Shown one piece after another: positions 1 to 64,000 of a DNA stretch of 64,000 bases. Position 1 is the stretch's first letter. Every line of letters begins with the position of its first letter. The DNA comes from Rhodospirillaceae bacterium bin65 (GTDB lineage Bacteria > Pseudomonadota > Alphaproteobacteria > Bin65). The position numbers were made by a program, and so were the translations under genes. The stretch lies in NCBI GenBank assembly GCA_002238725.1, contig MPMX01000014.1, positions 1 through 64,000 on the forward strand. Reading direction: 5' to 3'. Below the pieces are notes generated by a model. The model was not told the origin of the DNA, did no database searches, and saw only the letters and a program-made list of their open reading frames with translations.

Positions 1-354
1 GCTGCTTCGCCTTCCGGTTCACCAGAAGGCTCGCGGCATCCAGGACAACCGTCTCGAGGGCCATGGCGCCGTCGAGCCAGCGTGCCAGCCAAAAGCCTTC
101 ATAGCCCGCCTCGTAGCAGTTCAGAACACGTACCTCTCGCTCGAGAACCCGCTCGGCCTTGGCTCGATTCCGCTCGATCAAATCCTGCAGTGCATCGACG
201 TTCGCGGCTTCGATCGTGTGCAAGCCGATCCGCTCGTTCACCGGGCTCTTGATCCCGACCACCCAGCTCGTCCCGCTGATCTCGATCGCAACGTACAGCG
301 TGCAATTCTCCGCACCGGCCGGCGCGGCGGTTTCGTTCCTTGGAGGCATTCCGA
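1..354 (-). CDS. IS110-family transposase, N-terminal part (cut by window edge)
   Basis: The open reading frame starts at ATG 354 and runs off the left edge, giving 118 residues. It has the N-terminal layout of IS110 DEDD transposases: a first strand LYVAIEIS holding the first acidic residue (Glu here, usually Asp), a helix rich in Glu/Arg, then CYEAGYEGFWLARWL and VLDAASLLVNRKAKQ. The latter two match the family blocks 'CYEAG.DGFWL' and 'V.D.SS.EVNRR'. IS110 elements move by a site-specific, bridge-RNA-guided mechanism and lack terminal inverted repeats. The C-terminal serine-containing domain is outside the window, so intactness cannot be judged. Confidence 0.8.
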
Positions 355-493
355 ATCTCCTGATGAGGGTTGGAAAGAGCGGCACCGTAGCGCCGGTCTC
401 CCGACTGGCCCTCATAGGATCTCTCGGCGGCGTTGCGGACGGGGGCGGGGTGCGGCGGCGGTAACAGGCTCAGGGGCCGGGAGCGCGGGCGCT
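355..493 (-). other. IS110 left-end leader, possible bridge-RNA region
   Basis: These 139 bases separate the IS110 transposase start from the next gene. In IS110-group elements the non-coding left end before the transposase encodes the bridge RNA that pairs with target and donor DNA. The position fits, and the stretch is G-rich with no ORF of its own that I believe. I did not fold it, and no left terminus or target core was identified, so this is inference from location. Confidence 0.3.
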
Positions 494-715
494 CTACTTC
501 CCTTTGTCGGCCTCGGCCCGGTCGGCCGCCTGGTCCAGCAGGTCGGCGGCGTTGCGCAGTGCGGCGGCGGCATCCCGGATGCAGCGGACGCTCACATGCG
601 GTGTGGGCGCGAGATCGGGATCGGCTGTCCAGGCGATCCAGAAGGAGAGCTGCGACAGCGCCTTCAGCGCGCGCCTGAGCGCCTCGGCGGGGGCGCCGTG
701 GATCGCGCGCGTCAT
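494..715 (-). CDS. Small hypothetical protein after VWA gene
   Basis: A 73-residue ORF whose ATG overlaps the TGA of the VWA gene (ATGA, bases 712-715), which suggests translational coupling and argues against the longer upstream start. It is alpha-helical and alanine-rich: an Ala/Leu helix near residues 8-22, WIAWTADPDLAPTP in the middle, and a C-terminal helix RNAADLLDQAADRAEADKGK. No domain is recognised and no signal peptide or TM segment is seen. It is the last gene of the MoxR-DUF3150-VWA cassette, so a cofactor role there is possible but unproven. Confidence 0.55.
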   Translation of the reverse strand: MTRAIHGAPAEALRRALKALSQLSFWIAWTADPDLAPTPHVSVRCIRDAAAALRNAADLLDQAADRAEADKGK

Positions 716-2097
716 GACGGGGCTCCCCGGTCGGTGGCGATGTCGATGCGCTCGCCCCAGGGCTCCCGGTTCCAGTTCTCCGGCGGCTTCGACCAATTAC
801 AGAAGACGACCGGAAACGGCGGTTCCGCCTCGGGGTAGCTGGAGCACTCCATGTCGGTGAAGTAGAGGCAGACGGCGGGCTGGATCCCGTGCTCTTCGAG
901 CCATTGGAAGCCTGGCCGGAAGTCGGTGCCGCCGCGCCCCTTCAGCGCGATTTCCTCGGGCAGCTCGTCGGGCGCATACTCCGCCGCGTCCTGCAGCACG
1001 GCGTCGACCTGGAGCACGACGACGCTGTCGGGCCTGACTTCGGCCGCGATCTCGCGGAGCTCCGACCAGAACTCGGACAGGGTCGTCGCCGGCAGCGAGC
1101 CCGAGGTATCGATGATGACCGCGACGGTCTCGATGCCCTCGGAGCGGATTGAGGGCAGGTAGAGCCCGGAGTCGATGAAGCGCCGGTTGGGCAGGCTCCA
1201 GGAATAGTCGCTCTTCGCCGCATCGGTCATGTAGCGGCGAAGCAGGGTCCGCCAATCGAGCGTGCCGGCATGGGCGCCCTTCACCGTCTTTTCGACCTGG
1301 CCCGGAACCTTGCCTTCGGCCCTCGCGATGTTGAGCGCCTGGTGCATCGCTTCGTCCCAGGCCTGCTCCTCGGCGGCGACGTCCACCGGCGTCTCGCCCG
1401 ATTCGCCGGCGTCGCCCGCCCGCGCGCCGGCGTCCATAACCTCGCCGGTGCCGGACGGGTCGTGACTCGGCGGCGCGTCGGACGCGCCATCCTCGCCCTG
1501 GTCGTTGCCGTCCCGGCTCTGGCCGTGACCGTCGCCTTCGTCCGGATCGCCACCGCCGCCGTCCTGGTCCTGGGGGTCCCCGTCGCCGGTGTCATCGTCA
1601 TCGCCGTCGGGTGACGATTGATCGGCGGCCAAACCGCCAGCACCGGCTGCGCCGGACGGTGCGTCCCCCTCGCCCTCGGAACCGCCGTCCTCGGGCGTCG
1701 GCAGGCGGTCGTAGGCCTGTTCGACGCTGAGGTCGTCCCAGGCTTCCGCGTCCGGCGGCAGCGTGAACCCGGCGTCGCGGATCAGCGCATGGGTGACGAG
1801 CTGCGAAGCCATCTGCCAGCGCTCGGGATCGCGCTCGCCCCGCCGTGTGTGGTGCTTCAAGGCGCAGGCCATCACCACCCGCGCCATCGCGGTCTCGATC
1901 AGATGCGCCTCGGTCTCCGCCACCCAGCGGGGCGAATAGCGGATTTCGTGGCCGTCCGTCGCCAGCGTCTCGCGGGTGGGATCGGGGCGGAGCGGCAGCC
2001 GCAGCACGAGGCTCCCGAAGAAGGGCTGCTTGCGCAGCAGCTCCGTCACGCAGTCGCTGACCCGGAGAGCGGACTCGCTGAGCACGCGGGCGGCCAT
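712..2097 (-). CDS. DUF2201-like/VWA-domain protein with degenerate metal site
   Basis: 461 residues. The N-terminal ~125 residues resemble the putative metallopeptidase domain of DUF2201 proteins, but where relatives have HExxH this protein reads RVVMA (about residues 73-77); only KHHTRRGERDP is kept. A long Asp/Gly/Ser-rich acidic linker (about 135-240) follows. The C-terminal VWA domain has a complete-looking MIDAS: DTSGS (330-334), the Thr in GRGGTD (387-392) and FTD (413-415). VWA proteins of this kind work with MoxR AAA+ ATPases as metal-dependent chaperone-like pairs, and such an ATPase lies upstream at 3175-4200. The start ATG overlaps the upstream stop as TGATG. Confidence 0.8.
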   Translation of the reverse strand: MAARVLSESALRVSDCVTELLRKQPFFGSLVLRLPLRPDPTRETLATDGHEIRYSPRWVAETEAHLIETAMARVVMACALKHHTRRGERDPERWQMASQLVTHALIRDAGFTLPPDAEAWDDLSVEQAYDRLPTPEDGGSEGEGDAPSGAAGAGGLAADQSSPDGDDDDTGDGDPQDQDGGGGDPDEGDGHGQSRDGNDQGEDGASDAPPSHDPSGTGEVMDAGARAGDAGESGETPVDVAAEEQAWDEAMHQALNIARAEGKVPGQVEKTVKGAHAGTLDWRTLLRRYMTDAAKSDYSWSLPNRRFIDSGLYLPSIRSEGIETVAVIIDTSGSLPATTLSEFWSELREIAAEVRPDSVVVLQVDAVLQDAAEYAPDELPEEIALKGRGGTDFRPGFQWLEEHGIQPAVCLYFTDMECSSYPEAEPPFPVVFCNWSKPPENWNREPWGERIDIATDRGAPS

Positions 2098-3011
2098 CAG
2101 GCGGCCTCCCGCACCGGCTCGGCGGCAGGCTCTTCGGCGCGAGTCCCGAAATACCCCGCGAACTTCTCCGCCAGCGCGTCGGCGTCGCGCTTAACCTGGG
2201 CCCGGGCTGCCGGGTCGAAGGTCCTGGACGGCCTGAGCGCGTCGGGCTCGACGCTGGCGATCTTCTCCTTCACCTGCTCGCAAAGCTGCGCCAGCTCGTC
2301 GTCGCCGAAGATGTTGAGACGCGGCACCACGTCGACCAGGTCGCGAATGTTCGAGATCATGGTGTCGCGGAACACCAGCGGCTTGCCGTCGTCGTCCTCG
2401 CGCAGCCGTTCGGAGACGCGTTCGACGGCCTCGCCGATCCGGCGGTAGAGATCGCGCACCGCGCCGTGGAGCTGTTCCTCGACATGGCGCTCGATGTCGC
2501 GCTTCACGCGCTCGGTGTCGTCGGAGGCGAGCTGGGCGATGAAGTGATCGGCGTCCGGCACCGGCGTAATGCGGTAGCGGATGGCGAACTTGCCCTGGAG
2601 GTCTTCCTTGGAGGGATAGTCCTCGATGCGGAAGAGCTTGCCGAGGTCGAGCCGGGACTGGTCGATGTAGTCGTCGTAGTCCTCGATGAAGCGGGCGCGC
2701 TGGCGCACCACGCGCTCCCGCAGCCCGTCCATCAGCTCGGTGTAGTGCTCGTAGTTGGCGACGGTGAGAAGGCGCGCGCCCTTGTCGTCCCAGGGAAGCG
2801 AGTTGGCGTAGTGCTTCGTCCTCGCCTCGCTCATGGTGGCGGTGAGCGCGGCGAAGGCGGCCTTGGGCAAGAGGCGCTTGTTGTAGCGCCCGGCCCCGGT
2901 CGAGGCTTCGTGGGCGACGGCGACATGGTCGCTCGCCTGGCGGTCGTAGAGCCGGCCGGACCAGGCGGCGATGTGCAGGCCGACCAGCATGGCGTCGCGG
3001 TTGAGGTCCAT
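2097..3011 (-). CDS. DUF3150-family protein
   Basis: 304 residues starting MDLNRDAM, chosen because GAGAGGAG sits just before it; the longer upstream ORF is a shadow. The protein is soluble, charged and mostly helical. A conserved-looking stretch LPWDDKGARLLTVANYEHY lies near residue 70, followed by a long helical region and a Glu/Arg-rich C-terminus. It matches my recollection of DUF3150 proteins, which occur between AAA+ and VWA genes in integrated elements. Function is unknown. It is coupled to the VWA gene by a one-base overlap, so the two products are probably made in fixed ratio. Confidence 0.6.
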   Translation of the reverse strand: MDLNRDAMLVGLHIAAWSGRLYDRQASDHVAVAHEASTGAGRYNKRLLPKAAFAALTATMSEARTKHYANSLPWDDKGARLLTVANYEHYTELMDGLRERVVRQRARFIEDYDDYIDQSRLDLGKLFRIEDYPSKEDLQGKFAIRYRITPVPDADHFIAQLASDDTERVKRDIERHVEEQLHGAVRDLYRRIGEAVERVSERLREDDDGKPLVFRDTMISNIRDLVDVVPRLNIFGDDELAQLCEQVKEKIASVEPDALRPSRTFDPAARAQVKRDADALAEKFAGYFGTRAEEPAAEPVREAA

Positions 3012-3028
3012 CGGGTTCTCCTCTCGGG

Positions 3029-3163
3029 TTAGCGGAGCGTCCACACCGGGACGTCGAGAAAGGCGGCGAGCTTGCGCCTGGCCGCGTCGAGGCTCGGGGC
3101 CCGCACGGCGTACTTGCGCGACGGGGCATCCCCCGCCGGGCGGTGTGTGACCCACCAGTACAT
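3029..3163 (-). CDS. 44-residue small protein in MoxR cassette
   Basis: ATG at 3163 is preceded by GGAGGACGCC, a strong ribosome-binding site, and the ORF ends 17 bases before the DUF3150 start. It is missed if only the long overlapping ORF in the same frame is considered. The protein begins MYWWVTHRPAGDAP and has a basic amphipathic C-terminal half (SLDAARRKLAAFLDVPVWTLR is split here by function: helix about 24-36, then a short strand). No family is recognised. Position between the ATPase and DUF3150 genes suggests a small adaptor of the same cassette. Confidence 0.6.
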   Translation of the reverse strand: MYWWVTHRPAGDAPSRKYAVRAPSLDAARRKLAAFLDVPVWTLR

Positions 3164-3174
3164 GGCGTCCTCCT

Positions 3175-4200
3175 TCACTGGGTCTTGGCCGCCGCCCAGC
3201 GGATGAAGGCTGGCGATCGCTGGAGCGCGGGCTCCCGGCGCACGCAGGCGCCGACCAGCGATTCCCCGACCTCGCGGCGGAGGCGGGTGGCGTAGGTGAC
3301 GATGGCGTCCAATGTGACGTCGGAGGCCATGCGGTAGAGCGAGCCGCAGAGGGCCATCAGCGTGCTGGCGTTCTCGGGGATGTCGGCGTTCCCGGGGTCG
3401 TTGATGACCGCCCGCGGGTGGGGCAGCTCGCGCCACACCTTCAGGAACGCGGTGAACTGCACCGCCGCGGCCTCGCCGACCGTCCCCCGGAACAGGGCCC
3501 GCTCGACTTCCGGATCGAGGCCGTTGCGGTGCTTGACGATGTTGCTGGCAAACTCCCAGCTCCGGGGGCTCGGGAAAGCGTGCTCCTTCGACTGGGGCTC
3601 GAAGGCGTGAAGCAGGTCGGGCTCCAGCTCGATGAAGAACAGCACCTCCGGGGCGATCCCGTTCGCCGCGCCCCAGGCGCACCAGTCCTTCGCATCGACC
3701 CGGATCTCCAGATGGACGAGACGGTTGCTGAGCGGCGTCGGCATGCGGTGCACCACGGCGCGATCGGCATCCCGGTTGCCGCAGGCGATCAGCGATGCGC
3801 CCTCGGGCAGCGCGTACTCGCCGCACTTGCGCTCCAGGAAGAGCTGATAGAGGGCGGCCTGCACCATCGGCACCGCGGACGGCAGCTCTTCCAGGTTGAT
3901 GAGCCAGAGGCCGGGATCGTCGGACGGCGGCAGGAACACCGGCGGCGCCCACCGCGTGCGGTCGGCGCCGTCGCGCCACGGGATGCCGCGCAGGTCGACG
4001 GGGTCGAGCAGCAGCGCCCGGACGTCGACATAGCTGCGGTTGGCGGCCGCGGCGACCTGCCGGGCGATCATCGATTTCGCCGCCCCGGGGGGTCCCCACA
4101 CCATGGTCGGCTGGCAGGCCTCGACCAGAAGGGCGAGCACCTCGGCGAGCTCGCTCGGGCGCAGCGTGTAGTCGGCGGAGATGGTCTCAGGCAAAGTCAT
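3175..4200 (-). CDS. MoxR-like AAA+ ATPase
   Basis: 341 residues counted from the second Met (MTLPETIS), which has GGAG seven bases upstream; the first Met at 4206 leaves only one base of spacing. Walker A is GPPGAAKS (36-43). The Walker B region reads LINLEELP, so the acidic pair is Glu104-Glu105 instead of the usual Asp-Glu. Sensor 1 is IACGNRD near 136-142. This is the MoxR/dynein-related class that remodels partner complexes with VWA proteins, and a VWA protein is encoded two genes downstream. Leads the minus-strand cassette 494-4200; the stretch 4201-4259 separates it from the PAPS-reductase-like gene. Confidence 0.85.
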   Translation of the reverse strand: MTLPETISADYTLRPSELAEVLALLVEACQPTMVWGPPGAAKSMIARQVAAAANRSYVDVRALLLDPVDLRGIPWRDGADRTRWAPPVFLPPSDDPGLWLINLEELPSAVPMVQAALYQLFLERKCGEYALPEGASLIACGNRDADRAVVHRMPTPLSNRLVHLEIRVDAKDWCAWGAANGIAPEVLFFIELEPDLLHAFEPQSKEHAFPSPRSWEFASNIVKHRNGLDPEVERALFRGTVGEAAAVQFTAFLKVWRELPHPRAVINDPGNADIPENASTLMALCGSLYRMASDVTLDAIVTYATRLRREVGESLVGACVRREPALQRSPAFIRWAAAKTQ

Positions 4201-4259
4201 GGGCATGCTCCGGAATGGCGGGGAGACAGCCCGGGCCGCCCCTCACCGGGCGCCCGGAT

Positions 4260-5153
4260 TCACCCGGACCCCTGCGCCGCTCCACTCTCCGGGCACGGAG
4301 ACTTGAGGTCGTTGCGCCGCGCGAGGGGCCGCCGCGCCGCCGCCGGCCGGGATCGGAGGCGGCCGAGATCCATCGCGTCCGCGCCGTCGCCGGACCCGGA
4401 CGGGGAAATGCCCGTGAGTTCCGGCAGGGAAACGCCGGAGGGCGACAGGGTGTGGCCGATGCGGCGCTCGATCTCCACGTACTGCCGGTAGAGCTTGGGG
4501 TGGAGCTCGGCCGCGCGGCGCAGATCGGCGCGCGAGGCCATGATGCAGAAGCTGCAACTCAGCCTCGACATGCCGGCGGCGTAGGCCCAGTGCGGGGTCT
4601 GGCCGGCGGCGCGGATCACGAGGAAGACGTCCTCGGTCGAGAGGTCGAAGATCGGCAGCCAGTCAAAGGCCTCACGCCCGGCAACGCTCAGGCGCTGGTT
4701 GCGGCGCCAGGCGACACGTTTGGCGCGGGCGGCGCTTTCGTCGCGGCGGATGCCGAGGCAGTTGACGAGCCGGTTGCCGAAGCGGGGATTGAGATTTAGG
4801 TATCGGCGCAATTCTCGCTCGATAGGCGTTCTCTTGAAATCGGAAGTACACCAGCGGGCTTGGCTGCTAGGCCACATGCCGCGCTCCTCGACCCGATCGA
4901 GCAGGGTCTTGCCGGACGAAACCGGCGCCATGATGAGCGGCGCGGCGGCATGGGGGCCGGCGCCCTCCCAGCCGACTCCGCGGGGAGGGGCGTGGACGGC
5001 GACGAGCTGGGCGCGCGGAACGATCCTGGACAGCAGGATGGTCATCGATTGTGAATCCTTGCCTCCAGAGTGATTCACCGCCACGAGGGCGCCGGCCCGG
5101 ATCATTTCCCTGCACTGCGGGGGAACGCGGATTTCGGCGATGCGGCTGGACAT
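4260..5153 (-). CDS. PAPS-reductase/N-type ATP pyrophosphatase-like protein
   Basis: 297 residues. The start is placed at MSSRIAEI, with GGGGAG upstream; the 98 residues before it in the same frame lack coding character. The PP-loop SGGKDS (29-34) is the nucleotide-binding signature of the adenylyl-sulfate reductase/ATP pyrophosphatase superfamily. Later it has SSQARWCTSDFKRTPIE, LGIRRDESAAR and SRLSCSFCIMAS, as in the PAPS-reductase-like proteins common in phages and islands (DndC-like fold). The last ~35 residues are Arg/Ala/Pro-rich and may be unstructured. The substrate is unknown. It may serve DNA or RNA modification, but none of the other dnd genes is present. Confidence 0.75.
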   Translation of the reverse strand: MSSRIAEIRVPPQCREMIRAGALVAVNHSGGKDSQSMTILLSRIVPRAQLVAVHAPPRGVGWEGAGPHAAAPLIMAPVSSGKTLLDRVEERGMWPSSQARWCTSDFKRTPIERELRRYLNLNPRFGNRLVNCLGIRRDESAARAKRVAWRRNQRLSVAGREAFDWLPIFDLSTEDVFLVIRAAGQTPHWAYAAGMSRLSCSFCIMASRADLRRAAELHPKLYRQYVEIERRIGHTLSPSGVSLPELTGISPSGSGDGADAMDLGRLRSRPAAARRPLARRNDLKSPCPESGAAQGSG

Positions 5154-5473
5154 GGGTCGGTCTCCCCGGCGGTGGCGCGAGAGGCCGCTCTCCGGCCCCG
5201 AATGCGCCCCGCCGAGGCCGGCCCCTGCCTCCTGCGGATGCCACGCGGCCGGGGTGTTGAACGTCGAGCGATGGGGAGATGCTGCGGCGGAAGCGTGTCG
5301 GGATCGGCGGAAGGGAACGGGAAGCGCGGCGGTTGCGAGGCGCGGCGCCGGAGTGCTAACTGCCGGTCGCGACCGACCGGCGGCTACGACCGGAAGCGAG
5401 GGAACCTCGTGTTCGGCGGAAGGGGGGCCGGCTGGCGACAGTGCCACGGCGCGGGATCGGAGGAAGCGGGGAG

Positions 5474-6658
5474 ATGAACAAATCTGCGATCGTCGCCCGC
5501 GTGGCCGCGCGGTTGGGTCTGGACAAGTTCACGGCGGAAGGCGCTGTCGAGACTGTTTTCGAGGCGATCGCCGAGGGGCTCGCGAAGGAAGAGGCGGTGC
5601 GGATCGCCGGGTTCGGTACGTTCGGGACGCGTAGTCGCGCCGCGCGTACGGGCAGAAATCCGCGCACCGGCGAGAGCCTGCCGATACCGGCCTCGAAATC
5701 GCCGTCGTTCAAGGCGGCGAGACGGCTGCGGGAGGCTGTGACGCGGGGCTGGCAGGAGGAGCAGGAGGAACCGGGTGACGATCGCCATGGTCGGCCCGGC
5801 AGCGCAGGCGCGATGCTGGAGATGTCGGACTGGCCGGGTGGCGTGGAGCCGGTCTGGACGGTGCTGGAGCCGGAAAGCATGGAGGCGCTGCGGGCCGAGC
5901 CGTTGGCGGACAATCCGACGCTGCGCCTCGCGGCCGATCTGCCGGACGAGGCGTTCGCGGAATCGGCGTTCGTGCGCAATGCGCTTATCGCGCTGCGCTG
6001 CATAAACGACGAGTTCCTGCCGAGGCTCACCATGAAGGGACATTTCGGGCGCGACATGGTTGCGGCGATGCGCGAGGCGATGACCTGGCCGGGGATGGAG
6101 GCGACCGAGCAGTACCGCGCGGGAAAGGCGCTGCGCGAGGGCGACGTGTGGGAGCTTCACCTGCTGCATCGGTTGATGGACCTGGCCGGGCTCATCGAGG
6201 GGGAGGCGGTGCTGTGCCGGTTGACCCCCCTGGGGCGCGAGATGCTCGAACCGGAAAGACGGGGCCCCCTCCAGGCGCTGCTGTTCAGACACCTCTACTG
6301 GCACGCGAACCTCTCGCAATTCGTGGTGACGTTTCCCCGCGGGCTGCCCGGCCGGTGGCCGCAGGACGATATCGGCGTGATCCTCTGGGGGCTCTCGAAC
6401 GTGGCCGGCGAGTGGCAGGGCGTGGACACGCTCAGGACGCTGACCGCGGTCCGCGACGATTCGGTGGCGGGACTGCACTGGAATGCGGAGGACACGATGT
6501 TCGCGGGCCGGGTGTTGCAACCGCTGCGCTGGTTCGGGTTGCTGGAATACCACGGGCCTCCGGAGAGGGCCGAGGTGGGCTGGCGCAAGAGCGCTCTCTT
6601 CGACCGCTTCCTGTCGTTCGATGTCCAACTCGTTGGGGAGCGCGGGACCGGTCACTGA
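5474..6658 (+). CDS. HU-family DNA-binding domain fused to a large C-terminal region
   Basis: 394 residues from MNKSAIVARV, preceded by GGAGGAAGCGGGGAG. Residues 1-90 are a full HU/IHF-type domain, including IAGFGTFGTRSRAARTGRNP and the terminal helix FKAARRLREAV. A charged linker (about 91-118) leads without a stop into ~275 further residues. The part LTPLGREMLEPERRGPLQAL onward resembles the winged-helix-like C-terminal half of pRiA4b ORF-3-type island proteins. HU proteins normally end at ~90 residues, so this is an unusual fusion or a very old frameshift join. The next gene encodes a SEC-C protein, a frequent companion of pRiA4b ORF-3 proteins. Confidence 0.7.
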   Translation: MNKSAIVARVAARLGLDKFTAEGAVETVFEAIAEGLAKEEAVRIAGFGTFGTRSRAARTGRNPRTGESLPIPASKSPSFKAARRLREAVTRGWQEEQEEPGDDRHGRPGSAGAMLEMSDWPGGVEPVWTVLEPESMEALRAEPLADNPTLRLAADLPDEAFAESAFVRNALIALRCINDEFLPRLTMKGHFGRDMVAAMREAMTWPGMEATEQYRAGKALREGDVWELHLLHRLMDLAGLIEGEAVLCRLTPLGREMLEPERRGPLQALLFRHLYWHANLSQFVVTFPRGLPGRWPQDDIGVILWGLSNVAGEWQGVDTLRTLTAVRDDSVAGLHWNAEDTMFAGRVLQPLRWFGLLEYHGPPERAEVGWRKSALFDRFLSFDVQLVGERGTGH

Positions 6659-6672
6659 ATGAGGCCTACAGC

Positions 6673-7179
6673 GTGAAACCGGCCGCATCGGCGCTGGGTC
6701 GCGTACGGACCCGGCAAGCGCTAGGTGAACCGCCGGCGGGCAGTCGTGCAATCGCCGGCCTCCAGAACGGCCCGTCGCTGCGAGTTCAATTCGGAGCTGG
6801 AGGAAAGCCGGGCGCTGTCGATGACGAGGCGGTAATCACGAAGATCGGCAGGAACCTACCCTGCCCTTGTGGCAGCGGCAGGAAGTACAAGCGCTGCTGT
6901 TGGCAACGCGACCGAGGCGCGCACGTGCCTGCCACGCCAGCGGTATCGCCACATGGATACCACCTGGCCGAGACCGATCTCGACCGGCTCTCGAACAGCG
7001 TCGTCAGCTTGCTCGACGAAGGTCGCCTCGATGAAGCCGACGCCGCCTGCGAGCAGTTGAGGACCCGCTCTCCCGAGGTGCACGATTGGCTGATGCGCAA
7101 GGTGATGGTCTGCGAAGCGCGCGGCGAAATCGAACGCGCGATCGAATACTGCGAGCGGCGCGGTCCTGCGCCAGCGTGA
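6673..7179 (+). CDS. SEC-C motif protein, probably truncated at its C-terminus
   Basis: Counting from GTG 6673 gives 168 residues; an earlier start in the same frame would run through the HU-fusion gene on another frame and is not credible. It contains the zinc-binding SEC-C motif IGRNLPCPCGSGRKYKRCCW, then a helical repeat region (LDRLSNSVVSLLDEGRLDEA ... EVHDWLMRKVMVCEARGEIE) like TPR-type relatives. The similarity stops at AIEYC, exactly where a decayed integrase fragment begins in another frame near 7160. A deletion probably fused the two and removed the normal C-terminus. Role unknown; it may act with the preceding HU-fusion protein. Confidence 0.65.
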   Translation: MKPAASALGRVRTRQALGEPPAGSRAIAGLQNGPSLRVQFGAGGKPGAVDDEAVITKIGRNLPCPCGSGRKYKRCCWQRDRGAHVPATPAVSPHGYHLAETDLDRLSNSVVSLLDEGRLDEADAACEQLRTRSPEVHDWLMRKVMVCEARGEIERAIEYCERRGPAPA

Positions 7180-7690
7180 GGACGAGAACCCGGTCTGCGT
7201 CTCCGCGGTGCGCCTGCTCCTGCTGGCCGCATGCGGGCCGGGTGAGATACGTCGCCTGCGGTGGTGCGAGGTCAAGCCGGAGCGGCTCGCCCTGATTGAC
7301 GCGAAGACGGGACCGAGGCACGTTCTGCTCGGCGAGGCTACGCGGGAGCTGCTGCATGGCCTCGCCGAAACGGCGTCCGGCGAGTGGGTGTTTCCGGGCG
7401 GCAAGGGGAAGAGACCGTTGAGTACGAATGACCTTTGGGCGTTCTGGACCAGGGCACGCGACGGGGCTGGAATCGTGGCGGATGCGCGGCTTCATGACCT
7501 GTGGCATGGGCACGCCTCGCGCTCGGTCATGAACGGCGAAAGCCTACATGTCGCCGGACGCCTGCCTGGGCACCGGCGGGCCACCACGAAGAATCGCTAC
7601 GTCCATCTTGACTACGGGACGCTAAGCCGAGCCGCCGAGCGGGTGGCGACGGCGCTCAATCTAAAACTGCGCGGAACCATAGTCACATGA
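7160..7690 (+). pseudogene. Tyrosine recombinase, C-terminal remnant, catalytically dead
   Basis: In the frame of GTG 7208, and extending back to about 7160 (AVLRQREDENPVCVSAVRLLLL), this is the C-terminal catalytic half of a phage-type integrase. Key positions are lost: the first catalytic Arg region reads ACGPGEI instead of TGCRxGE, and the HxxR box reads HDLWHGHASR with Trp in place of Arg. LPGH replaces LLGH. The Tyr is kept in KNRYVHLD. The N-terminal half is missing at the junction with the SEC-C gene. It marks an older integration or recombination event inside the island. Confidence 0.8.
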
Positions 7691-7730
7691 TAGTGTCAGG
7701 AATGAACTGCAAGGACCACTCTCCCGTGTC

Positions 7731-8636
7731 ATGGCCATCAGCATACGACATTTCGAACCAACCTACCGACTCTATTTTGACCGGTTCACCTCGGCGGATT
7801 TGGAATTGGCAGTGAAGGCCATGGTCGCCAAAGATGAAGAGTATTTGCAGATCGTTTTGGACGCGATCAGAGTTAGTTCACAATACAAGCCCAAGTTCGG
7901 TCAAGGATCAAAGGGTGGCGGGCTAACGCTTGAGCAATTTCGAGAGTTGTATCAAGGAGATGCCTTTTACAGTTGGTTTGGACTCGACAACCCGATGATG
8001 TACGCAGCCCACAAAGCAGCGGGCGGCATGACAAGCGTATATCGGCAAATCGGAATCGGGTGTGAGAGGCTGTTTCGTAGGGTTGTCAAAGACTCCATGG
8101 AACTATCAGAGGAAGATGTTACATGGTCTTATCAGGTGACATTGCCAAGTGGACGGAAGCGGACTCTGTATCTGGATGGGCGAGTTCCTCTTGACAAGAT
8201 CAGCGACAAGGCAAAGCGAGACCGTTTCCACCAATGGATGAACGAATCTGCAATAATGCTGGATGTCGACGATAAGGTGTTTGGGAGTTTATCGGGAACG
8301 ATTTTCGAAGTTCGGCAGGGTTATAAGAGTAAGGACTCAAAGCGACAAAACGCCGACATTGCCAATGCTGCCACGGCCTACACCAGAGGTTACTTTCCTT
8401 GTGCCGTCATTCTATCTGGACAGATAGACGGCGATGTGCTGATGCGCTACCGAGCGGAAAAGTGGTCCGTTGTAACTGGCATACTTGGTGCTACAGATCC
8501 ATTAATATCTACCTATGACTTCATGCGGGAAGTCATAGGATACGATCTCGCTGCATTCTTTGAGCGGAATAGCTCGACGCTGCGAGAGGAAATTGACACC
8601 ATCTTGCACTCCTTACTCGCACCGGAGGCGATGTGA
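7731..8636 (+). CDS. Putative type II restriction endonuclease
   Basis: 301 residues, lower GC than its surroundings. Its stop overlaps the start of a DNA methyltransferase gene (GTGA, 8633-8636), the usual restriction-modification layout. A candidate PD-(D/E)xK-like core is IFEVRQGYKSKDSKRQNADI (191-210), with Glu193 and Lys199/Lys201 and preceding Asp178/180/181, followed by the strand FPCAVILSGQIDGDVLMRYR. No signal peptide or TM segment. The recognition sequence cannot be read from the protein. Weak RBS at ATG 7731; MAISIRHF is the first plausible start after the integrase remnant. The endonuclease role rests mainly on gene context. Confidence 0.65.
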   Translation: MAISIRHFEPTYRLYFDRFTSADLELAVKAMVAKDEEYLQIVLDAIRVSSQYKPKFGQGSKGGGLTLEQFRELYQGDAFYSWFGLDNPMMYAAHKAAGGMTSVYRQIGIGCERLFRRVVKDSMELSEEDVTWSYQVTLPSGRKRTLYLDGRVPLDKISDKAKRDRFHQWMNESAIMLDVDDKVFGSLSGTIFEVRQGYKSKDSKRQNADIANAATAYTRGYFPCAVILSGQIDGDVLMRYRAEKWSVVTGILGATDPLISTYDFMREVIGYDLAAFFERNSSTLREEIDTILHSLLAPEAM

Positions 8637-9871
8637 ACGTCATTGCCAGAGAGAAGCTTCGACAGCGGGCGGACTACACGCACAAGTTCAATGCGAACAC
8701 AGGCCGGCATGGCTGGCTGCGGCTAACGCCTGCATATTCGGTAAAGATAGTAGAAGAGCTTATAGCCCAGTACGACCGACCCCGACGCGTGCTAGACCCG
8801 TTTTGTGGAACGGCCACAACCGCCCTGAGTGCTGCGTACCACGGGCACGAAGGTATCACGACAGACATCAATCCTTTCTTGGTGTGGCTTGGAAACGTGA
8901 AGACCGCGCATTTTCCCAGTACCACGACAGCGTCAACGCGCTGTGCATGTGCTCGGGTGATTGATGCGGTTAAGCGGAACTCGGTCGAACCAGCCGGAAC
9001 GCCGCCCATCCACAATATTGAGCGATGGTGGTGTACGGAAGCATTGGCGTTCCTGTGTAAGCTAAGGTCTGCTATTGAGGCTGAGAGTGAGAAACAATCT
9101 CCTGAAAGAAACCTTCTATTGGTGGCGTTTTGTAGGACGCTGATTGGTCTTTCCAATGCTGCGTTTAACCATCAGTCAATGTCCTTCAAAGATAATGCTC
9201 AATTGAGCATACCGTTCGGCGCAGAGATGGAACGGAGGTTCAGTGAGGACTTGTATTTTGTATTGGATGGTGCAGAGGATAACCCGAGCGGGACGGGACA
9301 AGTGGTGTTCGGAGATGCCAGAAAGTTGGAGCGCGCAGTCGATGGTCCTTTCGATTTGATAATTACCTCGCCACCATATGCCAATCGGATGTCGTACATT
9401 CGCGAATTGCGACCGTACATGTATTGGCTTGGATTTCTGGACAACGGTCGCGAGGCAGGGGAGTTGGACTGGTCGGCAATTGGCGGCACATGGGGCGTTG
9501 CGACTAGCAGACTTATCGATTGGGAACTGCCGAGCCAATCTTTTGCACATCCGCTACTCGATGCACCTTTAAGCAAAATTGCGCATGACAAGAATAAAAA
9601 TGGAGTTCTGCTCGCAAAGTACGTTGCCAAGTATTTCAGCGATATTTGGGAACACGTGAATTCGTTAGTATCGTTGGTCCAGAAGGGCAGCGAATTGCAC
9701 TACATCGTTGGTAACTCGACGTTTTACGGGGTGCTCCTGTCGGTGGAACGAATTTACGCGGCAATGTTGGAAGAAGTGGGGTTCGAAAATGTCAATTGTA
9801 GTGCAATCCGGAAACGAAATTCAAAAAAGGAATTGTTTGAATTTAATGTTTCTGCTCGGTGGCCTGGCTGA
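8633..9871 (+). CDS. DNA methyltransferase (amino-type, N4-C or N6-A)
   Basis: 412 residues, GTG start overlapping the endonuclease stop by four bases. The SAM-binding motif is LDPFCGTATT (about 54-63), followed by TDINPF. The catalytic motif IV is IITSPPYANR, with TSPPY at 245-249; this form is typical of N4-cytosine and some N6-adenine methyltransferases. About 180 residues separate the two and may hold the target recognition domain. It presumably protects host DNA against the upstream enzyme. The codon use and AT content differ from the backbone and suggest transfer as a pair. The last ~50 residues end FEFNVSARWPG. Confidence 0.85.
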   Translation: MNVIAREKLRQRADYTHKFNANTGRHGWLRLTPAYSVKIVEELIAQYDRPRRVLDPFCGTATTALSAAYHGHEGITTDINPFLVWLGNVKTAHFPSTTTASTRCACARVIDAVKRNSVEPAGTPPIHNIERWWCTEALAFLCKLRSAIEAESEKQSPERNLLLVAFCRTLIGLSNAAFNHQSMSFKDNAQLSIPFGAEMERRFSEDLYFVLDGAEDNPSGTGQVVFGDARKLERAVDGPFDLIITSPPYANRMSYIRELRPYMYWLGFLDNGREAGELDWSAIGGTWGVATSRLIDWELPSQSFAHPLLDAPLSKIAHDKNKNGVLLAKYVAKYFSDIWEHVNSLVSLVQKGSELHYIVGNSTFYGVLLSVERIYAAMLEEVGFENVNCSAIRKRNSKKELFEFNVSARWPG

Positions 9872-10019
9872 GATGGAGTGCGGCCTGCACAATTCTCGAA
9901 TGGTCCTTGGTGGTGGCTGTGAAGGTCGGCCTAACGGAGAAGGAAGTATACGCATAAAAGAAGTTGCTGCTACGACTCATGTTGTCCTCCGTCGGTTCCG
10001 TTGAGCTGTTGAAGCCATC

Positions 10020-10829
10020 ATGGCGCTAATTCCACCAGGTTATCTGAACGCGGTTGTTTCTTTGGGAACATCCGGTGAGTCGTTCCAACACATCGGTACG
10101 GGGTTTTTGTACGCCCATCCCCTAGCCGAAAAGCAGGGCCAGACACTGTATCGGGCATACCTGGTCACCAACAAACATGTGGCCGCTAATGCCATTACAG
10201 CTAATGCCATTACACATGTCCGGTTCAACGACCCAGAAGCGGGACTGACGGTAATGCGCATTGGATCCGTCGGGACTGGCTCGTGGACCTTCCATCCGAG
10301 AAGTGCGGATATAGCCGTGATGCCTCTTCTGGAGCATAGCCCCTTATGGAAGGGTCGGGATTTGCGAGAGCCGGGAATGTACTTGGGCGACGTATGCACA
10401 ACCTTTGGTGAAGGCGTTCAACCACTGGAGGGTGAAGGTGTATTCGTGATCGGTTTTCCTCTCGGACTGGTCGGTGACGCTCGCAACTACCCTATCGTTC
10501 GATACGGAGCCATTGCGAGAATCCAAGACTGGGTTCGTCGCCACCAAGATACGTTTCTTATTGATGCTCCCGCCTTTCCTGGCAACAGTGGCGGACCTGT
10601 AGTCCTAAAACCGGAAACCACCGCCCTTGCAGGAACAAGGCCGATCACGCACTGTCTCTTGGTCGGGGTTGTGAGCAAGCAACTTCGCAGTCGCGAGGTC
10701 GCTGTTAGCGAGCGGACTGGCGAGCCGCGTGTTGTATTCCAAGAAGATTCCGGACTTGCGGAAGTGGTACCGGTGGAAATGGTACATGAGACCGCCATAA
10801 AGGAAGTCTCGGACTACGAATCGCAATAG
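10020..10829 (+). CDS. Trypsin-like serine peptidase, cytoplasmic
   Basis: 269 residues without a signal peptide. The S1 triad is readable: His53 in VTNKHVA, Asp97 in SADIAVMPL and Ser190 in FPGNSGGPV. It lies 148 bases after the methyltransferase. Trypsin-like peptidases without export signals are recurrent parts of bacterial conflict systems, where they process effectors; a second one lies at 15053. Between residues 56 and 65 a five-residue unit ANAIT occurs twice, from a 15-base tandem duplication. Whether it belongs to the restriction-modification unit or acts with the later MBL/TM operon is unknown. Confidence 0.8.
   Translation: MALIPPGYLNAVVSLGTSGESFQHIGTGFLYAHPLAEKQGQTLYRAYLVTNKHVAANAITANAITHVRFNDPEAGLTVMRIGSVGTGSWTFHPRSADIAVMPLLEHSPLWKGRDLREPGMYLGDVCTTFGEGVQPLEGEGVFVIGFPLGLVGDARNYPIVRYGAIARIQDWVRRHQDTFLIDAPAFPGNSGGPVVLKPETTALAGTRPITHCLLVGVVSKQLRSREVAVSERTGEPRVVFQEDSGLAEVVPVEMVHETAIKEVSDYESQ
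10185..10214 (+). repeat. 15-base in-frame tandem duplication inside peptidase gene
   Basis: The 15-mer GCTAATGCCATTACA occurs twice in direct succession (10185-10199 and 10200-10214), adding ANAIT right after the catalytic His. The copies are identical, so the event is probably recent. Confidence 0.9.
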
Positions 10830-11108
10830 ATGGGAACCCTGAGCGACGCAGAGGTCGTGAGAGTTGAGGGGAAGGTAGCGCAACATTGATCTTGTGGTAA
10901 GGTCGTGTCCTGAGAGTAACGCCGGTTTGCAGGGTGGAGGAGTCGGAAGGAAAGGCCAATATTCATAAGGCGTCGAGAATACGAGGGTTTATGCTGTAAC
11001 TAGTAGTGTTTCCGAAAGCTCTACTAGCATCAACGGTGCGTCGGGTGGCTTAGGTCAATCTATGTCCTGTCAGGAACAATGCCGGAGAGCGACTCCCCCA
11101 CTCACATA

Positions 11109-11957
11109 TCAGTGGGCTGGATCAGCGGAGACAACTAATTGTTGGCATGGACTGCAACTGGTCACGATGAACGGAGCAGGGGGCAGCATCAGTTCGCGCT
11201 CGGCGACGGTGATGAAGTTGTTGCGCAAACCGTCGAACCAGAACTGGGTCCCGCCCGCCTCGCCGATGCGGGCGTAGAGATGATGCGGGTCCTGGACATG
11301 GCCGGTCGCGCTGGTCGGCGATGGGAACACCCAGTCGCGAACGCCTTCGGGCAGATCCGCGGCGGCGGTTCGGCGGCGTTCGAGTATGGCTGCGAGCTGA
11401 TTGGTGATGGGAAGCTCCAGGGGCACGCCCGTCTTGGTCTCCTCGACGCGGAAGGTGAGCGCGTCCATGTCGACCCGCTCCCAGCGCAGCGTCAGCACCT
11501 CGTCCCGGCGCATGCCGGTGTAGAGCCCGAACCAGAGAGCATCGCGGATCGCAGGGTTGTTGACCTCCGCCTCGATACCGGCACGCCAGCACGGCAGTAC
11601 CTCCGCCGGCGCCGAAATCTTGCGCCGCGCTTTGCGGTGAAACTTGCCGCCGCCGGCGAGCCAGAGATCGACCGGGTTGCGCAGCCCGTCATGGTCGACA
11701 CAGGGCCTGCGGTAGATCGAGCGCAGCAGGGACATCGCCCGGTTGGCGGCCGACCATCCATGGTCGGCAGTGATGCTGTTGAATCGGGCCTCGACATCCG
11801 CGCGGCTGATGGCGTCGAGCGGGCGGGTGAGCCAGTCACCCAGATACCGGTTGGCCTCGTAGCGGTAGAGATCGTTGGTCCGCTTCGAGCGGTTGGGGTT
11901 CATCATGTCGCTAACGCCGAAGATGATCGGGCCGTGTCTTCCTCCAACCGTCAGCAT
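11109..11957 (-). pseudogene. Tyrosine recombinase, truncated at both ends
   Basis: The frame encodes the core-binding and part of the catalytic domain of a phage-like integrase: the first catalytic Arg is in YTGMRRDEVLTLRW, and FWFDGLRNNFITVAERELML matches the family's HGLRNTFITVAE box with His changed to Asp. Similarity stops soon after, near 11168, before the LxxH and the nucleophilic Tyr; the remaining residues are unrelated. The N-terminal arm-binding domain is also absent. It cannot be active and is a second relic of earlier integration. Sequence upstream (to 12250) shows no clear missing half. Confidence 0.8.
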
Positions 11958-12422
11958 AGCGCCGCATCGGTGGGTAGCGGATCAGGCGGAACATGTCGCG
12001 TAGAAGCGCGTCTCTGGACGGTGGCCGAAATCGCATATGGCGACCTGATCCTCCAGCAGGTCCGGACACTGGGCTTGGATCTTGTCGGGATCGCCATAGG
12101 TGAGTGACGGGGCCGCTTGAGCGATCGAACCCTTTCGCTTCGACTGGGCACATCGCAGCGACCCCCACAGATCTCGAAGGTCGGCGATTAGCTCTTCTAT
12201 TTCGTTTCCGCGTCCCTCACGAGCCACGTCGCCATCCAAAATCATTCGCAATGCCGTGAACTAGACAAGAGTCCTCTTTTTTTGTAGATGCGGGTCCTCC
12301 GAGGATGCCGTGCTCGTTTCGAGTACGAATCCCTCGTTCGGAGATGCACATGCACAAACCTCGGGCATGACAAGAACAGGCTGATTCAAACTGAAACTCC
12401 ATAGGTGGAAGGAACGTTAGAA
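11958..12422. other. Intergenic stretch without recognised gene
   Basis: 465 bases between the broken integrase and the MBL-fold gene. A minus-strand ORF (11982-12251, 89 codons) ends YGDPDKIQAQCPDLLEDQVA... and may be a fragment, but I do not recognise it and it lacks support. The promoter of the MBL/TM operon should lie in the last ~150 bases, which are AT-richer. Confidence 0.4.
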
Positions 12423-13517
12423 ATGGGTTACGAAGTCGATGTAATCGGTGTCGGAAAGGAGTCGAAGAGTGGAGATGCCATCGCCTTACGGTGGGGGAAC
12501 CTTCATGGCGATAGGAATGATCAAAAAATAGTGCTTATCGATGGCGGCTTTAAGGAAACAGGTCAAGAAGTCGTCGATCACATCAAGAACCACTACGGGA
12601 CGACATCAGTCGACGCCGTAGTCTCTACCCATCCGGACCAAGACCACGTGAATGGCCTGCATGTCGTTCTGGACGAACTCACCGTGAAGGAACTGTGGAT
12701 CCACAAGCCGTGGGAGCACAATCAGGGACTTGCGGAGAAATTCCTGGACGGCCGGGTGACAGACGAAAGTATTGGACGGCGCCTTAAAGAAAGTCTCGAC
12801 GTTGCGGCTGACTTGGTAGCTAAAGCAGAGAGCAAGGACATACACATCGTTGAACCATTTTTGGGTGTTTCACTTTATGACCAAGAGGAGTTCCGTGTGT
12901 TGGGCCCTACGCGCGAGTATTACGAGAGTCTCATTCCGGAATTCGATGGTATGCCGCAGGCGAGGGCCACAATCGCCTCAATGCTTGCCGAGTTAACGGG
13001 GTCAGTGGCGCGTACGATGAGACGCTTTAAATCCACGTGGGGTGTAGACGCGCTGGATGATGAAGACACGACATCCGCCAAGAACAATTCAAGCGCCATT
13101 ACTCTGTTGACGGTAGACGGCCGTAACCTCCTCTTAACCGGAGATGCGGGGATCACGGCCCTGACTTACGCAGCCGACCAACTAGGCGCACTTGCAAGCG
13201 GTGGGAACTTGCGATTTATTCAGATACCACACCATGGGAGTCGACGGAACGTCGGACCCGCTATTCTCAATCGGCTAATCGGAGCGCCTGTACAGCAGGG
13301 TAAGTTACGCAACATAAGTGCAATCGCCTCGACTGCCAAAAAGGGGGAACCAAAGCATCCGAGGAAGGCCGTTATGAATGCTTTTACGCATAGAGGCGTG
13401 AGCGCGAAAGCGACAAGAGGCAACACCATCTGTCATCACTACGATGCGCCCAAGCGAGAGAGATGGTCGGCCATGGAGCCTGAGGAATACCACTGGAATT
13501 ACGAAGACGAGGAGTAG
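12423..13517 (+). CDS. ComEC-like metallo-beta-lactamase-fold hydrolase
   Basis: 364 residues from MGYEVDVIGV, with GGAAGGA upstream; a GTG at 12405 is an alternative. It is cytoplasmic, with no TM segments. The metal site is readable: THPDQDH (HxxxDH at 70-75), LLLTGDAG near 240 and IPHHGSRRN near 270. This is the form found in the ComEC/Rec2 nuclease-like subgroup of the MBL superfamily, whose members cleave nucleic acids or nucleotides. It starts a tight operon with two membrane proteins (gaps of 6 and 0 bases). The context points to a membrane-acting conflict unit with the MBL protein as nuclease or signal processor, which is inference. Confidence 0.8.
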   Translation: MGYEVDVIGVGKESKSGDAIALRWGNLHGDRNDQKIVLIDGGFKETGQEVVDHIKNHYGTTSVDAVVSTHPDQDHVNGLHVVLDELTVKELWIHKPWEHNQGLAEKFLDGRVTDESIGRRLKESLDVAADLVAKAESKDIHIVEPFLGVSLYDQEEFRVLGPTREYYESLIPEFDGMPQARATIASMLAELTGSVARTMRRFKSTWGVDALDDEDTTSAKNNSSAITLLTVDGRNLLLTGDAGITALTYAADQLGALASGGNLRFIQIPHHGSRRNVGPAILNRLIGAPVQQGKLRNISAIASTAKKGEPKHPRKAVMNAFTHRGVSAKATRGNTICHHYDAPKRERWSAMEPEEYHWNYEDEE

Positions 13518-13523
13518 TCCTGA

Positions 13524-14177
13524 ATGGAAAAGGACTTGAAGGCTCAGAACGCCTTGCCTCTGACAGCAATCTATGCTGGCACGTTTGTGCTGGTGGCGCT
13601 GGTTCACTGGGGCGTGGAGAAGGTGTTCGAATATTCCGATCAAATTGGTCAGCAGGCGCTCATGGTAGCAGCGATTACAGCATTCGGGGGAGCTCTTTCG
13701 CACGTCCTGCCGAATAATTGGAAGCATCCATTGGTGTATTGGCGACTGCGAAATGTCTTGTCGGGCCATCGTAGTCGGAGGATTTGCGAAAAGGACCCAC
13801 GATTGTTGCCCGGCGACCTTCAGCGAAGGTGGCCCGCGCTTTTCCTCAACGAGATGACCGAAGACGAGCAAAACGGTTACTGGTACAAGGAGATCTACCG
13901 CCCAGTGAGGAACGAGCCTGAAGTGTTGCAGGCTCACCGTAGCTTTCTTCTATTCAGGGATGCCGCAACAGGACTATTCTTGCTCCTCTTGGGCCTCCTG
14001 TCTTGGAAGGTGGTCGGTGAAGCCGTCCCGGTGGAGTCCGTGTCCATGTGGTCGGCGGGGATTCTCGCAGGAACGTTCGTGTTGGCAGCGCTGGCCGCGC
14101 GACAGAGTGGTGATCGAATGGTGGCAAATGCGGTGGCGGTCGCATCGCGGTCGGACGGGGGCTCTGAAGAAGGCTGA
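13524..14177 (+). CDS. Four-TM membrane protein paired with MBL protein
   Basis: 217 residues. Hydrophobic segments lie at about 13-33, 44-62, 150-168 and 177-195, with a ~85-residue soluble middle domain. That domain carries RRICEKDPRLLPGDLQRRWP and the block YWYKEIYRPVRNEPEVL followed by HRSFLLFRD. I have a memory of similar 'WY...VR..P.V...HR.FLLFRD' proteins next to MBL genes, but know no function for them. The gene starts six bases after the MBL stop and is followed without a gap by a second membrane gene. A pore- or membrane-perturbing effector is a reasonable hypothesis. Confidence 0.65.
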   Translation: MEKDLKAQNALPLTAIYAGTFVLVALVHWGVEKVFEYSDQIGQQALMVAAITAFGGALSHVLPNNWKHPLVYWRLRNVLSGHRSRRICEKDPRLLPGDLQRRWPALFLNEMTEDEQNGYWYKEIYRPVRNEPEVLQAHRSFLLFRDAATGLFLLLLGLLSWKVVGEAVPVESVSMWSAGILAGTFVLAALAARQSGDRMVANAVAVASRSDGGSEEG

Positions 14178-14675
14178 ATGGCGAGGACGCTAATGACCGA
14201 TACGAAGGAGGCTTCCGTGACAGGGTGGAGTAGGTTGTTCCTGGATGACGATGGGAATCCGTCGTCGATGCGTGTCATGTCGGCCATCGCGTTTGTGGCA
14301 TCGGCATACTTGGCGGTTGTCGAGGTCAATGCTGAGGTAACGGAACAGGCCGGTGATACTGAGCTGGTGTTCTATTTCTTGGCTGCGGCGTTCCTGCCGA
14401 AGGCACTCCAGAAATTCGCAGAGGGGTCGACGGGAGCGCCTGTGGAGGAGGACGCAGAAGGCAAGAAGGGGTGGTTCACCGACAAGAACGGCAATCCCTC
14501 ATCGGTACGTTTCATGGCGTTGGGCGCGCTGGTGGTGGCCATAGCCCTTGCCGCAATTGAGGTGCATGGTTGGGGATCCGGGCAGGAGAAGAACGAGCTT
14601 GTCTTGTATTTCCTAGCGGCGGCGTTTGTACCGAAAGCGATCCAGAAATTTGCCGAAGGAAAGAAGCCGAAGTGA
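14178..14675 (+). CDS. Membrane protein made of two tandem 2-TM modules
   Basis: 165 residues from ATG 14178, directly after the previous stop (TGAATG); ATG 14193 is an alternative with GGCGAGGA upstream. The protein is an internal duplication: module 1 (about 19-84) has FLDDDGNPSSMRVM, a TM helix, then ELVFYFLAAAFLPKALQKFAEG; module 2 (about 98-162) has FTDKNGNPSSVRFM, a TM helix, then ELVLYFLAAAFVPKAIQKFAEG. Each module thus contributes two TM segments with a holin-like pattern (D-G-PS-R before the first helix). Likely an oligomeric membrane pore or anchor of the MBL operon; no functional family is recognised. Confidence 0.65.
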   Translation: MARTLMTDTKEASVTGWSRLFLDDDGNPSSMRVMSAIAFVASAYLAVVEVNAEVTEQAGDTELVFYFLAAAFLPKALQKFAEGSTGAPVEEDAEGKKGWFTDKNGNPSSVRFMALGALVVAIALAAIEVHGWGSGQEKNELVLYFLAAAFVPKAIQKFAEGKKPK

Positions 14676-15052
14676 GAGCAGCGTTGTCGCTTGGATTCGG
14701 GCTACGCATCGAAACGCGCTTGTGCTTGTTCTGTCGTAACCTGCTGACAGCGGCCCGGCTGACCGCCGGAATTCCAATCGGGGTCTCGGTTCTCCGGTCC
14801 GCTCGAAACAATGGGTCACGACGCCGGTCATCGTAGCGAAATCGCGCGCGTGCAAACTCGGGGGCCCGTTTGTCCGCCTGTGTCCGTCGAACATCTATCG
14901 CTCCGTCTTGCGCCGATCAAGCCGCGCGGCGGTGTTTACATGTTGGATGTTCGGCCGCGAGACGTCGAGGGTTCCGTCGGCGAAGCGGCCGAGGTGCAGG
15001 CACGAATGGGGGGCACCGCGCGTCACATGTTTGCGTTCGGGGGAGCGAGGCG
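14676..15052. other. Intergenic stretch before second peptidase gene
   Basis: 377 bases with higher GC than the preceding operon. I see no supported gene. It breaks the compact operon, so the peptidase gene at 15053 probably has its own promoter, although co-transcription cannot be excluded. Confidence 0.4.
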
Positions 15053-16108
15053 ATGAAGGAGCAGTTAGGCAAGCCTGTGTCCACGCTCGAAGTGATGAAT
15101 AAGGACTCGATGAACATGTCGTGGTCGCTTGCGAGTCGGCTCAAGCTGGCATTGGCGGCGACGGAGTTCTTCGATGTCGAAAACCTCGAGCAAACGCGGC
15201 GGTTTCTAAAGGACGAGGTGGGAGCGGATCACCTGGGCGGGTCGCCAGGGCTCTCTTTGCTGGATTTCGTGCAGTATTTGGAGGTTAAGACGATCTTTCC
15301 GAAGAAGCCAAACTACTTGCGGGTTCGGCATATTGTGGCCCAAATGGCGTCGCTGGGGATGCTCGTTCCGGTGAGCCCAATTCGGCCCGGGCCGCCAGTG
15401 TTCGGAGAACGGTATCTTTGCTTCCGTGGAATGTTCGGAGAGCACTTCCGAGGGAACCTTTGGCTCGCTCCGCTCTTGGGGGCGGAACTGCTCTATGAAG
15501 AATGCAAGTCCAGTGTAGTGCAAATAACTGGACAGAAGAATGGTCGAACGGTCGGCGGAAGCGGCGTAATCATCCACTCGAACTACGTTCTAAGCTGTTG
15601 CCACGTGGTCGAGGAAGTCGAACTCGACCGGACGCAGACGTTCCAAGGACGACAATGCTCGCTGGACGTTAGCTCCATCCGCATTCATTCCACCGAGGAC
15701 ATCGCCCTCATAGGCATTGAAGATGGTCTGGATCCACTCAACGGAGCGGTGTTCCGGAAGCCGATCATCGCGCAAGGGGTCTACACAATGGGGTACCCGA
15801 GATTGCCGAACACCCGAGATGCCTCGCTCACGATTCAACAGGGAGCGGTGACCAACGAGCGCGTAACTTCGCTTGGCGGACAAGCTCTGTTTCTCTACTC
15901 GGCGATTTCCAGGCCCGGGAATAGCGGCGGGCCCGTGCTCTCCGAGGATGGCTATGTGGTTGGTATGGCCGTCGAAGATCACGCGGCGTCGTACGAGTCC
16001 GACGAGCTGTTTTCGCCGCACTACGCCGGCGTGCCCGCAGACGTGGTGGTGGAAGCCGTCGAAGAACTCGCACCCGATATCCAGTTGGTGGTCGAGAATC
16101 TGGAATAG
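15053..16108 (+). CDS. Trypsin-like peptidase with N-terminal helical domain
   Basis: 351 residues; the start MKEQLGKP follows GGGGGAG at a good distance, and the longer ORF in frame is a shadow. Residues 1-140 form an extra domain with helices (LASRLKLALAATEFF, RHIVAQMASLGMLVP), possibly a winged-helix or adaptor domain like those that link peptidases to sensors. The peptidase domain (about 150-340) has His184 in SCCHVVEE, Asp216 in STEDIALIG and Ser291 in SRPGNSGGPV. There is no signal peptide. This two-part design is what one expects of a regulated protease in a conflict system. The N-terminal domain is not identified. Confidence 0.8.
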   Translation: MKEQLGKPVSTLEVMNKDSMNMSWSLASRLKLALAATEFFDVENLEQTRRFLKDEVGADHLGGSPGLSLLDFVQYLEVKTIFPKKPNYLRVRHIVAQMASLGMLVPVSPIRPGPPVFGERYLCFRGMFGEHFRGNLWLAPLLGAELLYEECKSSVVQITGQKNGRTVGGSGVIIHSNYVLSCCHVVEEVELDRTQTFQGRQCSLDVSSIRIHSTEDIALIGIEDGLDPLNGAVFRKPIIAQGVYTMGYPRLPNTRDASLTIQQGAVTNERVTSLGGQALFLYSAISRPGNSGGPVLSEDGYVVGMAVEDHAASYESDELFSPHYAGVPADVVVEAVEELAPDIQLVVENLE

Positions 16109-16314
16109 CGGACGTCAAGATACTGTCGGTTTCTGGCCCTCGTCTGACAATGGCCTTCGGGGCTGTGAACGGGTCCGCATCGGCTACGGCAGGGCCTTAT
16201 GATGGTGGCAAGCACGAAAACTGGTGCCCGGAGATTTCGAACTGGCGCACCACCCAAGATTGCTGTATCTGGACGCCGCGACACCACGGTACACCCTAAA
16301 CGGAGGATGCCGTC

Positions 16315-16497
16315 ATGCCTCACGTTAATATTCGCAGGTCGAGCGAAGCGGTGGCGATTGAGACCTTGAACGAGCGTCCCACTATTGCTCTCGACGACGA
16401 GGCATGGGACGGCTTCGTTGCTGCGCTTGACGTGCCGGTGGAGTTGGAGGCCGCGGTCAAGGCACGCTACGCGCACGCGCGGCAGTGGGACCGTTAG
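16315..16497 (+). CDS. Small DUF1778/TacA-like antitoxin fragment
   Basis: 60 residues after a clear GGAGG at about 16303-16307. The C-terminal part IALDDEAWDGFVAALDVPVE resembles the neutralising tail of DUF1778 (TacA-type) antitoxins, which read 'l.e.w..Fl.aLd.P'. The N-terminal ribbon-helix-helix segment of that family is not recognisable, and no GNAT toxin gene follows. It may be an orphan or truncated antitoxin. Confidence 0.5.
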   Translation: MPHVNIRRSSEAVAIETLNERPTIALDDEAWDGFVAALDVPVELEAAVKARYAHARQWDR

Positions 16498-16596
16498 ATT
16501 CACTCACCTCTTCATATGATTCATGATCCAGTCGTAAATCCTCATCGTCGCATGCACCAGACGCATGCGATCGAGTTCGAGGCTGCTTGAGACCCA

Positions 16597-17790
16597 TCAG
16601 GGTTGACTGCTTGAGGCATGCGGCACGGCATCCAGGTCGCTCTCTATGCTGTCGCCGATGCGAGCGGCGGAAGCTTTCACGGTGTCTCGGGCCAGATGAG
16701 CGTACCGGGCGGTCGTCTGCACCTGTGTGTGACCGAGCAGCTTGCCGATCATCGGCAGGCCTTCGCCGAGCGCGAGCGCGCGCGAGGCGAAGCTGTGCCG
16801 AAGGTCATGGATGCGCACGTCGTCGAGACAGGCGCGGTCCCGGATGCGGCGCCAGGGATGCTGAAGGTCGGTGAGGTGGCTGCCGGGTTTCCTGCCGGCG
16901 ATCACCCACGGGTTGTCGTCATCGCGCGGCAACGACTCCAGCAATCGCACTGCCGAGGGCGCAAGCGGCACCGCGCGCCCGCCAGTCTTGGTATCGGGCA
17001 ACCGCAGCTCGCCGGCCTCCATATCGACATGCTCCCATCGCAGCTTCTGGACTTCGGAAAGCCGGCAGCCGGTGAGCATCAGCAACCGGACTGCCGTGAC
17101 CGCCGAGCGGGTCTCGGAACCGTCCTCGAGGATTTCGTCGAGGACCGTGCCGAGGCGCTGGAACTCCTCGGCGCTCAGGAACCGCTCCCGCTTCTCCTCC
17201 TTGAACCGCTTGACGTGCAGGCAGGGGTTCGAGCCGTCGGGACGCAGGCCCCACATCTCGGCGAGGTTGAACATCTTCGAGAGCACGCCCAGCGTGCGGT
17301 TGGCCTGGTAGGGCGTCTTGCGCAGGCCATGATGGAGCTCGGCGATGTCGCTTCTCTGGATCTCCGTCACCTTGCGGCGGCCGATCCTGGGGTCGATGAA
17401 GAGCTCGACGGAACGCCGGTACTCGTAGGCCGTGCTCGGCTTGCAATGGGCGGGGACATACTCGTCGAGAAAGCGCTCCCCGAGAGCCTTCACGGTCGCG
17501 GCCTTGCGGTCGGCGTCGCGCTGCGCGGCCGGGTCGCCGCCGCCCTTGGCCTCGGCGAGCAGCGACATCGCACGCCGGCGCGCGTCCTCGGGCGCAAGGG
17601 CCGTCACGGGGCCGAGGGTCATGCGGCGAAGCTTGCCTTTGGCGCGGAACTGGGTGACGAAGAACTTGCGACCGGACGCCCGGACACGCAGGCCGAAACC
17701 GGGCAGCTCCCGGTCCCAGTAGAAGCGGTCCGAACCGTCGCTCTCGATCCGGTCGATGGCGCGCTTGGTGATCTTGATCTGTGCCGGCAT
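16597..17790 (-). CDS. Site-specific tyrosine recombinase (island integrase)
   Basis: 397 residues, complete. The N-terminal ~90 residues are the arm-binding DUF4102-like domain (DRFYWDRELPGFGLRVRASG), followed by a SAM-like core-binding domain (about 100-200). The catalytic set is intact: Arg in LTGCRLSEVQKLRW, HxxR in IHDLRHSFAS, LLGHTQ and the nucleophile in TTARYAHLA. The gene sits at the right end of the island, its start facing the tRNA-fMet remnant 222 bases away. This is the standard layout for integrases that use the 3' end of a tRNA as attB, so it is the most likely mover of this island. Confidence 0.92.
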   Translation of the reverse strand: MPAQIKITKRAIDRIESDGSDRFYWDRELPGFGLRVRASGRKFFVTQFRAKGKLRRMTLGPVTALAPEDARRRAMSLLAEAKGGGDPAAQRDADRKAATVKALGERFLDEYVPAHCKPSTAYEYRRSVELFIDPRIGRRKVTEIQRSDIAELHHGLRKTPYQANRTLGVLSKMFNLAEMWGLRPDGSNPCLHVKRFKEEKRERFLSAEEFQRLGTVLDEILEDGSETRSAVTAVRLLMLTGCRLSEVQKLRWEHVDMEAGELRLPDTKTGGRAVPLAPSAVRLLESLPRDDDNPWVIAGRKPGSHLTDLQHPWRRIRDRACLDDVRIHDLRHSFASRALALGEGLPMIGKLLGHTQVQTTARYAHLARDTVKASAARIGDSIESDLDAVPHASSSQP

Positions 17791-17837
17791 GGCGTCGCCC
17801 GTTATTCAGTCGTCTGCGGGAAGCACTCTACCACGCT

Positions 17838-17865
17838 GGGAATCGCATGGGAATCACCGGGAATC
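17838..17865 (+). repeat. Triple GGGAATC direct repeat, candidate integrase arm sites
   Basis: GGGAATC occurs at 17838-17844, 17849-17855 and 17859-17865, with 10-11-base periodicity, between the integrase start and the attachment site. Helically phased short direct repeats next to an att core are typical of arm-type integrase or excisionase sites. No binding evidence. Confidence 0.45.
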
Positions 17866-18011
17866 AAAATCGCGGTGGGTGCGTGTCGTGGATTGTCGAC
17901 GAACAAGGGTCTGGTCAGTTCCTATAACCTGTTGTAGAATATTACTAATGTCGAAGGATGGCGGCGGGAAGAGAAAAGGTGTCAGGGTATGTCGACAGGC
18001 ACTTAGGCAAA

Positions 18012-18056
18012 CTCATAACCTGAAGGTCGTAGGTTCAAATCCTACCCCCGCAACCA
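18012..18056 (+). other. attR: 3' remnant of initiator tRNA (tRNA-fMet)
   Basis: The 45 bases from CTCATAACCTGAAGG to GCAACCA reproduce the anticodon loop (CAT, 18014-18016), anticodon 3' stem, variable region, T arm GTAGG-TTCAAAT-CCTAC, acceptor strand CCCCGCA and CCA of an initiator tRNA. The acceptor end would leave the C1-A72 mismatch of initiators. The 5' half is absent: the bases before 18012 cannot pair with CCTGA or with the acceptor strand. The remnant is therefore the duplicated attachment core left on the distal side of an island, with the functional tRNA reconstituted at the other end. Confidence 0.85.
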
Positions 18057-18060
18057 CCGA

Positions 18061-18101
18061 GACCGACATTCCCGAGATGGGCGTGTCGGTCTTTGTCGTT
18101 T
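18061..18101 (+). terminator. Intrinsic terminator after tRNA-fMet remnant
   Basis: The arms GACCGACA (18061-18068) and TGTCGGTC (18084-18091) form an 8-bp stem with a 15-base loop, followed by TTTGTCGTTT. It is probably the original terminator of the tRNA-fMet gene, now separated from its promoter by the island. Confidence 0.7.
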
Positions 18102-18204
18102 CGGGGCGATTTCCGGTCCATTCCAGGATCCGGGCCAGGTTTCCGCGCAGCGCGATGTCCAGATCGCCCCGCTTTTCCCCGGAAGGCAGCATGGTTCGCG
18201 CGTT

Positions 18205-18260
18205 CAAGCCCCGGATGGAGCGAAGCTGAAATCCGGGGTCCGGGGCCAAAGGGATAGGCC
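18205..18260. repeat. REP-like element, family B
   Basis: Contains CCCCGGATGGAGCGAAGC and a downstream ATCCGGGG arm. Related copies occur near 48470-48565 and 53862-53972, always between genes and close to gene ends. Confidence 0.6.
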
Positions 18261-18367
18261 TGTCGGGTCGGCCCCGGTCCCCGGCTCGACCTGCGGCCGG
18301 ACGGGGCGGCAGGGAAAAATTGGGCGGCGATGTCGCGAGCGACATGCGAGGCTGTTGAACGGCCCCG

Positions 18368-19984
18368 TTACCCCCGCGCGTCCTCCAGCGTCATGGCGGC
18401 GCCTTTTTCCGCGATCATGATGGTCGGGCTGTTGGTGTTGCCGGAGGTTACCGTCGGCATGATCGAGGCGTCGATCACGCGCAGGTTTTCCAGCCCGTGC
18501 ACCTTGAGACGGTCGCTGACCACGGCCTGCGGATCGCTGCCCATCTTGCAGGTGCCGACCGGGTGGAAGATCGTCGTGCCGATATCGCCGGCGGCCCGGA
18601 CCAGTTCGTCCGCGGACTGCATCGCTGCGCCGGGCAGCACCTCCTCCGGCGCGTAGGGGTGCATCGCCGGCGCGGCAGCGATGCGCCGGGTCAGCCGGAT
18701 CGCCTCGACCGCGGTCTGCCGGTCGCCGGGCGTCGAGAGATAATTGGGCGCGATCGCCGGCGGCTCCTTCGGGTCGGGCGATTTCAGCGTGACCGCGCCC
18801 CGGCTCTCCGGCCGCAGGTCGCACACCGATGCCGTCAGGCCGGGAAAGCGGTGCAGCGGCTCGCCGAACCTGTCGAGCGACAGGGGCTGGACGTGATATT
18901 GCAGGTTGGCGGTCTCGCGCGACGGATCGGATTTCGCGAACACGCCGAGCTGGCTCGGCGCCATGGTCAGCGGCCCGCGCCGGAACAGGACGTATTCCAG
19001 GCCCATCGTCATTTTCCCCAACAGGCTGTTGGCCTGCTGGTTGAGGGTGACGACGTTCGAGACCCGGTAGACGATGCGCAGTTGCAGATGATCCTGCAGA
19101 TTGCCGCCGACGCCGGGCAATTCCTGCAGCACGCCCACCCCCTTGTCCTGCAACAGCGCGCCCGGCCCGACGCCGGAGACCTGGAGCAGGTGCGGCGAGC
19201 CGATCGAGCCCGCCGCCAGGATCAGCTCGCCGTCCACATCGACCCGGGTTTCCACGCCCTTGCGCCAGAAGTCGAGGCCGCTCGCCCGCGCGCCGTCGAA
19301 GCGGATGCGCTTTGCCTGGGCATGGGTCAGGATTGTCAGGTTGGGCCGGTTGCGCGCCGGCTTCAGGAAGGCCTGCACCGTGTTCCAGCGCGCGCCCCGG
19401 CGCTGGTTGACCATGAACCTGCCGGTGCCCTCGTTGTCGCCGTCGTTGAAATCCGGCGTCCGTGCGATGCCGGTCTCGTTGCAGGCGCGCTCGAAGGCGT
19501 CGAGGATCTCCCAGCCGACCCGCGGACGCTCGACCCGCCACTCGCCGCCGGTGCCGTGGAAATCGTCCGGCGGGCCGAAATGATGCTCGGACTTCTTGAA
19601 CCAGGGCAGCACATCGTCCCAGCTCCAGCCGCGGTTGCCCATCTGGGCCCAGCCGTCATAATCGCGCATCTGGCCGCGCATGTAGATCATGCCGTTGATC
19701 GAGGAGCAGCCGCCGAGCACCCGGCCGCGCGGATAGTTTAGCGCCCGGCCGTTCAGCCCGTCTTCGGCTTCCGTCTTCAGGCACCAGTCGGTGCGCGGGT
19801 TGCCCTGGGTATAGAGATAGCCGACCGGCACCTTGATCCAGAAATAGTTGTCCTTGCCGCCGGCCTCGAGCAGCAGCACCCGGTTGCGCCCGTCCTCGGA
19901 CAGCCGGTTCGCCAGCACGCAGCCGGCCGAGCCGGCGCCGACGATGACATAGTCGAAGCTGCCGAGGCTGGCGGGTTCGGTCAT
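18368..19984 (-). CDS. GMC-family FAD oxidoreductase (choline dehydrogenase-like)
   Basis: 538 residues from MTEPASLGS, with GGAG six bases upstream. The N-terminus has the FAD-binding Rossmann motif [10 protein letters not shown] (about 13-22), then the GMC signature [14 protein letters not shown]. The C-terminus has the catalytic His block HPVGTCKMG and the second signature region [22 protein letters not shown] enzymes oxidise alcohols with FAD; choline, aliphatic alcohols and polyethylene glycol are typical substrates. No betaine aldehyde dehydrogenase or BetI-type regulator gene is adjacent, so the choline name would be a guess. First intact backbone gene after the island border. Confidence 0.88.
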
Positions 19985-20110
19985 GCTATGCTCCGGCGTT
20001 GCGCCGGGCCGCACTGTCTCGCGGCGACGGCAGAATGGCCCGAATACCCTATTCCCGAAGCCCCCCGATCAACAAGGGGCCGGCAAAATCCGCCAAAAGG
20101 GGAATGCAAC

Positions 20111-20425
20111 TTGACTAACCGTCCAGACCCGCCGCCGGCTGCCGCCGGCCGGCCGGACAAGCGAACCGTCCGCGAGATCATCCTCGACCTCGCCGAAGCG
20201 GCCGGCGACGGCACGGTCGGGCCGGGCGACGTGGCGAAGGTCTTCGCCGAGGAACGGCGCAAGCCCGGCGCGCCGGCGCAGTCGGCGCATCGCTGGTCGC
20301 GCATCGTGCGCGAGGAGGCGATCGGCCTCGCCCGGGCCGGCCGGGTGGCGATCCTGCGCAAAGGCAAGCCGGTCGATCCGCACACGCCGGTGAAGGGCGT
20401 GATCCGCATCCGGCTCGTTCGCTGA
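20111..20425 (+). CDS. DUF3253 winged-helix protein
   Basis: 104 residues, read from TTG 20111, which follows AGGGGA; the upstream part of the frame has no coding character and overlaps the divergent GMC promoter. The fold is a small winged helix: TVREIILDLAEAAGDGTVGP, then DVAKVFAEE, a Trp-Arg helix (HRWSRIVREEAIGLARAGRV) and the C-terminal pair GKPVDP/KGVIRIRLV typical of DUF3253. The family is often stand-alone in alphaproteobacteria and has no known function. Divergent from the GMC gene. Confidence 0.7.
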   Translation: MTNRPDPPPAAAGRPDKRTVREIILDLAEAAGDGTVGPGDVAKVFAEERRKPGAPAQSAHRWSRIVREEAIGLARAGRVAILRKGKPVDPHTPVKGVIRIRLVR

Positions 20426-20522
20426 ACGGCGGCGGCCGGAAATCGTTAGGGCGGACTGGAGAAGAGCCGGATAATCGCCCCGGAAACGGGTCAGGGCGCG
20501 ACGGGGGCGGGCCCTGCCCGGC

Positions 20523-20993
20523 CTATTTCAGGACGCCCGGCCAGTTCTTGTCGGCCGTCCGGATATAGCCCGGGATATCCTGTTTCCAGGTCCGCTGCAC
20601 GCTGCGGTTGTAGTTGAGGTAGAGCTTGCCGCCGACGACCGACCACTGGTCGACCTCGATCTTGACGGCATAGCCCTGGGCCACCCCGTAGGCGCAGTAG
20701 CCGCCGTACTGCGGCGCCCAGCGCTCCGGGTTCTGCCTGAACCGGTCGCGGTTGGCGGCGCTGGCGAAATACCAGGTCGCGCCCTTCCATTCGTGGGTGA
20801 AGTCCGGCTTGCCTTCTACTGGCTTGCCCTGGGTGAAATAGGCCACGGGATCGTAGCCGCGGATCGCCTTGCCGCCCGGCGCGAAAATTTCCGGCTTGGC
20901 CGCCGTTGCCGGGCCGGCGGCGTAGAAGGCTGCCGCGGATACGACCGGAACGGCGAGCGCGGCGGCGAGCAGGGTGCGGCGGGTCAGGATCAT
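20523..20993 (-). CDS. Exported YHS-domain protein
   Basis: 156 residues from MILTRRTLLAAAL, after GGAGG. The N-terminus is a signal peptide with an RR pair (TRRTLLAAALAVPVVSAAAF), compatible with Tat or Sec export. The mature part has the YHS-domain pattern GYDPVAYFTQG, HEWKGATWYFASAANRDRF, PERWAPQYGGYCAYGVAQG. YHS proteins bind metals or cofactors, and this exported class is common in proteobacteria as 'YHS domain-containing protein', sometimes beside stress or oxidoreductase genes. Stand-alone here; the specific ligand is unknown. Confidence 0.82.
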   Translation of the reverse strand: MILTRRTLLAAALAVPVVSAAAFYAAGPATAAKPEIFAPGGKAIRGYDPVAYFTQGKPVEGKPDFTHEWKGATWYFASAANRDRFRQNPERWAPQYGGYCAYGVAQGYAVKIEVDQWSVVGGKLYLNYNRSVQRTWKQDIPGYIRTADKNWPGVLK

Positions 20994-21283
20994 CGGAGCC
21001 TCCCTACGATCTCGGGGATCGAGTTCGATTGCCATGTGGGAATGGCGGGCAGAACATTCATTACAAATCATTATAACACGGTTGTGAGGCCGCGCCGTGC
21101 CGGTGTCCGTGCGCGACGCGGCGTCAGGGTTGATCCGCCGCCGGTGCCATCTAAAAAAAGCATCGAACGATCTTTTCCGCCACAGGCGGGACGCAGAGGA
21201 GGTGCCGGGTTGAGAATCCGTCGCACGGCCGGCGCTGCAACGGCCGGGACCGGGAAGCCAGATTGCCTGCCGGAGCAACAGCC

Positions 21284-22129
21284 ATGACCGCTTTGCCGGA
21301 ACCCGATTCGCCGCTCAACCGGCTGCGCCGGCGCGTCGGCATGTTCATGGAAAGCCGGAGGACGACCCGCGTCATCACCGCGGTCATCGTCTTCAACGCG
21401 ATCACCCTCGGCCTCGAAACCTCCGGCAGCGTCATGGAGCGGGCCGGGCCGCTGCTGCTGTTCCTCGACGAAGCGGTGCTGGCCATTTTCGTGACCGAGC
21501 TGCTGGCCAAGCTGTTCGCCTTCGGCTGGCGCTATTTCACCAACGGTTGGAACATCTTCGATTTCGTCATCGTCGGGATCGCGCTGGCGCCGTCGAGCGG
21601 CGACCTGACGGTGCTGCGTTCGCTGCGCATCCTGCGCGTGCTGCGGCTGGTCGCCATCGTGCCGTCGATGCGCAAGGTGGTCATGGCGCTGATGACGGCA
21701 ATTCCCGGCGTCACCAGCGTGATCGCCCTGCTGATGCTGGTCTATTACGTGTTCGGCGTGATGGTGACCAAGCTCTACGGCGCGGCCTTCCCCGACTGGT
21801 TCGGCACGGTCGGCGAGAGCATGTATTCGCTGTTCCAGATCATGACCCTGGAAAGCTGGTCCATGGGCATCGTCCGCCCGGTGATGGAGCAGTACCCCAA
21901 CGCCTGGCTGGTTTTTGTGCCCTTCATCCTGATGACCAGCTTCGCCGTCATCAACCTGTTCATCGCCGTCATCGTCAACGCCATGACCGAGCAGAGCCAG
22001 GCCGAATCCGCGGCCCTGAAGGAGGAAATCCACGCCGTCAGCGAGGCCGAGGCCTCGGCCCTGATGCAGCGCATGGAAGCCCTGCAGCGCCAGATGGACG
22101 AGATCAAGGGAATGCTGGAGAAGCGTTAG
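21284..22129 (+). CDS. Voltage-gated sodium channel, bacterial (BacNav type)
   Basis: 281 residues from MTALPEPDS, with GGAG upstream. A single six-TM unit: S1 about 30-45, S2 57-78, S3 90-103, S4 107-130 with Arg every third position (R112, R115, R118, R121), S5 135-163 and S6 203-235. The pore loop holds the selectivity filter TLESWSM (188-194), matching the TLESW of NaChBac and the TLESWSM of NavMs. The C-terminal helix (about 236-281) is a coiled coil that tetramerises the channel. It should give voltage-dependent Na+ entry in the inner membrane. Overlaps the convergent hydrolase gene by four bases. Confidence 0.92.
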   Translation: MTALPEPDSPLNRLRRRVGMFMESRRTTRVITAVIVFNAITLGLETSGSVMERAGPLLLFLDEAVLAIFVTELLAKLFAFGWRYFTNGWNIFDFVIVGIALAPSSGDLTVLRSLRILRVLRLVAIVPSMRKVVMALMTAIPGVTSVIALLMLVYYVFGVMVTKLYGAAFPDWFGTVGESMYSLFQIMTLESWSMGIVRPVMEQYPNAWLVFVPFILMTSFAVINLFIAVIVNAMTEQSQAESAALKEEIHAVSEAEASALMQRMEALQRQMDEIKGMLEKR

Positions 22130-22836
22130 CCGGCAGCTTCGAGCAGCAGCGCCGCGGTCTCGTCCGGGTGCGAGATCATCAGGTCGTGGGGGCCGTCGAT
22201 CCGGCGGCGCAGCCAGTCCGGTCCGGACGCAACGCCCGCGTGGATCGCGTGGAAGGGCGACGGGTCATTCGCGCTTGCCAGAACGTGCATCTTGCAGGCG
22301 ACGGTCGCCCAGGCGCCGCTCAGCGTCAGGGGCTCGGTGAAGCAGCGCAGCGGATGCGGCGTCACCTTGGGCTCGACCCAGGCCTGCTGCGCCGGATCGT
22401 CGAGCCAGGCGCTGGCCGGCAGCGGCGGCACCTTCCAGCCGCCGCCCCGTTCCGCGGCGGCCCGTTCGAACGCCGCGACGCGCTCCGGCGGCGCCATCTC
22501 ATGCAGGCTTTGCCCGTCGGCCGGGACGAAGGCGTCGAGATAGACCAGCGCCCGCAGCTGTCCGGCTGCGCGGTCGGCGGCGCCGGTGACGACCATGCCG
22601 CCATAGCTGTGGCCGCACAGCACGACATCGTCCAGTTCTTCCCAGTCGAGCAGGTTGACGATGTCGAGGATGTGGGTGTCCAGTCCGGTCTCGCGGGTCA
22701 GCAGGTGGGAGCGCTCGGCGAGGCCGGTCAGCGTCGGCGTGTACACGACATGGCCGTTTGCGCGCAGCCGGCCCGCCACGTCCCGCCAGCACCAGCCGCC
22801 GTGCCAGGCGCCGTGCACCAGGACGAAATCGGTCAT
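22126..22836 (-). CDS. Alpha/beta hydrolase (esterase/hydroxynitrile-lyase-like)
   Basis: 236 residues. The first strand FVLVHGAWHGGWCW supplies the oxyanion hole, the nucleophile elbow is GHSYGG (about residue 75), the acid is probably Asp in ANDPSPF and the His is in GPHDLMISHPDE. This subgroup is the compact methylesterase/hydroxynitrile lyase-like fold without a large lid. The start ATG overlaps the upstream SDR stop (ATGA), so the two are co-translated. Together they could open a lactone or ester and oxidise the sugar acid, but the substrate is not visible from sequence. Confidence 0.85.
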   Translation of the reverse strand: MTDFVLVHGAWHGGWCWRDVAGRLRANGHVVYTPTLTGLAERSHLLTRETGLDTHILDIVNLLDWEELDDVVLCGHSYGGMVVTGAADRAAGQLRALVYLDAFVPADGQSLHEMAPPERVAAFERAAAERGGGWKVPPLPASAWLDDPAQQAWVEPKVTPHPLRCFTEPLTLSGAWATVACKMHVLASANDPSPFHAIHAGVASGPDWLRRRIDGPHDLMISHPDETAALLLEAAG

Positions 22837-23828
22837 CGGCCGGCCTCCCCCTCGGCGCCGCCGCCCGCCAGATCGTCGGCGATAAAGCCGCGGACGATGT
22901 CGTCGATCGTAGCGTCCGGCGCGATGCCGAGCGCTTCGGCCCGGGCGCCGCGGGCTTCGCCCGGCCAGCCGCCGACGATCCGCATGGTCGCCGGGTCCGG
23001 CTTCCAGCGAATCGCGCCGGTCCGGCGGTTGCCGGCGTTATGCGCCACCGCATCGGCCATGTCCGCCGCCGTCGCCCGGATGCCGGACAGCAGCAATGTG
23101 CGCTTCAGCCCCAGCCGCTCGCCCGGCAGGTTGTGGACGGCGATGAAAGCATCCACCGTGCGTCGCGGCGACAGGCAGGCCATCGCGACATGGGGCTCGA
23201 CCGGGCAATCGTAGTCCCGGCCCTGCAACGGTTCGCGGATAATCGAGCTGGCCCAGGTCGAGGCCGCCCGGTTCGGCGCCGGCCGCACCATGATCGTCGG
23301 CAGGCGCAGGGCCCGGCCGTCGATATAATCCTTGCGGGTGTAGTCGTGGATCAGCTGCTCGCCGACCAGTTTCTGGATGCCGTAGGAGGTCTGCGGCAGG
23401 GGCGGCGTGTCGTCCTCGATAACGTCCGGCAGGTCGCCGCCATAGACCGCAATCGAGGAGGCGAACACCAGACGCGGCGGGCGGGCCAGCGCACGGCAGG
23501 CCTCCAGCACATGGCGCGTGCCGTCCAGGTTGACCCGGTAGCCGAGCGCAAAATCTTCCTCCGCCCCGGCGCTGACGATGGCCGCGAGATGGAAGACACT
23601 GGCCGCATCGGCGCCGATCAGGCGGCGCACCGCCGCGCCGTCGCCGATGTCCCCGGTAACCGCCTCGGCCCGCCCGCCGAAGTCGTCCGGCGTGACGTTG
23701 TCGAACAGGACGAGACCGGTAACCGGCGTCTCAGAACCCTCCGGGCCGGTAAGCGTCCCGCGCTCCAGAATCGCCTTCGCCAGCTTCCGCCCGAGAAACC
23801 CGGCCCCGCCGGTGATGATGACGCGCAT
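22833..23828 (-). CDS. denD: NAD-dependent epimerase/dehydratase, D-erythronate dehydrogenase-like
   Basis: 331 residues, extended SDR. Rossmann motif TGGAGFLG (6-13), active site Tyr/Lys in TSYGIQKLVGE and Ser in VFASSIAVYGG. The arrangement (N-terminal GGAGFLGRKLAKAIL, RALRLPTIMVRPAPNRAASTW, C-terminal IRWKPDPATMRIVGGWPG) is that of DenD, which oxidises D-erythronate at C2 in four-carbon acid sugar catabolism. The usual neighbours (OtnK-type kinase, OtnC-type aldolase) are absent, so the assignment is at family level only. Co-translated with the downstream hydrolase. Confidence 0.78.
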   Translation of the reverse strand: MRVIITGGAGFLGRKLAKAILERGTLTGPEGSETPVTGLVLFDNVTPDDFGGRAEAVTGDIGDGAAVRRLIGADAASVFHLAAIVSAGAEEDFALGYRVNLDGTRHVLEACRALARPPRLVFASSIAVYGGDLPDVIEDDTPPLPQTSYGIQKLVGEQLIHDYTRKDYIDGRALRLPTIMVRPAPNRAASTWASSIIREPLQGRDYDCPVEPHVAMACLSPRRTVDAFIAVHNLPGERLGLKRTLLLSGIRATAADMADAVAHNAGNRRTGAIRWKPDPATMRIVGGWPGEARGARAEALGIAPDATIDDIVRGFIADDLAGGGAEGEAGR

Positions 23829-23987
23829 GTGTGCCGCCTTTGGCCCTTTGGTGCTCCTCGCGGTTTCTCCGACAGGGGCCTCGTCCGGTCAACCGTGCTG
23901 GAGATTTGCGCGAATTGGTCATCGCAGCGTCGTCCGGAATCCGTATTGTAAATTGTCAACTGACAGGCGACGGATTAGACTTGCGCG

Positions 23988-24266
23988 ATGATCGCTTCGT
24001 TCCGGCATCGCGGACTGAAGGCGCTCTACGAGGGCAGGACGGTGCGGCGTGTGGCTCCGGCGCATATTGAGAAGCTGCGGGACATTCTTGCGGCGCTCGA
24101 TCTCAGCCGGGAACCTGGGGACATGAACCTGCCGGGGTTTCGCCTGCACGAATTGAAGGGCCGCCTGAAAGGGCACTGGGCGGTTTCGGTATCGGGCAAC
24201 TGGCGCGTAACCTTCCGGTTCGAGGACGGCGCGGCGGTCGATGTGAATTACGTGGACTATCACTGA
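23988..24266 (+). CDS. higB: HigB-type RelE-superfamily toxin
   Basis: 92 residues: MIASFRHRGLKALYEGRTVR, a helical middle, then the RelE-fold strands GHWAVSVSGNWRVTFRF and AVDVNYVDYH. These match host-inhibition HigB toxins, ribosome-dependent mRNA interferases. Toxin comes before antitoxin, as is normal for higBA, with 12 bases between them. A short AT-rich stretch with TTGTAAATTGTCAACTGACA lies just upstream (about 23943-23965) and may be the autoregulated promoter. Confidence 0.9.
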   Translation: MIASFRHRGLKALYEGRTVRRVAPAHIEKLRDILAALDLSREPGDMNLPGFRLHELKGRLKGHWAVSVSGNWRVTFRFEDGAAVDVNYVDYH

Positions 24267-24278
24267 GGAGACGGCGAC

Positions 24279-24566
24279 ATGGCCATGCACAACCCGCCCC
24301 ATCCGGGCGGCATCGTGAAGCGGCAGTGCCTTGAGCCCTTTGGCCTGACCGTGACGCGGGCCGCAGAAGGGCTGGGCGTCACGCGACAGGCGCTTTCCGA
24401 GCTGGTGAACGAGCGCACGGGAATATCGGTGGACATGGCAATACGGCTGTCGAAGGCCTTCGGCTCGACGCCCGAGACCTGGCTCGGGATGCAGATGGCC
24501 TGGGATCTCTGGCAGGCCCGCGACCGCGCAGGGCAGATCGCGGTGGAGCGTTTCGCGGCGGCTTGA
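24279..24566 (+). CDS. higA: HigA-type antitoxin, XRE family
   Basis: 95 residues with a helix-turn-helix: LTVTRAAEGLGVTRQALSEL, followed by ERTGISVDMAIRLSKAFG and ETWLGMQMAWDLWQARDR, the classic HigA block. It neutralises HigB and represses the operon through the HTH. The N-terminal PPHPGGIVKRQ motif is also typical. Both genes look complete. Confidence 0.92.
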   Translation: MAMHNPPHPGGIVKRQCLEPFGLTVTRAAEGLGVTRQALSELVNERTGISVDMAIRLSKAFGSTPETWLGMQMAWDLWQARDRAGQIAVERFAAA

Positions 24567-24666
24567 CCGGCGAAGTAGACCGATGCCGGGTTAGCCGCAT
24601 GCGCGCCGCGTCGAAGTGCAGTATTCTGGGGCCGCCTGGCGCAAGGGCGCATCCGAAGAGAAAGCG

Positions 24667-24891
24667 ATGACCGATACACTCATCGACAGGAATCCGGATA
24701 TCCTGGGCGGGACTCCGGTATTCGCCGGCACCCGGGTGCCGGTGCGCATCCTGATGGAGCATCTGGAGGCCGGCGACCGGCTCGACGAATTTCTGGAGGA
24801 CTATCCGACCGTTTCGCGGCGCCAGGCCGTTGCGGTGCTGGAGCGCGCAACGGCGATGCTGGTGTCCGGTGCCGATGAAGCTGCTGCTTGA
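24667..24891 (+). CDS. DUF433 antitoxin
   Basis: 74 residues from ATG 24667. The sequence LIDRNPDILGGTPVFAGTRV is the DUF433 signature; the rest is two helices ending in the HTH-like region EDYPTVSRRQAVAVLERA. DUF433 proteins are antitoxins to PIN-like DUF5615 toxins. The ORF overlaps the toxin start by 17 bases. Its partner is interrupted, so this antitoxin may now have no active toxin to restrain. Confidence 0.85.
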   Translation: MTDTLIDRNPDILGGTPVFAGTRVPVRILMEHLEAGDRLDEFLEDYPTVSRRQAVAVLERATAMLVSGADEAAA

Positions 24892-25201
24892 CGAATCCGT
24901 GCCGCGGCGGCTAGCCGGCGACTTTCCGGAATTGTTCACACTGCACACTGTGCAGGAGATGGGCTGGACGGGCGCCGAAAACGGCCTTCTGCTGTCCCTC
25001 GCCGCCGGCAGGGGATTTGCCGCCTTCATTACAGTCGACCGGTGAATCGAGCATCAACAGAACGAAAACGAACTACCGTTCCCGGTCGTGATCATGATCG
25101 CTGCCCGTAACCGGATGCGGGAATTGCAGCCGCTCGTTCCCGGCGTTGCCGCTGTTTTGTCCGGCGGCTTGCAAAAACGCGTTTACCGCGTTCAGGGTTG
25201 A
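24875..25201 (+). pseudogene. DUF5615 PIN-like toxin interrupted by in-frame TGA
   Basis: From ATG 24875 the product starts MKLLLDESVPRRLAGDFPE and continues with HTVQEMGWTGAENGLLL and FAAFITVDR, as in DUF5615. TGA at 25043-25045 then ends it at 56 residues. Reading through, the same frame continues IEHQQNENELPF and reaches a stop only at 25199-25201; 'DR.IEHQQN' is the family's conserved block. One base change (for example from a Gly or Arg codon) explains the stop. The shortened product lacks the last third of the fold and is probably inactive. Confidence 0.8.
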
Positions 25202-25262
25202 AGCGTTGCACGCCTTCCGCATTACCTGAGACGCATTGCAGGCAACAGGGAGACCTTGAGCT

Positions 25263-26426
25263 TTGGCTGCCCTTTCGCACGACCTCCCCGCCGACCGCAT
25301 TCTCGCCACCCATGTCGGCAGCCTGCCGCGGCCGGACGACCTGATCGACCTGCTCGTCGCGAAGGACCGGGACCGGCCCTACGATCCGGCCCTGCTGGCG
25401 CGCCGCGTCACCGAATCGGTCGCGGAGATCGTCCGGAAACAGGTGGAGTGCGGCGTCGACATCGTCAGCGACGGCGAGATGTCGAAAATCTCCTACACCA
25501 ACTATGTCAAGCACCGGCTCAAGGGCTTCGGCGATCCGGAGCCGCTGCGCTGGATGCCATCGGACCTGAAGGCCCATCCGGACTACGCCGCCAGCATGCG
25601 CGCCAACGCCAAGCTGCCGAACCTCGATCCGCCGGCCTGCCGGGCGCCGATCGGGCCGGGCGATACTGGGCCGCTCGAAACCGATCTCGCCAACTACCGC
25701 GCGGCGGTGGACAGGGCGGCCCCGGCCGGCTCGTTCATGAACGCCGCCTCGCCCGGCGTGGTCGCCCATTTCATGCCCAACGCATATTACGAGACGCGCG
25801 ACGCCTATGTGCTGGCGCTGGGCGAAGCGCTGGCCGACGAATACGAGGCGATCCACAACGCCGGTTTTCTGCTCCAGATCGATTGTCCGGACCTCGCCAT
25901 GATCCGCCACATGGAATTCGCCGACCGGACGCTCGACGAGTTCCGGCGTACCGCCGAAGTCGGCGTCGAGGCGCTCAACCACGCGACCCGCAACATCCCG
26001 GCCGAGGCCATGCGCATGCACATCTGCTGGGGCAACTATCCCGGCCCGCACACCCACGACGTGCCCTTCGCCGCCATGGCCGACATCGTGTTCCGGGCGA
26101 AACCGGCGGTCGTGCTGTTCGAGGGCGCCAATCCCCAGCACGGCCACCAGCACGAGGACCTCGCGGACCTCGCAATCCCCGACGGCAAGATCCTCGCACC
26201 CGGCGTGATCGACACCAACACCAACCATGTCGAGCATCCCAAGCTGGTCGCCCAGCGCCTGTGCGCCTATGCCGATATCGTCGGGCGCGAGCGGGTCCAG
26301 GCCGGGACGGATTGCGGCTTCTCGACCCTCGCCGGCCTGCCGCGGGTCTGGCCCAGCATCGTGTGGGAGAAGCTGCGCGCGATGGCCGAAGGCGCGGCGA
26401 TCGCAACCGACCGGCTGTGGGGCTGA
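25263..26426 (+). CDS. Cobalamin-independent methionine synthase-like (MetE C-terminal family) protein
   Basis: 387 residues from TTG 25263, with AGGGAGA upstream. Single-domain MetE-C/UROD-like barrel: ILATHVGSLPRPDDL near the N-terminus, DIVSDGEMSK, and the zinc ligand blocks MHICWGNYPGPH and AGTDCGFST near the C-terminus. The family includes methyl- or coenzyme M-type thiol transferases as well as methionine synthases; single-domain proteins of this size are usually not MetE itself. Followed 54 bases later by an HDAC-like amidohydrolase on the same strand. Substrate unknown. Confidence 0.82.
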   Translation: MAALSHDLPADRILATHVGSLPRPDDLIDLLVAKDRDRPYDPALLARRVTESVAEIVRKQVECGVDIVSDGEMSKISYTNYVKHRLKGFGDPEPLRWMPSDLKAHPDYAASMRANAKLPNLDPPACRAPIGPGDTGPLETDLANYRAAVDRAAPAGSFMNAASPGVVAHFMPNAYYETRDAYVLALGEALADEYEAIHNAGFLLQIDCPDLAMIRHMEFADRTLDEFRRTAEVGVEALNHATRNIPAEAMRMHICWGNYPGPHTHDVPFAAMADIVFRAKPAVVLFEGANPQHGHQHEDLADLAIPDGKILAPGVIDTNTNHVEHPKLVAQRLCAYADIVGRERVQAGTDCGFSTLAGLPRVWPSIVWEKLRAMAEGAAIATDRLWG

Positions 26427-26480
26427 AGGTCGGTCTGGCGCGGTCAGCGAACGTAGATAAGCTGCGGCAGGAGAACGGCC

Positions 26481-27599
26481 ATGACGACCGGACTGGTCTG
26501 GGACGAACGCTTCATGTGGCACGACACCGGCACGCGCTTCGGCCCGATCGGCGCGCTCGACTGGATGGAGCCGATCGAGCCGCCGGAGAGCGCGCCGGGC
26601 AAGCGGCGAATCAAGAACCTGCTCGACGCCAGCGGCCTGTCGCGCGCGCTGGTCATGCTCGCCCCGGCGCCGGCGGGCGACGCCGACCTGCTGCGCGTGC
26701 ACACGCAGGCCCATCTCGACCATGTCGCGGCGGTGAGCGCGGCCGGCGGCGGCAACCTCGCGCGCCGCTTTGCGACCACGCGGATCGGCGCGGACGGGGA
26801 GGGAATCGCCCGCCTCGCCGCCGGCGCCGGCATCGCCGCGGTCGATGCCGTGCTCGCCGGCCGGGTCGACAACGCCTATTGCCTGCACCGGCCGCCCGGC
26901 CACCATGCCGAGCCGGACGAGGCCATGGGCTTCTGCATATACGGCAACGCGGCGATTGCCGGCGCGTATGCGCTCGACGACGCCGGGCTGGCGCGCATCG
27001 CGTTCGTCGACTGGGACGCCCATCACGGCAACGGCACCCAGGCGGCCTTCCGGACCGATCCGCGGGCGCTGACGATCTCGCTGCACCAGGACCGGAGTTT
27101 TCCGCCGGGCAGCGGCATGGTGGAGGAACTCGGCGACGGCGACGCCGTAGGCACCAACATCAACATTCCGCTGCCGCCGGGCTCGGGCGAGGGCGCCTAT
27201 CTGGCGGCGTTCGAGCGCGTCGTCCTGCCCGCATTGCACGCCTTCCGGCCGGACCTGATCTTCGTGCCCAGCGGCTTCGATTCCGGCGGCCACGACCCGC
27301 TCGCCCGCATGATGCTGACCAGCGAAAGCTTCCGGCGGATGACGGAACTGCTGATGGCGGCGGCCGGCGACCTGTGCGGCGGGCGCATCGTCATGCTGCA
27401 CGAGGGCGGCTACGCCCCGCATATCGTGCCTTTCATGGCGCTGGCGGTGTTCGAGGCGCTCAGCGGCGAGACGACGGAGGTGGCCGATCCGTTTCTGCCG
27501 GCCCTTTCGGGCAACCCATGGCAAGCCCTCCAGCCCCACCAGGACCGCGCCATCGTTGCGGTGGAACAGGCCGGGCTGGCGGCGCTGCTGGCAAGGTGA
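26481..27599 (+). CDS. Histone deacetylase/acetylpolyamine amidohydrolase family protein
   Basis: 372 residues after a GGAG. The arginase-deacetylase fold is clear: HRPPGHHAEPDEAMGFCIYG holds the active-site HH, FVDWDAHHGNGTQ the zinc ligands Asp and His, SLHQDRSFPPGSG the substrate loop, and PSGFDSGGHDPL the third ligand region. The C-terminal LHEGGYAP supplies the transition-state residue position (Tyr). Bacterial members deacetylate acetylpolyamines or small amides. The genes before and after do not name the substrate. Confidence 0.88.
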   Translation: MTTGLVWDERFMWHDTGTRFGPIGALDWMEPIEPPESAPGKRRIKNLLDASGLSRALVMLAPAPAGDADLLRVHTQAHLDHVAAVSAAGGGNLARRFATTRIGADGEGIARLAAGAGIAAVDAVLAGRVDNAYCLHRPPGHHAEPDEAMGFCIYGNAAIAGAYALDDAGLARIAFVDWDAHHGNGTQAAFRTDPRALTISLHQDRSFPPGSGMVEELGDGDAVGTNINIPLPPGSGEGAYLAAFERVVLPALHAFRPDLIFVPSGFDSGGHDPLARMMLTSESFRRMTELLMAAAGDLCGGRIVMLHEGGYAPHIVPFMALAVFEALSGETTEVADPFLPALSGNPWQALQPHQDRAIVAVEQAGLAALLAR

Positions 27600-28314
27600 G
27601 CGGGGACGCTTCGCGCTTTACCGTCAATCCGGCCGAAACGGCCCGAAGAGCCTGTCCTGAGCGAAGTCGAAGGGGTCGTGAAGTGGCGATATCTTTCCTG
27701 CGCGGTACAAGGGTCAAAGCGCAGTACCGAAAAGATTTGGGGATTATATGCTTGATCATGCAGCGCCGGGTTTCCCTCCAACGGCGAGAGGAAGCCGGTG
27801 GAAACTGCAAAGGCCGCTCGTTTGTCGATGTCCGAAAAACACCAACATTGCCGCCCCGGACCCCGATCCGGGGCCCAGAGCCGCAAGGCGATGCCGTGCC
27901 GGGCGACTCTGGTCCCCGGATCTCCGCTGCGCTCCGTCCGGGGCGGCAACGAAGGGTGCGTCGGGAGCCTGCCCTGAGCGAAGTCGAAGGGGCGACTGGC
28001 CCGATCGGGCGACTCCGCGCCCCGGACTGCCGCTCCCCGGATCGTGTTCCGGGGCAGGTCGCTCCATCCGGGATGGCGCCGAGGGGAATTTACGGCATCG
28101 GCTATCGGAGCGGCAGTGGGCTGCAAACGTATAGTCGCAGATATAGTCCCTAAAGATTTCTCCGCTCCGACCCGGACTAAGTCCGGGGCTCCCGCCGGAA
28201 TGACGGCCTGGGGAAATCGCCCCGCTCTGACCGTCCCGCGCATCAGCCCATTGCGCTTCCGTGCAAAAATCGACACTCTTCAGGCGATTGCGAACCTTGA
28301 TGGGAGAGGGCGAG
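27600..28314. repeat. Intergenic region packed with REP-like repeats
   Basis: 715 bases without a supported gene. It contains GAGCCTGTCCTGAGCGAAGT at about 27648 and a second copy near 27969, GACCCCGATCCGGGG-type palindromes near 27858-27880, TCCGCTGCGCTCCGTCCGGG near 27922 and GACCCGGACTAAGTCCGGGG near 28167. These look like imperfect hairpin elements of the two REP families seen elsewhere in the window. The large ORFs crossing it are shadows of the repeats. Confidence 0.65.
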
Positions 28315-29391
28315 ATGAGCGACGACAGGACCAACGATTCGGTGCGGGCGGCCCGCGCTTCCGGCGGCATCGGGCCGCGCTACCAGCCGCGTTCGCTAAT
28401 TGACCGGGATGGCGGCGCGCCGGCGGGCCGGCCCCCGCTGGCGGCGCCCGACCGCCCCGCGCCGGCCGCGGCCTCGGGCGGCGGCAAGAAGGACATCTTG
28501 TGCGCCATCGGCGTCGACGTCGATGCGGTCGCCGGCTGGCTCGGCTCCTACGGCGGCGAGGATTCGCCCTGCGATATCTCCCGCGGCCTGTTTTCCGGCG
28601 AGATCGGCTCGCCGCGCATGGTCCGGCTGTTCGACAAGTTCGGCATCCGGACGACCTGGTTCATCCCGGGCCATTCGATCGAGACCTTCCCAAAGCAGAT
28701 GCAGATGGTGGTCGACGCCGGCCACGAGATCGGCATGCACGGCTATTCCCACGAGAACCCCATCGCCATGACGCCGGAGCAGGAAGAGGCGGTCCTGGAC
28801 AAGTGCATCGAGCTGATCGAGCGCATCGCCGGCCGCCGGCCGACCGGCTATGTCGCGCCGTGGTGGGAGTTCAGCCCGGTCACCAACGAACTGCTGCTGA
28901 AGAAGGGCATCAAGTACGACCACAGCCTGATGAACAACGATTTCCACCCCTTCTACGCCCGGGTCGGCGACAGCTGGACCAAGATCGACTATTCGAAGAA
29001 GGCGGAGGAATGGATGAAGCCGCTGGTGCGCGGCGTCGAGACCGACCTGGTCGACATTCCGGGCAGCTGGTATCTCGACGACCTGCCGCCGATGATGTTC
29101 ATCAAGTCGGCGCCCAACAGCTTCGGCTTCGTCAATCCGCGCGATATCGAGGACCTGTGGATCCAGCAGTTCGAATGGGTCTATCGGGAATACGATTACG
29201 CGGTCTACGCGCTGACCATCCATCCGGACGTCGCGGGCCGGCCGCAGGTCCTGCTCATGCTGGAGCGGGTGTTCGACTACATCAGCCAGCATGCCGGCGT
29301 GCGCTGGTGCACCTTCGACGAGATCGCCGACGATTTCATCCAGCGCTATCCACGCGAAGGGGCGGCGCGGCCGGAATCGGTGCTCGTCTGA
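28315..29391 (+). CDS. Polysaccharide deacetylase-family protein (CE4 fold)
   Basis: 358 residues from MSDDRTNDS, after GGGAGAGGGCGAG. A Pro/Ala-rich N-terminal ~55 residues precedes the domain. NodB-type motifs: the general base Asp in [13 protein letters not shown], the metal His pair in GMHGYSHEN, and [13 protein letters not shown]4 enzymes remove acyl groups from amide- or ester-linked substrates; members of this soluble subgroup, lacking a signal peptide, often act on small amides such as allantoin- or imide-type compounds. Leads the cluster with a small CxxC protein and a CobW GTPase, which suggests a metal-dependent role. Confidence 0.85.
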
Positions 29392-29434
29392 GCCTCGGGC
29401 CGCGCCGGAGCGGCCCCGGAGAGGCAGACGGCCG

Positions 29435-29758
29435 ATGTGCAGCCTGTGCGGCGTGCTCGGCGGGCGCGGCCACTGGACCGAGAGCAGCAGTTCGCCCGAG
29501 GCCTTCGCCAGCCGGCAGGAGGAAGTGACCCGGCGGCGCGAGCGCCAGGAGCGCATCCGCCTCGCCAACCGCGTCCTCGGGCATTACGGCCTGAAGCTGA
29601 CGGACTTCGGCGGCGGCGCCTATGTCCTGTCGACCCGCACCGGCCGCTCGAAGATCGTCGACAACATCACCGAGGTCTGGATCGCGGCCGAGGACCTGAC
29701 CGGGCGCGGCTGCGATCCGCTCGACCCGTCCCTGCTGGCCGGCCTGCCGGCGCGATGA
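29435..29758 (+). CDS. Small CobW-linked protein with MCSLCG motif
   Basis: 107 residues starting MCSLCGVLGGRGHWTE, a CxxC pair with a nearby His that could bind zinc, followed by a Glu/Arg helix (about 25-48), VLGHYGLKLTDFGGGAYVLS and a C-terminal helix EVWIAAEDLTGRGCDPLDP. I recall similar small proteins between deacetylase-like and CobW genes but know no function. Its stop overlaps the start of cobW (ATGA), so the two products are coupled. A metal-delivery client or adaptor of the CobW GTPase is a reasonable guess. Confidence 0.75.
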   Translation: MCSLCGVLGGRGHWTESSSSPEAFASRQEEVTRRRERQERIRLANRVLGHYGLKLTDFGGGAYVLSTRTGRSKIVDNITEVWIAAEDLTGRGCDPLDPSLLAGLPAR

Positions 29759-30876
29759 CGGCCTACGACACGCTGATCCCGATCAACATCGTCACCGGCT
29801 TCCTCGGCAGCGGCAAGACGACCCTGCTGGCGCGGCTGCTGAAATCGCCCGCCCTGCGCGACACCGCCGTGCTGGTCAACGAGTTCGGCGAAGTCGGCCT
29901 CGACCATCACCTGATCGAGCATGCCGAGGAGAGCGTCCTGCTGATGGACAGCGGCTGCCTGTGCTGCGCCATCCGGGGCGACCTGCAAGGCGCGCTGAAG
30001 AGCCTGTTTTCCCAGCGCGAGCGCGGCGAGATCCCGGCCTTCCGGCGCGTCGCCATCGAGACCTCCGGCCTCGCCGATCCGACACCGATCGCCTACACGA
30101 TCCTCGCCGAACCGGTGCTCCAGCATCATTTCCGGCTCGGCAACGTCGTCACCGTCGTCGATGCGGTCAACGGCGCAGCACAGCTCGAGCGCCATCCCGA
30201 ATCGGTCAAGCAGGCGGCGATCGCCGACCGGCTGGTGCTGACCAAGACGGCGATGGCCGACGACGCCGGCGCAGCGGTGCGCGCCGCGGTGCGCAAGATC
30301 AACGCCGCCGCGCCGGTGCTCGACCTGGATGCCGAACCGCTGGACCCGGACGCCCTGCTGACCGGCGACCTGTACTCGGCGGACGGCAAGCGGCGCGAGA
30401 TCGCCGGCTGGCTGGACGGTTTCGCCGGGGCGGCCGGCGAAGACGGCGACGGCCACGATCACAGCCATGGAGTCGGCTCATTCTGCCTGTGGTTCGACGG
30501 GCCGATGGACTGGACCGCGTTCGGCCTGTGGATGAGCATGCTGCTCAACCACCACGGCGAGCGGGTGCTGCGCGTCAAGGGCATGCTGAACGTCGCCGGC
30601 GTCGCCGATCCGGTCCTGATCAACGGCGTCCAGCACATCGTCCATCCGCCGACCCACATGACCGGCTGGCCCGACGGCGACCATCGCTCGCGCATCGTCT
30701 TCATCGTCCAGGGGATGGACCGCGCGGAAATCGAAGGCTCGCTGGCCGCCTTCAACCGGATGGCGGCGCACCCCCCCGCAATCCTAGGTCCGGCCGGAGC
30801 CGGTCGCGCCGCCCCGGCCGACCGGCGCCCGCCTCACCCGTTCCACTCGAACGCCGGCTTGCGCTTTTCCAGGTAG
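29755..30876 (+). CDS. CobW/COG0523-family GTPase metallochaperone
   Basis: 373 residues. Walker A GFLGSGKTT (15-23), the metal-binding CxCC at 68-71 (GCLCC), Walker B ETSGLADP and the guanine base motif TKTA in RLVLTKTAMAD. A His-rich loop (GDGHDHSHG, about 237-245) precedes the C-terminal CobW_C domain. These GTPases hand Zn, Co or Fe to target enzymes; the co-translated MCSLCG protein and the upstream deacetylase are likely clients. The last ~30 residues are Pro/Ala/His-rich and overlap the convergent hydratase gene by 43 bases, so the natural C-terminus may be shorter in relatives. Confidence 0.88.
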   Translation: MTAYDTLIPINIVTGFLGSGKTTLLARLLKSPALRDTAVLVNEFGEVGLDHHLIEHAEESVLLMDSGCLCCAIRGDLQGALKSLFSQRERGEIPAFRRVAIETSGLADPTPIAYTILAEPVLQHHFRLGNVVTVVDAVNGAAQLERHPESVKQAAIADRLVLTKTAMADDAGAAVRAAVRKINAAAPVLDLDAEPLDPDALLTGDLYSADGKRREIAGWLDGFAGAAGEDGDGHDHSHGVGSFCLWFDGPMDWTAFGLWMSMLLNHHGERVLRVKGMLNVAGVADPVLINGVQHIVHPPTHMTGWPDGDHRSRIVFIVQGMDRAEIEGSLAAFNRMAAHPPAILGPAGAGRAAPADRRPPHPFHSNAGLRFSR

Positions 30877-31634
30877 GCGGCGATGCCTTCCTTGAGGTCG
30901 CCGGCGTCGTAGGCGCCGAGGCGCAGTTCGCGCAGCGGGGCGGACTCCTCGGTCACGCCGGCGGCGATTTCCCGCAGGGCGCGCTTGGCGAAGCGCACGC
31001 TGTACTGGCTGTTGCGGCAGATCGATTCCACGAAGGCGCCGGTCTCGCCGTCCAGCGCGTCCGGGCTGCAGACCCGGTCGGCGAGGCCCCATTCCTGCGC
31101 CGTCGCGGCGCCGATCAGCCGGCCGGTGAACAGCAGGTCCCTGGTCTTCGACGGCCCGATGGCCTGGCTGACCCGTCGCGTCGAATTCATGCTGTAGCAG
31201 ATGCCGAGCCGGGCCGGCGTGATGCCGAAGCGGCTCGCGCTGCTGCAGAAGCGCAGGTCGCAGGCGATCGCGATCTCAACCCCGCCGCCGACGCAATCGC
31301 CGTGGATCATGGCGATCGCCGGCTTGGGGCTGTTCGCCAGCGCACCGGCCGCGCCGTTCACCGCGTTCATGTAGGTCAGCGCCGTGTCGCGGGTGCGGAA
31401 GCGCTCGTGGAACTGGCTGATGTCGGCCCCGGCGGCGAAGGCCGTGCGGTCGACGCCGCGCACGATGATGACCTTGACCGCCGGATCGGCCTCGGCCTGC
31501 GCCACCAGCGGCGGGATCGCCTGCCACATCTCCAGGTTCAGCGCATTGCGCTTCTCCGGCCGGTCGAGGATGAGATGGGCGACGGCCCCGATGGTATCGA
31601 GGCGGACATGGCGGCTGGTCCCGGATTCGGTCAT
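30834..31634 (-). CDS. Enoyl-CoA hydratase/isomerase (crotonase) family protein
   Basis: 266 residues: IGAVAHLILDRPEKRNALNL, the oxyanion-hole segment FAAGADISQF, the second segment AMIHGDCVGGGVEIAIACDL, and the C-terminal helix with MNSTRRVSQAIGPSKTRDLL. Crotonases hydrate or isomerise acyl-CoAs; the Glu pair of true hydratases is not obvious here (CVGGG followed by ARLGICYSM), so other chemistry is possible. Convergent with the CobW gene, and a second crotonase lies divergently upstream. Confidence 0.85.
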   Translation of the reverse strand: MTESGTSRHVRLDTIGAVAHLILDRPEKRNALNLEMWQAIPPLVAQAEADPAVKVIIVRGVDRTAFAAGADISQFHERFRTRDTALTYMNAVNGAAGALANSPKPAIAMIHGDCVGGGVEIAIACDLRFCSSASRFGITPARLGICYSMNSTRRVSQAIGPSKTRDLLFTGRLIGAATAQEWGLADRVCSPDALDGETGAFVESICRNSQYSVRFAKRALREIAAGVTEESAPLRELRLGAYDAGDLKEGIAAYLEKRKPAFEWNG

Positions 31635-31697
31635 GGGCTGGTGGCTCCTGCGGCGGTTGGGTTCGGTTATTTTAGCCCGCGGCGCGGGCGGGGAGCA

Positions 31698-31772
31698 GCC
31701 CGAAGCCCTGCGTCCCGAAGCCCCGCCCCGAAGACCCGTCCCGAAGCCCCGTCCCGAAGCCCCGTTCCGAAG
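31698..31772. repeat. Short tandem repeat, 12-13-base unit
   Basis: About six imperfect copies of CCCGAAGCCCCGT between the two divergent crotonase genes. A similar but different tandem array lies at 59364-59446. Confidence 0.8.
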
Positions 31773-31848
31773 TGTCGCCCCTTCTCACCTGCCACGGCTT
31801 TGTCTATAGCCTGTGGCCGGAACCAGCTACGCAGCGAGCGGACGGCCG

Positions 31849-32637
31849 ATGGAACAGGTTTACGCCACCGACTATGTCACCGTTTCCCGGCAGGGCCGGA
31901 TCGCGGTCCTCACCCTGGACCGGGAGGAGAAGCGCAACGCGGTCTGCGACGGGCTGATCCGCGATATCCGCGCCTTCGTCGACGACCTGGACCCGCAGGT
32001 AACCAGCGCCATCGTCATGCGCGGCGCCGGCAACCATTTCTGCGCCGGCCTCGACCTCGCCGAACACAAGGACCGCCCGCCCTTCGACAGCGTGCTCCAT
32101 TCGCGCTTCTGGCACGAGACGCTGGACCTGCTGGAATTCGGCCCGGTGCCCGTGGTGGCGGCGATGCAGGGCGGCGTGATCGGCGGCGGGCTGGAGATCG
32201 CGACGGCCTGCCACGTCCGGGTTTCGGAGCCGTCGGCCTTCTACCAGTTGCCGGAAGGCCGGCGCGGCATCTATGTCGGCGGCGGCGCCAGCGTGCGCGT
32301 CCAGCGCATCATCGGCGCCGACCGGATGCGCGAGATGATGCTGACCGGCCGGCGCTACGATGCCGAAGAAGGCCTGCGCCTTGGCCTCGGCCACTATATC
32401 GAGCCGGCCGGGACGGCCTTCGACAAGGCGATGGCGCTCGCTGACGATATCGCCGGCAACGCGAAGATCAGCAATTACATGATGATCAACGCCCTGCCGC
32501 GCATCGCCGACATGGACCGCATGGCGGGCAGTTTCACCGAGAATGTCGCCAGCGCGCTCTCCCAGACCAGCGAAGAGGCGCGGCGCGGCATCGAGGCCTT
32601 CCTGAACAAGCAGGACATCCGCTTCGACAAGAAGTAG
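31849..32637 (+). CDS. Enoyl-CoA hydratase/isomerase family protein
   Basis: 262 residues if ATG 31849 is used; GTG 31813 would add 12 residues, and neither has a strong RBS. Crotonase motifs: RIAVLTLDREEKRNAVCDGL, GNHFCAGLDLAEHKD (oxyanion hole), AAMQGGVIGGGLEIATACHV, and PEGRRGIYVGGGASVRVQRI, in which Glu263-type catalysis is represented by the Glu of LPEGRRG. The C-terminal helical part is complete. Divergent from the crotonase at 30834; the two are only distantly alike. Confidence 0.83.
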   Translation: MEQVYATDYVTVSRQGRIAVLTLDREEKRNAVCDGLIRDIRAFVDDLDPQVTSAIVMRGAGNHFCAGLDLAEHKDRPPFDSVLHSRFWHETLDLLEFGPVPVVAAMQGGVIGGGLEIATACHVRVSEPSAFYQLPEGRRGIYVGGGASVRVQRIIGADRMREMMLTGRRYDAEEGLRLGLGHYIEPAGTAFDKAMALADDIAGNAKISNYMMINALPRIADMDRMAGSFTENVASALSQTSEEARRGIEAFLNKQDIRFDKK

Positions 32638-32649
32638 CCGGTGGCGTCC

Positions 32650-32745
32650 CTCGATACGCCCCGGATTAAATCCGGGGCTACTCGGGATGAGGGAATCTAT
32701 TACTTGCCTACAACCGCACCCTCACCCTGAGCCTGTCGGAGGGGC
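32650..32745. repeat. REP-like elements, family A
   Basis: CTCGATACGCCCCGGATTAA through CTACTCGGGATGAGGG (32650-32693), then CCTCACCCTGAGCCTGTCGG (about 32711-32735). Both lie between the convergent crotonase and acyl-CoA dehydrogenase-like genes. Confidence 0.7.
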
Positions 32746-32758
32746 GTCCCCCGGCCGC

Positions 32759-33970
32759 TCAGATGATCTCGGTGTTCGGCTCGAGCCCCAACAGCGTCCG
32801 GCCATAGAGTTCGGCGCTGGTGTCGTAGGCCAGCAGGCCATGCATGTTGATGGCGTGCAGGTTGCGCCAGGCGCGCTGCATCGAACCCTTGAGCGACAGG
32901 CCCGAGGCTCCGGCGGTGTGGAACAGCTTGTCCACCGCTTCCATGCAAAAGCGCACGCCCTGGGCGCAGTCCATGCGGATGCGGCCGCGCATTTCCATCG
33001 GCATCCGGTCGCCGGCCCTGGCGTAGCGGTCGATATCGTCGGCGATCCGGTACAGCAGGAAGTGGGCGCAGTCGATCAGGGTCGCGGCCCCGGCGAGGTT
33101 GATCTGGGTGCCGACGAATTCCTCCGCCGTATAGTGGGTGTAGGCGAGCGCCTTGCCGGGCACGACGCGCAGATATTCCGGCAGGGCGGCGCGGGCGATG
33201 CCGAGCGCGCTGCCGGTAATGCACAGCGCGAGCACCGGCACGGCCTCCGCCCGGTAGAGCCAGCCGTCATAACCCTCCAGGCCCGGCGTATCGAGGTCGA
33301 AGAGCTTCGGCATCGAGAGGAACCGGTGCGCCGGGATTTCGAGGCCCTTGCAGGTCAGCGAATTGCTGCCGGTGCCCTGGAGGCCGGCGACATACCAGTC
33401 GTCGCGGATCTCGACGTCGCCCGCCGGCACGGCTAAATCGCCGGGTTCGATGAGTTCGCCGGCCGCGTCGAACACCTCGGCGCCCAGGATCAGCCAGTCG
33501 GCGTGGTGGCAGCCGGAGCCGAAGGGCCAGAAGCCCTCCAGAGTGTGGCTGCCGTCGGCGTGGCGCACCGCCCGGCCGCGCGGGCCGATCACCGCGGCGA
33601 CCAGGTTTGTCGGGTCCGCGCCGTAGACGTCCTGGAGCGCCTGCTCCGGGAAGTGGCCGAGCATCCAGCTGTGGGCGTGGGCGACGCCGGCGACCCAGGC
33701 AGCCGAAGCGCAGCCTTCCGCCAACGCACCGATCACGTCGAGATGGGCGCGCAGCGACATTTCCCAGCCGCCGGCCCGGCGCGGCTGGAGGACCCTGAGC
33801 AGGCCCTGTTCCTTCATCAGCCGGATCGAGTCGTCCGGCACCCGGCGCAGGTCGTCGGCCTCGGCCGCATTGTCCCGGAGCGCGACCGCGACCCGCTCGG
33901 CGCGTGCCACGATCTCGTCGTGGGACGGAATATCGGTGGTGGAAGGTTTCTTGAGTGTCTCGACCGCCAT
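32759..33970 (-). CDS. Acyl-CoA dehydrogenase-like flavin monooxygenase (group D type)
   Basis: 403 residues from MAVETLKK (GGAGG five bases upstream; ATG 33973 is an equal alternative). The fold is that of acyl-CoA dehydrogenases, but the sequence resembles the oxygenase components of two-component flavin hydroxylases: ASAAWVAGVAHAHSWMLGHF, FWPFGSGCHHADWLILGAEV, SNSLTCKGLEIPAHRFLSM and the C-terminal AGASGLSLKGSMQRAWRNLH. In that class a reduced flavin supplied by a reductase hydroxylates aromatic or steroid rings. A reductase gene is not adjacent. A divergent TetR gene probably controls it. Confidence 0.8.
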   Translation of the reverse strand: MAVETLKKPSTTDIPSHDEIVARAERVAVALRDNAAEADDLRRVPDDSIRLMKEQGLLRVLQPRRAGGWEMSLRAHLDVIGALAEGCASAAWVAGVAHAHSWMLGHFPEQALQDVYGADPTNLVAAVIGPRGRAVRHADGSHTLEGFWPFGSGCHHADWLILGAEVFDAAGELIEPGDLAVPAGDVEIRDDWYVAGLQGTGSNSLTCKGLEIPAHRFLSMPKLFDLDTPGLEGYDGWLYRAEAVPVLALCITGSALGIARAALPEYLRVVPGKALAYTHYTAEEFVGTQINLAGAATLIDCAHFLLYRIADDIDRYARAGDRMPMEMRGRIRMDCAQGVRFCMEAVDKLFHTAGASGLSLKGSMQRAWRNLHAINMHGLLAYDTSAELYGRTLLGLEPNTEII

Positions 33971-34026
33971 CATGACCTCCCCGGTTCGAGGCGCCGAACT
34001 GTCGCATGACAGTTTCAGTTGTATCA

Positions 34027-34049
34027 TGCAATTCAGATTGTGAATTGCA
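34027..34049. promoter_or_regulatory. Perfect inverted repeat, candidate TetR operator
   Basis: TGCAATTC (34027-34034), seven bases, GAATTGCA (34042-34049) in the 221-base space between the divergent monooxygenase and TetR genes. Size and symmetry fit a TetR-family dimer site. Confidence 0.6.
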
Positions 34050-34066
34050 GTCAAGTTTTAATTATG

Positions 34067-34078
34067 TTCATATATGAA
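34067..34078. promoter_or_regulatory. Palindrome TTCATATATGAA, second operator or promoter element
   Basis: A perfect 12-base palindrome 18 bases beyond the larger inverted repeat, in the AT-rich promoter region. Its position, between the first repeat and the TetR start, suits a second regulator site or an overlapping -10 element. Confidence 0.4.
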
Positions 34079-34191
34079 TGATCTTCGTAACCGGTTGAAG
34101 GGACTTTGCTCTCAGGTCGGAAAAAGTCGTGCCTCCGCACGGATTCGATTCTGAATGCGGGCCGGGACCGGCGCCTGACGGAAAAACCACC

Positions 34192-34863
34192 ATGAATTCA
34201 GCTTCCGGCCGGCCGGAAACTCGCAGCGAGCGCCGGCGGCGGCGCAATCGCGAGGCCCTGATCCAGGCCGCCTACGATGTCGTTTCGCGCAAGGGAATCG
34301 ACGCGACGACGGTGCACGATATCACCGAGCAGGCCGATGTCGGCCTCGGTACTGCCTACAACTATTTCCCGTCGAAAGACGACCTGATCCTTGCGGCCAT
34401 CGAGCAGAGCATGGACCACCTCGCCAAGCGCATCGAAACCGTGACGGACACCTTCGACGATCCCGCACAGGTCTTCGCTTACGGGACGCGAACCCTGATG
34501 GATACGGCCACCACCGACCGACGCTGGCAGTGGCTGATGCAGCGCTCGGAGGTGATTGCCGATGCCATCTATCGCTGTTTCGGCCCCTATGCGCTGCGCG
34601 ACCTGCTGAAGGCGCGCGAGGCCGGCCGATACCGGTTCGACTCGGCCGAACTGACTTGGCGGCAGGCAACCTGGTCGATCGTCGGCACCAGTCTTGCCGT
34701 ATGCGAAAACAAGCTGTCGAACGACGATCTGACGGAAGCCGTCGTCAACCTGCTTTGCTTGGCCGGTATGGATCGCGCAGGCGCATGGCAGGTCGCGAGA
34801 CGGCCGCGACCGCCGCTGCCCACTGCGTCGGCATTGGCCGCGCGCATCGATCCCGCGCGTTGA
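34192..34863 (+). CDS. TetR/AcrR-family transcriptional regulator
   Basis: 223 residues from MNSASGRPETRSER. N-terminal TetR HTH: RNREALIQAAYDVVSRKGID, TTVHDITEQADVGLGTAYNY, FPSKDDLI. The C-terminal ligand domain (about 75-205) is helical. The gene is divergent from the flavin monooxygenase-like gene, with two palindromes between them, so autoregulation and control of that gene by its substrate are likely. It could also affect the transporter downstream (90 bases away on the same strand). Confidence 0.9.
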   Translation: MNSASGRPETRSERRRRRNREALIQAAYDVVSRKGIDATTVHDITEQADVGLGTAYNYFPSKDDLILAAIEQSMDHLAKRIETVTDTFDDPAQVFAYGTRTLMDTATTDRRWQWLMQRSEVIADAIYRCFGPYALRDLLKAREAGRYRFDSAELTWRQATWSIVGTSLAVCENKLSNDDLTEAVVNLLCLAGMDRAGAWQVARRPRPPLPTASALAARIDPAR

Positions 34864-34952
34864 CCGGCCGTTGCCCGCGCCGCTAACGTGCGTCCGCCAG
34901 GCGCCGCTGCATATCCCGCGGCGCGAGACCTGCCGAAAGCCCGCCGCCTCCC

Positions 34953-36941
34953 GTGTTCGAACGGCCAGCCCCCGACCGCCCGAGACTTGCCGAGACGCTG
35001 CTGGCCGTCCGCCCGCACCATCTGGCGAACGCCGTCGTCGCCTTCCTGTTCGCCTCGACCGGGCCGGTCGCGCTGATCCTGACCATCGGGATCGCCGGCC
35101 GCCTCTCCACCGAAGCCATGTCGTCCTGGATCTTCATCGGCTTTGCCGGCGGCGGCGCCATCACCTTTGCGATGAGCTGGTTCTACAAGCAGCCGCTCGC
35201 CTTCGCCTGGACGATCTCCGGCACGGCCATCGCCGGCCAGGCCCTGCTCAAATACCCGTTCTCCGAGATCGTCGGCGCCTACATGGTGACCGGCGCCGTG
35301 ATGATCCTGCTGGGCCTCAGCAGCGGCTTCAAGGCAATCATGCGCTTCGTGCCCCAGCCGATCGTCATGGCCATGGTCGCCGGCGTGTTCCTCAAGTTCG
35401 GCATCCTGGCGGTCGACGCGTTCGACAAGGAGCTGAAGATCGCACTGGCGGCCCTTGTCGCCTGGATCGTGTTTTCCTTCTGGAAGCCGGTGGCGCGCGT
35501 CCTGCCGCCGGTGCTGATGGCGCTGCTCGCCGCCGGCTACATGGCGGTCGAGGGCGGCCAGTTCGCGCTCAAGGAAGAGCTTGCGCTCCAGATCGCCCGG
35601 CCCGAGGCCATCCACCCGGTGTTTTCGAAGGCCGCACTGCTCGATCTGGTCCTGCCGCTCCTGGTTTCCGTGCTCGCCCTGCAGAACGCCCAGGGCATCG
35701 CGATTCTGCGCGTCGCCGGCCACGATCCGCCGACCAACACCAGCACCTTCGCGTGCGGCGCCGGCTCGCTGCTGTTCGGCGCCTACGGCAGCGTCAACAC
35801 CTGCATGACCGGGCCGGTCAACGCCATCCTGTCCTCGTCCGGCCGGGTGCGCTTCCATTTCGTCGGCGCCTACCTGTGGGCGGCGCTGGCAGTCGCCTTC
35901 GGCCTGCTGTCGCCGGTCGTAACCAAGCTCGCGCTCTCGGTGCCGGAATCCTTCATCTACATCATCGGCGGGCTGGCCATGCTGCCGGTGTTGCAGCAGG
36001 CCTTCACCGCCGGTTTCGGCGGCCGCTTCGCCATCGGCGCGACGGTCAGCCTCGTCGTGACGGTGACCGACCTGATCCCGGGCGTGAACGTCAACCTGCT
36101 CGGCATCGGCGCGCCCTTCTGGGGGCTGGTCTTCGGCGCGGCGACCTCGCTGCTGCTCGAACGGCGCGACTATGCCGAGCTGATCGCCTCCGGTAACGGG
36201 AAGCCCGCCGAACCCGCACCGGAGGCGAAGGAAGAAGCCCCGGCGCGCAAGGCGCTGAGCGGGCCGGGCCCGGGGCGCACACCGGCCGACGCCGGGCAGC
36301 TTCCCGACGGCCCGGTCGCCGTGGTCTCGCCCGCGCCTGGGCCGGACACCAGCCGCGTGCTGATCGCGCTGCGCGAGAAGGGCCTCGCCTACCGGTTGGT
36401 CGAAGACATGACCTGGCGGCCCGGCGAGGGCGTGTCGGAGAATCCGCTGAACCGCAACCCGCTGGTCCGCTTCGGCCCGGAAGCGGACGGCGGCGTCGCC
36501 CTCTGGGATCCGCGGACGATCCTCGACTATCTGGAAACCGTCCGGCCCGTGCCCGCCCTGATGCCGCCGGACCCGGCGAAGGTCTTCGAAGTCAAGACCT
36601 GGGAGGCGCTCGCCGAAGGCGTGAACGCCGCCGCGGTCGACCTCTACATCGCCTCCGCCCGCAACGCGACAGCGGAGGGCCTTGGGGAGGACGGGGACTG
36701 GCTCGCGCGCCGGCGCACCCGGGTGCAGGACGGCCTGGCAACGGCGGAAAACATGCTCGGCGACCGGCCTTTTGCCGTCGGCGCGCAGTTCTCGCGCGGC
36801 GACATCGCGCTCGCGGCCATGCTGGGGCATCTCGACCGGCAGCTGCCCGGCGAGGACTGGCGGGTGGCCCGGCCGGGGCTGGCTGCCTGGTTCGACGAAA
36901 TCCGAAAGCGCGGCACGGTCGCCGCGGTACTGAACGGTTGA
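34953..36941 (+). CDS. BenE-family transporter fused to a glutathione S-transferase-like domain
   Basis: 662 residues from GTG 34953. Residues 1-400 are a 10-12-TM transporter of the BenE (benzoate:H+ symporter) family: HHLANAVVAFLFASTGPVAL, FAWTISGTAIAGQALL, NAQGIAILRVAGHDPPTNTS, GAYGSVNTCMTGPVNAIL. A Pro/Ala-rich linker (about 405-450) follows, then a GST-like domain (about 452-660): TSRVLIALREKGLAYRLVED in the thioredoxin-like part and an all-helical C-terminal part with FSRGDIALAAMLGHLDRQ. BenE proteins end near 400 residues, so this is an uncommon fusion that may couple uptake of an aromatic acid to glutathione chemistry. No stop or frame break at the junction. Confidence 0.82.
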   Translation: MFERPAPDRPRLAETLLAVRPHHLANAVVAFLFASTGPVALILTIGIAGRLSTEAMSSWIFIGFAGGGAITFAMSWFYKQPLAFAWTISGTAIAGQALLKYPFSEIVGAYMVTGAVMILLGLSSGFKAIMRFVPQPIVMAMVAGVFLKFGILAVDAFDKELKIALAALVAWIVFSFWKPVARVLPPVLMALLAAGYMAVEGGQFALKEELALQIARPEAIHPVFSKAALLDLVLPLLVSVLALQNAQGIAILRVAGHDPPTNTSTFACGAGSLLFGAYGSVNTCMTGPVNAILSSSGRVRFHFVGAYLWAALAVAFGLLSPVVTKLALSVPESFIYIIGGLAMLPVLQQAFTAGFGGRFAIGATVSLVVTVTDLIPGVNVNLLGIGAPFWGLVFGAATSLLLERRDYAELIASGNGKPAEPAPEAKEEAPARKALSGPGPGRTPADAGQLPDGPVAVVSPAPGPDTSRVLIALREKGLAYRLVEDMTWRPGEGVSENPLNRNPLVRFGPEADGGVALWDPRTILDYLETVRPVPALMPPDPAKVFEVKTWEALAEGVNAAAVDLYIASARNATAEGLGEDGDWLARRRTRVQDGLATAENMLGDRPFAVGAQFSRGDIALAAMLGHLDRQLPGEDWRVARPGLAAWFDEIRKRGTVAAVLNG

Positions 36942-36958
36942 ATGTCCGATGCCCGGCA

Positions 36959-37134
36959 GCGCCCCCTTCGACAAGCTCAGGGCAGGCTCTCGATACGGCC
37001 CCTGCGGGACCTACTCGGGATGAGGCCCCTCGATACGGCCCCTGCGGGACCTACTCGGGATGAGGGTTATTTGGCCTCGTCCTCACACTGAGAAACCGCC
37101 GAAGAGCCTGCCCTGAGCGAACCGAAAGGCGGCG
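36959..37134. repeat. Cluster of REP-like elements, family A
   Basis: Two near-identical copies of CTCGATACGGCCCCTGCGGG plus ACCTACTCGGGATGAG (about 36990-37026 and 37027-37067) follow CCCTTCGACAAGCTCAGGGC (36963). A family-related piece, GCCTGCCCTGAGCGAACCGA, is at about 37108. Lies between the transporter and the lyase gene; the remaining bases to 37301 hold no gene. Confidence 0.75.
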
Positions 37135-37301
37135 GATCGAAGGGCGGGACCGGAGAGGACGCAACAGCGGATTCCGGGTCTTCCTGTCGGATCGATCAGG
37201 TTCCCGGCCGGCAGGCATAACCGAAATTTACTGGACTCGTACAGACTGTCCCGACAGGTTCGGGCCGGAAGGCGCAAGACGCGGCCTGGACAGGAGCAAC
37301 G

Positions 37302-38189
37302 ATGACGGCAGATCGACAGGCGGCCAACGCGGCGCTGGCCGCAAAAATTCGCAGGCGCGAGTGGATTTCGGCGCCCGGCGTGTTCGAGATGATCTCCGCG
37401 CGCGTCGCCGACGCGACGGGCTTCGACGCGCTCTACATGACCGGCTACGGCGCCGTTGCCAGTTATCTCGGCATCCCCGACGCCGGTCTCGCCACCTACA
37501 CCGACATGGTCGGCCGGGTCGGCCAGATCGTCAGCGTCACCGGGACGCCGCTGATCGCGGACGGCGACACCGGCTATGGCGGGCTGCTCAACATCGAGCA
37601 CACGGTGCGCGGCTACGAGGCCGCCGGCGCCGCGGCGATCCAGCTCGAAGACCAGGAGTTCCCGAAGAAATGCGGCCACACGCCGGGCCGCCGGGTTATT
37701 CCGCTCGACGACGCGGTCGCCAAGCTGAAGGTCGCCGCGGCAACCCGGGAGTCGAAGGATTTCCTGATCGTGGCGCGCACCGACGCGCGCGGCCTGTACG
37801 GGCTCGACGAGGCGCTGCGCCGCGGCGCGGCTTTCGCCGAAGCGGGCGCCGATATCCTGTTCATCGAATCGCCCGAAAACGAGGAAGAGATGCGCCGGAT
37901 CGGCGAGGCGTTCCGGGGCCTGCCCCTGCTCGTCAACGTCGTCGAGGGCGGCAGCACACCGGTCTTGCCGACCGCTGACTACCAGGCGATCGGCTACAGC
38001 TTCGCAATCTATCCGGCGGCAGGCTTTCTCGCCACCGGCGCAGCGCTGCGCGAGGTCTACGGGCAGATCCGGGACACGGGGTCGAGCATCGGCACGGATG
38101 CGCCGCTGTACGATTTCCAGGAGTTCAGCAGGCTGATGGGGTTCGAGCATGTCTGGGAATTCGAGAAGAAGTGGGCCGAGGCCGTCTGA
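37302..38189 (+). CDS. Isocitrate lyase/PEP mutase superfamily enzyme
   Basis: 295 residues after GGAG. TIM-barrel signatures: PGVFEMISARVADATGFDAL, metal-binding Asp pair in ADGDTGYGG (86-94), the catalytic loop KKCGH (122-126), IVARTDARGLYGLDEAL and the closing segment NVVEGGSTP. The Cys in KKCGH is the general acid of the lyase members (2-methylisocitrate lyase, oxaloacetate hydrolase-like, carboxyphosphonoenolpyruvate phosphonomutase-like). The exact substrate is not determined; no prpC/prpD genes are adjacent. It overlaps the next gene by 41 bases. Confidence 0.87.
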   Translation: MTADRQAANAALAAKIRRREWISAPGVFEMISARVADATGFDALYMTGYGAVASYLGIPDAGLATYTDMVGRVGQIVSVTGTPLIADGDTGYGGLLNIEHTVRGYEAAGAAAIQLEDQEFPKKCGHTPGRRVIPLDDAVAKLKVAAATRESKDFLIVARTDARGLYGLDEALRRGAAFAEAGADILFIESPENEEEMRRIGEAFRGLPLLVNVVEGGSTPVLPTADYQAIGYSFAIYPAAGFLATGAALREVYGQIRDTGSSIGTDAPLYDFQEFSRLMGFEHVWEFEKKWAEAV

Positions 38190-39321
38190 GGCCCGGCGCA
38201 ATCGGCCGGGCGCGGCGATTCTCGCGCTCGCCCTCGCCGGCGCGCCGCTCGCCACTACAGGACTGACGGCCGGACTGACGGCCGGACTGTTGGCCGGCCT
38301 GGCCGCCGGCCTTCCGGGCGCGGCGCAGGCGCAGGAAGCCCTGACGCCGGCGCAGAAGGCCGAGCGCGTGTTTCACACCTACGGCCGGTCCGGCGCCAAG
38401 TACAGCTACGGTCCGGTCGCTGAGAAAGACGGCGTTCTCACAATCCGGAACCTGAAATACGCGGTCGCACTGCCGTCCGATGCTGTGGTCAAGCCGGGCG
38501 CCCCGAAAAAGACCGTGACCATGACGTTCACCGTGGAGACGGTTACCGTCCGCCGCTACGACTACCGCAATCCGGAGCTGCCGCATTTCATGGACCTGAC
38601 GTTCGAGGGCATGCGGTTCGGCGGCAGCATGTTCGACGCACCGGAATTGCGCAGCGCGCTGGCCGTCTTCGGCCGGCAGGATCTGGTGGTGGACTTCGTG
38701 CAGACCTACGAACTGGACCGGGCGGCCGGATCGATCGATCTGGACGCCTTCGCGGTTACGATGCGCGGCCTGCTGCGTCAGGAGATGAGCGGCCGGTTCG
38801 ACGGCGTCGAATTCGCCCGGCTGACGGATCCGAAACTCCTGGAAAAGCTGGGACCGGGCGCCGCCGGGTCGATGCCGCCGGATGCCGCCGGACGCATAAT
38901 CCTCGATCTCCTGGCTGCGACGCGAATCCATCGCTTCTCCTACGCGCTCACCGACCTCGGCGGCATCGGCAAGGCGATGGCGGTCATGGCCGCGGCACAA
39001 TCGAAGAAGAACCCGGACGCCCCGAAGATCACGACGAAAGCGATGCGGCAGGCGCTTGCGGGCGCACTGGCCGGCATGATGGCCCGCTTTTCCGGGACCT
39101 TCGCGCCGGTCATGCTGCAAGCGACGGCCCGGTGGATGCAGGCGCCGGGCACGCTGACGATCGCGCTCACGCCCGGACGGCCCCTGCCGGTCGCCGGCAT
39201 CGTCGGGTATCTCGCCACCTTTTCCCGACAGGCGAAGCAGGCGAAGGACCAGAAAATCGATCTGGACCCGCTACAGAAGTTCCTCGGCCTGAGTTTTTCC
39301 TATATGCCGTCGCCGCGGTAA
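38149..39321 (+). CDS. Exported protein of unknown function
   Basis: 390 residues, starting inside the end of the lyase gene (41-base overlap). The N-terminus has basic residues, then a long hydrophobic signal segment with the repeat GLTAGLTAGLLAGLAAGL and a signal peptidase-like AQA site near 62. The mature part has beta-rich repeats (GVLTIRNLKYAV, TVTMTFTVETVTVRRYDYRN) and reads like a periplasmic or outer-membrane-associated scaffold (AFGRQDLVVDFVQTYELD, DLDAFAVTMRGLL). No family is recognised with confidence. Real coding is supported by length, start overlap and codon use. Confidence 0.7.
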   Translation: MSGNSRRSGPRPSEARRNRPGAAILALALAGAPLATTGLTAGLTAGLLAGLAAGLPGAAQAQEALTPAQKAERVFHTYGRSGAKYSYGPVAEKDGVLTIRNLKYAVALPSDAVVKPGAPKKTVTMTFTVETVTVRRYDYRNPELPHFMDLTFEGMRFGGSMFDAPELRSALAVFGRQDLVVDFVQTYELDRAAGSIDLDAFAVTMRGLLRQEMSGRFDGVEFARLTDPKLLEKLGPGAAGSMPPDAAGRIILDLLAATRIHRFSYALTDLGGIGKAMAVMAAAQSKKNPDAPKITTKAMRQALAGALAGMMARFSGTFAPVMLQATARWMQAPGTLTIALTPGRPLPVAGIVGYLATFSRQAKQAKDQKIDLDPLQKFLGLSFSYMPSPR

Positions 39322-39363
39322 CACGCGCCGGTGGGGCGGCGCGCCGATGGTTCGTGACATGCC

Positions 39364-41919
39364 ATGAGCCGCCCTGATTCGCCGTCCGGCTGCCGCGCTG
39401 CGCCGCGCGCCTTCGCCGGCCTGCCTGCGCCGTTCGCCGGCTGGTTCGACGCCCGGGGCTGGGCGCCGCATCCGCATCAGCTGGAAATGCTGGCGGCGGT
39501 GCAGGGCGGGCTCGACGCGCTGCTGATCGCGCCGACCGGGGCCGGCAAGACGCTCGCCGGCTTCCTGCCCAGCCTGATCGATCTGGCCGGCCGGGGCAGC
39601 CTGGAGCGCGATTTCGGCGGCCTGCATACGCTCTATATCTCGCCGCTCAAGGCGCTCGCCGTCGATATCGCGCGCAACCTGGAGGCGCCGGTGCGCGAGA
39701 TGGCGCTCGACATCCGCTGCGAGACCCGGACCGGCGACACGCCCCACGCCAAACGCACCCGCCAGCGCAGGCGGCCGCCGGACATCCTGATGACGACGCC
39801 GGAATCCCTGTCGCTGCTGCTGACCTACGCCGACGCATCGCGCCTGTTCGGCCGGCTGCGCTGCCTGATCGTCGACCAGCAGCACGCCCTGATGCCGAAC
39901 AAGCGCGGCGACCTGCTGGCGCTGGCCATGGCGCGGCTCGCCACGCTGGCGCCGGACGCCCGCCGCATCGGCCTGTCGGCGACGGTCCATGACGAGGCGG
40001 CGGGCGGGCCCGCGCCCCCCCGCCGCACGGGCCTGTCGGGGCCGGTCCAGGACGAGGCGGCGGCCCGGCGCTGGCTCGCCGCCGATGGGGCCAAAGATTC
40101 GGGGGGCGGCGCCGTGCAGATCGTGCGCGCGCCGCCGGGCGCGGACCCGGAGATTTCGATCGTCGACTCCGAGGCGCGGATTCCCTGGTCCGGCCACATG
40201 GCATTGCACGCCCTGCCGGCGGTCTATGCGCAGATCGTGGCCCACCGCACCACGCTGGTCTTCGTCAACACCCGCGGCCAGGCCGAGAGCGTGTTCCGCC
40301 AACTCTGGCGCATGAACGAGGATGGGCTGGCGATCGCCCTCCATCACGGCTCGCTGGAGCGCGAGCAGCGCCGCAAGGTCGAGGCCGCGATGGCGCGCGG
40401 CGCCCTGCGCGCGGTTGTCTGCACCTCGTCCCTCGATCTCGGCATCGACTGGGGCGACGTCGATCTCGTCATCCAGATGGGCGCACCCAAGGGCGCCAGC
40501 CGGCTGTTGCAGCGCCTCGGCCGGGCCAACCACCGCTACGACGAGCCGAGCAGGGCGATCCTGGTGCCGGGCAACCGCTTCGAATTCATGGAAAGCCGCG
40601 CCGCCATCGAGGCGGTCGAAGCCGGCGAACTGGACGGCGACCCGCCGCGCGAGGGCGGGCTGGACGTGCTGGCCCAGCATCTGGTCGGCCTGTGCTGCGG
40701 CGCCCGGCCGACCGCCGACGAGATGTTCGCCGAGATCGGCCGCTGCGCGCCCTATGCCGGCCTGTCGCGCCGGGCGTTCGACGACGTGCTGGATTTCGTC
40801 GCGACCGGCGGCTACGCGCTCGGCGCCTATGAGCGCTTCAAGCGGCTCACCGTCGACGAGCGGGGCCGCTACCATATCGCCGGGCCGCGCTTCGCCCGCC
40901 AGCACCGGATGAACGCCGGGGTCATCGTCGAGGCCCAGATGCTCAAGGTGCGCGCCGGCGGGCGCACCCTGGGGCAGGTCGAGGAGTATTTCGTCAACGG
41001 CCTGGTCAGGGGCGACACCTTCATCTTCGCCGGCGAGATGCTGGAGTTCAACGAGGTGCGGGAGATGACGGTCTACGCCCGCAAAGCGAAGGGCGTCGAC
41101 GCGCCCAAGGTGCCGGCCTATGGCGGCGGACGCCTGCCGCTCACCACCGACCTGGCCGACCGGGTGCGCGCCATGATCGCCGACCCGGCGGGCTGGGGCG
41201 CCTTCCCCGACCAGGTGCGCTTCTGGCTCGACCGCCACGCCGAACAGTCGGTCTTTCCGCAGGCCGACGGTCTGCTGGTCGAGACCTTCCCGCGCCAGGG
41301 CAAGATCTACACCGTCGCTTACTGCTTCGAGGGCCGCAACGCGCACCAGACCCTGGGCATGCTGCTGACACGGCGCATGGAGCGGGCCGGCCTGGGGCCG
41401 CTCGGCTTCGTCGCGACCGACTACGTCATCGCGGTGTGGTCGCTGGAGCGCCCGGAGGACCTGGACGGCCTGTTCGACCCGGACATGCTGGGCGACGACC
41501 TGGAAGCCTGGATGGCCGAGAGCACATTGCTCAAGCGCACCTTCCGCACCGTCGCGACAGTCGCCGGGCTGATCGAGCGCAACCATCCCGGCCAGCGCAA
41601 GACCGGCCGCCAGGTCACCTTCAGCGCCGACCTGATCTACAACGTGCTGCGCCGGCACGAGCCCAACCACATCCTGCTGCGCGCAACCCGGCAGGACGCC
41701 GCGACCGGCCTGACCGACATCCGCCGCCTCGGCGAGATGCTGACCCGGGTCCGGGGCCGCATCCGCCACCAGAAGCTAGACAGGGTGTCGCCACTCGCCG
41801 TGCCGATCCTGCTCGAAATCGGCCGCGAATCGGTCGCCGGCGAGGCCGTCGAAGACCTGCTGGCGCGCGAGGAGGCGCTGGTGGCGGAGGCGGGGCTGGG
41901 CGGTGGGGCGAAACTGTGA
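39364..41919 (+). CDS. Lhr-type DEXH helicase (ligase-associated family) with altered motif II
   Basis: 851 residues. Superfamily 2 helicase: Walker A APTGAGKT, motif Ia ISPLKALAVDI, motif VI QRLGRANHRYDEPSRA, plus the Lhr core C-terminal domain to AEAGLGGG. Motif II, normally DExH, reads DQQH (171-174), so the catalytic Glu is Gln. Directly after motif III (IGLSATVHDEAA) a 60-base segment is repeated in frame (39961-40020, 40021-40065 region). Lhr proteins unwind DNA and DNA:RNA hybrids in repair; here ATPase activity may be lost or shifted. No pdeM or LigC gene follows. Confidence 0.85.
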   Translation: MSRPDSPSGCRAAPRAFAGLPAPFAGWFDARGWAPHPHQLEMLAAVQGGLDALLIAPTGAGKTLAGFLPSLIDLAGRGSLERDFGGLHTLYISPLKALAVDIARNLEAPVREMALDIRCETRTGDTPHAKRTRQRRRPPDILMTTPESLSLLLTYADASRLFGRLRCLIVDQQHALMPNKRGDLLALAMARLATLAPDARRIGLSATVHDEAAGGPAPPRRTGLSGPVQDEAAARRWLAADGAKDSGGGAVQIVRAPPGADPEISIVDSEARIPWSGHMALHALPAVYAQIVAHRTTLVFVNTRGQAESVFRQLWRMNEDGLAIALHHGSLEREQRRKVEAAMARGALRAVVCTSSLDLGIDWGDVDLVIQMGAPKGASRLLQRLGRANHRYDEPSRAILVPGNRFEFMESRAAIEAVEAGELDGDPPREGGLDVLAQHLVGLCCGARPTADEMFAEIGRCAPYAGLSRRAFDDVLDFVATGGYALGAYERFKRLTVDERGRYHIAGPRFARQHRMNAGVIVEAQMLKVRAGGRTLGQVEEYFVNGLVRGDTFIFAGEMLEFNEVREMTVYARKAKGVDAPKVPAYGGGRLPLTTDLADRVRAMIADPAGWGAFPDQVRFWLDRHAEQSVFPQADGLLVETFPRQGKIYTVAYCFEGRNAHQTLGMLLTRRMERAGLGPLGFVATDYVIAVWSLERPEDLDGLFDPDMLGDDLEAWMAESTLLKRTFRTVATVAGLIERNHPGQRKTGRQVTFSADLIYNVLRRHEPNHILLRATRQDAATGLTDIRRLGEMLTRVRGRIRHQKLDRVSPLAVPILLEIGRESVAGEAVEDLLAREEALVAEAGLGGGAKL
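39961..40065 (+). repeat. 60-base imperfect tandem duplication in helicase gene
   Basis: The segment beginning CGCCGCATCGGCCTGTCGGC (39961) recurs at 40021 as CGCCGCACGGGCCTGTCGGG, keeping frame. It lies over motif III, adding residues around the ATPase/helicase coupling motif. Confidence 0.8.
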
Positions 41920-42006
41920 TTGCTATGGCCGGCGCGTGCTCGGCCTCGAAGACGGTTAATGCGTCTCCGTTTCAATCGGAACCGCAGGCGCGGCTGAGGT
42001 TGCGCC

Positions 42007-42074
42007 CCTTCGACAGGCTCAGGGCAGGCTCCTTCGACAGGCTCAGGGCAGGCTCCTTCGACAGGCTCAGGGTG
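42007..42074. repeat. Three tandem copies of a 24-base unit
   Basis: Unit CCTTCGACAGGCTCAGGGCA plus GGCT at 42007, 42031 and 42055. It matches pieces of REP family A (CTTCGACAGGCTCAGG). Confidence 0.85.
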
Positions 42075-42104
42075 AGGTCGAATAATTAGGAAATAAATCA
42101 AAAA

Positions 42105-42152
42105 CCCCTCATCCCGAGTAGGCGCGCTTGCGCGCCGTATCGAGGGACGCCC
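42105..42152. repeat. REP-like element, family A
   Basis: CCTCATCCCGAGTAGGCGCG, a small hairpin CGCGCTTGCGCGCC and CGTATCGAGGGACG in the opposite orientation to the copies at 36959 and 53334. Confidence 0.75.
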
Positions 42153-42225
42153 CGCCCGCTTGCCCCGCCCGGCGGCGGGCCGTAGATTGAGCCCTCCGCA
42201 CCGTTGACGCCGTGAGAGACGCTCC

Positions 42226-44334
42226 ATGCCGCTGGACGCCGCGCCCCTGGGCACGAAACCCGAGATCGTTCCCTCGACCTGCCCGCACGATTGCCCGAGC
42301 ACCTGTGCGCTCGACGTCGAGCGGCTCGACGCGCACACCATCGGCCGGGTCCACGGCGCGAAGAGCAACGACTATACCGCCGGCGTGGTCTGCGCCAAGG
42401 TCGCCCGCTATGCCGAGCGCGTCCATCATCCGGCCCGGCTGACGCAGCCGCTGCGCCGCATCGGCGCCAAGGGCGAGGGCATTAGCGCCTTCGCGCCGAT
42501 CGGCTGGGACGAGGCGCTCGACGAGGTCGCCGCCCGGCTCAAGGACATCGCGGAGGAATGGGGCAGCGAGGCGGTGTGGCCCTATTTCTACGCCGGCACC
42601 ATGGGCCTGGTGCAGCGCGACGGCATCGACCGGCTGCGCCACGCCATGCGCTATTCGCGCCAGCATTCCACCTTCTGCAACACCCTGGCCGACGCCGGCT
42701 GGCTCGCCGGGGTCGGCGTCAAATACGGCGTCGATCCTCGCGAGATGCAGGACGCCGACCTGATCGTGGTGTGGGGCGGCAACCCGGTGAACACCCAGGT
42801 CAACGTGATGACCCACATCGCCCGGGCCCGCAAGACCCGCGGCGCCCGGCTGGTCGTGATCGATCCCTACCGCACGGCGACCGCCGAACAGGCCGACATG
42901 CACCTGGCCCTGCGGCCGGGCACCGACGGGGCGCTCGCCTGCGCCGTCATGCATATCCTGTTCCGCGACGGCCACGCCGACCGGGGCTATCTGGAGAAAT
43001 TCGCCGATTGCCCGGCGGAGCTGGAAGCGCATCTGCAAAGCCGCGGCCCGGCCTGGGCGGCGGACATCACCGGCTTGAGCGCGGACGAGATCGAGGCCTT
43101 CGCCGCGCTCTACGCCCGCACCGAACGCGCCTTCATCCGCATCGGCTACGGCTTCACCCGCTCGCGCAACGGCGCGGCCAACCTGCATGCCGTGACGAGC
43201 ATCCCGACCGTCGCCGGCAAGTGGCGGCACCACGCCGGCGGCGCGCTCTATTCCAACGGCGGCCTTTATCCGGTCGACGCCACCCTGATCCGCGGCCTCG
43301 ACGTCATGGACAAGGCGACCCGCCTGCTCGACCAGTCGCGCATCGGCCCGATCCTGACCGGCGACCCCCAAGATATCGGGGGCGACATCGGCAGCAGCAG
43401 CGACGCCGTGCCGGTCAAGGCCCTGTTCATCCAGAACACCAACCCGATGATCGTGGCGCCGGAATCGGCCAAGGTGCGCGACGGCTTCCGGCGCGACGAC
43501 CTGTTCGTGTGCGTGCACGAGCAGTTCATGACCGAGACCGCCGCCATGGCCGATATCGTCCTGCCGGCGACGACCTTCCTCGAGCATGACGACCTGTATG
43601 TCGCCGGCGGCCACACCTATCTCCAGGTCGCGCGCCGGGTCATCGAGCCGCTTGGCGAATGCCGCTCGAACCACGCGGTGCTGTGCGGCCTGGCCCGGCG
43701 CTTCGGCAACAACCATCCCGGCTTCCGCATGACGGAGTGGGAGATCATCGACGCCACGCTGAAGGCCTCGGGCCTGGGCGACGCCGACACGGTCGCCGAC
43801 GGCCGCTGGATCGACTGCGCCAAGGCCGGGGACGAGATGCATTTCCGCAACGGCTTCGGTCATGCGGACGGCAAATTCCGCTTCCGCCCGGACTGGTCGA
43901 AGGTCGGCCGGGACAGCGGCCGGATGCCGGACCTGCCCGATTATTTCGCCATCATCGACACGGCGGACGAGGCGCACCCCTTCCGGCTGGTGACCGCGCC
44001 GGCGCGCAACTATCTCAACAGCAGCTTCACCGAGACGCCGACCTCGCAGAAGCGGGAGGGCCGGCCGACCATCAAGCTGCGCCCGGAGGACCTCGACGCG
44101 ATCGGCGCGCAGGACGGCGGCCGGGTGCGGGTCGGCAACCGCCGGGCGAGCATCGTCGTCCATGCCGAGGCCTTCGACGGCATGCAGCGCGGCGTCGCCA
44201 TTATCGAGAGCATCTGGCCCAACGCCGCCTTCGAGGAAGGCCTCGGCGTCAACGCCCTGACCAGCGCCGACCCCGGCCCGCCGCTGGGCGGCGCAGTGTA
44301 TCACGACACCGCGGTGTGGGTGCGGCCGGCGTAG
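42226..44334 (+). CDS. Molybdopterin-dependent oxidoreductase (DMSO reductase family)
   Basis: 702 residues. N-terminal 4Fe-4S site: C19 (STCPH), C23, C27 (CPHDCPSTCALD) and C56 (VCAK). The molybdopterin-binding core follows: GTMGLVQRDG, DADLIVVWGGNPVNTQ, and HEQFMTETAAMADIVLPATT. The C-terminal domain has APARNYLNSSFTETP and RVGNRRASIVV. There is no Tat signal, so it is cytoplasmic. The family includes formate dehydrogenase, nitrate reductase and thiosulfate reductase-like enzymes; partner subunits are not adjacent, and the substrate remains unknown. Confidence 0.88.
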   Translation: MPLDAAPLGTKPEIVPSTCPHDCPSTCALDVERLDAHTIGRVHGAKSNDYTAGVVCAKVARYAERVHHPARLTQPLRRIGAKGEGISAFAPIGWDEALDEVAARLKDIAEEWGSEAVWPYFYAGTMGLVQRDGIDRLRHAMRYSRQHSTFCNTLADAGWLAGVGVKYGVDPREMQDADLIVVWGGNPVNTQVNVMTHIARARKTRGARLVVIDPYRTATAEQADMHLALRPGTDGALACAVMHILFRDGHADRGYLEKFADCPAELEAHLQSRGPAWAADITGLSADEIEAFAALYARTERAFIRIGYGFTRSRNGAANLHAVTSIPTVAGKWRHHAGGALYSNGGLYPVDATLIRGLDVMDKATRLLDQSRIGPILTGDPQDIGGDIGSSSDAVPVKALFIQNTNPMIVAPESAKVRDGFRRDDLFVCVHEQFMTETAAMADIVLPATTFLEHDDLYVAGGHTYLQVARRVIEPLGECRSNHAVLCGLARRFGNNHPGFRMTEWEIIDATLKASGLGDADTVADGRWIDCAKAGDEMHFRNGFGHADGKFRFRPDWSKVGRDSGRMPDLPDYFAIIDTADEAHPFRLVTAPARNYLNSSFTETPTSQKREGRPTIKLRPEDLDAIGAQDGGRVRVGNRRASIVVHAEAFDGMQRGVAIIESIWPNAAFEEGLGVNALTSADPGPPLGGAVYHDTAVWVRPA

Positions 44335-44351
44335 GGGGTGGCGGGCTTGAG

Positions 44352-45497
44352 TTAGACCGGCCAGATGAGTGTAGTGAAAGCCGGCGTTCGCTTTCGAGTG
44401 GGTAAATCAAATCCAAGCTGTCCAACCTTGCGCAGTTCCATCGCGATCTTGTTCAGGTGAGATGTTCGTACTGGTACATCTTCCATCACCGCGCCAGCCA
44501 AACTCACGAACTGAATGCCCGGGTTATCCGACACTATCTTTAGCAGCCGTCTTTCTGCTTGGTCGCGATGCTGTCGACAACCGACTCCATCCCGCTCGGA
44601 TTGCAGTTCAGCTACTTGGTTGCTAGGAAACAGAAAAGGCTCTCTACTATCTTCTACTGCAATGTTATGCCGAACCGAGACGGCTTCCTTCTCCACTTTT
44701 TCCTGAATCCTGCGGAATACATCAACACCATGTACGCTGTGCGTTCCCAATATCAAACGCATCTTTATTCTGTTCTTGCGCGGCCGCAATATAGCCATTT
44801 CCGGCAGATAAGTTGCGATACCAAGCTCTTTCATTCTCGCTTTCAGCAAGTGAAGAGTTTTCCTTTCATTAGTCCATTCTATAGGTAATTCGAAGAACTT
44901 CCTTTTCCATGCCGGTTCTGCGAGAAAGCGACCAAATGATTCCGATACACCATCCCATCCCGCATGTCGGTCGATTTCTTCGGCCATGAAGTTGAAAAGA
45001 AATTCACCATTGAGATTTTTCAGAAAAGAGAAAACTTTTTCTGATTCTATATTCCACCCGGTCGGATCGATAAATGTGAAGGTAAATCCATCGCGACAAG
45101 CAGAGCTGATATCATCAATACAGTGCTCGAACGAGCCTTCAAAAATCTGAATGTCGAATTCCTGTTTGTCTGTTGAAAATCGCCGGAGTTTGGCAGCTGA
45201 GTCTGGATCTCGCTCGCAGAATCGATATCGTATTCTGAGGCCGCTATGGCCCATTCCAGCCAATGCCCGTCGAACGGCCTCCAATGTGTCGATTGCCTGA
45301 GAAAATGAAGCATCGGAGAATTTGTCGTCATCCGATACCCGCCATGGCCCGGCGAACGCGTCCACGAAATTGAAAACAGGTGCCGCTCGCCTGGACTGAA
45401 GAAGCTTATATGCCGCCGCCTCAAGATACTTGTTGAGAAAGAGGTGCTTGATATAGGACTGTTCGCGTCCCCGGTATTGTTCGATCTCAGGCGGCAT
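44352..45497 (-). CDS. tcmP: TcmP: three-Cys-motif partner protein
   Basis: 381 residues from ATG 45497, whose A is also the last base of the upstream TGA (TGATG). Starts MPPEIEQYRGREQSYIKHLF; contains FNFVDAFAGP (a SAM-methyltransferase-like motif I) and FTFIDPTGWNIES (motif IV-like), as in TcmP proteins, which are always encoded next to a three-Cys radical SAM-like protein. The sequence is clearly AT-richer than the flanks, a sign of transfer. Together with the upstream DUF5131 gene it forms a small defence-island-type pair. Function unproven. Confidence 0.85.
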   Translation of the reverse strand: MPPEIEQYRGREQSYIKHLFLNKYLEAAAYKLLQSRRAAPVFNFVDAFAGPWRVSDDDKFSDASFSQAIDTLEAVRRALAGMGHSGLRIRYRFCERDPDSAAKLRRFSTDKQEFDIQIFEGSFEHCIDDISSACRDGFTFTFIDPTGWNIESEKVFSFLKNLNGEFLFNFMAEEIDRHAGWDGVSESFGRFLAEPAWKRKFFELPIEWTNERKTLHLLKARMKELGIATYLPEMAILRPRKNRIKMRLILGTHSVHGVDVFRRIQEKVEKEAVSVRHNIAVEDSREPFLFPSNQVAELQSERDGVGCRQHRDQAERRLLKIVSDNPGIQFVSLAGAVMEDVPVRTSHLNKIAMELRKVGQLGFDLPTRKRTPAFTTLIWPV

Positions 45498-46264
45498 CAA
45501 GCTTTCGCGGCCTGTAGCGGACCCGTGACGGGCTCCGACGCAAAGTGCCAGGGAAATTCATTCCACTCCCTGCCGTCGAGCAAACGCCCTCCCGACTTGG
45601 CGCGCGTGCCGCCCCACTGCTTGAAGAAGAACGGTACGCCCTCCGAAGCGCAGCGGTCGCGGAGGTCGCGGATCCACTCGAAGCGCAACTCCCGCGCATT
45701 GGGCCCGCTCTCGCCGCCGGCGATGACCCAGGAGATGCCGTCGAGATCGATGTCGCCCAACGGACCGATGAGCGGCTCAATCGAAAGAAAACGGATCCTG
45801 GCCGGCGCTTCTTGCAGATGCCGGATTCTGGCACCGCCCAAGCGGTCCTCGACCGAGACGCCGCACCAGATGTGCGCCGGCGCCGCATCGCCGGAATATC
45901 TGTCCCGCAGGTAATCGCGCATGAGCGAGCTGCGCTTGGTCAGTACCTGGTAGATGTGGCGGTCGGTCTCCTCCATCCGGTCGAACACCTTGTCGATGAA
46001 CTCGCGCGGGACGTCCTTGTGGAACAGGTCGCTCATCGAATTGACGAAGATCATGCGCCGCTTTTTCCAGCGATCCGGCTGGTCCAGCCGCGCCGGCCAG
46101 AGGCGCAGGTCGAATCCTTGCTCGTAGGGATGGCCCTCAATGCCGCGCCAGCGTTCGGCGAAGCGCGCCGCATAGCAGTTGTCGCAGCCGCGCGTGATTT
46201 TCGTGCAGCCCGTCACCGGGTTCCACGTCGCGTCGGTCCACTCGATCGCCGAATTGTCGGCCAT
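45497..46264 (-). CDS. DUF5131 (phage Gp37/Gp68-like) three-Cys protein
   Basis: 255 residues from MADNSAIEWTDATWNP, after GGGGGAGG. The N-terminal Cys triplet CTKITRGCDNCY (C20, C27, C30) is the three-Cys motif of this family, related to radical SAM/SPL-like clusters; SDLFHKDVP, VLTKRSSLM, VSVEDRLGG and GGESGPNAREL are the other family blocks. Its stop overlaps the start of the TcmP gene. An SOS-type promoter lies 157-199 bases upstream, so the pair is probably DNA-damage inducible. A nucleic-acid repair or modification role is inferred from these links. Confidence 0.87.
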   Translation of the reverse strand: MADNSAIEWTDATWNPVTGCTKITRGCDNCYAARFAERWRGIEGHPYEQGFDLRLWPARLDQPDRWKKRRMIFVNSMSDLFHKDVPREFIDKVFDRMEETDRHIYQVLTKRSSLMRDYLRDRYSGDAAPAHIWCGVSVEDRLGGARIRHLQEAPARIRFLSIEPLIGPLGDIDLDGISWVIAGGESGPNARELRFEWIRDLRDRCASEGVPFFFKQWGGTRAKSGGRLLDGREWNEFPWHFASEPVTGPLQAAKA

Positions 46265-46420
46265 GGCAGCCTCCCCCTGCAAACACCGCCCTTTGAGAAG
46301 GCGAGTCGGCCCGGCATCGGCCGCGCACGCCTCCGGTTCATGCCGCCCCGCAGCACGGGATGCAACCCGCCTACCGAACAGCAGGACTGGCCCGAAACGA
46401 TCCTCAACAGCCGCCAAATA

Positions 46421-46463
46421 GAACATAAAAAGAACAAATATAGCATCCGCCGTAGCGGGTCAA
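46421..46463 (-). promoter_or_regulatory. SOS promoter 1 with LexA box, before DUF5131-TcmP
   Basis: GAAC-ATAAAAA-GAAC at 46421-46435 is a perfect direct repeat with N7 spacing, the alphaproteobacterial LexA box (GTTC-N7-GTTC on the minus strand). On the minus strand a -35 TTGACC (46458-46463) and -10 TATTTG (46435-46440) are 17 bases apart, so LexA would cover the start site. Leader to the DUF5131 start about 157 bases. Confidence 0.75.
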
Positions 46464-46518
46464 CGGGAATCCGCTAAGCCCGACAGGCAGGGGTTAGGTA
46501 TTCTCATATCGATCCAGT

Positions 46519-46641
46519 ATCTTTTTCGCTTCGATTCGGGCAAAGAGCGCGGCGAACGATTTACCCCCCCACGAACGCACACGGATCATCTCGGTCCGCC
46601 GCGCCCGCAGAGAGGAGATTGCGCGTTATGAAGGCCCATGA
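46519..46641 (+). pseudogene. brnT: brnT toxin remnant with internal deletion
   Basis: One frame ends ERTRIISVRRARREEIARYE and stops at 46639-46641, overlapping the brnA start; this is the C-terminal block of BrnT. Just before it the same frame has IRAKSAAND, like the N-terminal FDPAKSAANLAKHG of BrnT. The whole middle of the ~90-residue toxin is missing, so it cannot be active. No good start codon remains. Confidence 0.65.
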
Positions 46642-46867
46642 ACTGAAAGCCGGCGACTTCGACCGGGCGTTCGAGGCCGGGGAGGATGTGAGCGGGCATG
46701 TCGACTGGGCGCAGGCGCGGCGGGCCGGTCTCGAGGCCCGGCGGGTCAATGTGGATTTCCCGGCCTGGGTCGTCGAGGCGCTCGACCGGGAGGCCCGGCT
46801 GCGCGGCGTTCCGCGGCAGTCGCTCATCAAGCTGTGGATCGCCGAACGGCTGACGGACACCGCCTGA
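46628..46867 (+). CDS. brnA: BrnA-type antitoxin
   Basis: 79 residues from MKAHELKAGDFDR (ATG 46628); an earlier GTG in frame is less likely. Contains the BrnA/CopG-like end NVDFPAWVVEALDREARLRG, then VPRQSLIKLWIAERL, the ribbon-helix-helix with conserved 'RQSLIK.WI.E'. It neutralises BrnT and represses the operon. The gene looks intact although brnT is gutted, so it is an orphan. A frameshifted partial copy lies at 47866. Confidence 0.85.
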   Translation: MKAHELKAGDFDRAFEAGEDVSGHVDWAQARRAGLEARRVNVDFPAWVVEALDREARLRGVPRQSLIKLWIAERLTDTA

Positions 46868-46948
46868 GCGCGCCGGCGGCGGAGCATGACCTCGTGCTCG
46901 ACGCCTTCCGGTTCCCGGCCGCCGGCTTTCGGCGTGACGCCGCGGCTC

Positions 46949-47071
46949 TTACTTCTTCATCGGCGGGGGCGGGGGCGGGGGCGGCGGTTTGACGATGGTG
47001 GCCGGTTTGCGCGCAACGCCTCTCTGCACAACAACGCGCTTCATCGGCGAGACGGTCGGTTCCTTCGCCAT
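46949..47071 (-). CDS. 40-residue proline-rich small protein
   Basis: Too short for usual ORF calling. ATG 47071 lies three bases after the stop of the membrane-protein gene, with GGAGG inside that gene's end. The product starts MAKEPTVSPMKRVVVQRGVA, is basic, and ends in nine consecutive prolines followed by MKK. Tight coupling and the good RBS support it. Possibly a small partner that docks to the DUF6338-like protein or to an SH3-like/profilin-like surface; function unknown. Confidence 0.65.
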   Translation of the reverse strand: MAKEPTVSPMKRVVVQRGVARKPATIVKPPPPPPPPPMKK

Positions 47072-47074
47072 GGC

Positions 47075-47680
47075 CTAACCTCCATTCCCGTATCCGAACG
47101 GCATGAACTCTATCATGGTAACCTCTGTCGCCGGAATCAAGACGGCCGATACGCCCTCCGCCGGCGTCCTCTCGCCTTCATCGTCCAACCATTCGGGTTC
47201 GGCAATCCGGAAATGGCCCCGCTCCGGATTGCTCGGCCATTCTTCGGCATAGCCGTAGAGGCGCCGTTCCCCGGCCAGGTGCAGAACGATCCAGTGGCTG
47301 TCCCCCATCTGCGCGAATGTCGAATACCATTCCGACGGAAAGGATGTTTCGCGGGTGAGGCGGACCCGGCGAAGCAGCCGGTGCAGAAGGTCCGTATTCG
47401 ACAGAATGGAGGCGCCTAAACCCAACGCGACGGCGACGATAATGGACAGAAGCGGTTTCCATTCGCCGGCGGGCCGGGAGTTCTCGCTGGTCCCGGCAAG
47501 CGCGGGAAAGCCGTATTCGGTTATCGTCTGGCCAACCGCGGTGAATATCAGCGCCACAACCACGCGGTCGAACGCGCCGGGCCGGGGAAAGGATGTAAGG
47601 GAGTAAAAAATCGCTGCCGCGACGAATCCCGGCAGCAGGAATACGAGGAGGCCGACCGCTTCGCTGGACGCCCAACTCAC
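47075..47680 (-). CDS. DUF6338-like membrane protein
   Basis: 201 residues from GTG 47680. TM segments near 8-27, 38-58 and 74-93 (VGLLVFLLPGFVAAAIFYSL at the start). The C-terminal ~100 residues are soluble: LLHRLLRRVRLTRETSFPSE, then DSHWIVLHLAGERRLYGYAE and FRIAEPEWLDDEGER. This fits proteins annotated DUF6338, of unknown function. It is downstream of SOS promoter 2 (leader about 157 bases) and is followed by the 40-residue gene, so the two probably form a damage-inducible unit. Confidence 0.7.
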   Translation of the reverse strand: MSWASSEAVGLLVFLLPGFVAAAIFYSLTSFPRPGAFDRVVVALIFTAVGQTITEYGFPALAGTSENSRPAGEWKPLLSIIVAVALGLGASILSNTDLLHRLLRRVRLTRETSFPSEWYSTFAQMGDSHWIVLHLAGERRLYGYAEEWPSNPERGHFRIAEPEWLDDEGERTPAEGVSAVLIPATEVTMIEFMPFGYGNGG

Positions 47681-47829
47681 GGCTCTTGCCCGTTGCCGAA
47701 GGCGCGCAACGCGAATCGCGAAGCGCTGCCCGCCCGGCGCGCGCCGTCAACGCATATCCGCCGCCACGCCGCGTTCGTTACGCCTGACGCAGCGCCGGCC
47801 CCGACAATTCTCCTGGCAATCGTTGGCTT

Positions 47830-47872
47830 GAACATATATAGAACAAATACAATCTGCGTCGTTCCGGGTCAA
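47830..47872 (-). promoter_or_regulatory. SOS promoter 2 with LexA box, before DUF6338-like gene
   Basis: GAAC-ATATATA-GAAC at 47830-47844. On the minus strand -35 TTGACC (47867-47872), 17 bases, -10 TATTTG (47844-47849): the same geometry as SOS promoter 1. The -35 element lies within the broken brnA copy. Confidence 0.75.
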
Positions 47873-48001
47873 CGTCGATTTCCCGGCCTGGGTCGTCGAG
47901 GCGCCCGACCGGAAAGCTACCGGGAGGCCCGGCTGCGCGGCGTTCCGCGGCAGTCGCTCATCATGCTGTGGATCGCCGAACGGCTGACGGACACCGCCTG
48001 A
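47866..48001 (+). pseudogene. Second brnA copy, 5'-truncated and frameshifted
   Basis: From GGGTCAACGTCGATTTCCCG to the stop TGA at 47999-48001 the sequence is nearly identical to brnA 46748-46867, but 11 bases (GAAAGCTACCG) are inserted after GACCG, breaking the frame, and the N-terminal half is absent. A duplicated fragment; SOS promoter 2 reads out of its 5' end. Confidence 0.85.
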
Positions 48002-48055
48002 GTGCGCCCGAGTTGTCGAAGGGGCGGCGCGGAAGGGGTGTCGCAAGATAACCGC

Positions 48056-48085
48056 TTGACAGCGGGAAAAGAACATTATATGAAC
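48056..48085 (+). promoter_or_regulatory. SOS promoter 3 with LexA box
   Basis: GAAC-ATTATAT-GAAC at 48071-48085, third in 1.7 kb. On the plus strand -35 TTGACA (48056-48061), 17 bases, -10 TATGAA (48079-48084), overlapping the box. On the minus strand a perfect TATAAT (48075-48080) lacks a -35. Confidence 0.75.
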
Positions 48086-48191
48086 AAACATGCGTTTCCG
48101 GCGGGCGGTGCGCTGCCATCCGGGTACGATCGGGGGCGCTCGGCCTGGAGCGCCTGACGTGGCGCGCGCGGCTTCGGAAGGAGGGGCCGGC

Positions 48192-48371
48192 GTGGAAAAA
48201 ACGATGGGAAAATTAACCCTGTATACAAAAAAGTGCTCACATGCCCCGGGTGACGAACCGCGATATTTTGTGGCCGCCCCGGCCGGAAACCGCAAGATAT
48301 GCCGTTCCCGGCAGTCTTTGGCCATGAGCCCGCAAAAAAAACAATATGTACAGAACGGTCTGTCTAACTAA
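48192..48371 (+). CDS. 59-residue candidate SOS-induced small protein
   Basis: GTG 48192 follows AAGGAGGGG at five bases, the best Shine-Dalgarno in this patch, about 100 bases downstream of SOS promoter 3. The product begins MEKTMGKLTLYTKKCSHAPG and is basic, with three Cys or His clusters but no TM segment. The ATG at 48090 in the same frame would give 93 residues but has no leader. SOS regulons contain small inhibitors and other short proteins; this one is unassigned. Confidence 0.4.
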   Translation: MEKTMGKLTLYTKKCSHAPGDEPRYFVAAPAGNRKICRSRQSLAMSPQKKQYVQNGLSN

Positions 48372-48417
48372 AGCATCGGGACGCGGCGGCGCGAAACGGG
48401 AGGCCGTCGCGCCGGAC

Positions 48418-48447
48418 CATGACAAATCATGACATTTCCTGACACAT
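48418..48447. repeat. 10-base iterons, left cluster
   Basis: CATGACAAAT, CATGACATTT, CCTGACACAT in direct succession, one helical turn apart. A second cluster lies at 48594-48643, with a REP element in between. Confidence 0.75.
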
Positions 48448-48454
48448 CCGAACC

Positions 48455-48565
48455 CCCTCCCTTGTCACCCCGGATGGAGCGAAGCGGAAATCCGGGGTCC
48501 AGGGGCCACGGCGAAGATCGTGCCGGGCGGCTCTGGGCCCCGGATCGGAGTCCGGGGCGACACTG
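48455..48565. repeat. REP-like element, family B
   Basis: CACCCCGGATGGAGCGAAGC, AATCCGGGGTCCAGGGGCCA, then CCCCGGATCGGAGTCCGGGG. Two palindromic halves, flanked by the 10-base iterons. Confidence 0.7.
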
Positions 48566-48593
48566 CGTAGCGTTCAGGACGAACCCGAAGCGC

Positions 48594-48643
48594 CATGACG
48601 AATCATGACAAGTCATGACATTTCATGACACATCGTGACACCG
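48594..48643. repeat. 10-base iterons, right cluster
   Basis: CATGACGAAT, CATGACAAGT, CATGACATTT, CATGACACAT, CGTGACACCG: five consecutive 10-base units of CATGACNNNN. Fifty bases downstream of the fumarylacetoacetase-family gene end (48694). Confidence 0.75.
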
Positions 48644-48693
48644 GCGGCGCAATGGCGGGTGCGCGGGCCGCCGCCCGGCCGCCCGCCGCCGGC

Positions 48694-49686
48694 TCACTCC
48701 GGCGGTTCGTAGCGGACGACCTGCTGCTCGATGGCGCCGAAGATGGAGGCGCCGGCATCGTCGAACATCTCGACCCGGACGGTGTCGCCGAACGCCATGA
48801 AGGGCGTTTCGGGCGTGCCGCGCTCGACCGTCTCGATGGCGCGGATTTCGGCGATGCAGGAATAGCCGTCCTTCGGATCGACGTTGGAGACGGTGCCGGA
48901 GCCAACGATCGTCCCGGCGCCGAGCCGGCGGGTCCTGGCGGCGTGGGCGATCAGCCGCGGCAGGCTGAAGTTCATGTCCACCCCGGCGTTCGGCCGGCCG
49001 AATTCTCTGCCGTTCCAGTGGGTGACCAGCGGCAGGTGGAGCTTGCCGCCGCGCCAGGCATCGCCGAGCTCGTCCAGGGTCACGGCGACCGGCGCGAAAG
49101 CCGTGCTGCCCTTGCCGTTGAGGAAGCCGAAGCCCTTGGCGAGTTCGGCCGGGATCAGGCCGCGCAGGCTGACATCGTTCAGGATCATCGCCAGCCGGAT
49201 GCGCCCGGCGGCCTGCTCCGGCGTCGCGCCCATCGGCGTGTCGTCGACGACGACCGCGACCTCGGATTCGAAGTCGATGCCGTAGCTCTCGCTCGCCATC
49301 GGGATGTCGTCGCGCGGGCCGTAGAAGGCGTCGCTCTCGGCCTGGTACATCAGCGGATCGTCGAGGAATTCCGGCGGCATGGTGGCGCCGCGCGCCTTGC
49401 GCACCAGCGCGACGTGGTTGAGGTAGGAACTGCCGTCGACGAACTGGTAGGCGCGCGGCAGGGGCGAGGCGCAGGCCGCCGGGTCCAAGTCGAACGCACC
49501 CGCCGCCCGGCCGGCGTTCAGTTCGTCGGAGAGGCCTTGCAGCGGCGCTTCGGCCGCCGCCCAGCCGTCCAGCGCCGCCTGCAGGGTCGGCGCGACGGCG
49601 TCCGCCTTCACGGCGCGGCGCAGATCGCGCGAGACGACGACGAGTGTGCCGTCCCGGCCGCCGTCCTTGAGAGTGCCGAGTTTCAT
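48694..49686 (-). CDS. Fumarylacetoacetate hydrolase-family protein
   Basis: 330 residues starting MKLGTLKDGGRDGTLVVVSR. FAH-fold signatures: YQFVDGSSYLNHVALVRKAR, YGIDFESEVAVVVDDTPMGA with the metal Glu, the block MILNDVSLRGLIPAE, and GTIVGSGTVSN/YSCIAE near the end. This family includes fumarylacetoacetase and acylpyruvases. It follows the HPPD gene by 66 bases on the same strand, so the last step of homogentisate breakdown is the likely role. The homogentisate dioxygenase gene is not in the window. Confidence 0.87.
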   Translation of the reverse strand: MKLGTLKDGGRDGTLVVVSRDLRRAVKADAVAPTLQAALDGWAAAEAPLQGLSDELNAGRAAGAFDLDPAACASPLPRAYQFVDGSSYLNHVALVRKARGATMPPEFLDDPLMYQAESDAFYGPRDDIPMASESYGIDFESEVAVVVDDTPMGATPEQAAGRIRLAMILNDVSLRGLIPAELAKGFGFLNGKGSTAFAPVAVTLDELGDAWRGGKLHLPLVTHWNGREFGRPNAGVDMNFSLPRLIAHAARTRRLGAGTIVGSGTVSNVDPKDGYSCIAEIRAIETVERGTPETPFMAFGDTVRVEMFDDAGASIFGAIEQQVVRYEPPE

Positions 49687-49752
49687 CCGGGAAAAGCCTT
49701 TCGCAAAGACGCCGCAGCCGTTCGCGGGAAATGGCGCGGCGGGATCGGGGGT

Positions 49753-50847
49753 TCAGGCTTTCAGCACGCCGCGGCGAATCTGGTCAAGCTCGATGCTCTC
49801 GAACAGGGCCTGGAAGTTGCCCTCGCCGAAGCCCTCGTCGCCCTTGCGCTGGATGACCTCGAAGAAGATCGGGCCGACGGCGTTTTCGGTGAAGATCTGG
49901 AGCAGCCGGCCGCCGTCTTCGGTCGGCGCGCCGTCGATCAGGATCTGCAGGCGCCTGAGCTCGTCGACCGGCTCGCCATGGTCCGGCAGGCGCGCATCGA
50001 TGCCCTCGTAATAGGTGTCCGGCGTCGCCATGAAGGCCGTGCCGCGGGCGCGCATGGCCTCGACCGTGCGGTAGATGTCGGCGGTCGAGAGCGCGATATG
50101 CTGGATGCCCTCGCCGTTATAGGCCTCGAGATATTCCGCGATCTGGCTGCTGTCGTCGGAACTCTCGTTGATCGGGATGCGGATTTTGCCGCACGGGCTG
50201 GTCATGGCGCGGGATTTGAGGCCGGTCAGTCTGCCCTCGATATCGAAAAACCTGATCTCGCGGAAATTGAACAGCCGCTCGTAAAAGGCGGCCCAGCTGT
50301 CCATCCGGCCGCGGTGGACATTGTGGGTCAGATGGTCGACCGCCGCGAAGCCGACGCCGTCGTGATCGAGCGAACCGTCGATCCCGAAATCGACGTCGTA
50401 GATCGTGCCGCCCGCGCCGTAGCGGTCGACCAGGTAGATCAGCGAGCCGCCGATGCCCCTGATCGACGGGATGTTGAGCTCCATCGGCCCGGCCTGGTCC
50501 GGCCCCGGTTCCGCGCCGAGGTCGAGGGCGCGCCGCCAGGCCTTGGCGGCGTCCTTCACCCGGAACGCCATGGCGCAGACCGAGGGGCCGTGCACCCGGG
50601 CGAAGGATTGGGCGAAGCTGTCGGGCTCAGCGTTCAGGATGAAGTTGACGTCGCCCTGGCGATAGAGGGTGACGTCCTTGTGCCGGTGGCGGGCGGCGGC
50701 GCGGAAGCCCATGCGCGCGAACAGGCCGGCCAGCGCCTTCGGGTCCGGCGCGGTGTATTCGATGAATTCGAATCCGTCGGTGCCCATCGGGTTGAGGGCG
50801 TCGATATCGCCGCCGGCGTCTGCGGCGGGCCGGGCCGTTTCGGTCAT
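49753..50847 (-). CDS. hpd: 4-hydroxyphenylpyruvate dioxygenase
   Basis: 364 residues. Converts 4-hydroxyphenylpyruvate to homogentisate with non-haem Fe(II). Two vicinal-oxygen-chelate halves: N-terminal [20 protein letters not shown] and C-terminal domain with the iron ligands His in VDHLTHNV, His in [11 protein letters not shown] and Glu in [20 protein letters not shown], the latter being the conserved C-terminal signature. The pair with the FAH-family gene and the divergent MarR gene matches tyrosine catabolism operons. Confidence 0.93.
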
Positions 50848-50882
50848 GGAACTGCTCCCTTGATCTCACCCTGAAATCATAA

Positions 50883-50900
50883 TAGTTTCATTTGAAACTA
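50883..50900. promoter_or_regulatory. MarR operator palindrome
   Basis: TAGTTTCA-TT-TGAAACTA, perfect 8-base arms, in the 67-base gap between divergent hpd and the MarR gene. The form resembles MarR-family sites and overlaps both promoters. Confidence 0.8.
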
Positions 50901-50914
50901 AATCAAGAGGAACC

Positions 50915-51388
50915 ATGACCGGTCCCGTTGCGGCCCCGCGCCTCGATCTCGCGGCCTACCTGCCCTATCGGCTGTCGATTCTGTCGAACACGGTGTCCGG
51001 CGCGATCGCGGCGATCTACGAAACCCGCTATGGCCTTTCGGTCGCCGACTGGCGGCTGATGGCGGTCCTGAGCATGGAGCCGGACCGGCCGCTGACCCAG
51101 AAGGCCCTGTGCGCCCGCACGCGCATGGACAAGGTCCAGGTCAGCCGCGCCGTGAAGCGACTGCTGGAACGGGGCCATATCGAGCGGGAGGTCGACAACG
51201 GCGACCGGCGCAGCGCCCTTCTGCGGCTGACCGGGCAGGGCCGGGCGGTCTACGACGATGTCGCGCCGGCAACGCTGGAATGGGAACGGGAACTGCTGTC
51301 GCGCCTCACGCCGGCCGAGGCGGCGATCCTCGATACGGTCGTCGCCCGCCTGCAGCAGGTCGCCGACGAGATGGCGGCCGGTTCGTAG
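50915..51388 (+). CDS. MarR-family regulator of the tyrosine/homogentisate genes
   Basis: 157 residues. Winged helix: SVADWRLMAVLSMEPDRPLT, RMDKVQVSRAVKRLLERGHI, and wing DNGDRRSALLRLTGQGRAVY. Divergent from hpd, with the TAGTTTCA palindrome in between, so it most likely represses hpd-fah and itself; the inducer would be homogentisate or a related acid, as for other regulators of this pathway. Start ATG 50915 is preceded by AGAGGAACC. Confidence 0.9.
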   Translation: MTGPVAAPRLDLAAYLPYRLSILSNTVSGAIAAIYETRYGLSVADWRLMAVLSMEPDRPLTQKALCARTRMDKVQVSRAVKRLLERGHIEREVDNGDRRSALLRLTGQGRAVYDDVAPATLEWERELLSRLTPAEAAILDTVVARLQQVADEMAAGS

Positions 51389-51405
51389 CGCGGCCGCAAC
51401 CGGCC

Positions 51406-51627
51406 TCAGGCCCGCGCGGCGATCGCCTCGATTTCGTCGTCTTCCGGGAAGCGGCCCAGCGCCTTCTTGGAAAAGACCGGCTCGCCGTCGAGGCTGATCT
51501 CGAACACGCCGCCGCCGCCCTTGACCAGTTCGACCTCGGCGCCGTCGATTTCAGAGAACCTGTCGCTCACACGGAGCGCCCTGGGTTCGTAGTTTCAAAC
51601 GACGCAGTATTCGATCCTGAATTTCAT
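51406..51627 (-). CDS. SelW-like selenoprotein (Rdx family) with in-frame TGA
   Basis: From ATG 51627 (GGAG upstream) the frame reads MKFRIEYCVV, TGA at 51595-51597, then NYEPRALRVSDRFSEIDGAE and on to VEISLDGEPVFSKKALGRFP-type residues (exactly VFEISLDGEPVFSKKALGRF) and EDDEIEAIAARA, stop at 51406-51408: 73 residues with the TGA as selenocysteine 11. CxxU/CxxC followed by a Rdx fold (KGGGGVFEI, SKKALGRFPE) is the SelW/SelT/SelH redox site. The TGA stands where relatives have Cys or Sec, so it is recoding and not decay. A hairpin follows at the distance needed for a bacterial SECIS. Confidence 0.85.
51564..51578 (-). promoter_or_regulatory. Candidate bacterial SECIS hairpin
   Basis: On the minus strand CGCTC-CGTGT-GAGCG, a 5-bp stem with a G-containing 5-base loop, beginning 16 bases after the TGA. 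Bacterial SECIS elements sit directly downstream of the UGA with an apical loop about this far away. Not folded by program; weak stem outside the upper helix. Confidence 0.5.
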
Positions 51628-51845
51628 CCGGTTCTCCTGTTTCGGGCCTGTTGCGGGCCGGCGCGTCCGGCCGGCGACGAAACCCGGCGACTATAAAGCG
51701 CGGCAGCCCGGCGGACCAGCATCCTGCGCGCCCGCAGACCGCAGGCGTCGCCGGGCGTGGCGCGTCCTTGCCGGCGCGCATGGCGGCGCGCTAGGTTCCG
51801 GCCAGTTCAGGACAGAGAATTCTGCATCCGAAAGGAAGGCCCCCG

Positions 51846-52481
51846 ATGAAGCTCTATTACGATCCACGCACCGTGAACTGCCGCAAGGTTCTGGCCGGTT
51901 TCAAGCATATGGGCGTCGCGTTCGAGACCGAGAATGTCGACTATTTCGCGCAGGGTCAGCAGTCGCCCGACTACATGGCGATCAACCCGAACGCAGCCCT
52001 GCCCGCGCTGGTCGACGGCGATCTCCAGCTTTGGGAATCCAACGCGATCCTGCAATACGGGGCCGACAAGGTCGGCGCCGAATCGGCCTATCCGAGCGAT
52101 CTGGCGACCCGGGCCGACGTCAACCGCTGGCTGCTCTGGGAATCGAGTGCCTGGTTCCCGACCTGCTACGTCTACCTGGTCGAGAATGTCGTCAAGCCAA
52201 TCCTCGAAGCCGAGCCGGACCAGGCCATCCTCGACGGCGAGGGACCGAATTTCCACAAGCATGCCGGCATTCTCGACGACCGGCTCGACGGCCAGGACTG
52301 GCTGTGCGGCACGCCGGAGCCGACCATCGCCGACATCGCGGTCGCCTCGCCGATGCATCTGCACCGGTTTCAGCAGCTGCCCCTCGACGCGCATCCGAAC
52401 CTCAGCGCCTGGATCGGTCGGATGGAGTCGGTGCCGGCCTGGGAAAGCACCGACGTCGCCCCGCTGCTCGGCCTGGCGTGA
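51846..52481 (+). CDS. Glutathione S-transferase family protein
   Basis: 211 residues after AAAGGAAGG. N-terminal thioredoxin-like domain: MKLYYDPRTVNCRKVLAGFK, cis-Pro loop PNAALPALVDGDLQLWESNA, and the helical C-terminal domain with CGTPEPTIADIAVASPMHLH (N-capping box and hydrophobic staple). The active residue near the N-terminus is Asn/Cys (TVNCRK), so beta- or theta-like chemistry cannot be decided. Followed 34 bases later by an SDR gene; no clear pathway. Confidence 0.87.
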   Translation: MKLYYDPRTVNCRKVLAGFKHMGVAFETENVDYFAQGQQSPDYMAINPNAALPALVDGDLQLWESNAILQYGADKVGAESAYPSDLATRADVNRWLLWESSAWFPTCYVYLVENVVKPILEAEPDQAILDGEGPNFHKHAGILDDRLDGQDWLCGTPEPTIADIAVASPMHLHRFQQLPLDAHPNLSAWIGRMESVPAWESTDVAPLLGLA

Positions 52482-52515
52482 GCGGCGGAGACGCGGCGGA
52501 GACGCGCCGGACGCC

Positions 52516-53295
52516 ATGACGGACCCCGGGACCGATGGGGAGTTCGAGGGCCGCACAGCCCTGGTGACGGGCGGGTCGCGCGGCATCGGCCGGGCGATCT
52601 GCCTGCGCCTGGCGGCGAGCGGCGCCCGGGTCGCGGTCAACTACGCCGCCAACCGGGAAGCGGCGGAGGAAACCCGCGCGGCCATCGAGGCCGCCGGCGG
52701 CACGGCCGCAATCTACCTGGCCGATGTCGGCGACCGGGAGGCGACTGGGGCGATGTTCGACGCCGTCGAGCGCGACCTCGGCCCGGTCGACCTGCTGGTC
52801 ACCAACGCCGGCATCGCGCGGTCAGCCGATGCGCTGTCCATGACCGCCGAGACCTGGCGCGAGATCATGCGCGTCAACCTCGACGGCACCTTCCACGCCG
52901 TCTGGCGCGCCAAGGACGGCATGGCCGCGCGCGGCTTCGGCCGGATCGTCTGCATCTCCTCGGTGCTCGGCCTGGTGCCGAACCCGATCTCGACCGAGCG
53001 CATGTTCGCCTACGGCACGTCGAAGGCGGCGGTCATCGGCTTCGTGCGCCAGTGCGCCGCCGCCCTCGGCCCGGCGGTGCGGGTCAACGGCGTCGCGCCC
53101 GGCTATGTCGAGACCGACATGACCGCCGACGTGTCGGACGAGGCGCATGAGCGGCTGACCGCGGCGGCGGCCCTCAAACGCTTCGGCCAGCCGGAGGAGA
53201 TCGCCGAACTGGTGCATTTCCTGCTCAGCGAGCGCTCCAGCTTCACCACCGGCCAGACCCACATCGCCGACGGCGGCACCAAGTTCGTGCCGTAA
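52516..53295 (+). CDS. Short-chain dehydrogenase/reductase (FabG-like)
   Basis: 259 residues from MTDPGTDGEFEGRTAL. SDR motifs: TGGSRGIG (NAD(P) binding), NAG in VTNAGIARSADAL, Ser in CISSVLG, YGTSK (Tyr-x3-Lys) and PGYVETDMTADV. The layout is that of 3-oxoacyl-ACP reductases and similar 3-hydroxyacyl dehydrogenases. Same strand as the GST gene, probably co-transcribed. A substrate is not indicated. Confidence 0.88.
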   Translation: MTDPGTDGEFEGRTALVTGGSRGIGRAICLRLAASGARVAVNYAANREAAEETRAAIEAAGGTAAIYLADVGDREATGAMFDAVERDLGPVDLLVTNAGIARSADALSMTAETWREIMRVNLDGTFHAVWRAKDGMAARGFGRIVCISSVLGLVPNPISTERMFAYGTSKAAVIGFVRQCAAALGPAVRVNGVAPGYVETDMTADVSDEAHERLTAAAALKRFGQPEEIAELVHFLLSERSSFTTGQTHIADGGTKFVP

Positions 53296-53333
53296 GCATT
53301 TCCGTCCTGGAGGAAGCCGTGACGTCGTAGCGC

Positions 53334-53445
53334 CCCTCGATACGGCCCTGCGGGCCTACTCGGGACGAGGGGAATTGTGAGAGATGCCCAATACCCACCC
53401 TCACCCTGAGTAGCCCCGGATGTAATCCGGGGCGTATCGAAGGGC
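53334..53445. repeat. REP-like elements, family A
   Basis: CTCGATACGGCCCTGCGGGC plus CTACTCGGGACGAGGG (53336-53371), then CCCTCACCCTGAGTAGCCCC and GGATGTAATCCGGGGCGTAT (about 53399-53445) in the opposite order. Confidence 0.75.
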
Positions 53446-53488
53446 GCGCCTCAATCGCGTCTGCGGTTCCAACAATAGCGGTCACACT

Positions 53489-53827
53489 TTACTCCAGCAC
53501 CGGCTCGGCGAGCGCCCAGGCGTTGCGCGGGTCTTCGATCTCGATGACCCAGAGGTCCGGGTCGTAGCCGCGCTGGCGGGCGATGTAGGCGTCGGCGTCG
53601 GCTTCCGGCACTGCATCGTCGCCGGTGCCGCGGCGCCAGGCCCGGCCGCCGTCCGGCGAGGTCGTCGGCACATAGACGGTGCAGCCGGCCTCGATCCGGT
53701 TGTGCTTGATCAGGATGGCGCCGGCATGTTCGTCGCCCCGGCGCACCAGATAGGCGTCGATGCCGTTCACCCGGCAGCGCCGGATCTCCGCATCGACCCA
53801 GATCGCCGCCTTGATGCGGGGGATCAT
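53489..53827 (-). CDS. DUF1491 family protein
   Basis: 112 residues starting MIPRIKAAIWVDAEIRRCRV. Blocks NGIDAYLVRRGDEHAGAILI, GCTVYVPTTSPDGGRAWRRG, ADAYIARQRGYDPDLWVIEI match DUF1491, a small single-domain protein common in alphaproteobacteria and usually encoded alone. It lacks signal or TM segments. Function is not known. Confidence 0.85.
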   Translation of the reverse strand: MIPRIKAAIWVDAEIRRCRVNGIDAYLVRRGDEHAGAILIKHNRIEAGCTVYVPTTSPDGGRAWRRGTGDDAVPEADADAYIARQRGYDPDLWVIEIEDPRNAWALAEPVLE

Positions 53828-53857
53828 GGCCGGGGCCGCGCTGTCTCAGAAATCCCG

Positions 53858-53972
53858 AATTGTCACCCCGGCCGACCGAAGGGAGAGCCGGGGTCCAGAA
53901 TCGCGGGCAGAGTTTCCGCCTGTGGCTCTGGACCCCGGATCGTCGCTGCGCTCCGTCCGGGGTGGCAAGTTT
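53858..53972. repeat. REP-like element, family B
   Basis: GTCACCCCGGCCGACCGAAG, GAGCCGGGGTCCAGAATCGC, then TCTGGACCCCGGATCGTCGC with CCGTCCGGGGTGGCAAG. Same parts as at 48455, arranged around a larger loop. Confidence 0.65.
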
Positions 53973-54029
53973 GGGAAGAGGGTTTCACCTTCGATGCCCC
54001 GGCGCTCCCGACCCTTGCGGCGTCCGCCC

Positions 54030-55214
54030 CTAGATCACGCCGCCGGCGCGCAGGGATGCAATCCGCGCGGCGTCGTAGCCCAGGCCTTCGAGCACGCTCT
54101 CGGTATCGGCGCCCAGGTCGGGGGCCGGGCGGGCGGGCGCGGGCTCGGCGGTGTGCACCGGCGGCGCCACCATGCGGAACGGGCCGTCCGACGGGTGCGG
54201 CAGGGTCTGGAGCCGGCCGGTCTCGACGACATAGGGGTTGTCGAGGGCCGCGGCGACATCGTTGACCGGCGCGGCCGGCACGGCGCCGGCGAAACGCTCC
54301 AGCCAGTCGGCGGTGGTGTGCGCCTGCAAGGCTTCGTCCAGCATTTCGGTGAGCAGGGCGCGCTGCTCCAGCCGGTCCGCAAAGCGCAAGAAGCGCTTGT
54401 CCTCCGCCCATTCCGGCCGGCCGATCGCGTCGCACAGGGCCGGCCAGAACTTCTCCTTGTTGCACATCAGGAAAATCCAGCCGTCCGCCGTTTTGTAAAG
54501 CTGGCAGGGCGTGAGCGACGGATGGGCCGAGCGCGGCAGGCGCGGCTGGTTGAAGCCCTCGTTGAGATACCAGGTCGCCAGGTAGCTCGTGTTGTGCAGC
54601 GCGACGTCGAACAGGCTGACGTCGATGTCCCGGCCCTGCCCGGTCGCCCGCGCACCGGTCAGCGCCGCCAGCAGGCCATAGGCCATCGCCAGCCCGGTCA
54701 TCATGTCGACGATGGACAGGCCGAAGCGCGACGGCGTGCCCTCCGGCTCGCCGGTCAGCGCGAAATAGCCGGCCTCGGCCTGCATGACGTAGTCGAAACC
54801 GGGCCAGGCCGCGCGCGGCCCGTCGCGCCCGTAGGCCGAGAGGTGCGCGCACACGATCTGCGGATTGTGCGCCTTCAGATGGGCGTAGGTGATGCCGAGT
54901 TTTTCCGGCACGTCGCCGCGCATGTTGCTGGCCAGCGCATCGGTCGAGCGGACCAGATCGTGCAGCACGGGCCGCGCCTCCGGCCGGCTCAGGTCGAGGG
55001 TCAGGCTCTTCTTGTTGCGGTTGAAGCTGTGGAAGAACTGGCTGTCTCCCGACGGGAAGAAATACGGGCCGACGGCGCGGGACATGTCGCCGCCGTCGCG
55101 CGGGTTCTCGATCTTGATGACCTCGGCGCCCTGGTCGGCGAGGAACATGGTGCCGAACGGCCCGGCGCCGTATTGCTCGACCGCGAGGACGCGGACTCCC
55201 TCGAGCGGCAGCAT
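54030..55214 (-). CDS. CaiB/BaiF-type CoA transferase (class III)
   Basis: 394 residues from MLPLEGVRVLAVEQYGAGPF; the longer ORF before it is a shadow of the acyl-CoA dehydrogenase gene. Family blocks: FLADQGAEVIKIENPRDGGD, the catalytic Asp in FDVALHNTSYL, PSRFGLSIVDMMTGLAMAYG, FIRK-like LEGLGYDAARIASL at the end. Class III transferases move CoA between organic acids, for instance succinyl-CoA to dicarboxylates. The gene closes a four-gene operon with ACAD, MaoC and MmgE/PrpD, so it probably activates or recycles the acid used there. Confidence 0.88.
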   Translation of the reverse strand: MLPLEGVRVLAVEQYGAGPFGTMFLADQGAEVIKIENPRDGGDMSRAVGPYFFPSGDSQFFHSFNRNKKSLTLDLSRPEARPVLHDLVRSTDALASNMRGDVPEKLGITYAHLKAHNPQIVCAHLSAYGRDGPRAAWPGFDYVMQAEAGYFALTGEPEGTPSRFGLSIVDMMTGLAMAYGLLAALTGARATGQGRDIDVSLFDVALHNTSYLATWYLNEGFNQPRLPRSAHPSLTPCQLYKTADGWIFLMCNKEKFWPALCDAIGRPEWAEDKRFLRFADRLEQRALLTEMLDEALQAHTTADWLERFAGAVPAAPVNDVAAALDNPYVVETGRLQTLPHPSDGPFRMVAPPVHTAEPAPARPAPDLGADTESVLEGLGYDAARIASLRAGGVI

Positions 55215-55219
55215 GGCGG

Positions 55220-56389
55220 CTACACCGGGTTCCGCGCGATCAGCTGCTTGGCGATGATCAGGCGCTGCAGCTCGTTGGTGCCCTCGCCAATCGCCAGCAG
55301 CGGCGCGTCGCGGTAATAGCGCTCGATATCGAATTCCTTGGAATAGCCGTAGGCGCCGTGGATGCGCATGGCCTCCAGGCTGTTCTCGACCGCCGCCTCG
55401 GTGGCGTACAGCTTGGCCATGCCGGCTTCCATGTCGCAGCGTTCGCCGCGGTCGTAGGCCTGCGCCGCCGCTTCCGTCAGCAGCCGCGCCGCCTCGACCC
55501 GCGTCGCCATGTCGGCGAGCTTGATCTGGATCGCCTGGTGCTCGGCGATCGGCTTGCCGAAAGTTTTGCGGATCTGGGCGTATTCCACGGCCTTCTCCAG
55601 GCAGACCCGGGCGATGCCGACGCCGCGCGCGGCCACGTTGATCCTGCCCAGTTCCAGGCCGGCGAGGATCTGCTGCAAGCCGCGCCCCTCCTCGCCGCCG
55701 ACCAGATTGTCGAACGGCACCTGGCACCGGTCGAGCACGACCTCGCCGGTATCGACGCCGCGATAGCCGAGCTTGCCGAGCTTGCTCGCCGCCACACCTT
55801 CACCCTGCTCGACCAGCAGCAGGCTCATGCCCTTGTGGCGCGGCTCGGCCGCCGGGTCGGTCTTGACCAGTACGGCGAGGATATCGCCTTCGACGCTGTT
55901 GGTGATCCAGGTCTTGGTGCCGTTGACGATGTAGGCGTTGCCGACGCGCTCGGCGCGGGTGCGCACGGCCTGGAGGTCGGTGCCGCAGTCCGGCTCGGTG
56001 AGCGCGACGCCGCCGCGCAGTTCGCCGGTCGCGAATTTCGGCAGGAAGCGCTGCTTCTGTTGTTCGGTGCCGAAGCGCTGGACCGCCGCCGCCATGATGA
56101 GATGGGAATTGATAATGCCGGAGATCGACATCCAGCCCGCCGTGATCCGCTCGACGATCGCAGAATAGGTCACCGCCGACAGGCCGAGGCCGCCATAGTC
56201 CGGCGCGATGGTGGCGCCGAACAGGCCGAGTTCCTTCATTTCCTCGACGATTTCGTGGGGATATTCGTCCTTCGCTTCCAGATCGTGGGCGACCGGCAGG
56301 ATGCTGCGTTCGACGAAACGGTCGATGGCGTCGAGGATGGCGCCGTCGCCGTCGGCATCGGCATGCGGAACGGATACGTCCGGAGGCAT
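55220..56389 (-). CDS. Acyl-CoA dehydrogenase
   Basis: 389 residues. Typical fold: GGLGLSAVTYSAIVERITAG, FAD-binding ALTEPDCGTDLQAVRTRAER, ITNSVEGDILAVLVKTDP, and a C-terminal helical domain with RTFGKPIAEHQAIQIKLADM and the signature FDIERYYRDAPLLAIGEGTN, in which the catalytic Glu is that of AIGEGT. It dehydrogenates acyl-CoA (short-chain members are common in such operons). Five bases separate its end from the CaiB start; it is in one transcript with the genes either side. Confidence 0.92.
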   Translation of the reverse strand: MPPDVSVPHADADGDGAILDAIDRFVERSILPVAHDLEAKDEYPHEIVEEMKELGLFGATIAPDYGGLGLSAVTYSAIVERITAGWMSISGIINSHLIMAAAVQRFGTEQQKQRFLPKFATGELRGGVALTEPDCGTDLQAVRTRAERVGNAYIVNGTKTWITNSVEGDILAVLVKTDPAAEPRHKGMSLLLVEQGEGVAASKLGKLGYRGVDTGEVVLDRCQVPFDNLVGGEEGRGLQQILAGLELGRINVAARGVGIARVCLEKAVEYAQIRKTFGKPIAEHQAIQIKLADMATRVEAARLLTEAAAQAYDRGERCDMEAGMAKLYATEAAVENSLEAMRIHGAYGYSKEFDIERYYRDAPLLAIGEGTNELQRLIIAKQLIARNPV

Positions 56390-56395
56390 CGGTGC

Positions 56396-56911
56396 TCAGG
56401 CCACCCTGTCGTCGACGCCGAAACCGCGCTTCGGCACCAGCATGGAGCGCCGGTAGGTCATGAACACCGTGCCGTCGGCCTTCGTGCCGGTGGTGCTGGC
56501 GGTCACGATCCCCTGGTTGGGCCGGGATTGCGATTCGCGCTTTTCCAGCACCTCGGATTCGGCATAGATCGTCTCGCCGACGAAGACCGGCGCGGTCAGT
56601 TTAATGTCCGTCCAGCCCAGGTTGGCGATGGCCTTCTGGCTGAGGTCGCTGACGCTCATTCCCGCGACGATGGACAGCGTGAGCGCGCTGTTCACCAGCA
56701 GCTTCCCGAACTCGCTGTGCTTCGCGTATTCGGCGTCGAAATGGATCGGATGGGTGTTCATGGTCAGCAGCGTGAACCAGGTGTTGTCGGCCTCGCTGAT
56801 CGTCCGGCCCGGGCGGTGCTCGTAGATGTCGCCGACCGCAAAATCCTCATAGTAGCGCCCGGCGGACTCGCGGAACCGCCCGGCCGCCACCTCAACCATC
56901 GTCGCGACCAT
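56396..56911 (-). CDS. MaoC-family (R)-hydratase
   Basis: 171 residues: RYYEDFAVGDIYEHRPGRTI, hot-dog helix TWFTLLTMNTHPIHFDAEYA with the catalytic Asp/His pair (HPIHFD), FGKLLVNSALTLSIVAGMSV, and VFVGETIYAESEVLEKRESQ. MaoC hydratases add water to 2-enoyl-CoA; relatives act on mesaconyl-CoA and itaconyl-CoA. The start overlaps a run with the MmgE/PrpD stop (six bases apart). Function in the same organic-acid route is inferred from the operon. Confidence 0.88.
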   Translation of the reverse strand: MVATMVEVAAGRFRESAGRYYEDFAVGDIYEHRPGRTISEADNTWFTLLTMNTHPIHFDAEYAKHSEFGKLLVNSALTLSIVAGMSVSDLSQKAIANLGWTDIKLTAPVFVGETIYAESEVLEKRESQSRPNQGIVTASTTGTKADGTVFMTYRRSMLVPKRGFGVDDRVA

Positions 56912-56916
56912 GCCGT

Positions 56917-58332
56917 TTACCCGGCCACGGCGCGGATGGCCGTTTCCCGGGCCGGCCGGCGGGCCGAGAGCCGGAGCACGGCCGAGACGTCGTTGGCCTT
57001 TTCAAGCGCCAGCAGGCCGTCGGCGAACGCCTCGCGGTCTGCCGATTCCAGATAGGGCGCGACCAGGCCGTCGAACTTGGTGCGCAACTCATCTTCGGTG
57101 AGGAAATTGTCCGGCTCGCCCTTGGGCACGGCGACGAAGTCCTCGAACGTGCCCGCCGATGTCGTCACCTTCACGGCCGCGGCCAGATTGGCCGGATACT
57201 CCGCCTCGGCGCGCGGATCGACGACCGGGCGGACCTTGCGGTACAGCGCCTTTGCGTTGTCGTCGGCCAGCAGCGGCGCGTAATCGTCCCACACCAGGCC
57301 GCCGTTGATCAGGGCGGCGGCGGCGACGAAGGGCATGGAGAACTGGCCGTCGACGATTCCCTGCGGGTCCTGCTTGTCGGCGAGCGGATCGGCGACGATG
57401 CTCCAGCCGGTCTCCGGCAGGCCGACCTCGATTTCCTGCACATCGTCCGGCCGCAAACCGTGCTGCTTGCGCAGGCCGATAATCGCATCCATCGCGGCAT
57501 GGCCGTAGCGGCAGGACGGATAGGGCTTGACGGCGATCTGCATGGTTTCCCAGACCGCGCCGAGGCCGGCGACCGCCTTCGCCGGGTCCGGGTTCGGCGC
57601 GTGGCTGGCGAGGAAACCGGCCTTGCCCTCGAAGGCCTGGGCCGGGCCGCGATAGCCTTCGGCCGCCAGTGTCGCGGCGATCAGGCCGGTCATGGCGGCG
57701 TTGCCGACATGGGAACGCTTGGTCCAGGCGCCGTCGGCGAGGAACTGCATCGAGCCGGCGGCCTGGCTGAGGCAGATGCCGAAGGCGCTCTCGATCTGCC
57801 CGGCATCCAGGCCCATGACGTTACCGACCGCCGCCGCCGCACCGAACGCGCCGCAGGTCGCCGTGGGATGGAAGCCGCGCTCGTAATGGTCGCTCGGGCC
57901 GAGGGCCATGCTGAGCCGGATCTGGATCTCGTAGCCGGCAACGATGGCGGCGATGGTCCGCGCGCCGCTGACGCCGGCCTCTTCCGCCGCCGCGAGCGCC
58001 GCCGGCACGATCGGCGCGCTGGCGTGGATCGAGCCGCGGGCGTGGGTGTCGTCGAAATCGAGCGAATGGGCGAGCGCGCCGTTGATCAGCGCCGCGCCGG
58101 CCGCGGTGTAGCGCGCCGGGTCGCCGATCGCCGTCGCCGTATCGCCGGTCATGCCGAGGCGATTGACCGCCGCGATCAGGCTTTCGGTCGATTCCGCATC
58201 CCACCGTGCGCGCAGGGCGATGCCGAGGGTATCGAAGATCAGCAGCTTCGCACGCCGCGCGACTTCCGGCGGCAGATCGCCATAGGACAGGCCGGCGGCG
58301 AATTCCGCCGCGGTGCGGGTGATGGAGGACAT
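56917..58332 (-). CDS. MmgE/PrpD family protein
   Basis: 471 residues from MSSITRTAAEF. Blocks: ARRAKLLIFDTLGIALRARW, NGALAHSLDFDDTH (active-site Asp/His), TCGAFGAAAAVGNVMGLDAG, KPYPSCRYGHAAMDAIIGLR. The superfamily includes 2-methylcitrate dehydratase, cis-aconitate decarboxylase and iminodisuccinate epimerase, so the reaction is a dehydration, decarboxylation or epimerisation of a tricarboxylate-like acid. First gene of the operon PrpD-MaoC-ACAD-CaiB; the partners suggest its product is handled as a CoA ester. Confidence 0.88.
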   Translation of the reverse strand: MSSITRTAAEFAAGLSYGDLPPEVARRAKLLIFDTLGIALRARWDAESTESLIAAVNRLGMTGDTATAIGDPARYTAAGAALINGALAHSLDFDDTHARGSIHASAPIVPAALAAAEEAGVSGARTIAAIVAGYEIQIRLSMALGPSDHYERGFHPTATCGAFGAAAAVGNVMGLDAGQIESAFGICLSQAAGSMQFLADGAWTKRSHVGNAAMTGLIAATLAAEGYRGPAQAFEGKAGFLASHAPNPDPAKAVAGLGAVWETMQIAVKPYPSCRYGHAAMDAIIGLRKQHGLRPDDVQEIEVGLPETGWSIVADPLADKQDPQGIVDGQFSMPFVAAAALINGGLVWDDYAPLLADDNAKALYRKVRPVVDPRAEAEYPANLAAAVKVTTSAGTFEDFVAVPKGEPDNFLTEDELRTKFDGLVAPYLESADREAFADGLLALEKANDVSAVLRLSARRPARETAIRAVAG

Positions 58333-58460
58333 GGGGCGGTTTCCCGGTCGTCGATTGCGTTCAAGGCGCCGACAATAGCATGCGCACGGCATCGTTCGAC
58401 CCTCTTTGTCGGGCCGAGGCGTGTTCGATTTCCCGGGACCGCCGATGCGGCCGGGGCAGC

Positions 58461-58635
58461 CCCTCGATACGGCCCCTGCGGGGCCTACTCGGGATGAGGG
58501 AATTTGGAATCGAGTTTCTGTCCTCACAACAACCCTCTCCACCCTCATCCCGAGTAGCCGCCGCAAGGCGGCGTATCGAGGGGCCTCATCCGGAGTCGGC
58601 GCGCTTGCGCGCCGTATCGGGGGCCTGCCCTGAGC
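58461..58635. repeat. REP-like elements, family A, overlapping a gene end
   Basis: CCCCTCGATACGGCCCCTGC with GGGGCCTACTCGGGATGAGG (58461-58500), then CCTCATCCCGAGTAGCCGCC...CGTATCGAGGGGCCTCATCC (58548-58594) and GGCGCGCTTGCGCGCCGTAT (58597-58617). The last ones lie over the C-terminal codons of the YrdC-like gene. Confidence 0.75.
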
Positions 58636-59314
58636 CTGCCGGAGGGGGCGGCAGGTCGATGCCGAAATGGCGATCGAGGATATCGGCGATCAGCTCGTAG
58701 CAGGACCCGAAGCGGACGACCTCCAGGGTCATCACGTTGAGCAGGGTCGAGGACGCCTTGTAGAGGTGATATTTGCGCAGGCCGTGGTCGACGACGATGT
58801 CGGCGATGTTCACGATCTCGGGCTCGATATTCCCGACCCGGAACTTGGTGCCGGCCAGCGACAGGTTGGCCGACGAGCCGAACAGCGGGTGTCCCTCCTC
58901 CCGGCTCAGGCGGCAGAGTTCCCGGTGGAACGGCCCGGCGTTGAGCAGCATGACGATGGTGCCGTCCTTCTGGCTCGCCTCGATGGCCGGGCCGGACAGC
59001 TTCGTCAGCAGCGGATGGTCCATGCGCGCCGGGGCGACGGCGCCGAGCGGCAGGTCGTAGTCCTCCGTGATGCAGGCGACGATTTCGGCCCCGCGCCGGT
59101 CGACGATGTGGATGTCCCGGTGGATCTCCCTGTCCGCCACCATGGCGTTGAGCTTTGACGGCGCGCGCCGCTTGGCGTCGAAGATCCGCTTCAGCGCTGC
59201 CGCGCTGCCGCCCAGCGCGGTGTAGCCGACATCCATCGGCAGGATGCCGACGCCGCCGGCCCGGATGACATCGAACGCCCGCCGCGCATCGCCGGCGATA
59301 TCCGGTCTCGCCAT
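58586..59314 (-). CDS. Sua5/YciO/YrdC-family protein (paralogue A)
   Basis: 242 residues from MARPDIAGDARRAF. N-terminal: VIRAGGVGILPMDVGYTALG, like the 'GGVVAYPTETVYGL' strand of threonylcarbamoyl-AMP synthases; later TKLSGPAI, TIVMLLNAGPFHRELCRLS and HPLFGSSANLSLAGTKF with the SSAN nucleotide motif. The canonical Lys-Arg ligands are altered, and two diverged paralogues stand back to back, so a specialised activity rather than tRNA t6A synthesis is likely. Its last ~20 residues (AGSGQAPDTARKRADSG) are encoded in a REP element and may be non-native. Confidence 0.78.
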   Translation of the reverse strand: MARPDIAGDARRAFDVIRAGGVGILPMDVGYTALGGSAAALKRIFDAKRRAPSKLNAMVADREIHRDIHIVDRRGAEIVACITEDYDLPLGAVAPARMDHPLLTKLSGPAIEASQKDGTIVMLLNAGPFHRELCRLSREEGHPLFGSSANLSLAGTKFRVGNIEPEIVNIADIVVDHGLRKYHLYKASSTLLNVMTLEVVRFGSCYELIADILDRHFGIDLPPPPAGSGQAPDTARKRADSG

Positions 59315-59363
59315 TTCTCTTCGCCCCTCGCCTGAACCGATGCCGCAGCAATCCCCGAAGCCG

Positions 59364-59446
59364 CCCCGAATGCAAGTCCCCGAATGCAAGCCCCCGAATG
59401 CAAGCCCCCGAACGCAAACCCCGAAAGCAAACCCCGAACGCAGACC
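59364..59446. repeat. Tandem repeat, 13-15-base unit
   Basis: About six imperfect copies of CCCCGAATGCAAGC in the divergent promoter space of the two YrdC-like paralogues. Confidence 0.85.
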
Positions 59447-59505
59447 TTGTGCAAATCGGCCGCGGTCCTATTCTGGCCGCCGCCTGAGGAGCAGGGGGGA
59501 GCAGC

Positions 59506-60201
59506 GTGTTCGAAGGCCGGCCCATCGCGGAAGACGCAGCGCGCATATTCGAGACCGTTGGCAGCGGCGGCGTCGCGATCTTTCCGGTCAGCGTCGGCTA
59601 CGCCATCGTCGGGCACGAGGAAGAATCCGTCCAGCGCATGTACCGCGCCAAGGAGCGGCCGTTCAGCAAGCCCTGCGGCAACTTCTGCGACTGGCAGCTC
59701 TTCACCGAGGCCGTCCGGATCCCGGACCGGGCGCGCGACGTCGTCAGCGCGGTGATCCACGACCACGACCTGCCCTTCTCCATCGTCGCGCCGTTCGATG
59801 CGAACCACCCGGTGATCCGCAGCCTGCCGCCCTTCGCGCTGAAGAATGCGACGCTCGCCGGCACGATGGACATGCTGCTCAACGCCGGCCCGCTGCACGA
59901 CGAGATCGCGCGGCTGGCGCGGGAGAACGCCTATGCCGTCGTCGGCTCCTCGGCCAACCGGTCCGGCACCGGCAGCAAGTTCGTCTACGAGGATATCGAG
60001 GCGCAGGTGACGGCGGCGGCCGACATCGCCATCGACTACGGCCTGACGCCGTTCCACAACAAACGGGGGCTGGGCAGCTCGATCGTCGACCTGATCTCCT
60101 GGGAAACCATCCGCGTCGGCGCCGCCTACGACCAGATCTGCGAAATTCTGCTCGAAGGCTTCGACATCGACCTGAAGGCCGTCACGGCCGCGAAAGGCTA
60201 G
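59506..60201 (+). CDS. Sua5/YciO/YrdC-family protein (paralogue B)
   Basis: 231 residues from GTG 59506, after GGGGAGCAGC. Same fold as the divergent paralogue: VGSGGVAIFPVSVGYAIVGH, YRAKERPFSKPCGNFCD, LAGTMDMLLNAGPLHDEIAR and VGSSANRSGTGSKF with the SSAN motif. The ending DYGLTPFHNKRGLGSSIVDL, then WETIRVGAAYDQICE aligns with paralogue A (HYLYKASSTLLNVM...). Both probably bind ATP and an acyl or carbamoyl substrate. Back-to-back duplication of a modified YrdC gene is unusual. Confidence 0.78.
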   Translation: MFEGRPIAEDAARIFETVGSGGVAIFPVSVGYAIVGHEEESVQRMYRAKERPFSKPCGNFCDWQLFTEAVRIPDRARDVVSAVIHDHDLPFSIVAPFDANHPVIRSLPPFALKNATLAGTMDMLLNAGPLHDEIARLARENAYAVVGSSANRSGTGSKFVYEDIEAQVTAAADIAIDYGLTPFHNKRGLGSSIVDLISWETIRVGAAYDQICEILLEGFDIDLKAVTAAKG

Positions 60202-60290
60202 AGGGCATCCTACCTTGAAACAATTTCGCACGGTTGCCATTGCCGTTCGATTCTATCAGATTACCGGATCGGCCCTCAAAGCGACACACC

Positions 60291-60506
60291 ATGGCCACAA
60301 CCGCGATCGACACGCTGCGCTTCGCTCGCAAGCTCAAGCAGTCCGGCCTGCCGGACGAGCAGGCCGAAGCCATGGCCGCCGCGCTCGGAGAGGAGCTTAC
60401 GGAACATCTCGCGACGAAAGCCGACTTGCGGCTGCTCCAGTGGATGGTCGGCTTCAATCTTGCGTTCTCCGCCGCCATTCTCTGGCGTATTATCGATCTT
60501 GCCTGA
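60291..60506 (+). CDS. DUF1640-like small coiled-coil membrane protein
   Basis: 71 residues from MATTAIDTLRFARKLKQSGL. A coiled-coil helix with PDEQAEAMAAALGEELTEHL and a following TKADLR, then one TM segment (about 50-68, MVGFNLAFSAAILWRII). This is the CCDC90/DUF1640 pattern, small inner-membrane proteins of unknown function that are frequent in alphaproteobacteria. The longer ORF upstream is not supported. Confidence 0.75.
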   Translation: MATTAIDTLRFARKLKQSGLPDEQAEAMAAALGEELTEHLATKADLRLLQWMVGFNLAFSAAILWRIIDLA

Positions 60507-60608
60507 TGCGGTGGGGCGGAGGGCCGGTTTTCCGAATGAACCGCCCGTGCCGCCGCCCGCTTCCGAACCCGAATGCCGGGATGCGGCGCTCCTGAAGGAC
60601 AGGGACCG

Positions 60609-61313
60609 ATGGACCGCGAACTGGACGACCTGCAAACCAAGCTGGAAGACGCCTTTGCCGCCGCGACGGCGCTGTACCGGGAGCGCGGTTTCCAGCGCCG
60701 CGTCGGCTTCGGCCGCAAGCCGGCGCTGATCAACGTCGACCTCGCCAACGCCTGGACCCGGCCGGGATACCCGTTCACCTGCGAGGGCATCGACGACCGG
60801 ATCATTCCGGCGACCCGCCAGCTGATCGACGCCTGCCGCGCGAACGGCCATCCGGTGGTCTACACCACGGTCTGCTACCAGAACCCGGACCCGGACGACC
60901 CGCGCACCGACATGGGCCTGTGGCACAAGAAGATCCCGATCGAGATCGCCGACCAGAAGAACGAGGACATCTGGGCCATCGATAGCCGGATCGCGCCGAT
61001 CGACGGCGAGCAGGTGATGATCAAGAAGCGGGCGAGCGCCTTCCACGGGACGTATCTCGCCGGCTGGCTGCGCGCCGCCGGGGTCGACACCATCCTGGTC
61101 ACCGGCGTCACCGCCTCGGCCTGCGTGCGCGCCACGGTCACCGACGGGCTCGCCGAGGGCTTCCGCCCGATCGCCGTGCGCGAGGCCATCGGCGACCGGA
61201 TTCCCGGCGCGACGGAATGGAACCTGTTCGACATCGACGCCAAATTCGGCGACGTCGAGCCGCTGGAGGCGTGCGTGGCCTATCTCAACTCGGTGAATTT
61301 CAGGAACGATTGA
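60609..61313 (+). CDS. Isochorismatase-family hydrolase (N-carbamoylsarcosine amidase-like)
   Basis: 234 residues from MDRELDDLQTK, after AAGGACAGGGA. Catalytic triad: Asp in INVDLANAWTRPG, Lys in MIKKRASAF and Cys in TASACVRATVTDGL. The large cap-like loop (DTDMGLWHKKIPI type: TDMGLWHKKIPIEIADQKNE) is typical of N-carbamoylsarcosine amidohydrolase and related cysteine hydrolases. The hydantoinase A/B genes lie downstream on the other strand, so a hydantoin/N-carbamoyl amino acid route is possible. Confidence 0.87.
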   Translation: MDRELDDLQTKLEDAFAAATALYRERGFQRRVGFGRKPALINVDLANAWTRPGYPFTCEGIDDRIIPATRQLIDACRANGHPVVYTTVCYQNPDPDDPRTDMGLWHKKIPIEIADQKNEDIWAIDSRIAPIDGEQVMIKKRASAFHGTYLAGWLRAAGVDTILVTGVTASACVRATVTDGLAEGFRPIAVREAIGDRIPGATEWNLFDIDAKFGDVEPLEACVAYLNSVNFRND

Positions 61314-61346
61314 GGAAGCGCGGGGGCTCTATTCGCTACCCTTGCT

Positions 61347-61494
61347 CGTCATTTCGACCGGAGCGGCGAAGCCGTGGAGTGGAGAAATCCGGCTGGCGAC
61401 GGGCACCGGCTGCGTGCAACGCGTCGGCGTCGGCGGAGCGCCGGGTAGATTTCTCCACTTCGCCGCCCGTTGGGCGGCTTCGGTCGAAATGACG
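61347..61494. mobile_element. 148-base MITE-like inverted-repeat element
   Basis: Ends are perfect 14-base inverted repeats, CGTCATTTCGACCG (61347-61360) and CGGTCGAAATGACG (61481-61494), with a second inverted pair GTGGAGAAATC / GATTTCTCCAC inside. No coding capacity. Looks like a miniature transposable or RIME-type element. Confidence 0.75.
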
Positions 61495-61528
61495 GGCGGA
61501 GGGTACGGCACGAGCGAGCTAACGCCCC

Positions 61529-63424
61529 CTACTCCGCGGCCTGCTGCAATGGCTGGGCCTGCATCCATTTCTGGAACACGGGCTGGCGTGGCGGGTCGAG
61601 GGTGGTGTCGGCCTTGCAGCGGGCCTTGAGTTCCTCGACCGTGCCGCCGGTGTTGAACAGGGCGACATCGCCGCGCTCGGCGGCCATGCGGCTGCGCAGG
61701 GTTTCGGTCTCGCGCGCGTTCACGCCCAGGTCGTCATTCAACACCACGCCGTAGCGCCGGGCGCCGTCGCGCGTGACCAGGCCGCGCCGCGCGTCAAGCG
61801 CCACTTGCTCGGCGTCGCGCTCCAGCGGGTCGCCCCAGCCGCCGCCGCCCCAGGTGTTGAAGTAGAGCGTGTCGCCGGGCTCGACATGGACGCGGTCGCA
61901 CTTTGATTCCATCCATTGTTCGGAACCGTCGGCGCGCACCATCAGCTTGTCGCTGCGCTGGCCGGGCAGGCCGCCGCTGACGCCCCAGGGATGGGTCAGC
62001 CAGCGATCGTCATGGATCGAGATTTCGCCCGTCTCGAGGAACTGGTAGCCCATGGAGAGGCCGTTGCCGCCCCGGTGCAGGCCGGGCCCGCCGCTGTCGG
62101 CGATGGTCTCGTATTTCACGATGCGCAGCGGGAAATAGGCCTCGAGGAACTCGTTCGGCACGTTGGTGAAGGACGGCCACAGGGAATGGCCGTCCGGCCC
62201 GTCGCCCGCCGGCCGGCCCGGCACGCCGCCGAAGCCGATCTGGTAGAGCTGGTACCACTCGCCGCTCTTGTCGTAGCCCGAATACATGAAGTGCGGGCTG
62301 TCGGAGAAGCCGGCGGCGCACAGGGCGTCCGGCGAACCCTGGCCGAGCAGGCCGCTCATGATGTCGAAGATGCGCGCCAGCATGTGGGTGCGCGAACTGA
62401 GCGCGGCCGGGCGGATCGGCTTCAGGATGGTGCCACGCGGAATCCGCACGTCGACCAAGTCGTAGAAACCGTCGTTGAACAGGATCTGCGGATCGAAAAT
62501 GTTGATGAAGAAGGAGCCGAGGAACATCTTGAACATCTCCTCGTTGAGGAGAAAGTTCACCGAACTGATCGACTGGGGATCGGTGCCCTCGAAATCGAAG
62601 AACACCTTCTCGCCCTCGCGCCACATGGTGCAGGCGATCTTGTACGGCCCCATGCCGAGGCCGTCGTCATCGATGAAGTCCTCGAAATACTGGCGCGATT
62701 CCGGGATCACCATCTTGAGGATCGCGCTCATCGCCCGCTTGTTGCGGTCGAGCATCTCGTCCATCGCCGCGGCCAGCTCGTCGACGCCGAAGCGCTCGGC
62801 CATTTCGTGCACGCGGCGCTCGGCGAGGCGCAGGGCGGCGACGACGGCGTTGAAGTCCGAGCGGTTCCAGTGCGGCAGGCGGCAGTTGCGCAGGATGAGT
62901 TCGAGGATCTCCTCGTTCAGCTTGCCGTTGCGATAGATCTTGACCGGCGGGATCTGGATGCCTTCCTCGAAGATCTGCGCCGCATCGGTCGGCAGGCTGC
63001 CCGGCACCTTGCCGCCGATATCCGTCATGTGGCCGAACATGGCGGCCCAGGCGACGATCCGGCCGTCGATGTAGATCGGCATCATGGTCAGCCAGTCGTT
63101 GAGATGGCTGATCGCGCCGTTGCAGGAATAGGGATCGTTGGTCAGGAAGACGTCGCCTTCCTCGATCTCGCCGTCGTAACCCTGCTGGAAACCCCAGAAG
63201 AAGGAGCCGAACTGGCCGACGACCATCTTGCCGTCGGCGTTGGCGATCATCGGGAAGGCGTCGTGCTGCTCTCGGATGCCGGGCGACATGGCGGTGCGGA
63301 ACAGCACGGCGTCCATCTCCGTGCGCGCGTTGCGCATGGCGTTCTCGATGATGTCGAGGGTGACGGGATCGACATCGACCTTCTTGAACGGGGCGGTGTT
63401 GGTCTGGATAAGACGGGCTGGCAT
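61529..63424 (-). CDS. Hydantoinase B/oxoprolinase-family subunit
   Basis: 631 residues after GGAGGAGA. HyuB-family blocks: VDPVTLDIIENAMRNARTEM, DVFLTNDPYSCNGAISHLND, GMGPYKIACTMWREGEKVFF, PGRPAGDGPDGHSLWPSFTN, and NTWGGGGWGDPLERDAEQVA near the end. Subunits A and B form ATP-dependent hydantoinases, 5-oxoprolinases or acetone/acetophenone carboxylases. The A-subunit gene precedes it on the same strand by 14 bases. The substrate is not fixed by sequence; the nearby isochorismatase favours an amide or hydantoin. Confidence 0.9.
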   Translation of the reverse strand: MPARLIQTNTAPFKKVDVDPVTLDIIENAMRNARTEMDAVLFRTAMSPGIREQHDAFPMIANADGKMVVGQFGSFFWGFQQGYDGEIEEGDVFLTNDPYSCNGAISHLNDWLTMMPIYIDGRIVAWAAMFGHMTDIGGKVPGSLPTDAAQIFEEGIQIPPVKIYRNGKLNEEILELILRNCRLPHWNRSDFNAVVAALRLAERRVHEMAERFGVDELAAAMDEMLDRNKRAMSAILKMVIPESRQYFEDFIDDDGLGMGPYKIACTMWREGEKVFFDFEGTDPQSISSVNFLLNEEMFKMFLGSFFINIFDPQILFNDGFYDLVDVRIPRGTILKPIRPAALSSRTHMLARIFDIMSGLLGQGSPDALCAAGFSDSPHFMYSGYDKSGEWYQLYQIGFGGVPGRPAGDGPDGHSLWPSFTNVPNEFLEAYFPLRIVKYETIADSGGPGLHRGGNGLSMGYQFLETGEISIHDDRWLTHPWGVSGGLPGQRSDKLMVRADGSEQWMESKCDRVHVEPGDTLYFNTWGGGGWGDPLERDAEQVALDARRGLVTRDGARRYGVVLNDDLGVNARETETLRSRMAAERGDVALFNTGGTVEELKARCKADTTLDPPRQPVFQKWMQAQPLQQAAE

Positions 63425-63438
63425 GGCTGATCTCCTCC

Positions 63439-64000
63439 CTATCGGCCGTTCATCGGGCGGATCAGGATGTTGCCGACCTCGTCCACGGCGCCGGTGTGGC
63501 CGTTCAGGATCAGGGTGGTCGAATCCATCTCGGTGACGATGGCCGGCCCGGCGATGCGGTCGCCGGCCTTGAGCAGGGCGCGGTCGTAGATTTGCGCCGG
63601 GTGCTCGCGGCCCTCGATATAGACCTGGGTCTGCTCGCGGACGGCGCCGGACGGGTCGCCGGTGCCCTGGGGCAGTTCCTGGGCGCTCGCCGCGCTCTCC
63701 CTGCCCTGCACCAGGGCGCGCAGATTGTACGATTCGTGCATCGTGTCGAGCCGGAAGGTGAAGAGCTGCTCGTGCAGCTCGTCGAAGCGGCTCGCCACGT
63801 CGCGCAGGCCGCCCTGGGCGAATTCCTCCGGGGTGACATCGACGGTGAGCTGCATGCCCTGGCCGTGGTAGCGCAGGTCGATCTGGTACAGCGTCGTCTG
63901 CTCGTTGCGCGGCACGCCCTCGGCATTGAGCGCCTCGGCTGCCTGCCGGGCCAGCGCCTCCAGAGCCTCGGCAACCTCGGCGTCCGTCGTCTCGTCGAAG
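63439..64000 (-). CDS. Hydantoinase A/oxoprolinase-family subunit, C-terminal part (cut by window edge)
   Basis: The frame runs off the right edge; 186 residues are seen. The C-terminal block of HyuA: DLRYHGQGMQLTVDVTPEEF, FDELHEQLFTFRLDTMHESY, NLRALVQGRES, and the terminal strand pair GPAIVTEMDSTTLILNGHTG/IRPMNGR. It ends 14 bases before the HyuB start. Catalytic residues of HyuA lie in the missing N-terminal part. Confidence 0.88.
   Translation of the reverse strand, partial: FDETTDAEVAEALEALARQAAEALNAEGVPRNEQTTLYQIDLRYHGQGMQLTVDVTPEEFAQGGLRDVASRFDELHEQLFTFRLDTMHESYNLRALVQGRESAASAQELPQGTGDPSGAVREQTQVYIEGREHPAQIYDRALLKAGDRIAGPAIVTEMDSTTLILNGHTGAVDEVGNILIRPMNGR

Follow-up and report, generated by a model that had tools for sequence, protein, structure and literature searches.

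The literature on SelW-like selenoproteins of bacteria goes back to 2005 at the latest, with 48 sequences reported in the Sargasso Sea set (PMC1088965), and a survey from 2016 counted them in 35 genomes (PMC5029168). In a later survey, no marine selenoprotein family was more abundant, with SelW-like proteins accounting for 11.3% of marine selenoprotein genes (PMC9402790). Their Cys homologues are few or absent in organisms that use selenocysteine (Sec) (PMC1794560). The published model of the bacterial SECIS element sets constraints on loop, spacing, and stem (PMC13188914), and the eukaryotic SECIS is located in the 3′ UTR (PMC1088965). Here, we analyze a selW-like gene located in the window, i.e., the whole stretch of 64,000 nucleotides under study, and observe that it is a newly recognised example of these long-described bacterial selenoproteins. 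The gene shares with them the Rdx domain, the CxxU motif, an in-frame UGA with a downstream bacterial SECIS, and the dominance of the Sec form, and we find no difference of substance; the window gene comes from an alphaproteobacterial lineage, the nearest relatives of which include the sponge-bin MAG Spongia_Bin9. The Rdx family and the redox motif are also common to eukaryotic selenoprotein W (PDB 2npb) and C17orf37 (PDB 2ljk), and the SECIS of the window gene is situated in the coding region directly after the UGA, unlike the 3′ UTR element of eukaryotes.

The original prediction placed a minus-strand frame here, running from 51627 to 51406, with an in-frame TGA at the second redox position of CxxU, a stop 63 codons further on, a good ribosome-binding site, and a full Rdx/SelW fold. 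Translation of the region reproduced the coordinates, the distance, and the motif position, an AGGAG precedes the start codon (Table 1), and a match to Pfam Rdx (PF10262; E = 2.4e-16) covers residues 4-67 of the protein and positions 3-69 of the 74 in the profile. The frame consists of an ATG (51627-51625), nine further sense codons, the TGA at codon 11, 62 sense codons, and a terminal TGA (51408-51406). Readthrough of the internal TGA gives a product of 73 residues including Sec11, MKFRIEYCVVUNYEPRALRVSDRFSEIDGAEVELVKGGGGVFEISLDGEPVFSKKALGRFPEDDEIEAIAARA.

Table 1. Coordinates of the selW-like gene, its signals and neighbours in the window, and other genes of the same genome discussed in the text
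Feature	Position	Strand	Basis or remark
selW-like selenoprotein gene	51406..51627	minus	Frame and translation, Pfam Rdx, NCBIfam CXXU_selWTH
Sec-encoding TGA, codon 11 (CVVU)	51595..51597	minus	Same codon TGA in 43 of 44 homologous loci, TGC in 1
Ribosome-binding site AGGAG	51634..51638	minus	Sequence; 6 nt upstream of the selW ATG
SECIS upper stem-loop CGCTC / CGTGT / GAGCG (5 bp, 5-nt loop, G at position 2)	51564..51578	minus	Covariation
Possible extended SECIS, lower stem GAACC (51588-51584) / GGTTC (51560-51556)	51556..51588	minus	5 lower pairs in the genus
MarR-family regulator, convergent with selW	50915..51388	plus	Pfam MarR_2 E 1.7e-17; near selW in most congeners
Glutathione S-transferase (GST)-like protein, divergent from selW	51846..52481	plus	Pfam GST_N E 2.6e-13
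HPPD-like and fumarylacetoacetase-like genes, adjacent (tyrosine degradation)	48694-50847	minus	
Molybdopterin oxidoreductase domain, without in-frame TGA	42436-43698	plus	
UGSC-like gene, GVGD-U-GSC	L082:1699-1701 (G000:C65)		UGSC family match below cut-off
UGSC-like gene, GVGC-U-GAC (UGAC site)	L083 (G000:C24:96341-96778)		UGSC family match below cut-off

Two NCBIfam models also match over nearly the full length. CXXU_selWTH (TIGR02174) does so above its cut-off (E = 4e-14), and SelTWH_Campy (NF041051, SelT/SelW/SelH family (seleno)protein) gives E = 1e-24 and, with Sec written as Cys, a score of 86.5 bits, slightly short of the equivalog cut-off (88). By sequence match, the solved relatives are C17orf37 (E = 2e-9) and several bacterial SelW-related proteins, with eukaryotic selenoprotein W reaching only E = 0.36. 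As judged from the Pfam Rdx and SelTWH_Campy matches, the similarity of the SelW protein is far beyond chance. The same does not apply to the motif, since this G+C-rich window contains 37 TGAs that lie in an otherwise open frame with a CxxU- or UxxC-type context, 36 of them besides the one in selW. Because such contexts are so frequent, the context alone is worth little as evidence, and it is the family match, not the motif, that marks out the selW site.

Using homology to retrieve loci from a species-level genome collection, we obtained 44 homologous loci, of which 43 have a TGA at the homologous codon and one, the distant member L064, has TGC (Cys). This alignment, proposed with the original prediction as a check, therefore showed either TGA or Cys at the site and no unrelated residue. 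According to their records, the relatives belong to the Alpha- and Gammaproteobacteria, Desulfobulbaceae, SAR324, Calditrichota, Planctomycetota, Bacillota, and Verrucomicrobiota. Downstream of the TGA, close relatives differ mainly at third codon positions (e.g., 2/2/10 differences at the three codon positions versus locus L022), and the downstream frame is therefore under selection as protein. The selW genes of three gammaproteobacterial MAGs (L027, L028, and L029; match at 5001) nest within the alphaproteobacterial genus of the window, with support of 98/91 from only 73 columns, and their SECIS upper stem-loop is letter-for-letter that of this genus. Such a placement suggests either horizontal transfer or misbinned contigs.

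The presence of selA, selB, selC, and selD elsewhere in the genome had been no more than supposed. Our search of the genome containing the window (4.29 Mb in 94 contigs, 96% complete) located all four side by side and in that order on a single contig, C90, with profile matches of E = 2e-165 for selA, 1.7e-118 for selB, and 1.9e-78 for selD, and with a selC tRNA-Sec that scores 72.6 bits (gathering score, 47) and carries the anticodon TCA (ARAGORN). With these genes present and the homologous site being TGA or Cys, neither of the two outcomes named beforehand as refuting the prediction occurred. Directly after selC lies the gene of a 743-residue protein (L002:12083-14314, on C90) that has SelD as its C-terminal part and the N-terminal half of which resembles, by inspection, a pyridine nucleotide-disulphide oxidoreductase; this SelD has Cys (CGGCGAK), not Sec.

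We also surveyed 387 genomes of the window's class, each at least 90% complete, with selA scored above its curated cut-off. Thirty of these genomes carry a TGA inside an Rdx gene, and all 30, with no exception, contain selA, versus 66 of 387 genomes overall and 3 of the 23 with uninterrupted Rdx genes. Fisher's test gives p ~1e-26 for this association, and 5e-22 when the genus of the window is excluded (24 of 24 with selA), although kinship among the species means that these p values overstate independence. Within the family of the window, where an order-level genome search and the family search gave the identical 11 genomes, all seven genomes of the window's genus have both the TGA-containing Rdx gene and selA. 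Genome G008 (L074) has selA without an Rdx gene, as is also the case for 33 of the 387 genomes of the class, and the Sec system is therefore kept there for other selenoproteins.

The original prediction further described a hairpin with a G-containing loop beginning 16 bases past the TGA. Its position is correct, with 21 nt between the UGA and the loop CGUGU, the hairpin agrees with the published model in loop, spacing, and stem, and covariation backs it. In an alignment of 43 sequences (39 distinct) compared with 500 shuffles, 96.4% of hairpin cells are paired (78.7 ± 1.7 in shuffles), 34 cells show double-sided changes (10.5 ± 2.7), and the covariation score is 0.458 (0.120 ± 0.023), a value reached by 0 of the 500 shuffles; sliding the partner by 1-3 columns destroys the pairing. 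The second pair occurs among relatives as C-G, G-C, U-A, and G-U. Its partners are the synonymous third base of the Ala17 codon and the corresponding base of codon 21, such that GCG is found with AGC, i.e., Ser, and GCC with AGG or GCT with AGA, i.e., Arg.

The energy criterion for bacterial SECIS elements is a minimum free energy of -7.5 kcal/mol or lower, and the window copy is borderline, with a value that depends on the length folded, being -7.4 kcal/mol on 39 nt from the UGA and, for the sequence after the UGA, -6.7 with 35 nt folded and -12.9 with 40 nt. Taken alone, the folding energy of this copy is unremarkable against shuffles (-7.4 kcal/mol, z 0.32); the evidence for the hairpin is covariation, not folding energy. 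A scan of the window with Rfam returned no family at gathering score, which says little because bacterial SECIS elements are diverse. We also considered a conserved lower stem and rejected it, as all five pairs occur in the window's genus and some relatives, and only 60% of cells are paired over all relatives; on this comparison, the lower stem would be lineage-specific at best.

We regard it as about 97% probable that the window gene is functional and encodes a bacterial SelW-like selenoprotein of the Rdx family; the gene structure, the homology, the conservation of the site, the Sec machinery, and the covarying hairpin were all observed in this analysis. A Cys form of the site does exist in the family, in L064, and a Cys codon (TGC or TGT) turned into TGA by mutation or sequencing error would make this gene a pseudogene or an artefact. 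This explanation is very improbable, since 43 loci, assembled separately and belonging to several phyla, have the same TGA with the downstream frame conserved, the hairpin covaries, and the TGA form tracks selA. Readthrough of the in-frame TGA would also be expected if the organism read UGA as another amino acid, e.g., tryptophan, throughout, but selW itself ends in TGA, already a sign that TGA is an ordinary stop in this genome, and the set of 45 genes includes 19 with this ending, codon 11 is the redox Cys/Sec position, and a tRNA-Sec with anticodon TCA is present together with SelB, such that we give this idea the least credence of all.

A variant of the selenoprotein reading is that selW is a real selenoprotein gene whose early UGA doubles as a selenium-responsive switch, with termination after ten residues being regulatory. 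The early location of the UGA fits such a role, as does the competition of Sec insertion with termination, which is a general property. Since the protein downstream of the UGA is strongly conserved, and we found no sign specific to a switch, we consider this very unlikely too, if somewhat less far-fetched than a mutated Cys codon or a recoded UGA.

The selW gene may not be the only selenoprotein gene in this genome. The UGSC selenoprotein family has two matches in the genome, each scoring below the family cut-off and each with a single in-frame TGA where Sec is expected, and the gene on contig C65 has a predicted hairpin fold after its TGA (-28.6 kcal/mol). Counting SelW, candidate selenoproteins in this genome number at least three, and because these two UGSC-like genes share the genome, the Sec system probably serves several genes. 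Formate dehydrogenase is the usual alphaproteobacterial selenoprotein; none of the nine molybdopterin oxidoreductase matches in this genome contains an in-frame TGA within the match, and no Sec-type formate dehydrogenase was seen among them. Two of these matches, cut by contig ends, look by inspection like halves of one NuoG-like gene.

Gene neighbourhood was examined as a functional clue and rejected, as the MarR, GST, and HPPD neighbours are kept within the genus only. The GST-like gene, for example, adjoins selW in several congeners and not outside the genus, and it says little about function because the neighbourhood is lost there. The HPPD-like and fumarylacetoacetase-like genes (tyrosine degradation) adjoin the MarR-type regulator, which is encoded on the other strand.

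What is already known of the family lets us infer how Sec insertion and a redox role would proceed. On reaching the UGA at codon 11 of the selW mRNA, the ribosome would be met by SelB with Sec-tRNA(Sec) bound to the SECIS hairpin directly downstream, Sec would be inserted, and translation would then run to the second UGA (codon 74) and terminate. The product would be a small protein of thioredoxin-like fold with a CxxU redox pair, most likely working as a selenol/thiol oxidoreductase that would cycle through a selenenylsulfide, perhaps with glutathione, or else thioredoxin, as its partner.

What is known of bacterial selenoproteins is unchanged by this gene. Automatic gene finders tend to truncate or miss genes with an in-frame TGA, and the selW case illustrates that close reading of the raw sequence can retrieve a selenoprotein gene that standard callers tend to skip. 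It also yields a clean, covariation-backed SECIS data set of 43 sequences. The chances seem to us evenly balanced that the hairpin constrains the protein, with the RNA signal helping to choose Ser or Arg at codon 21, and that, besides, alpha- and gammaproteobacteria may have exchanged the gene together with an identical hairpin.
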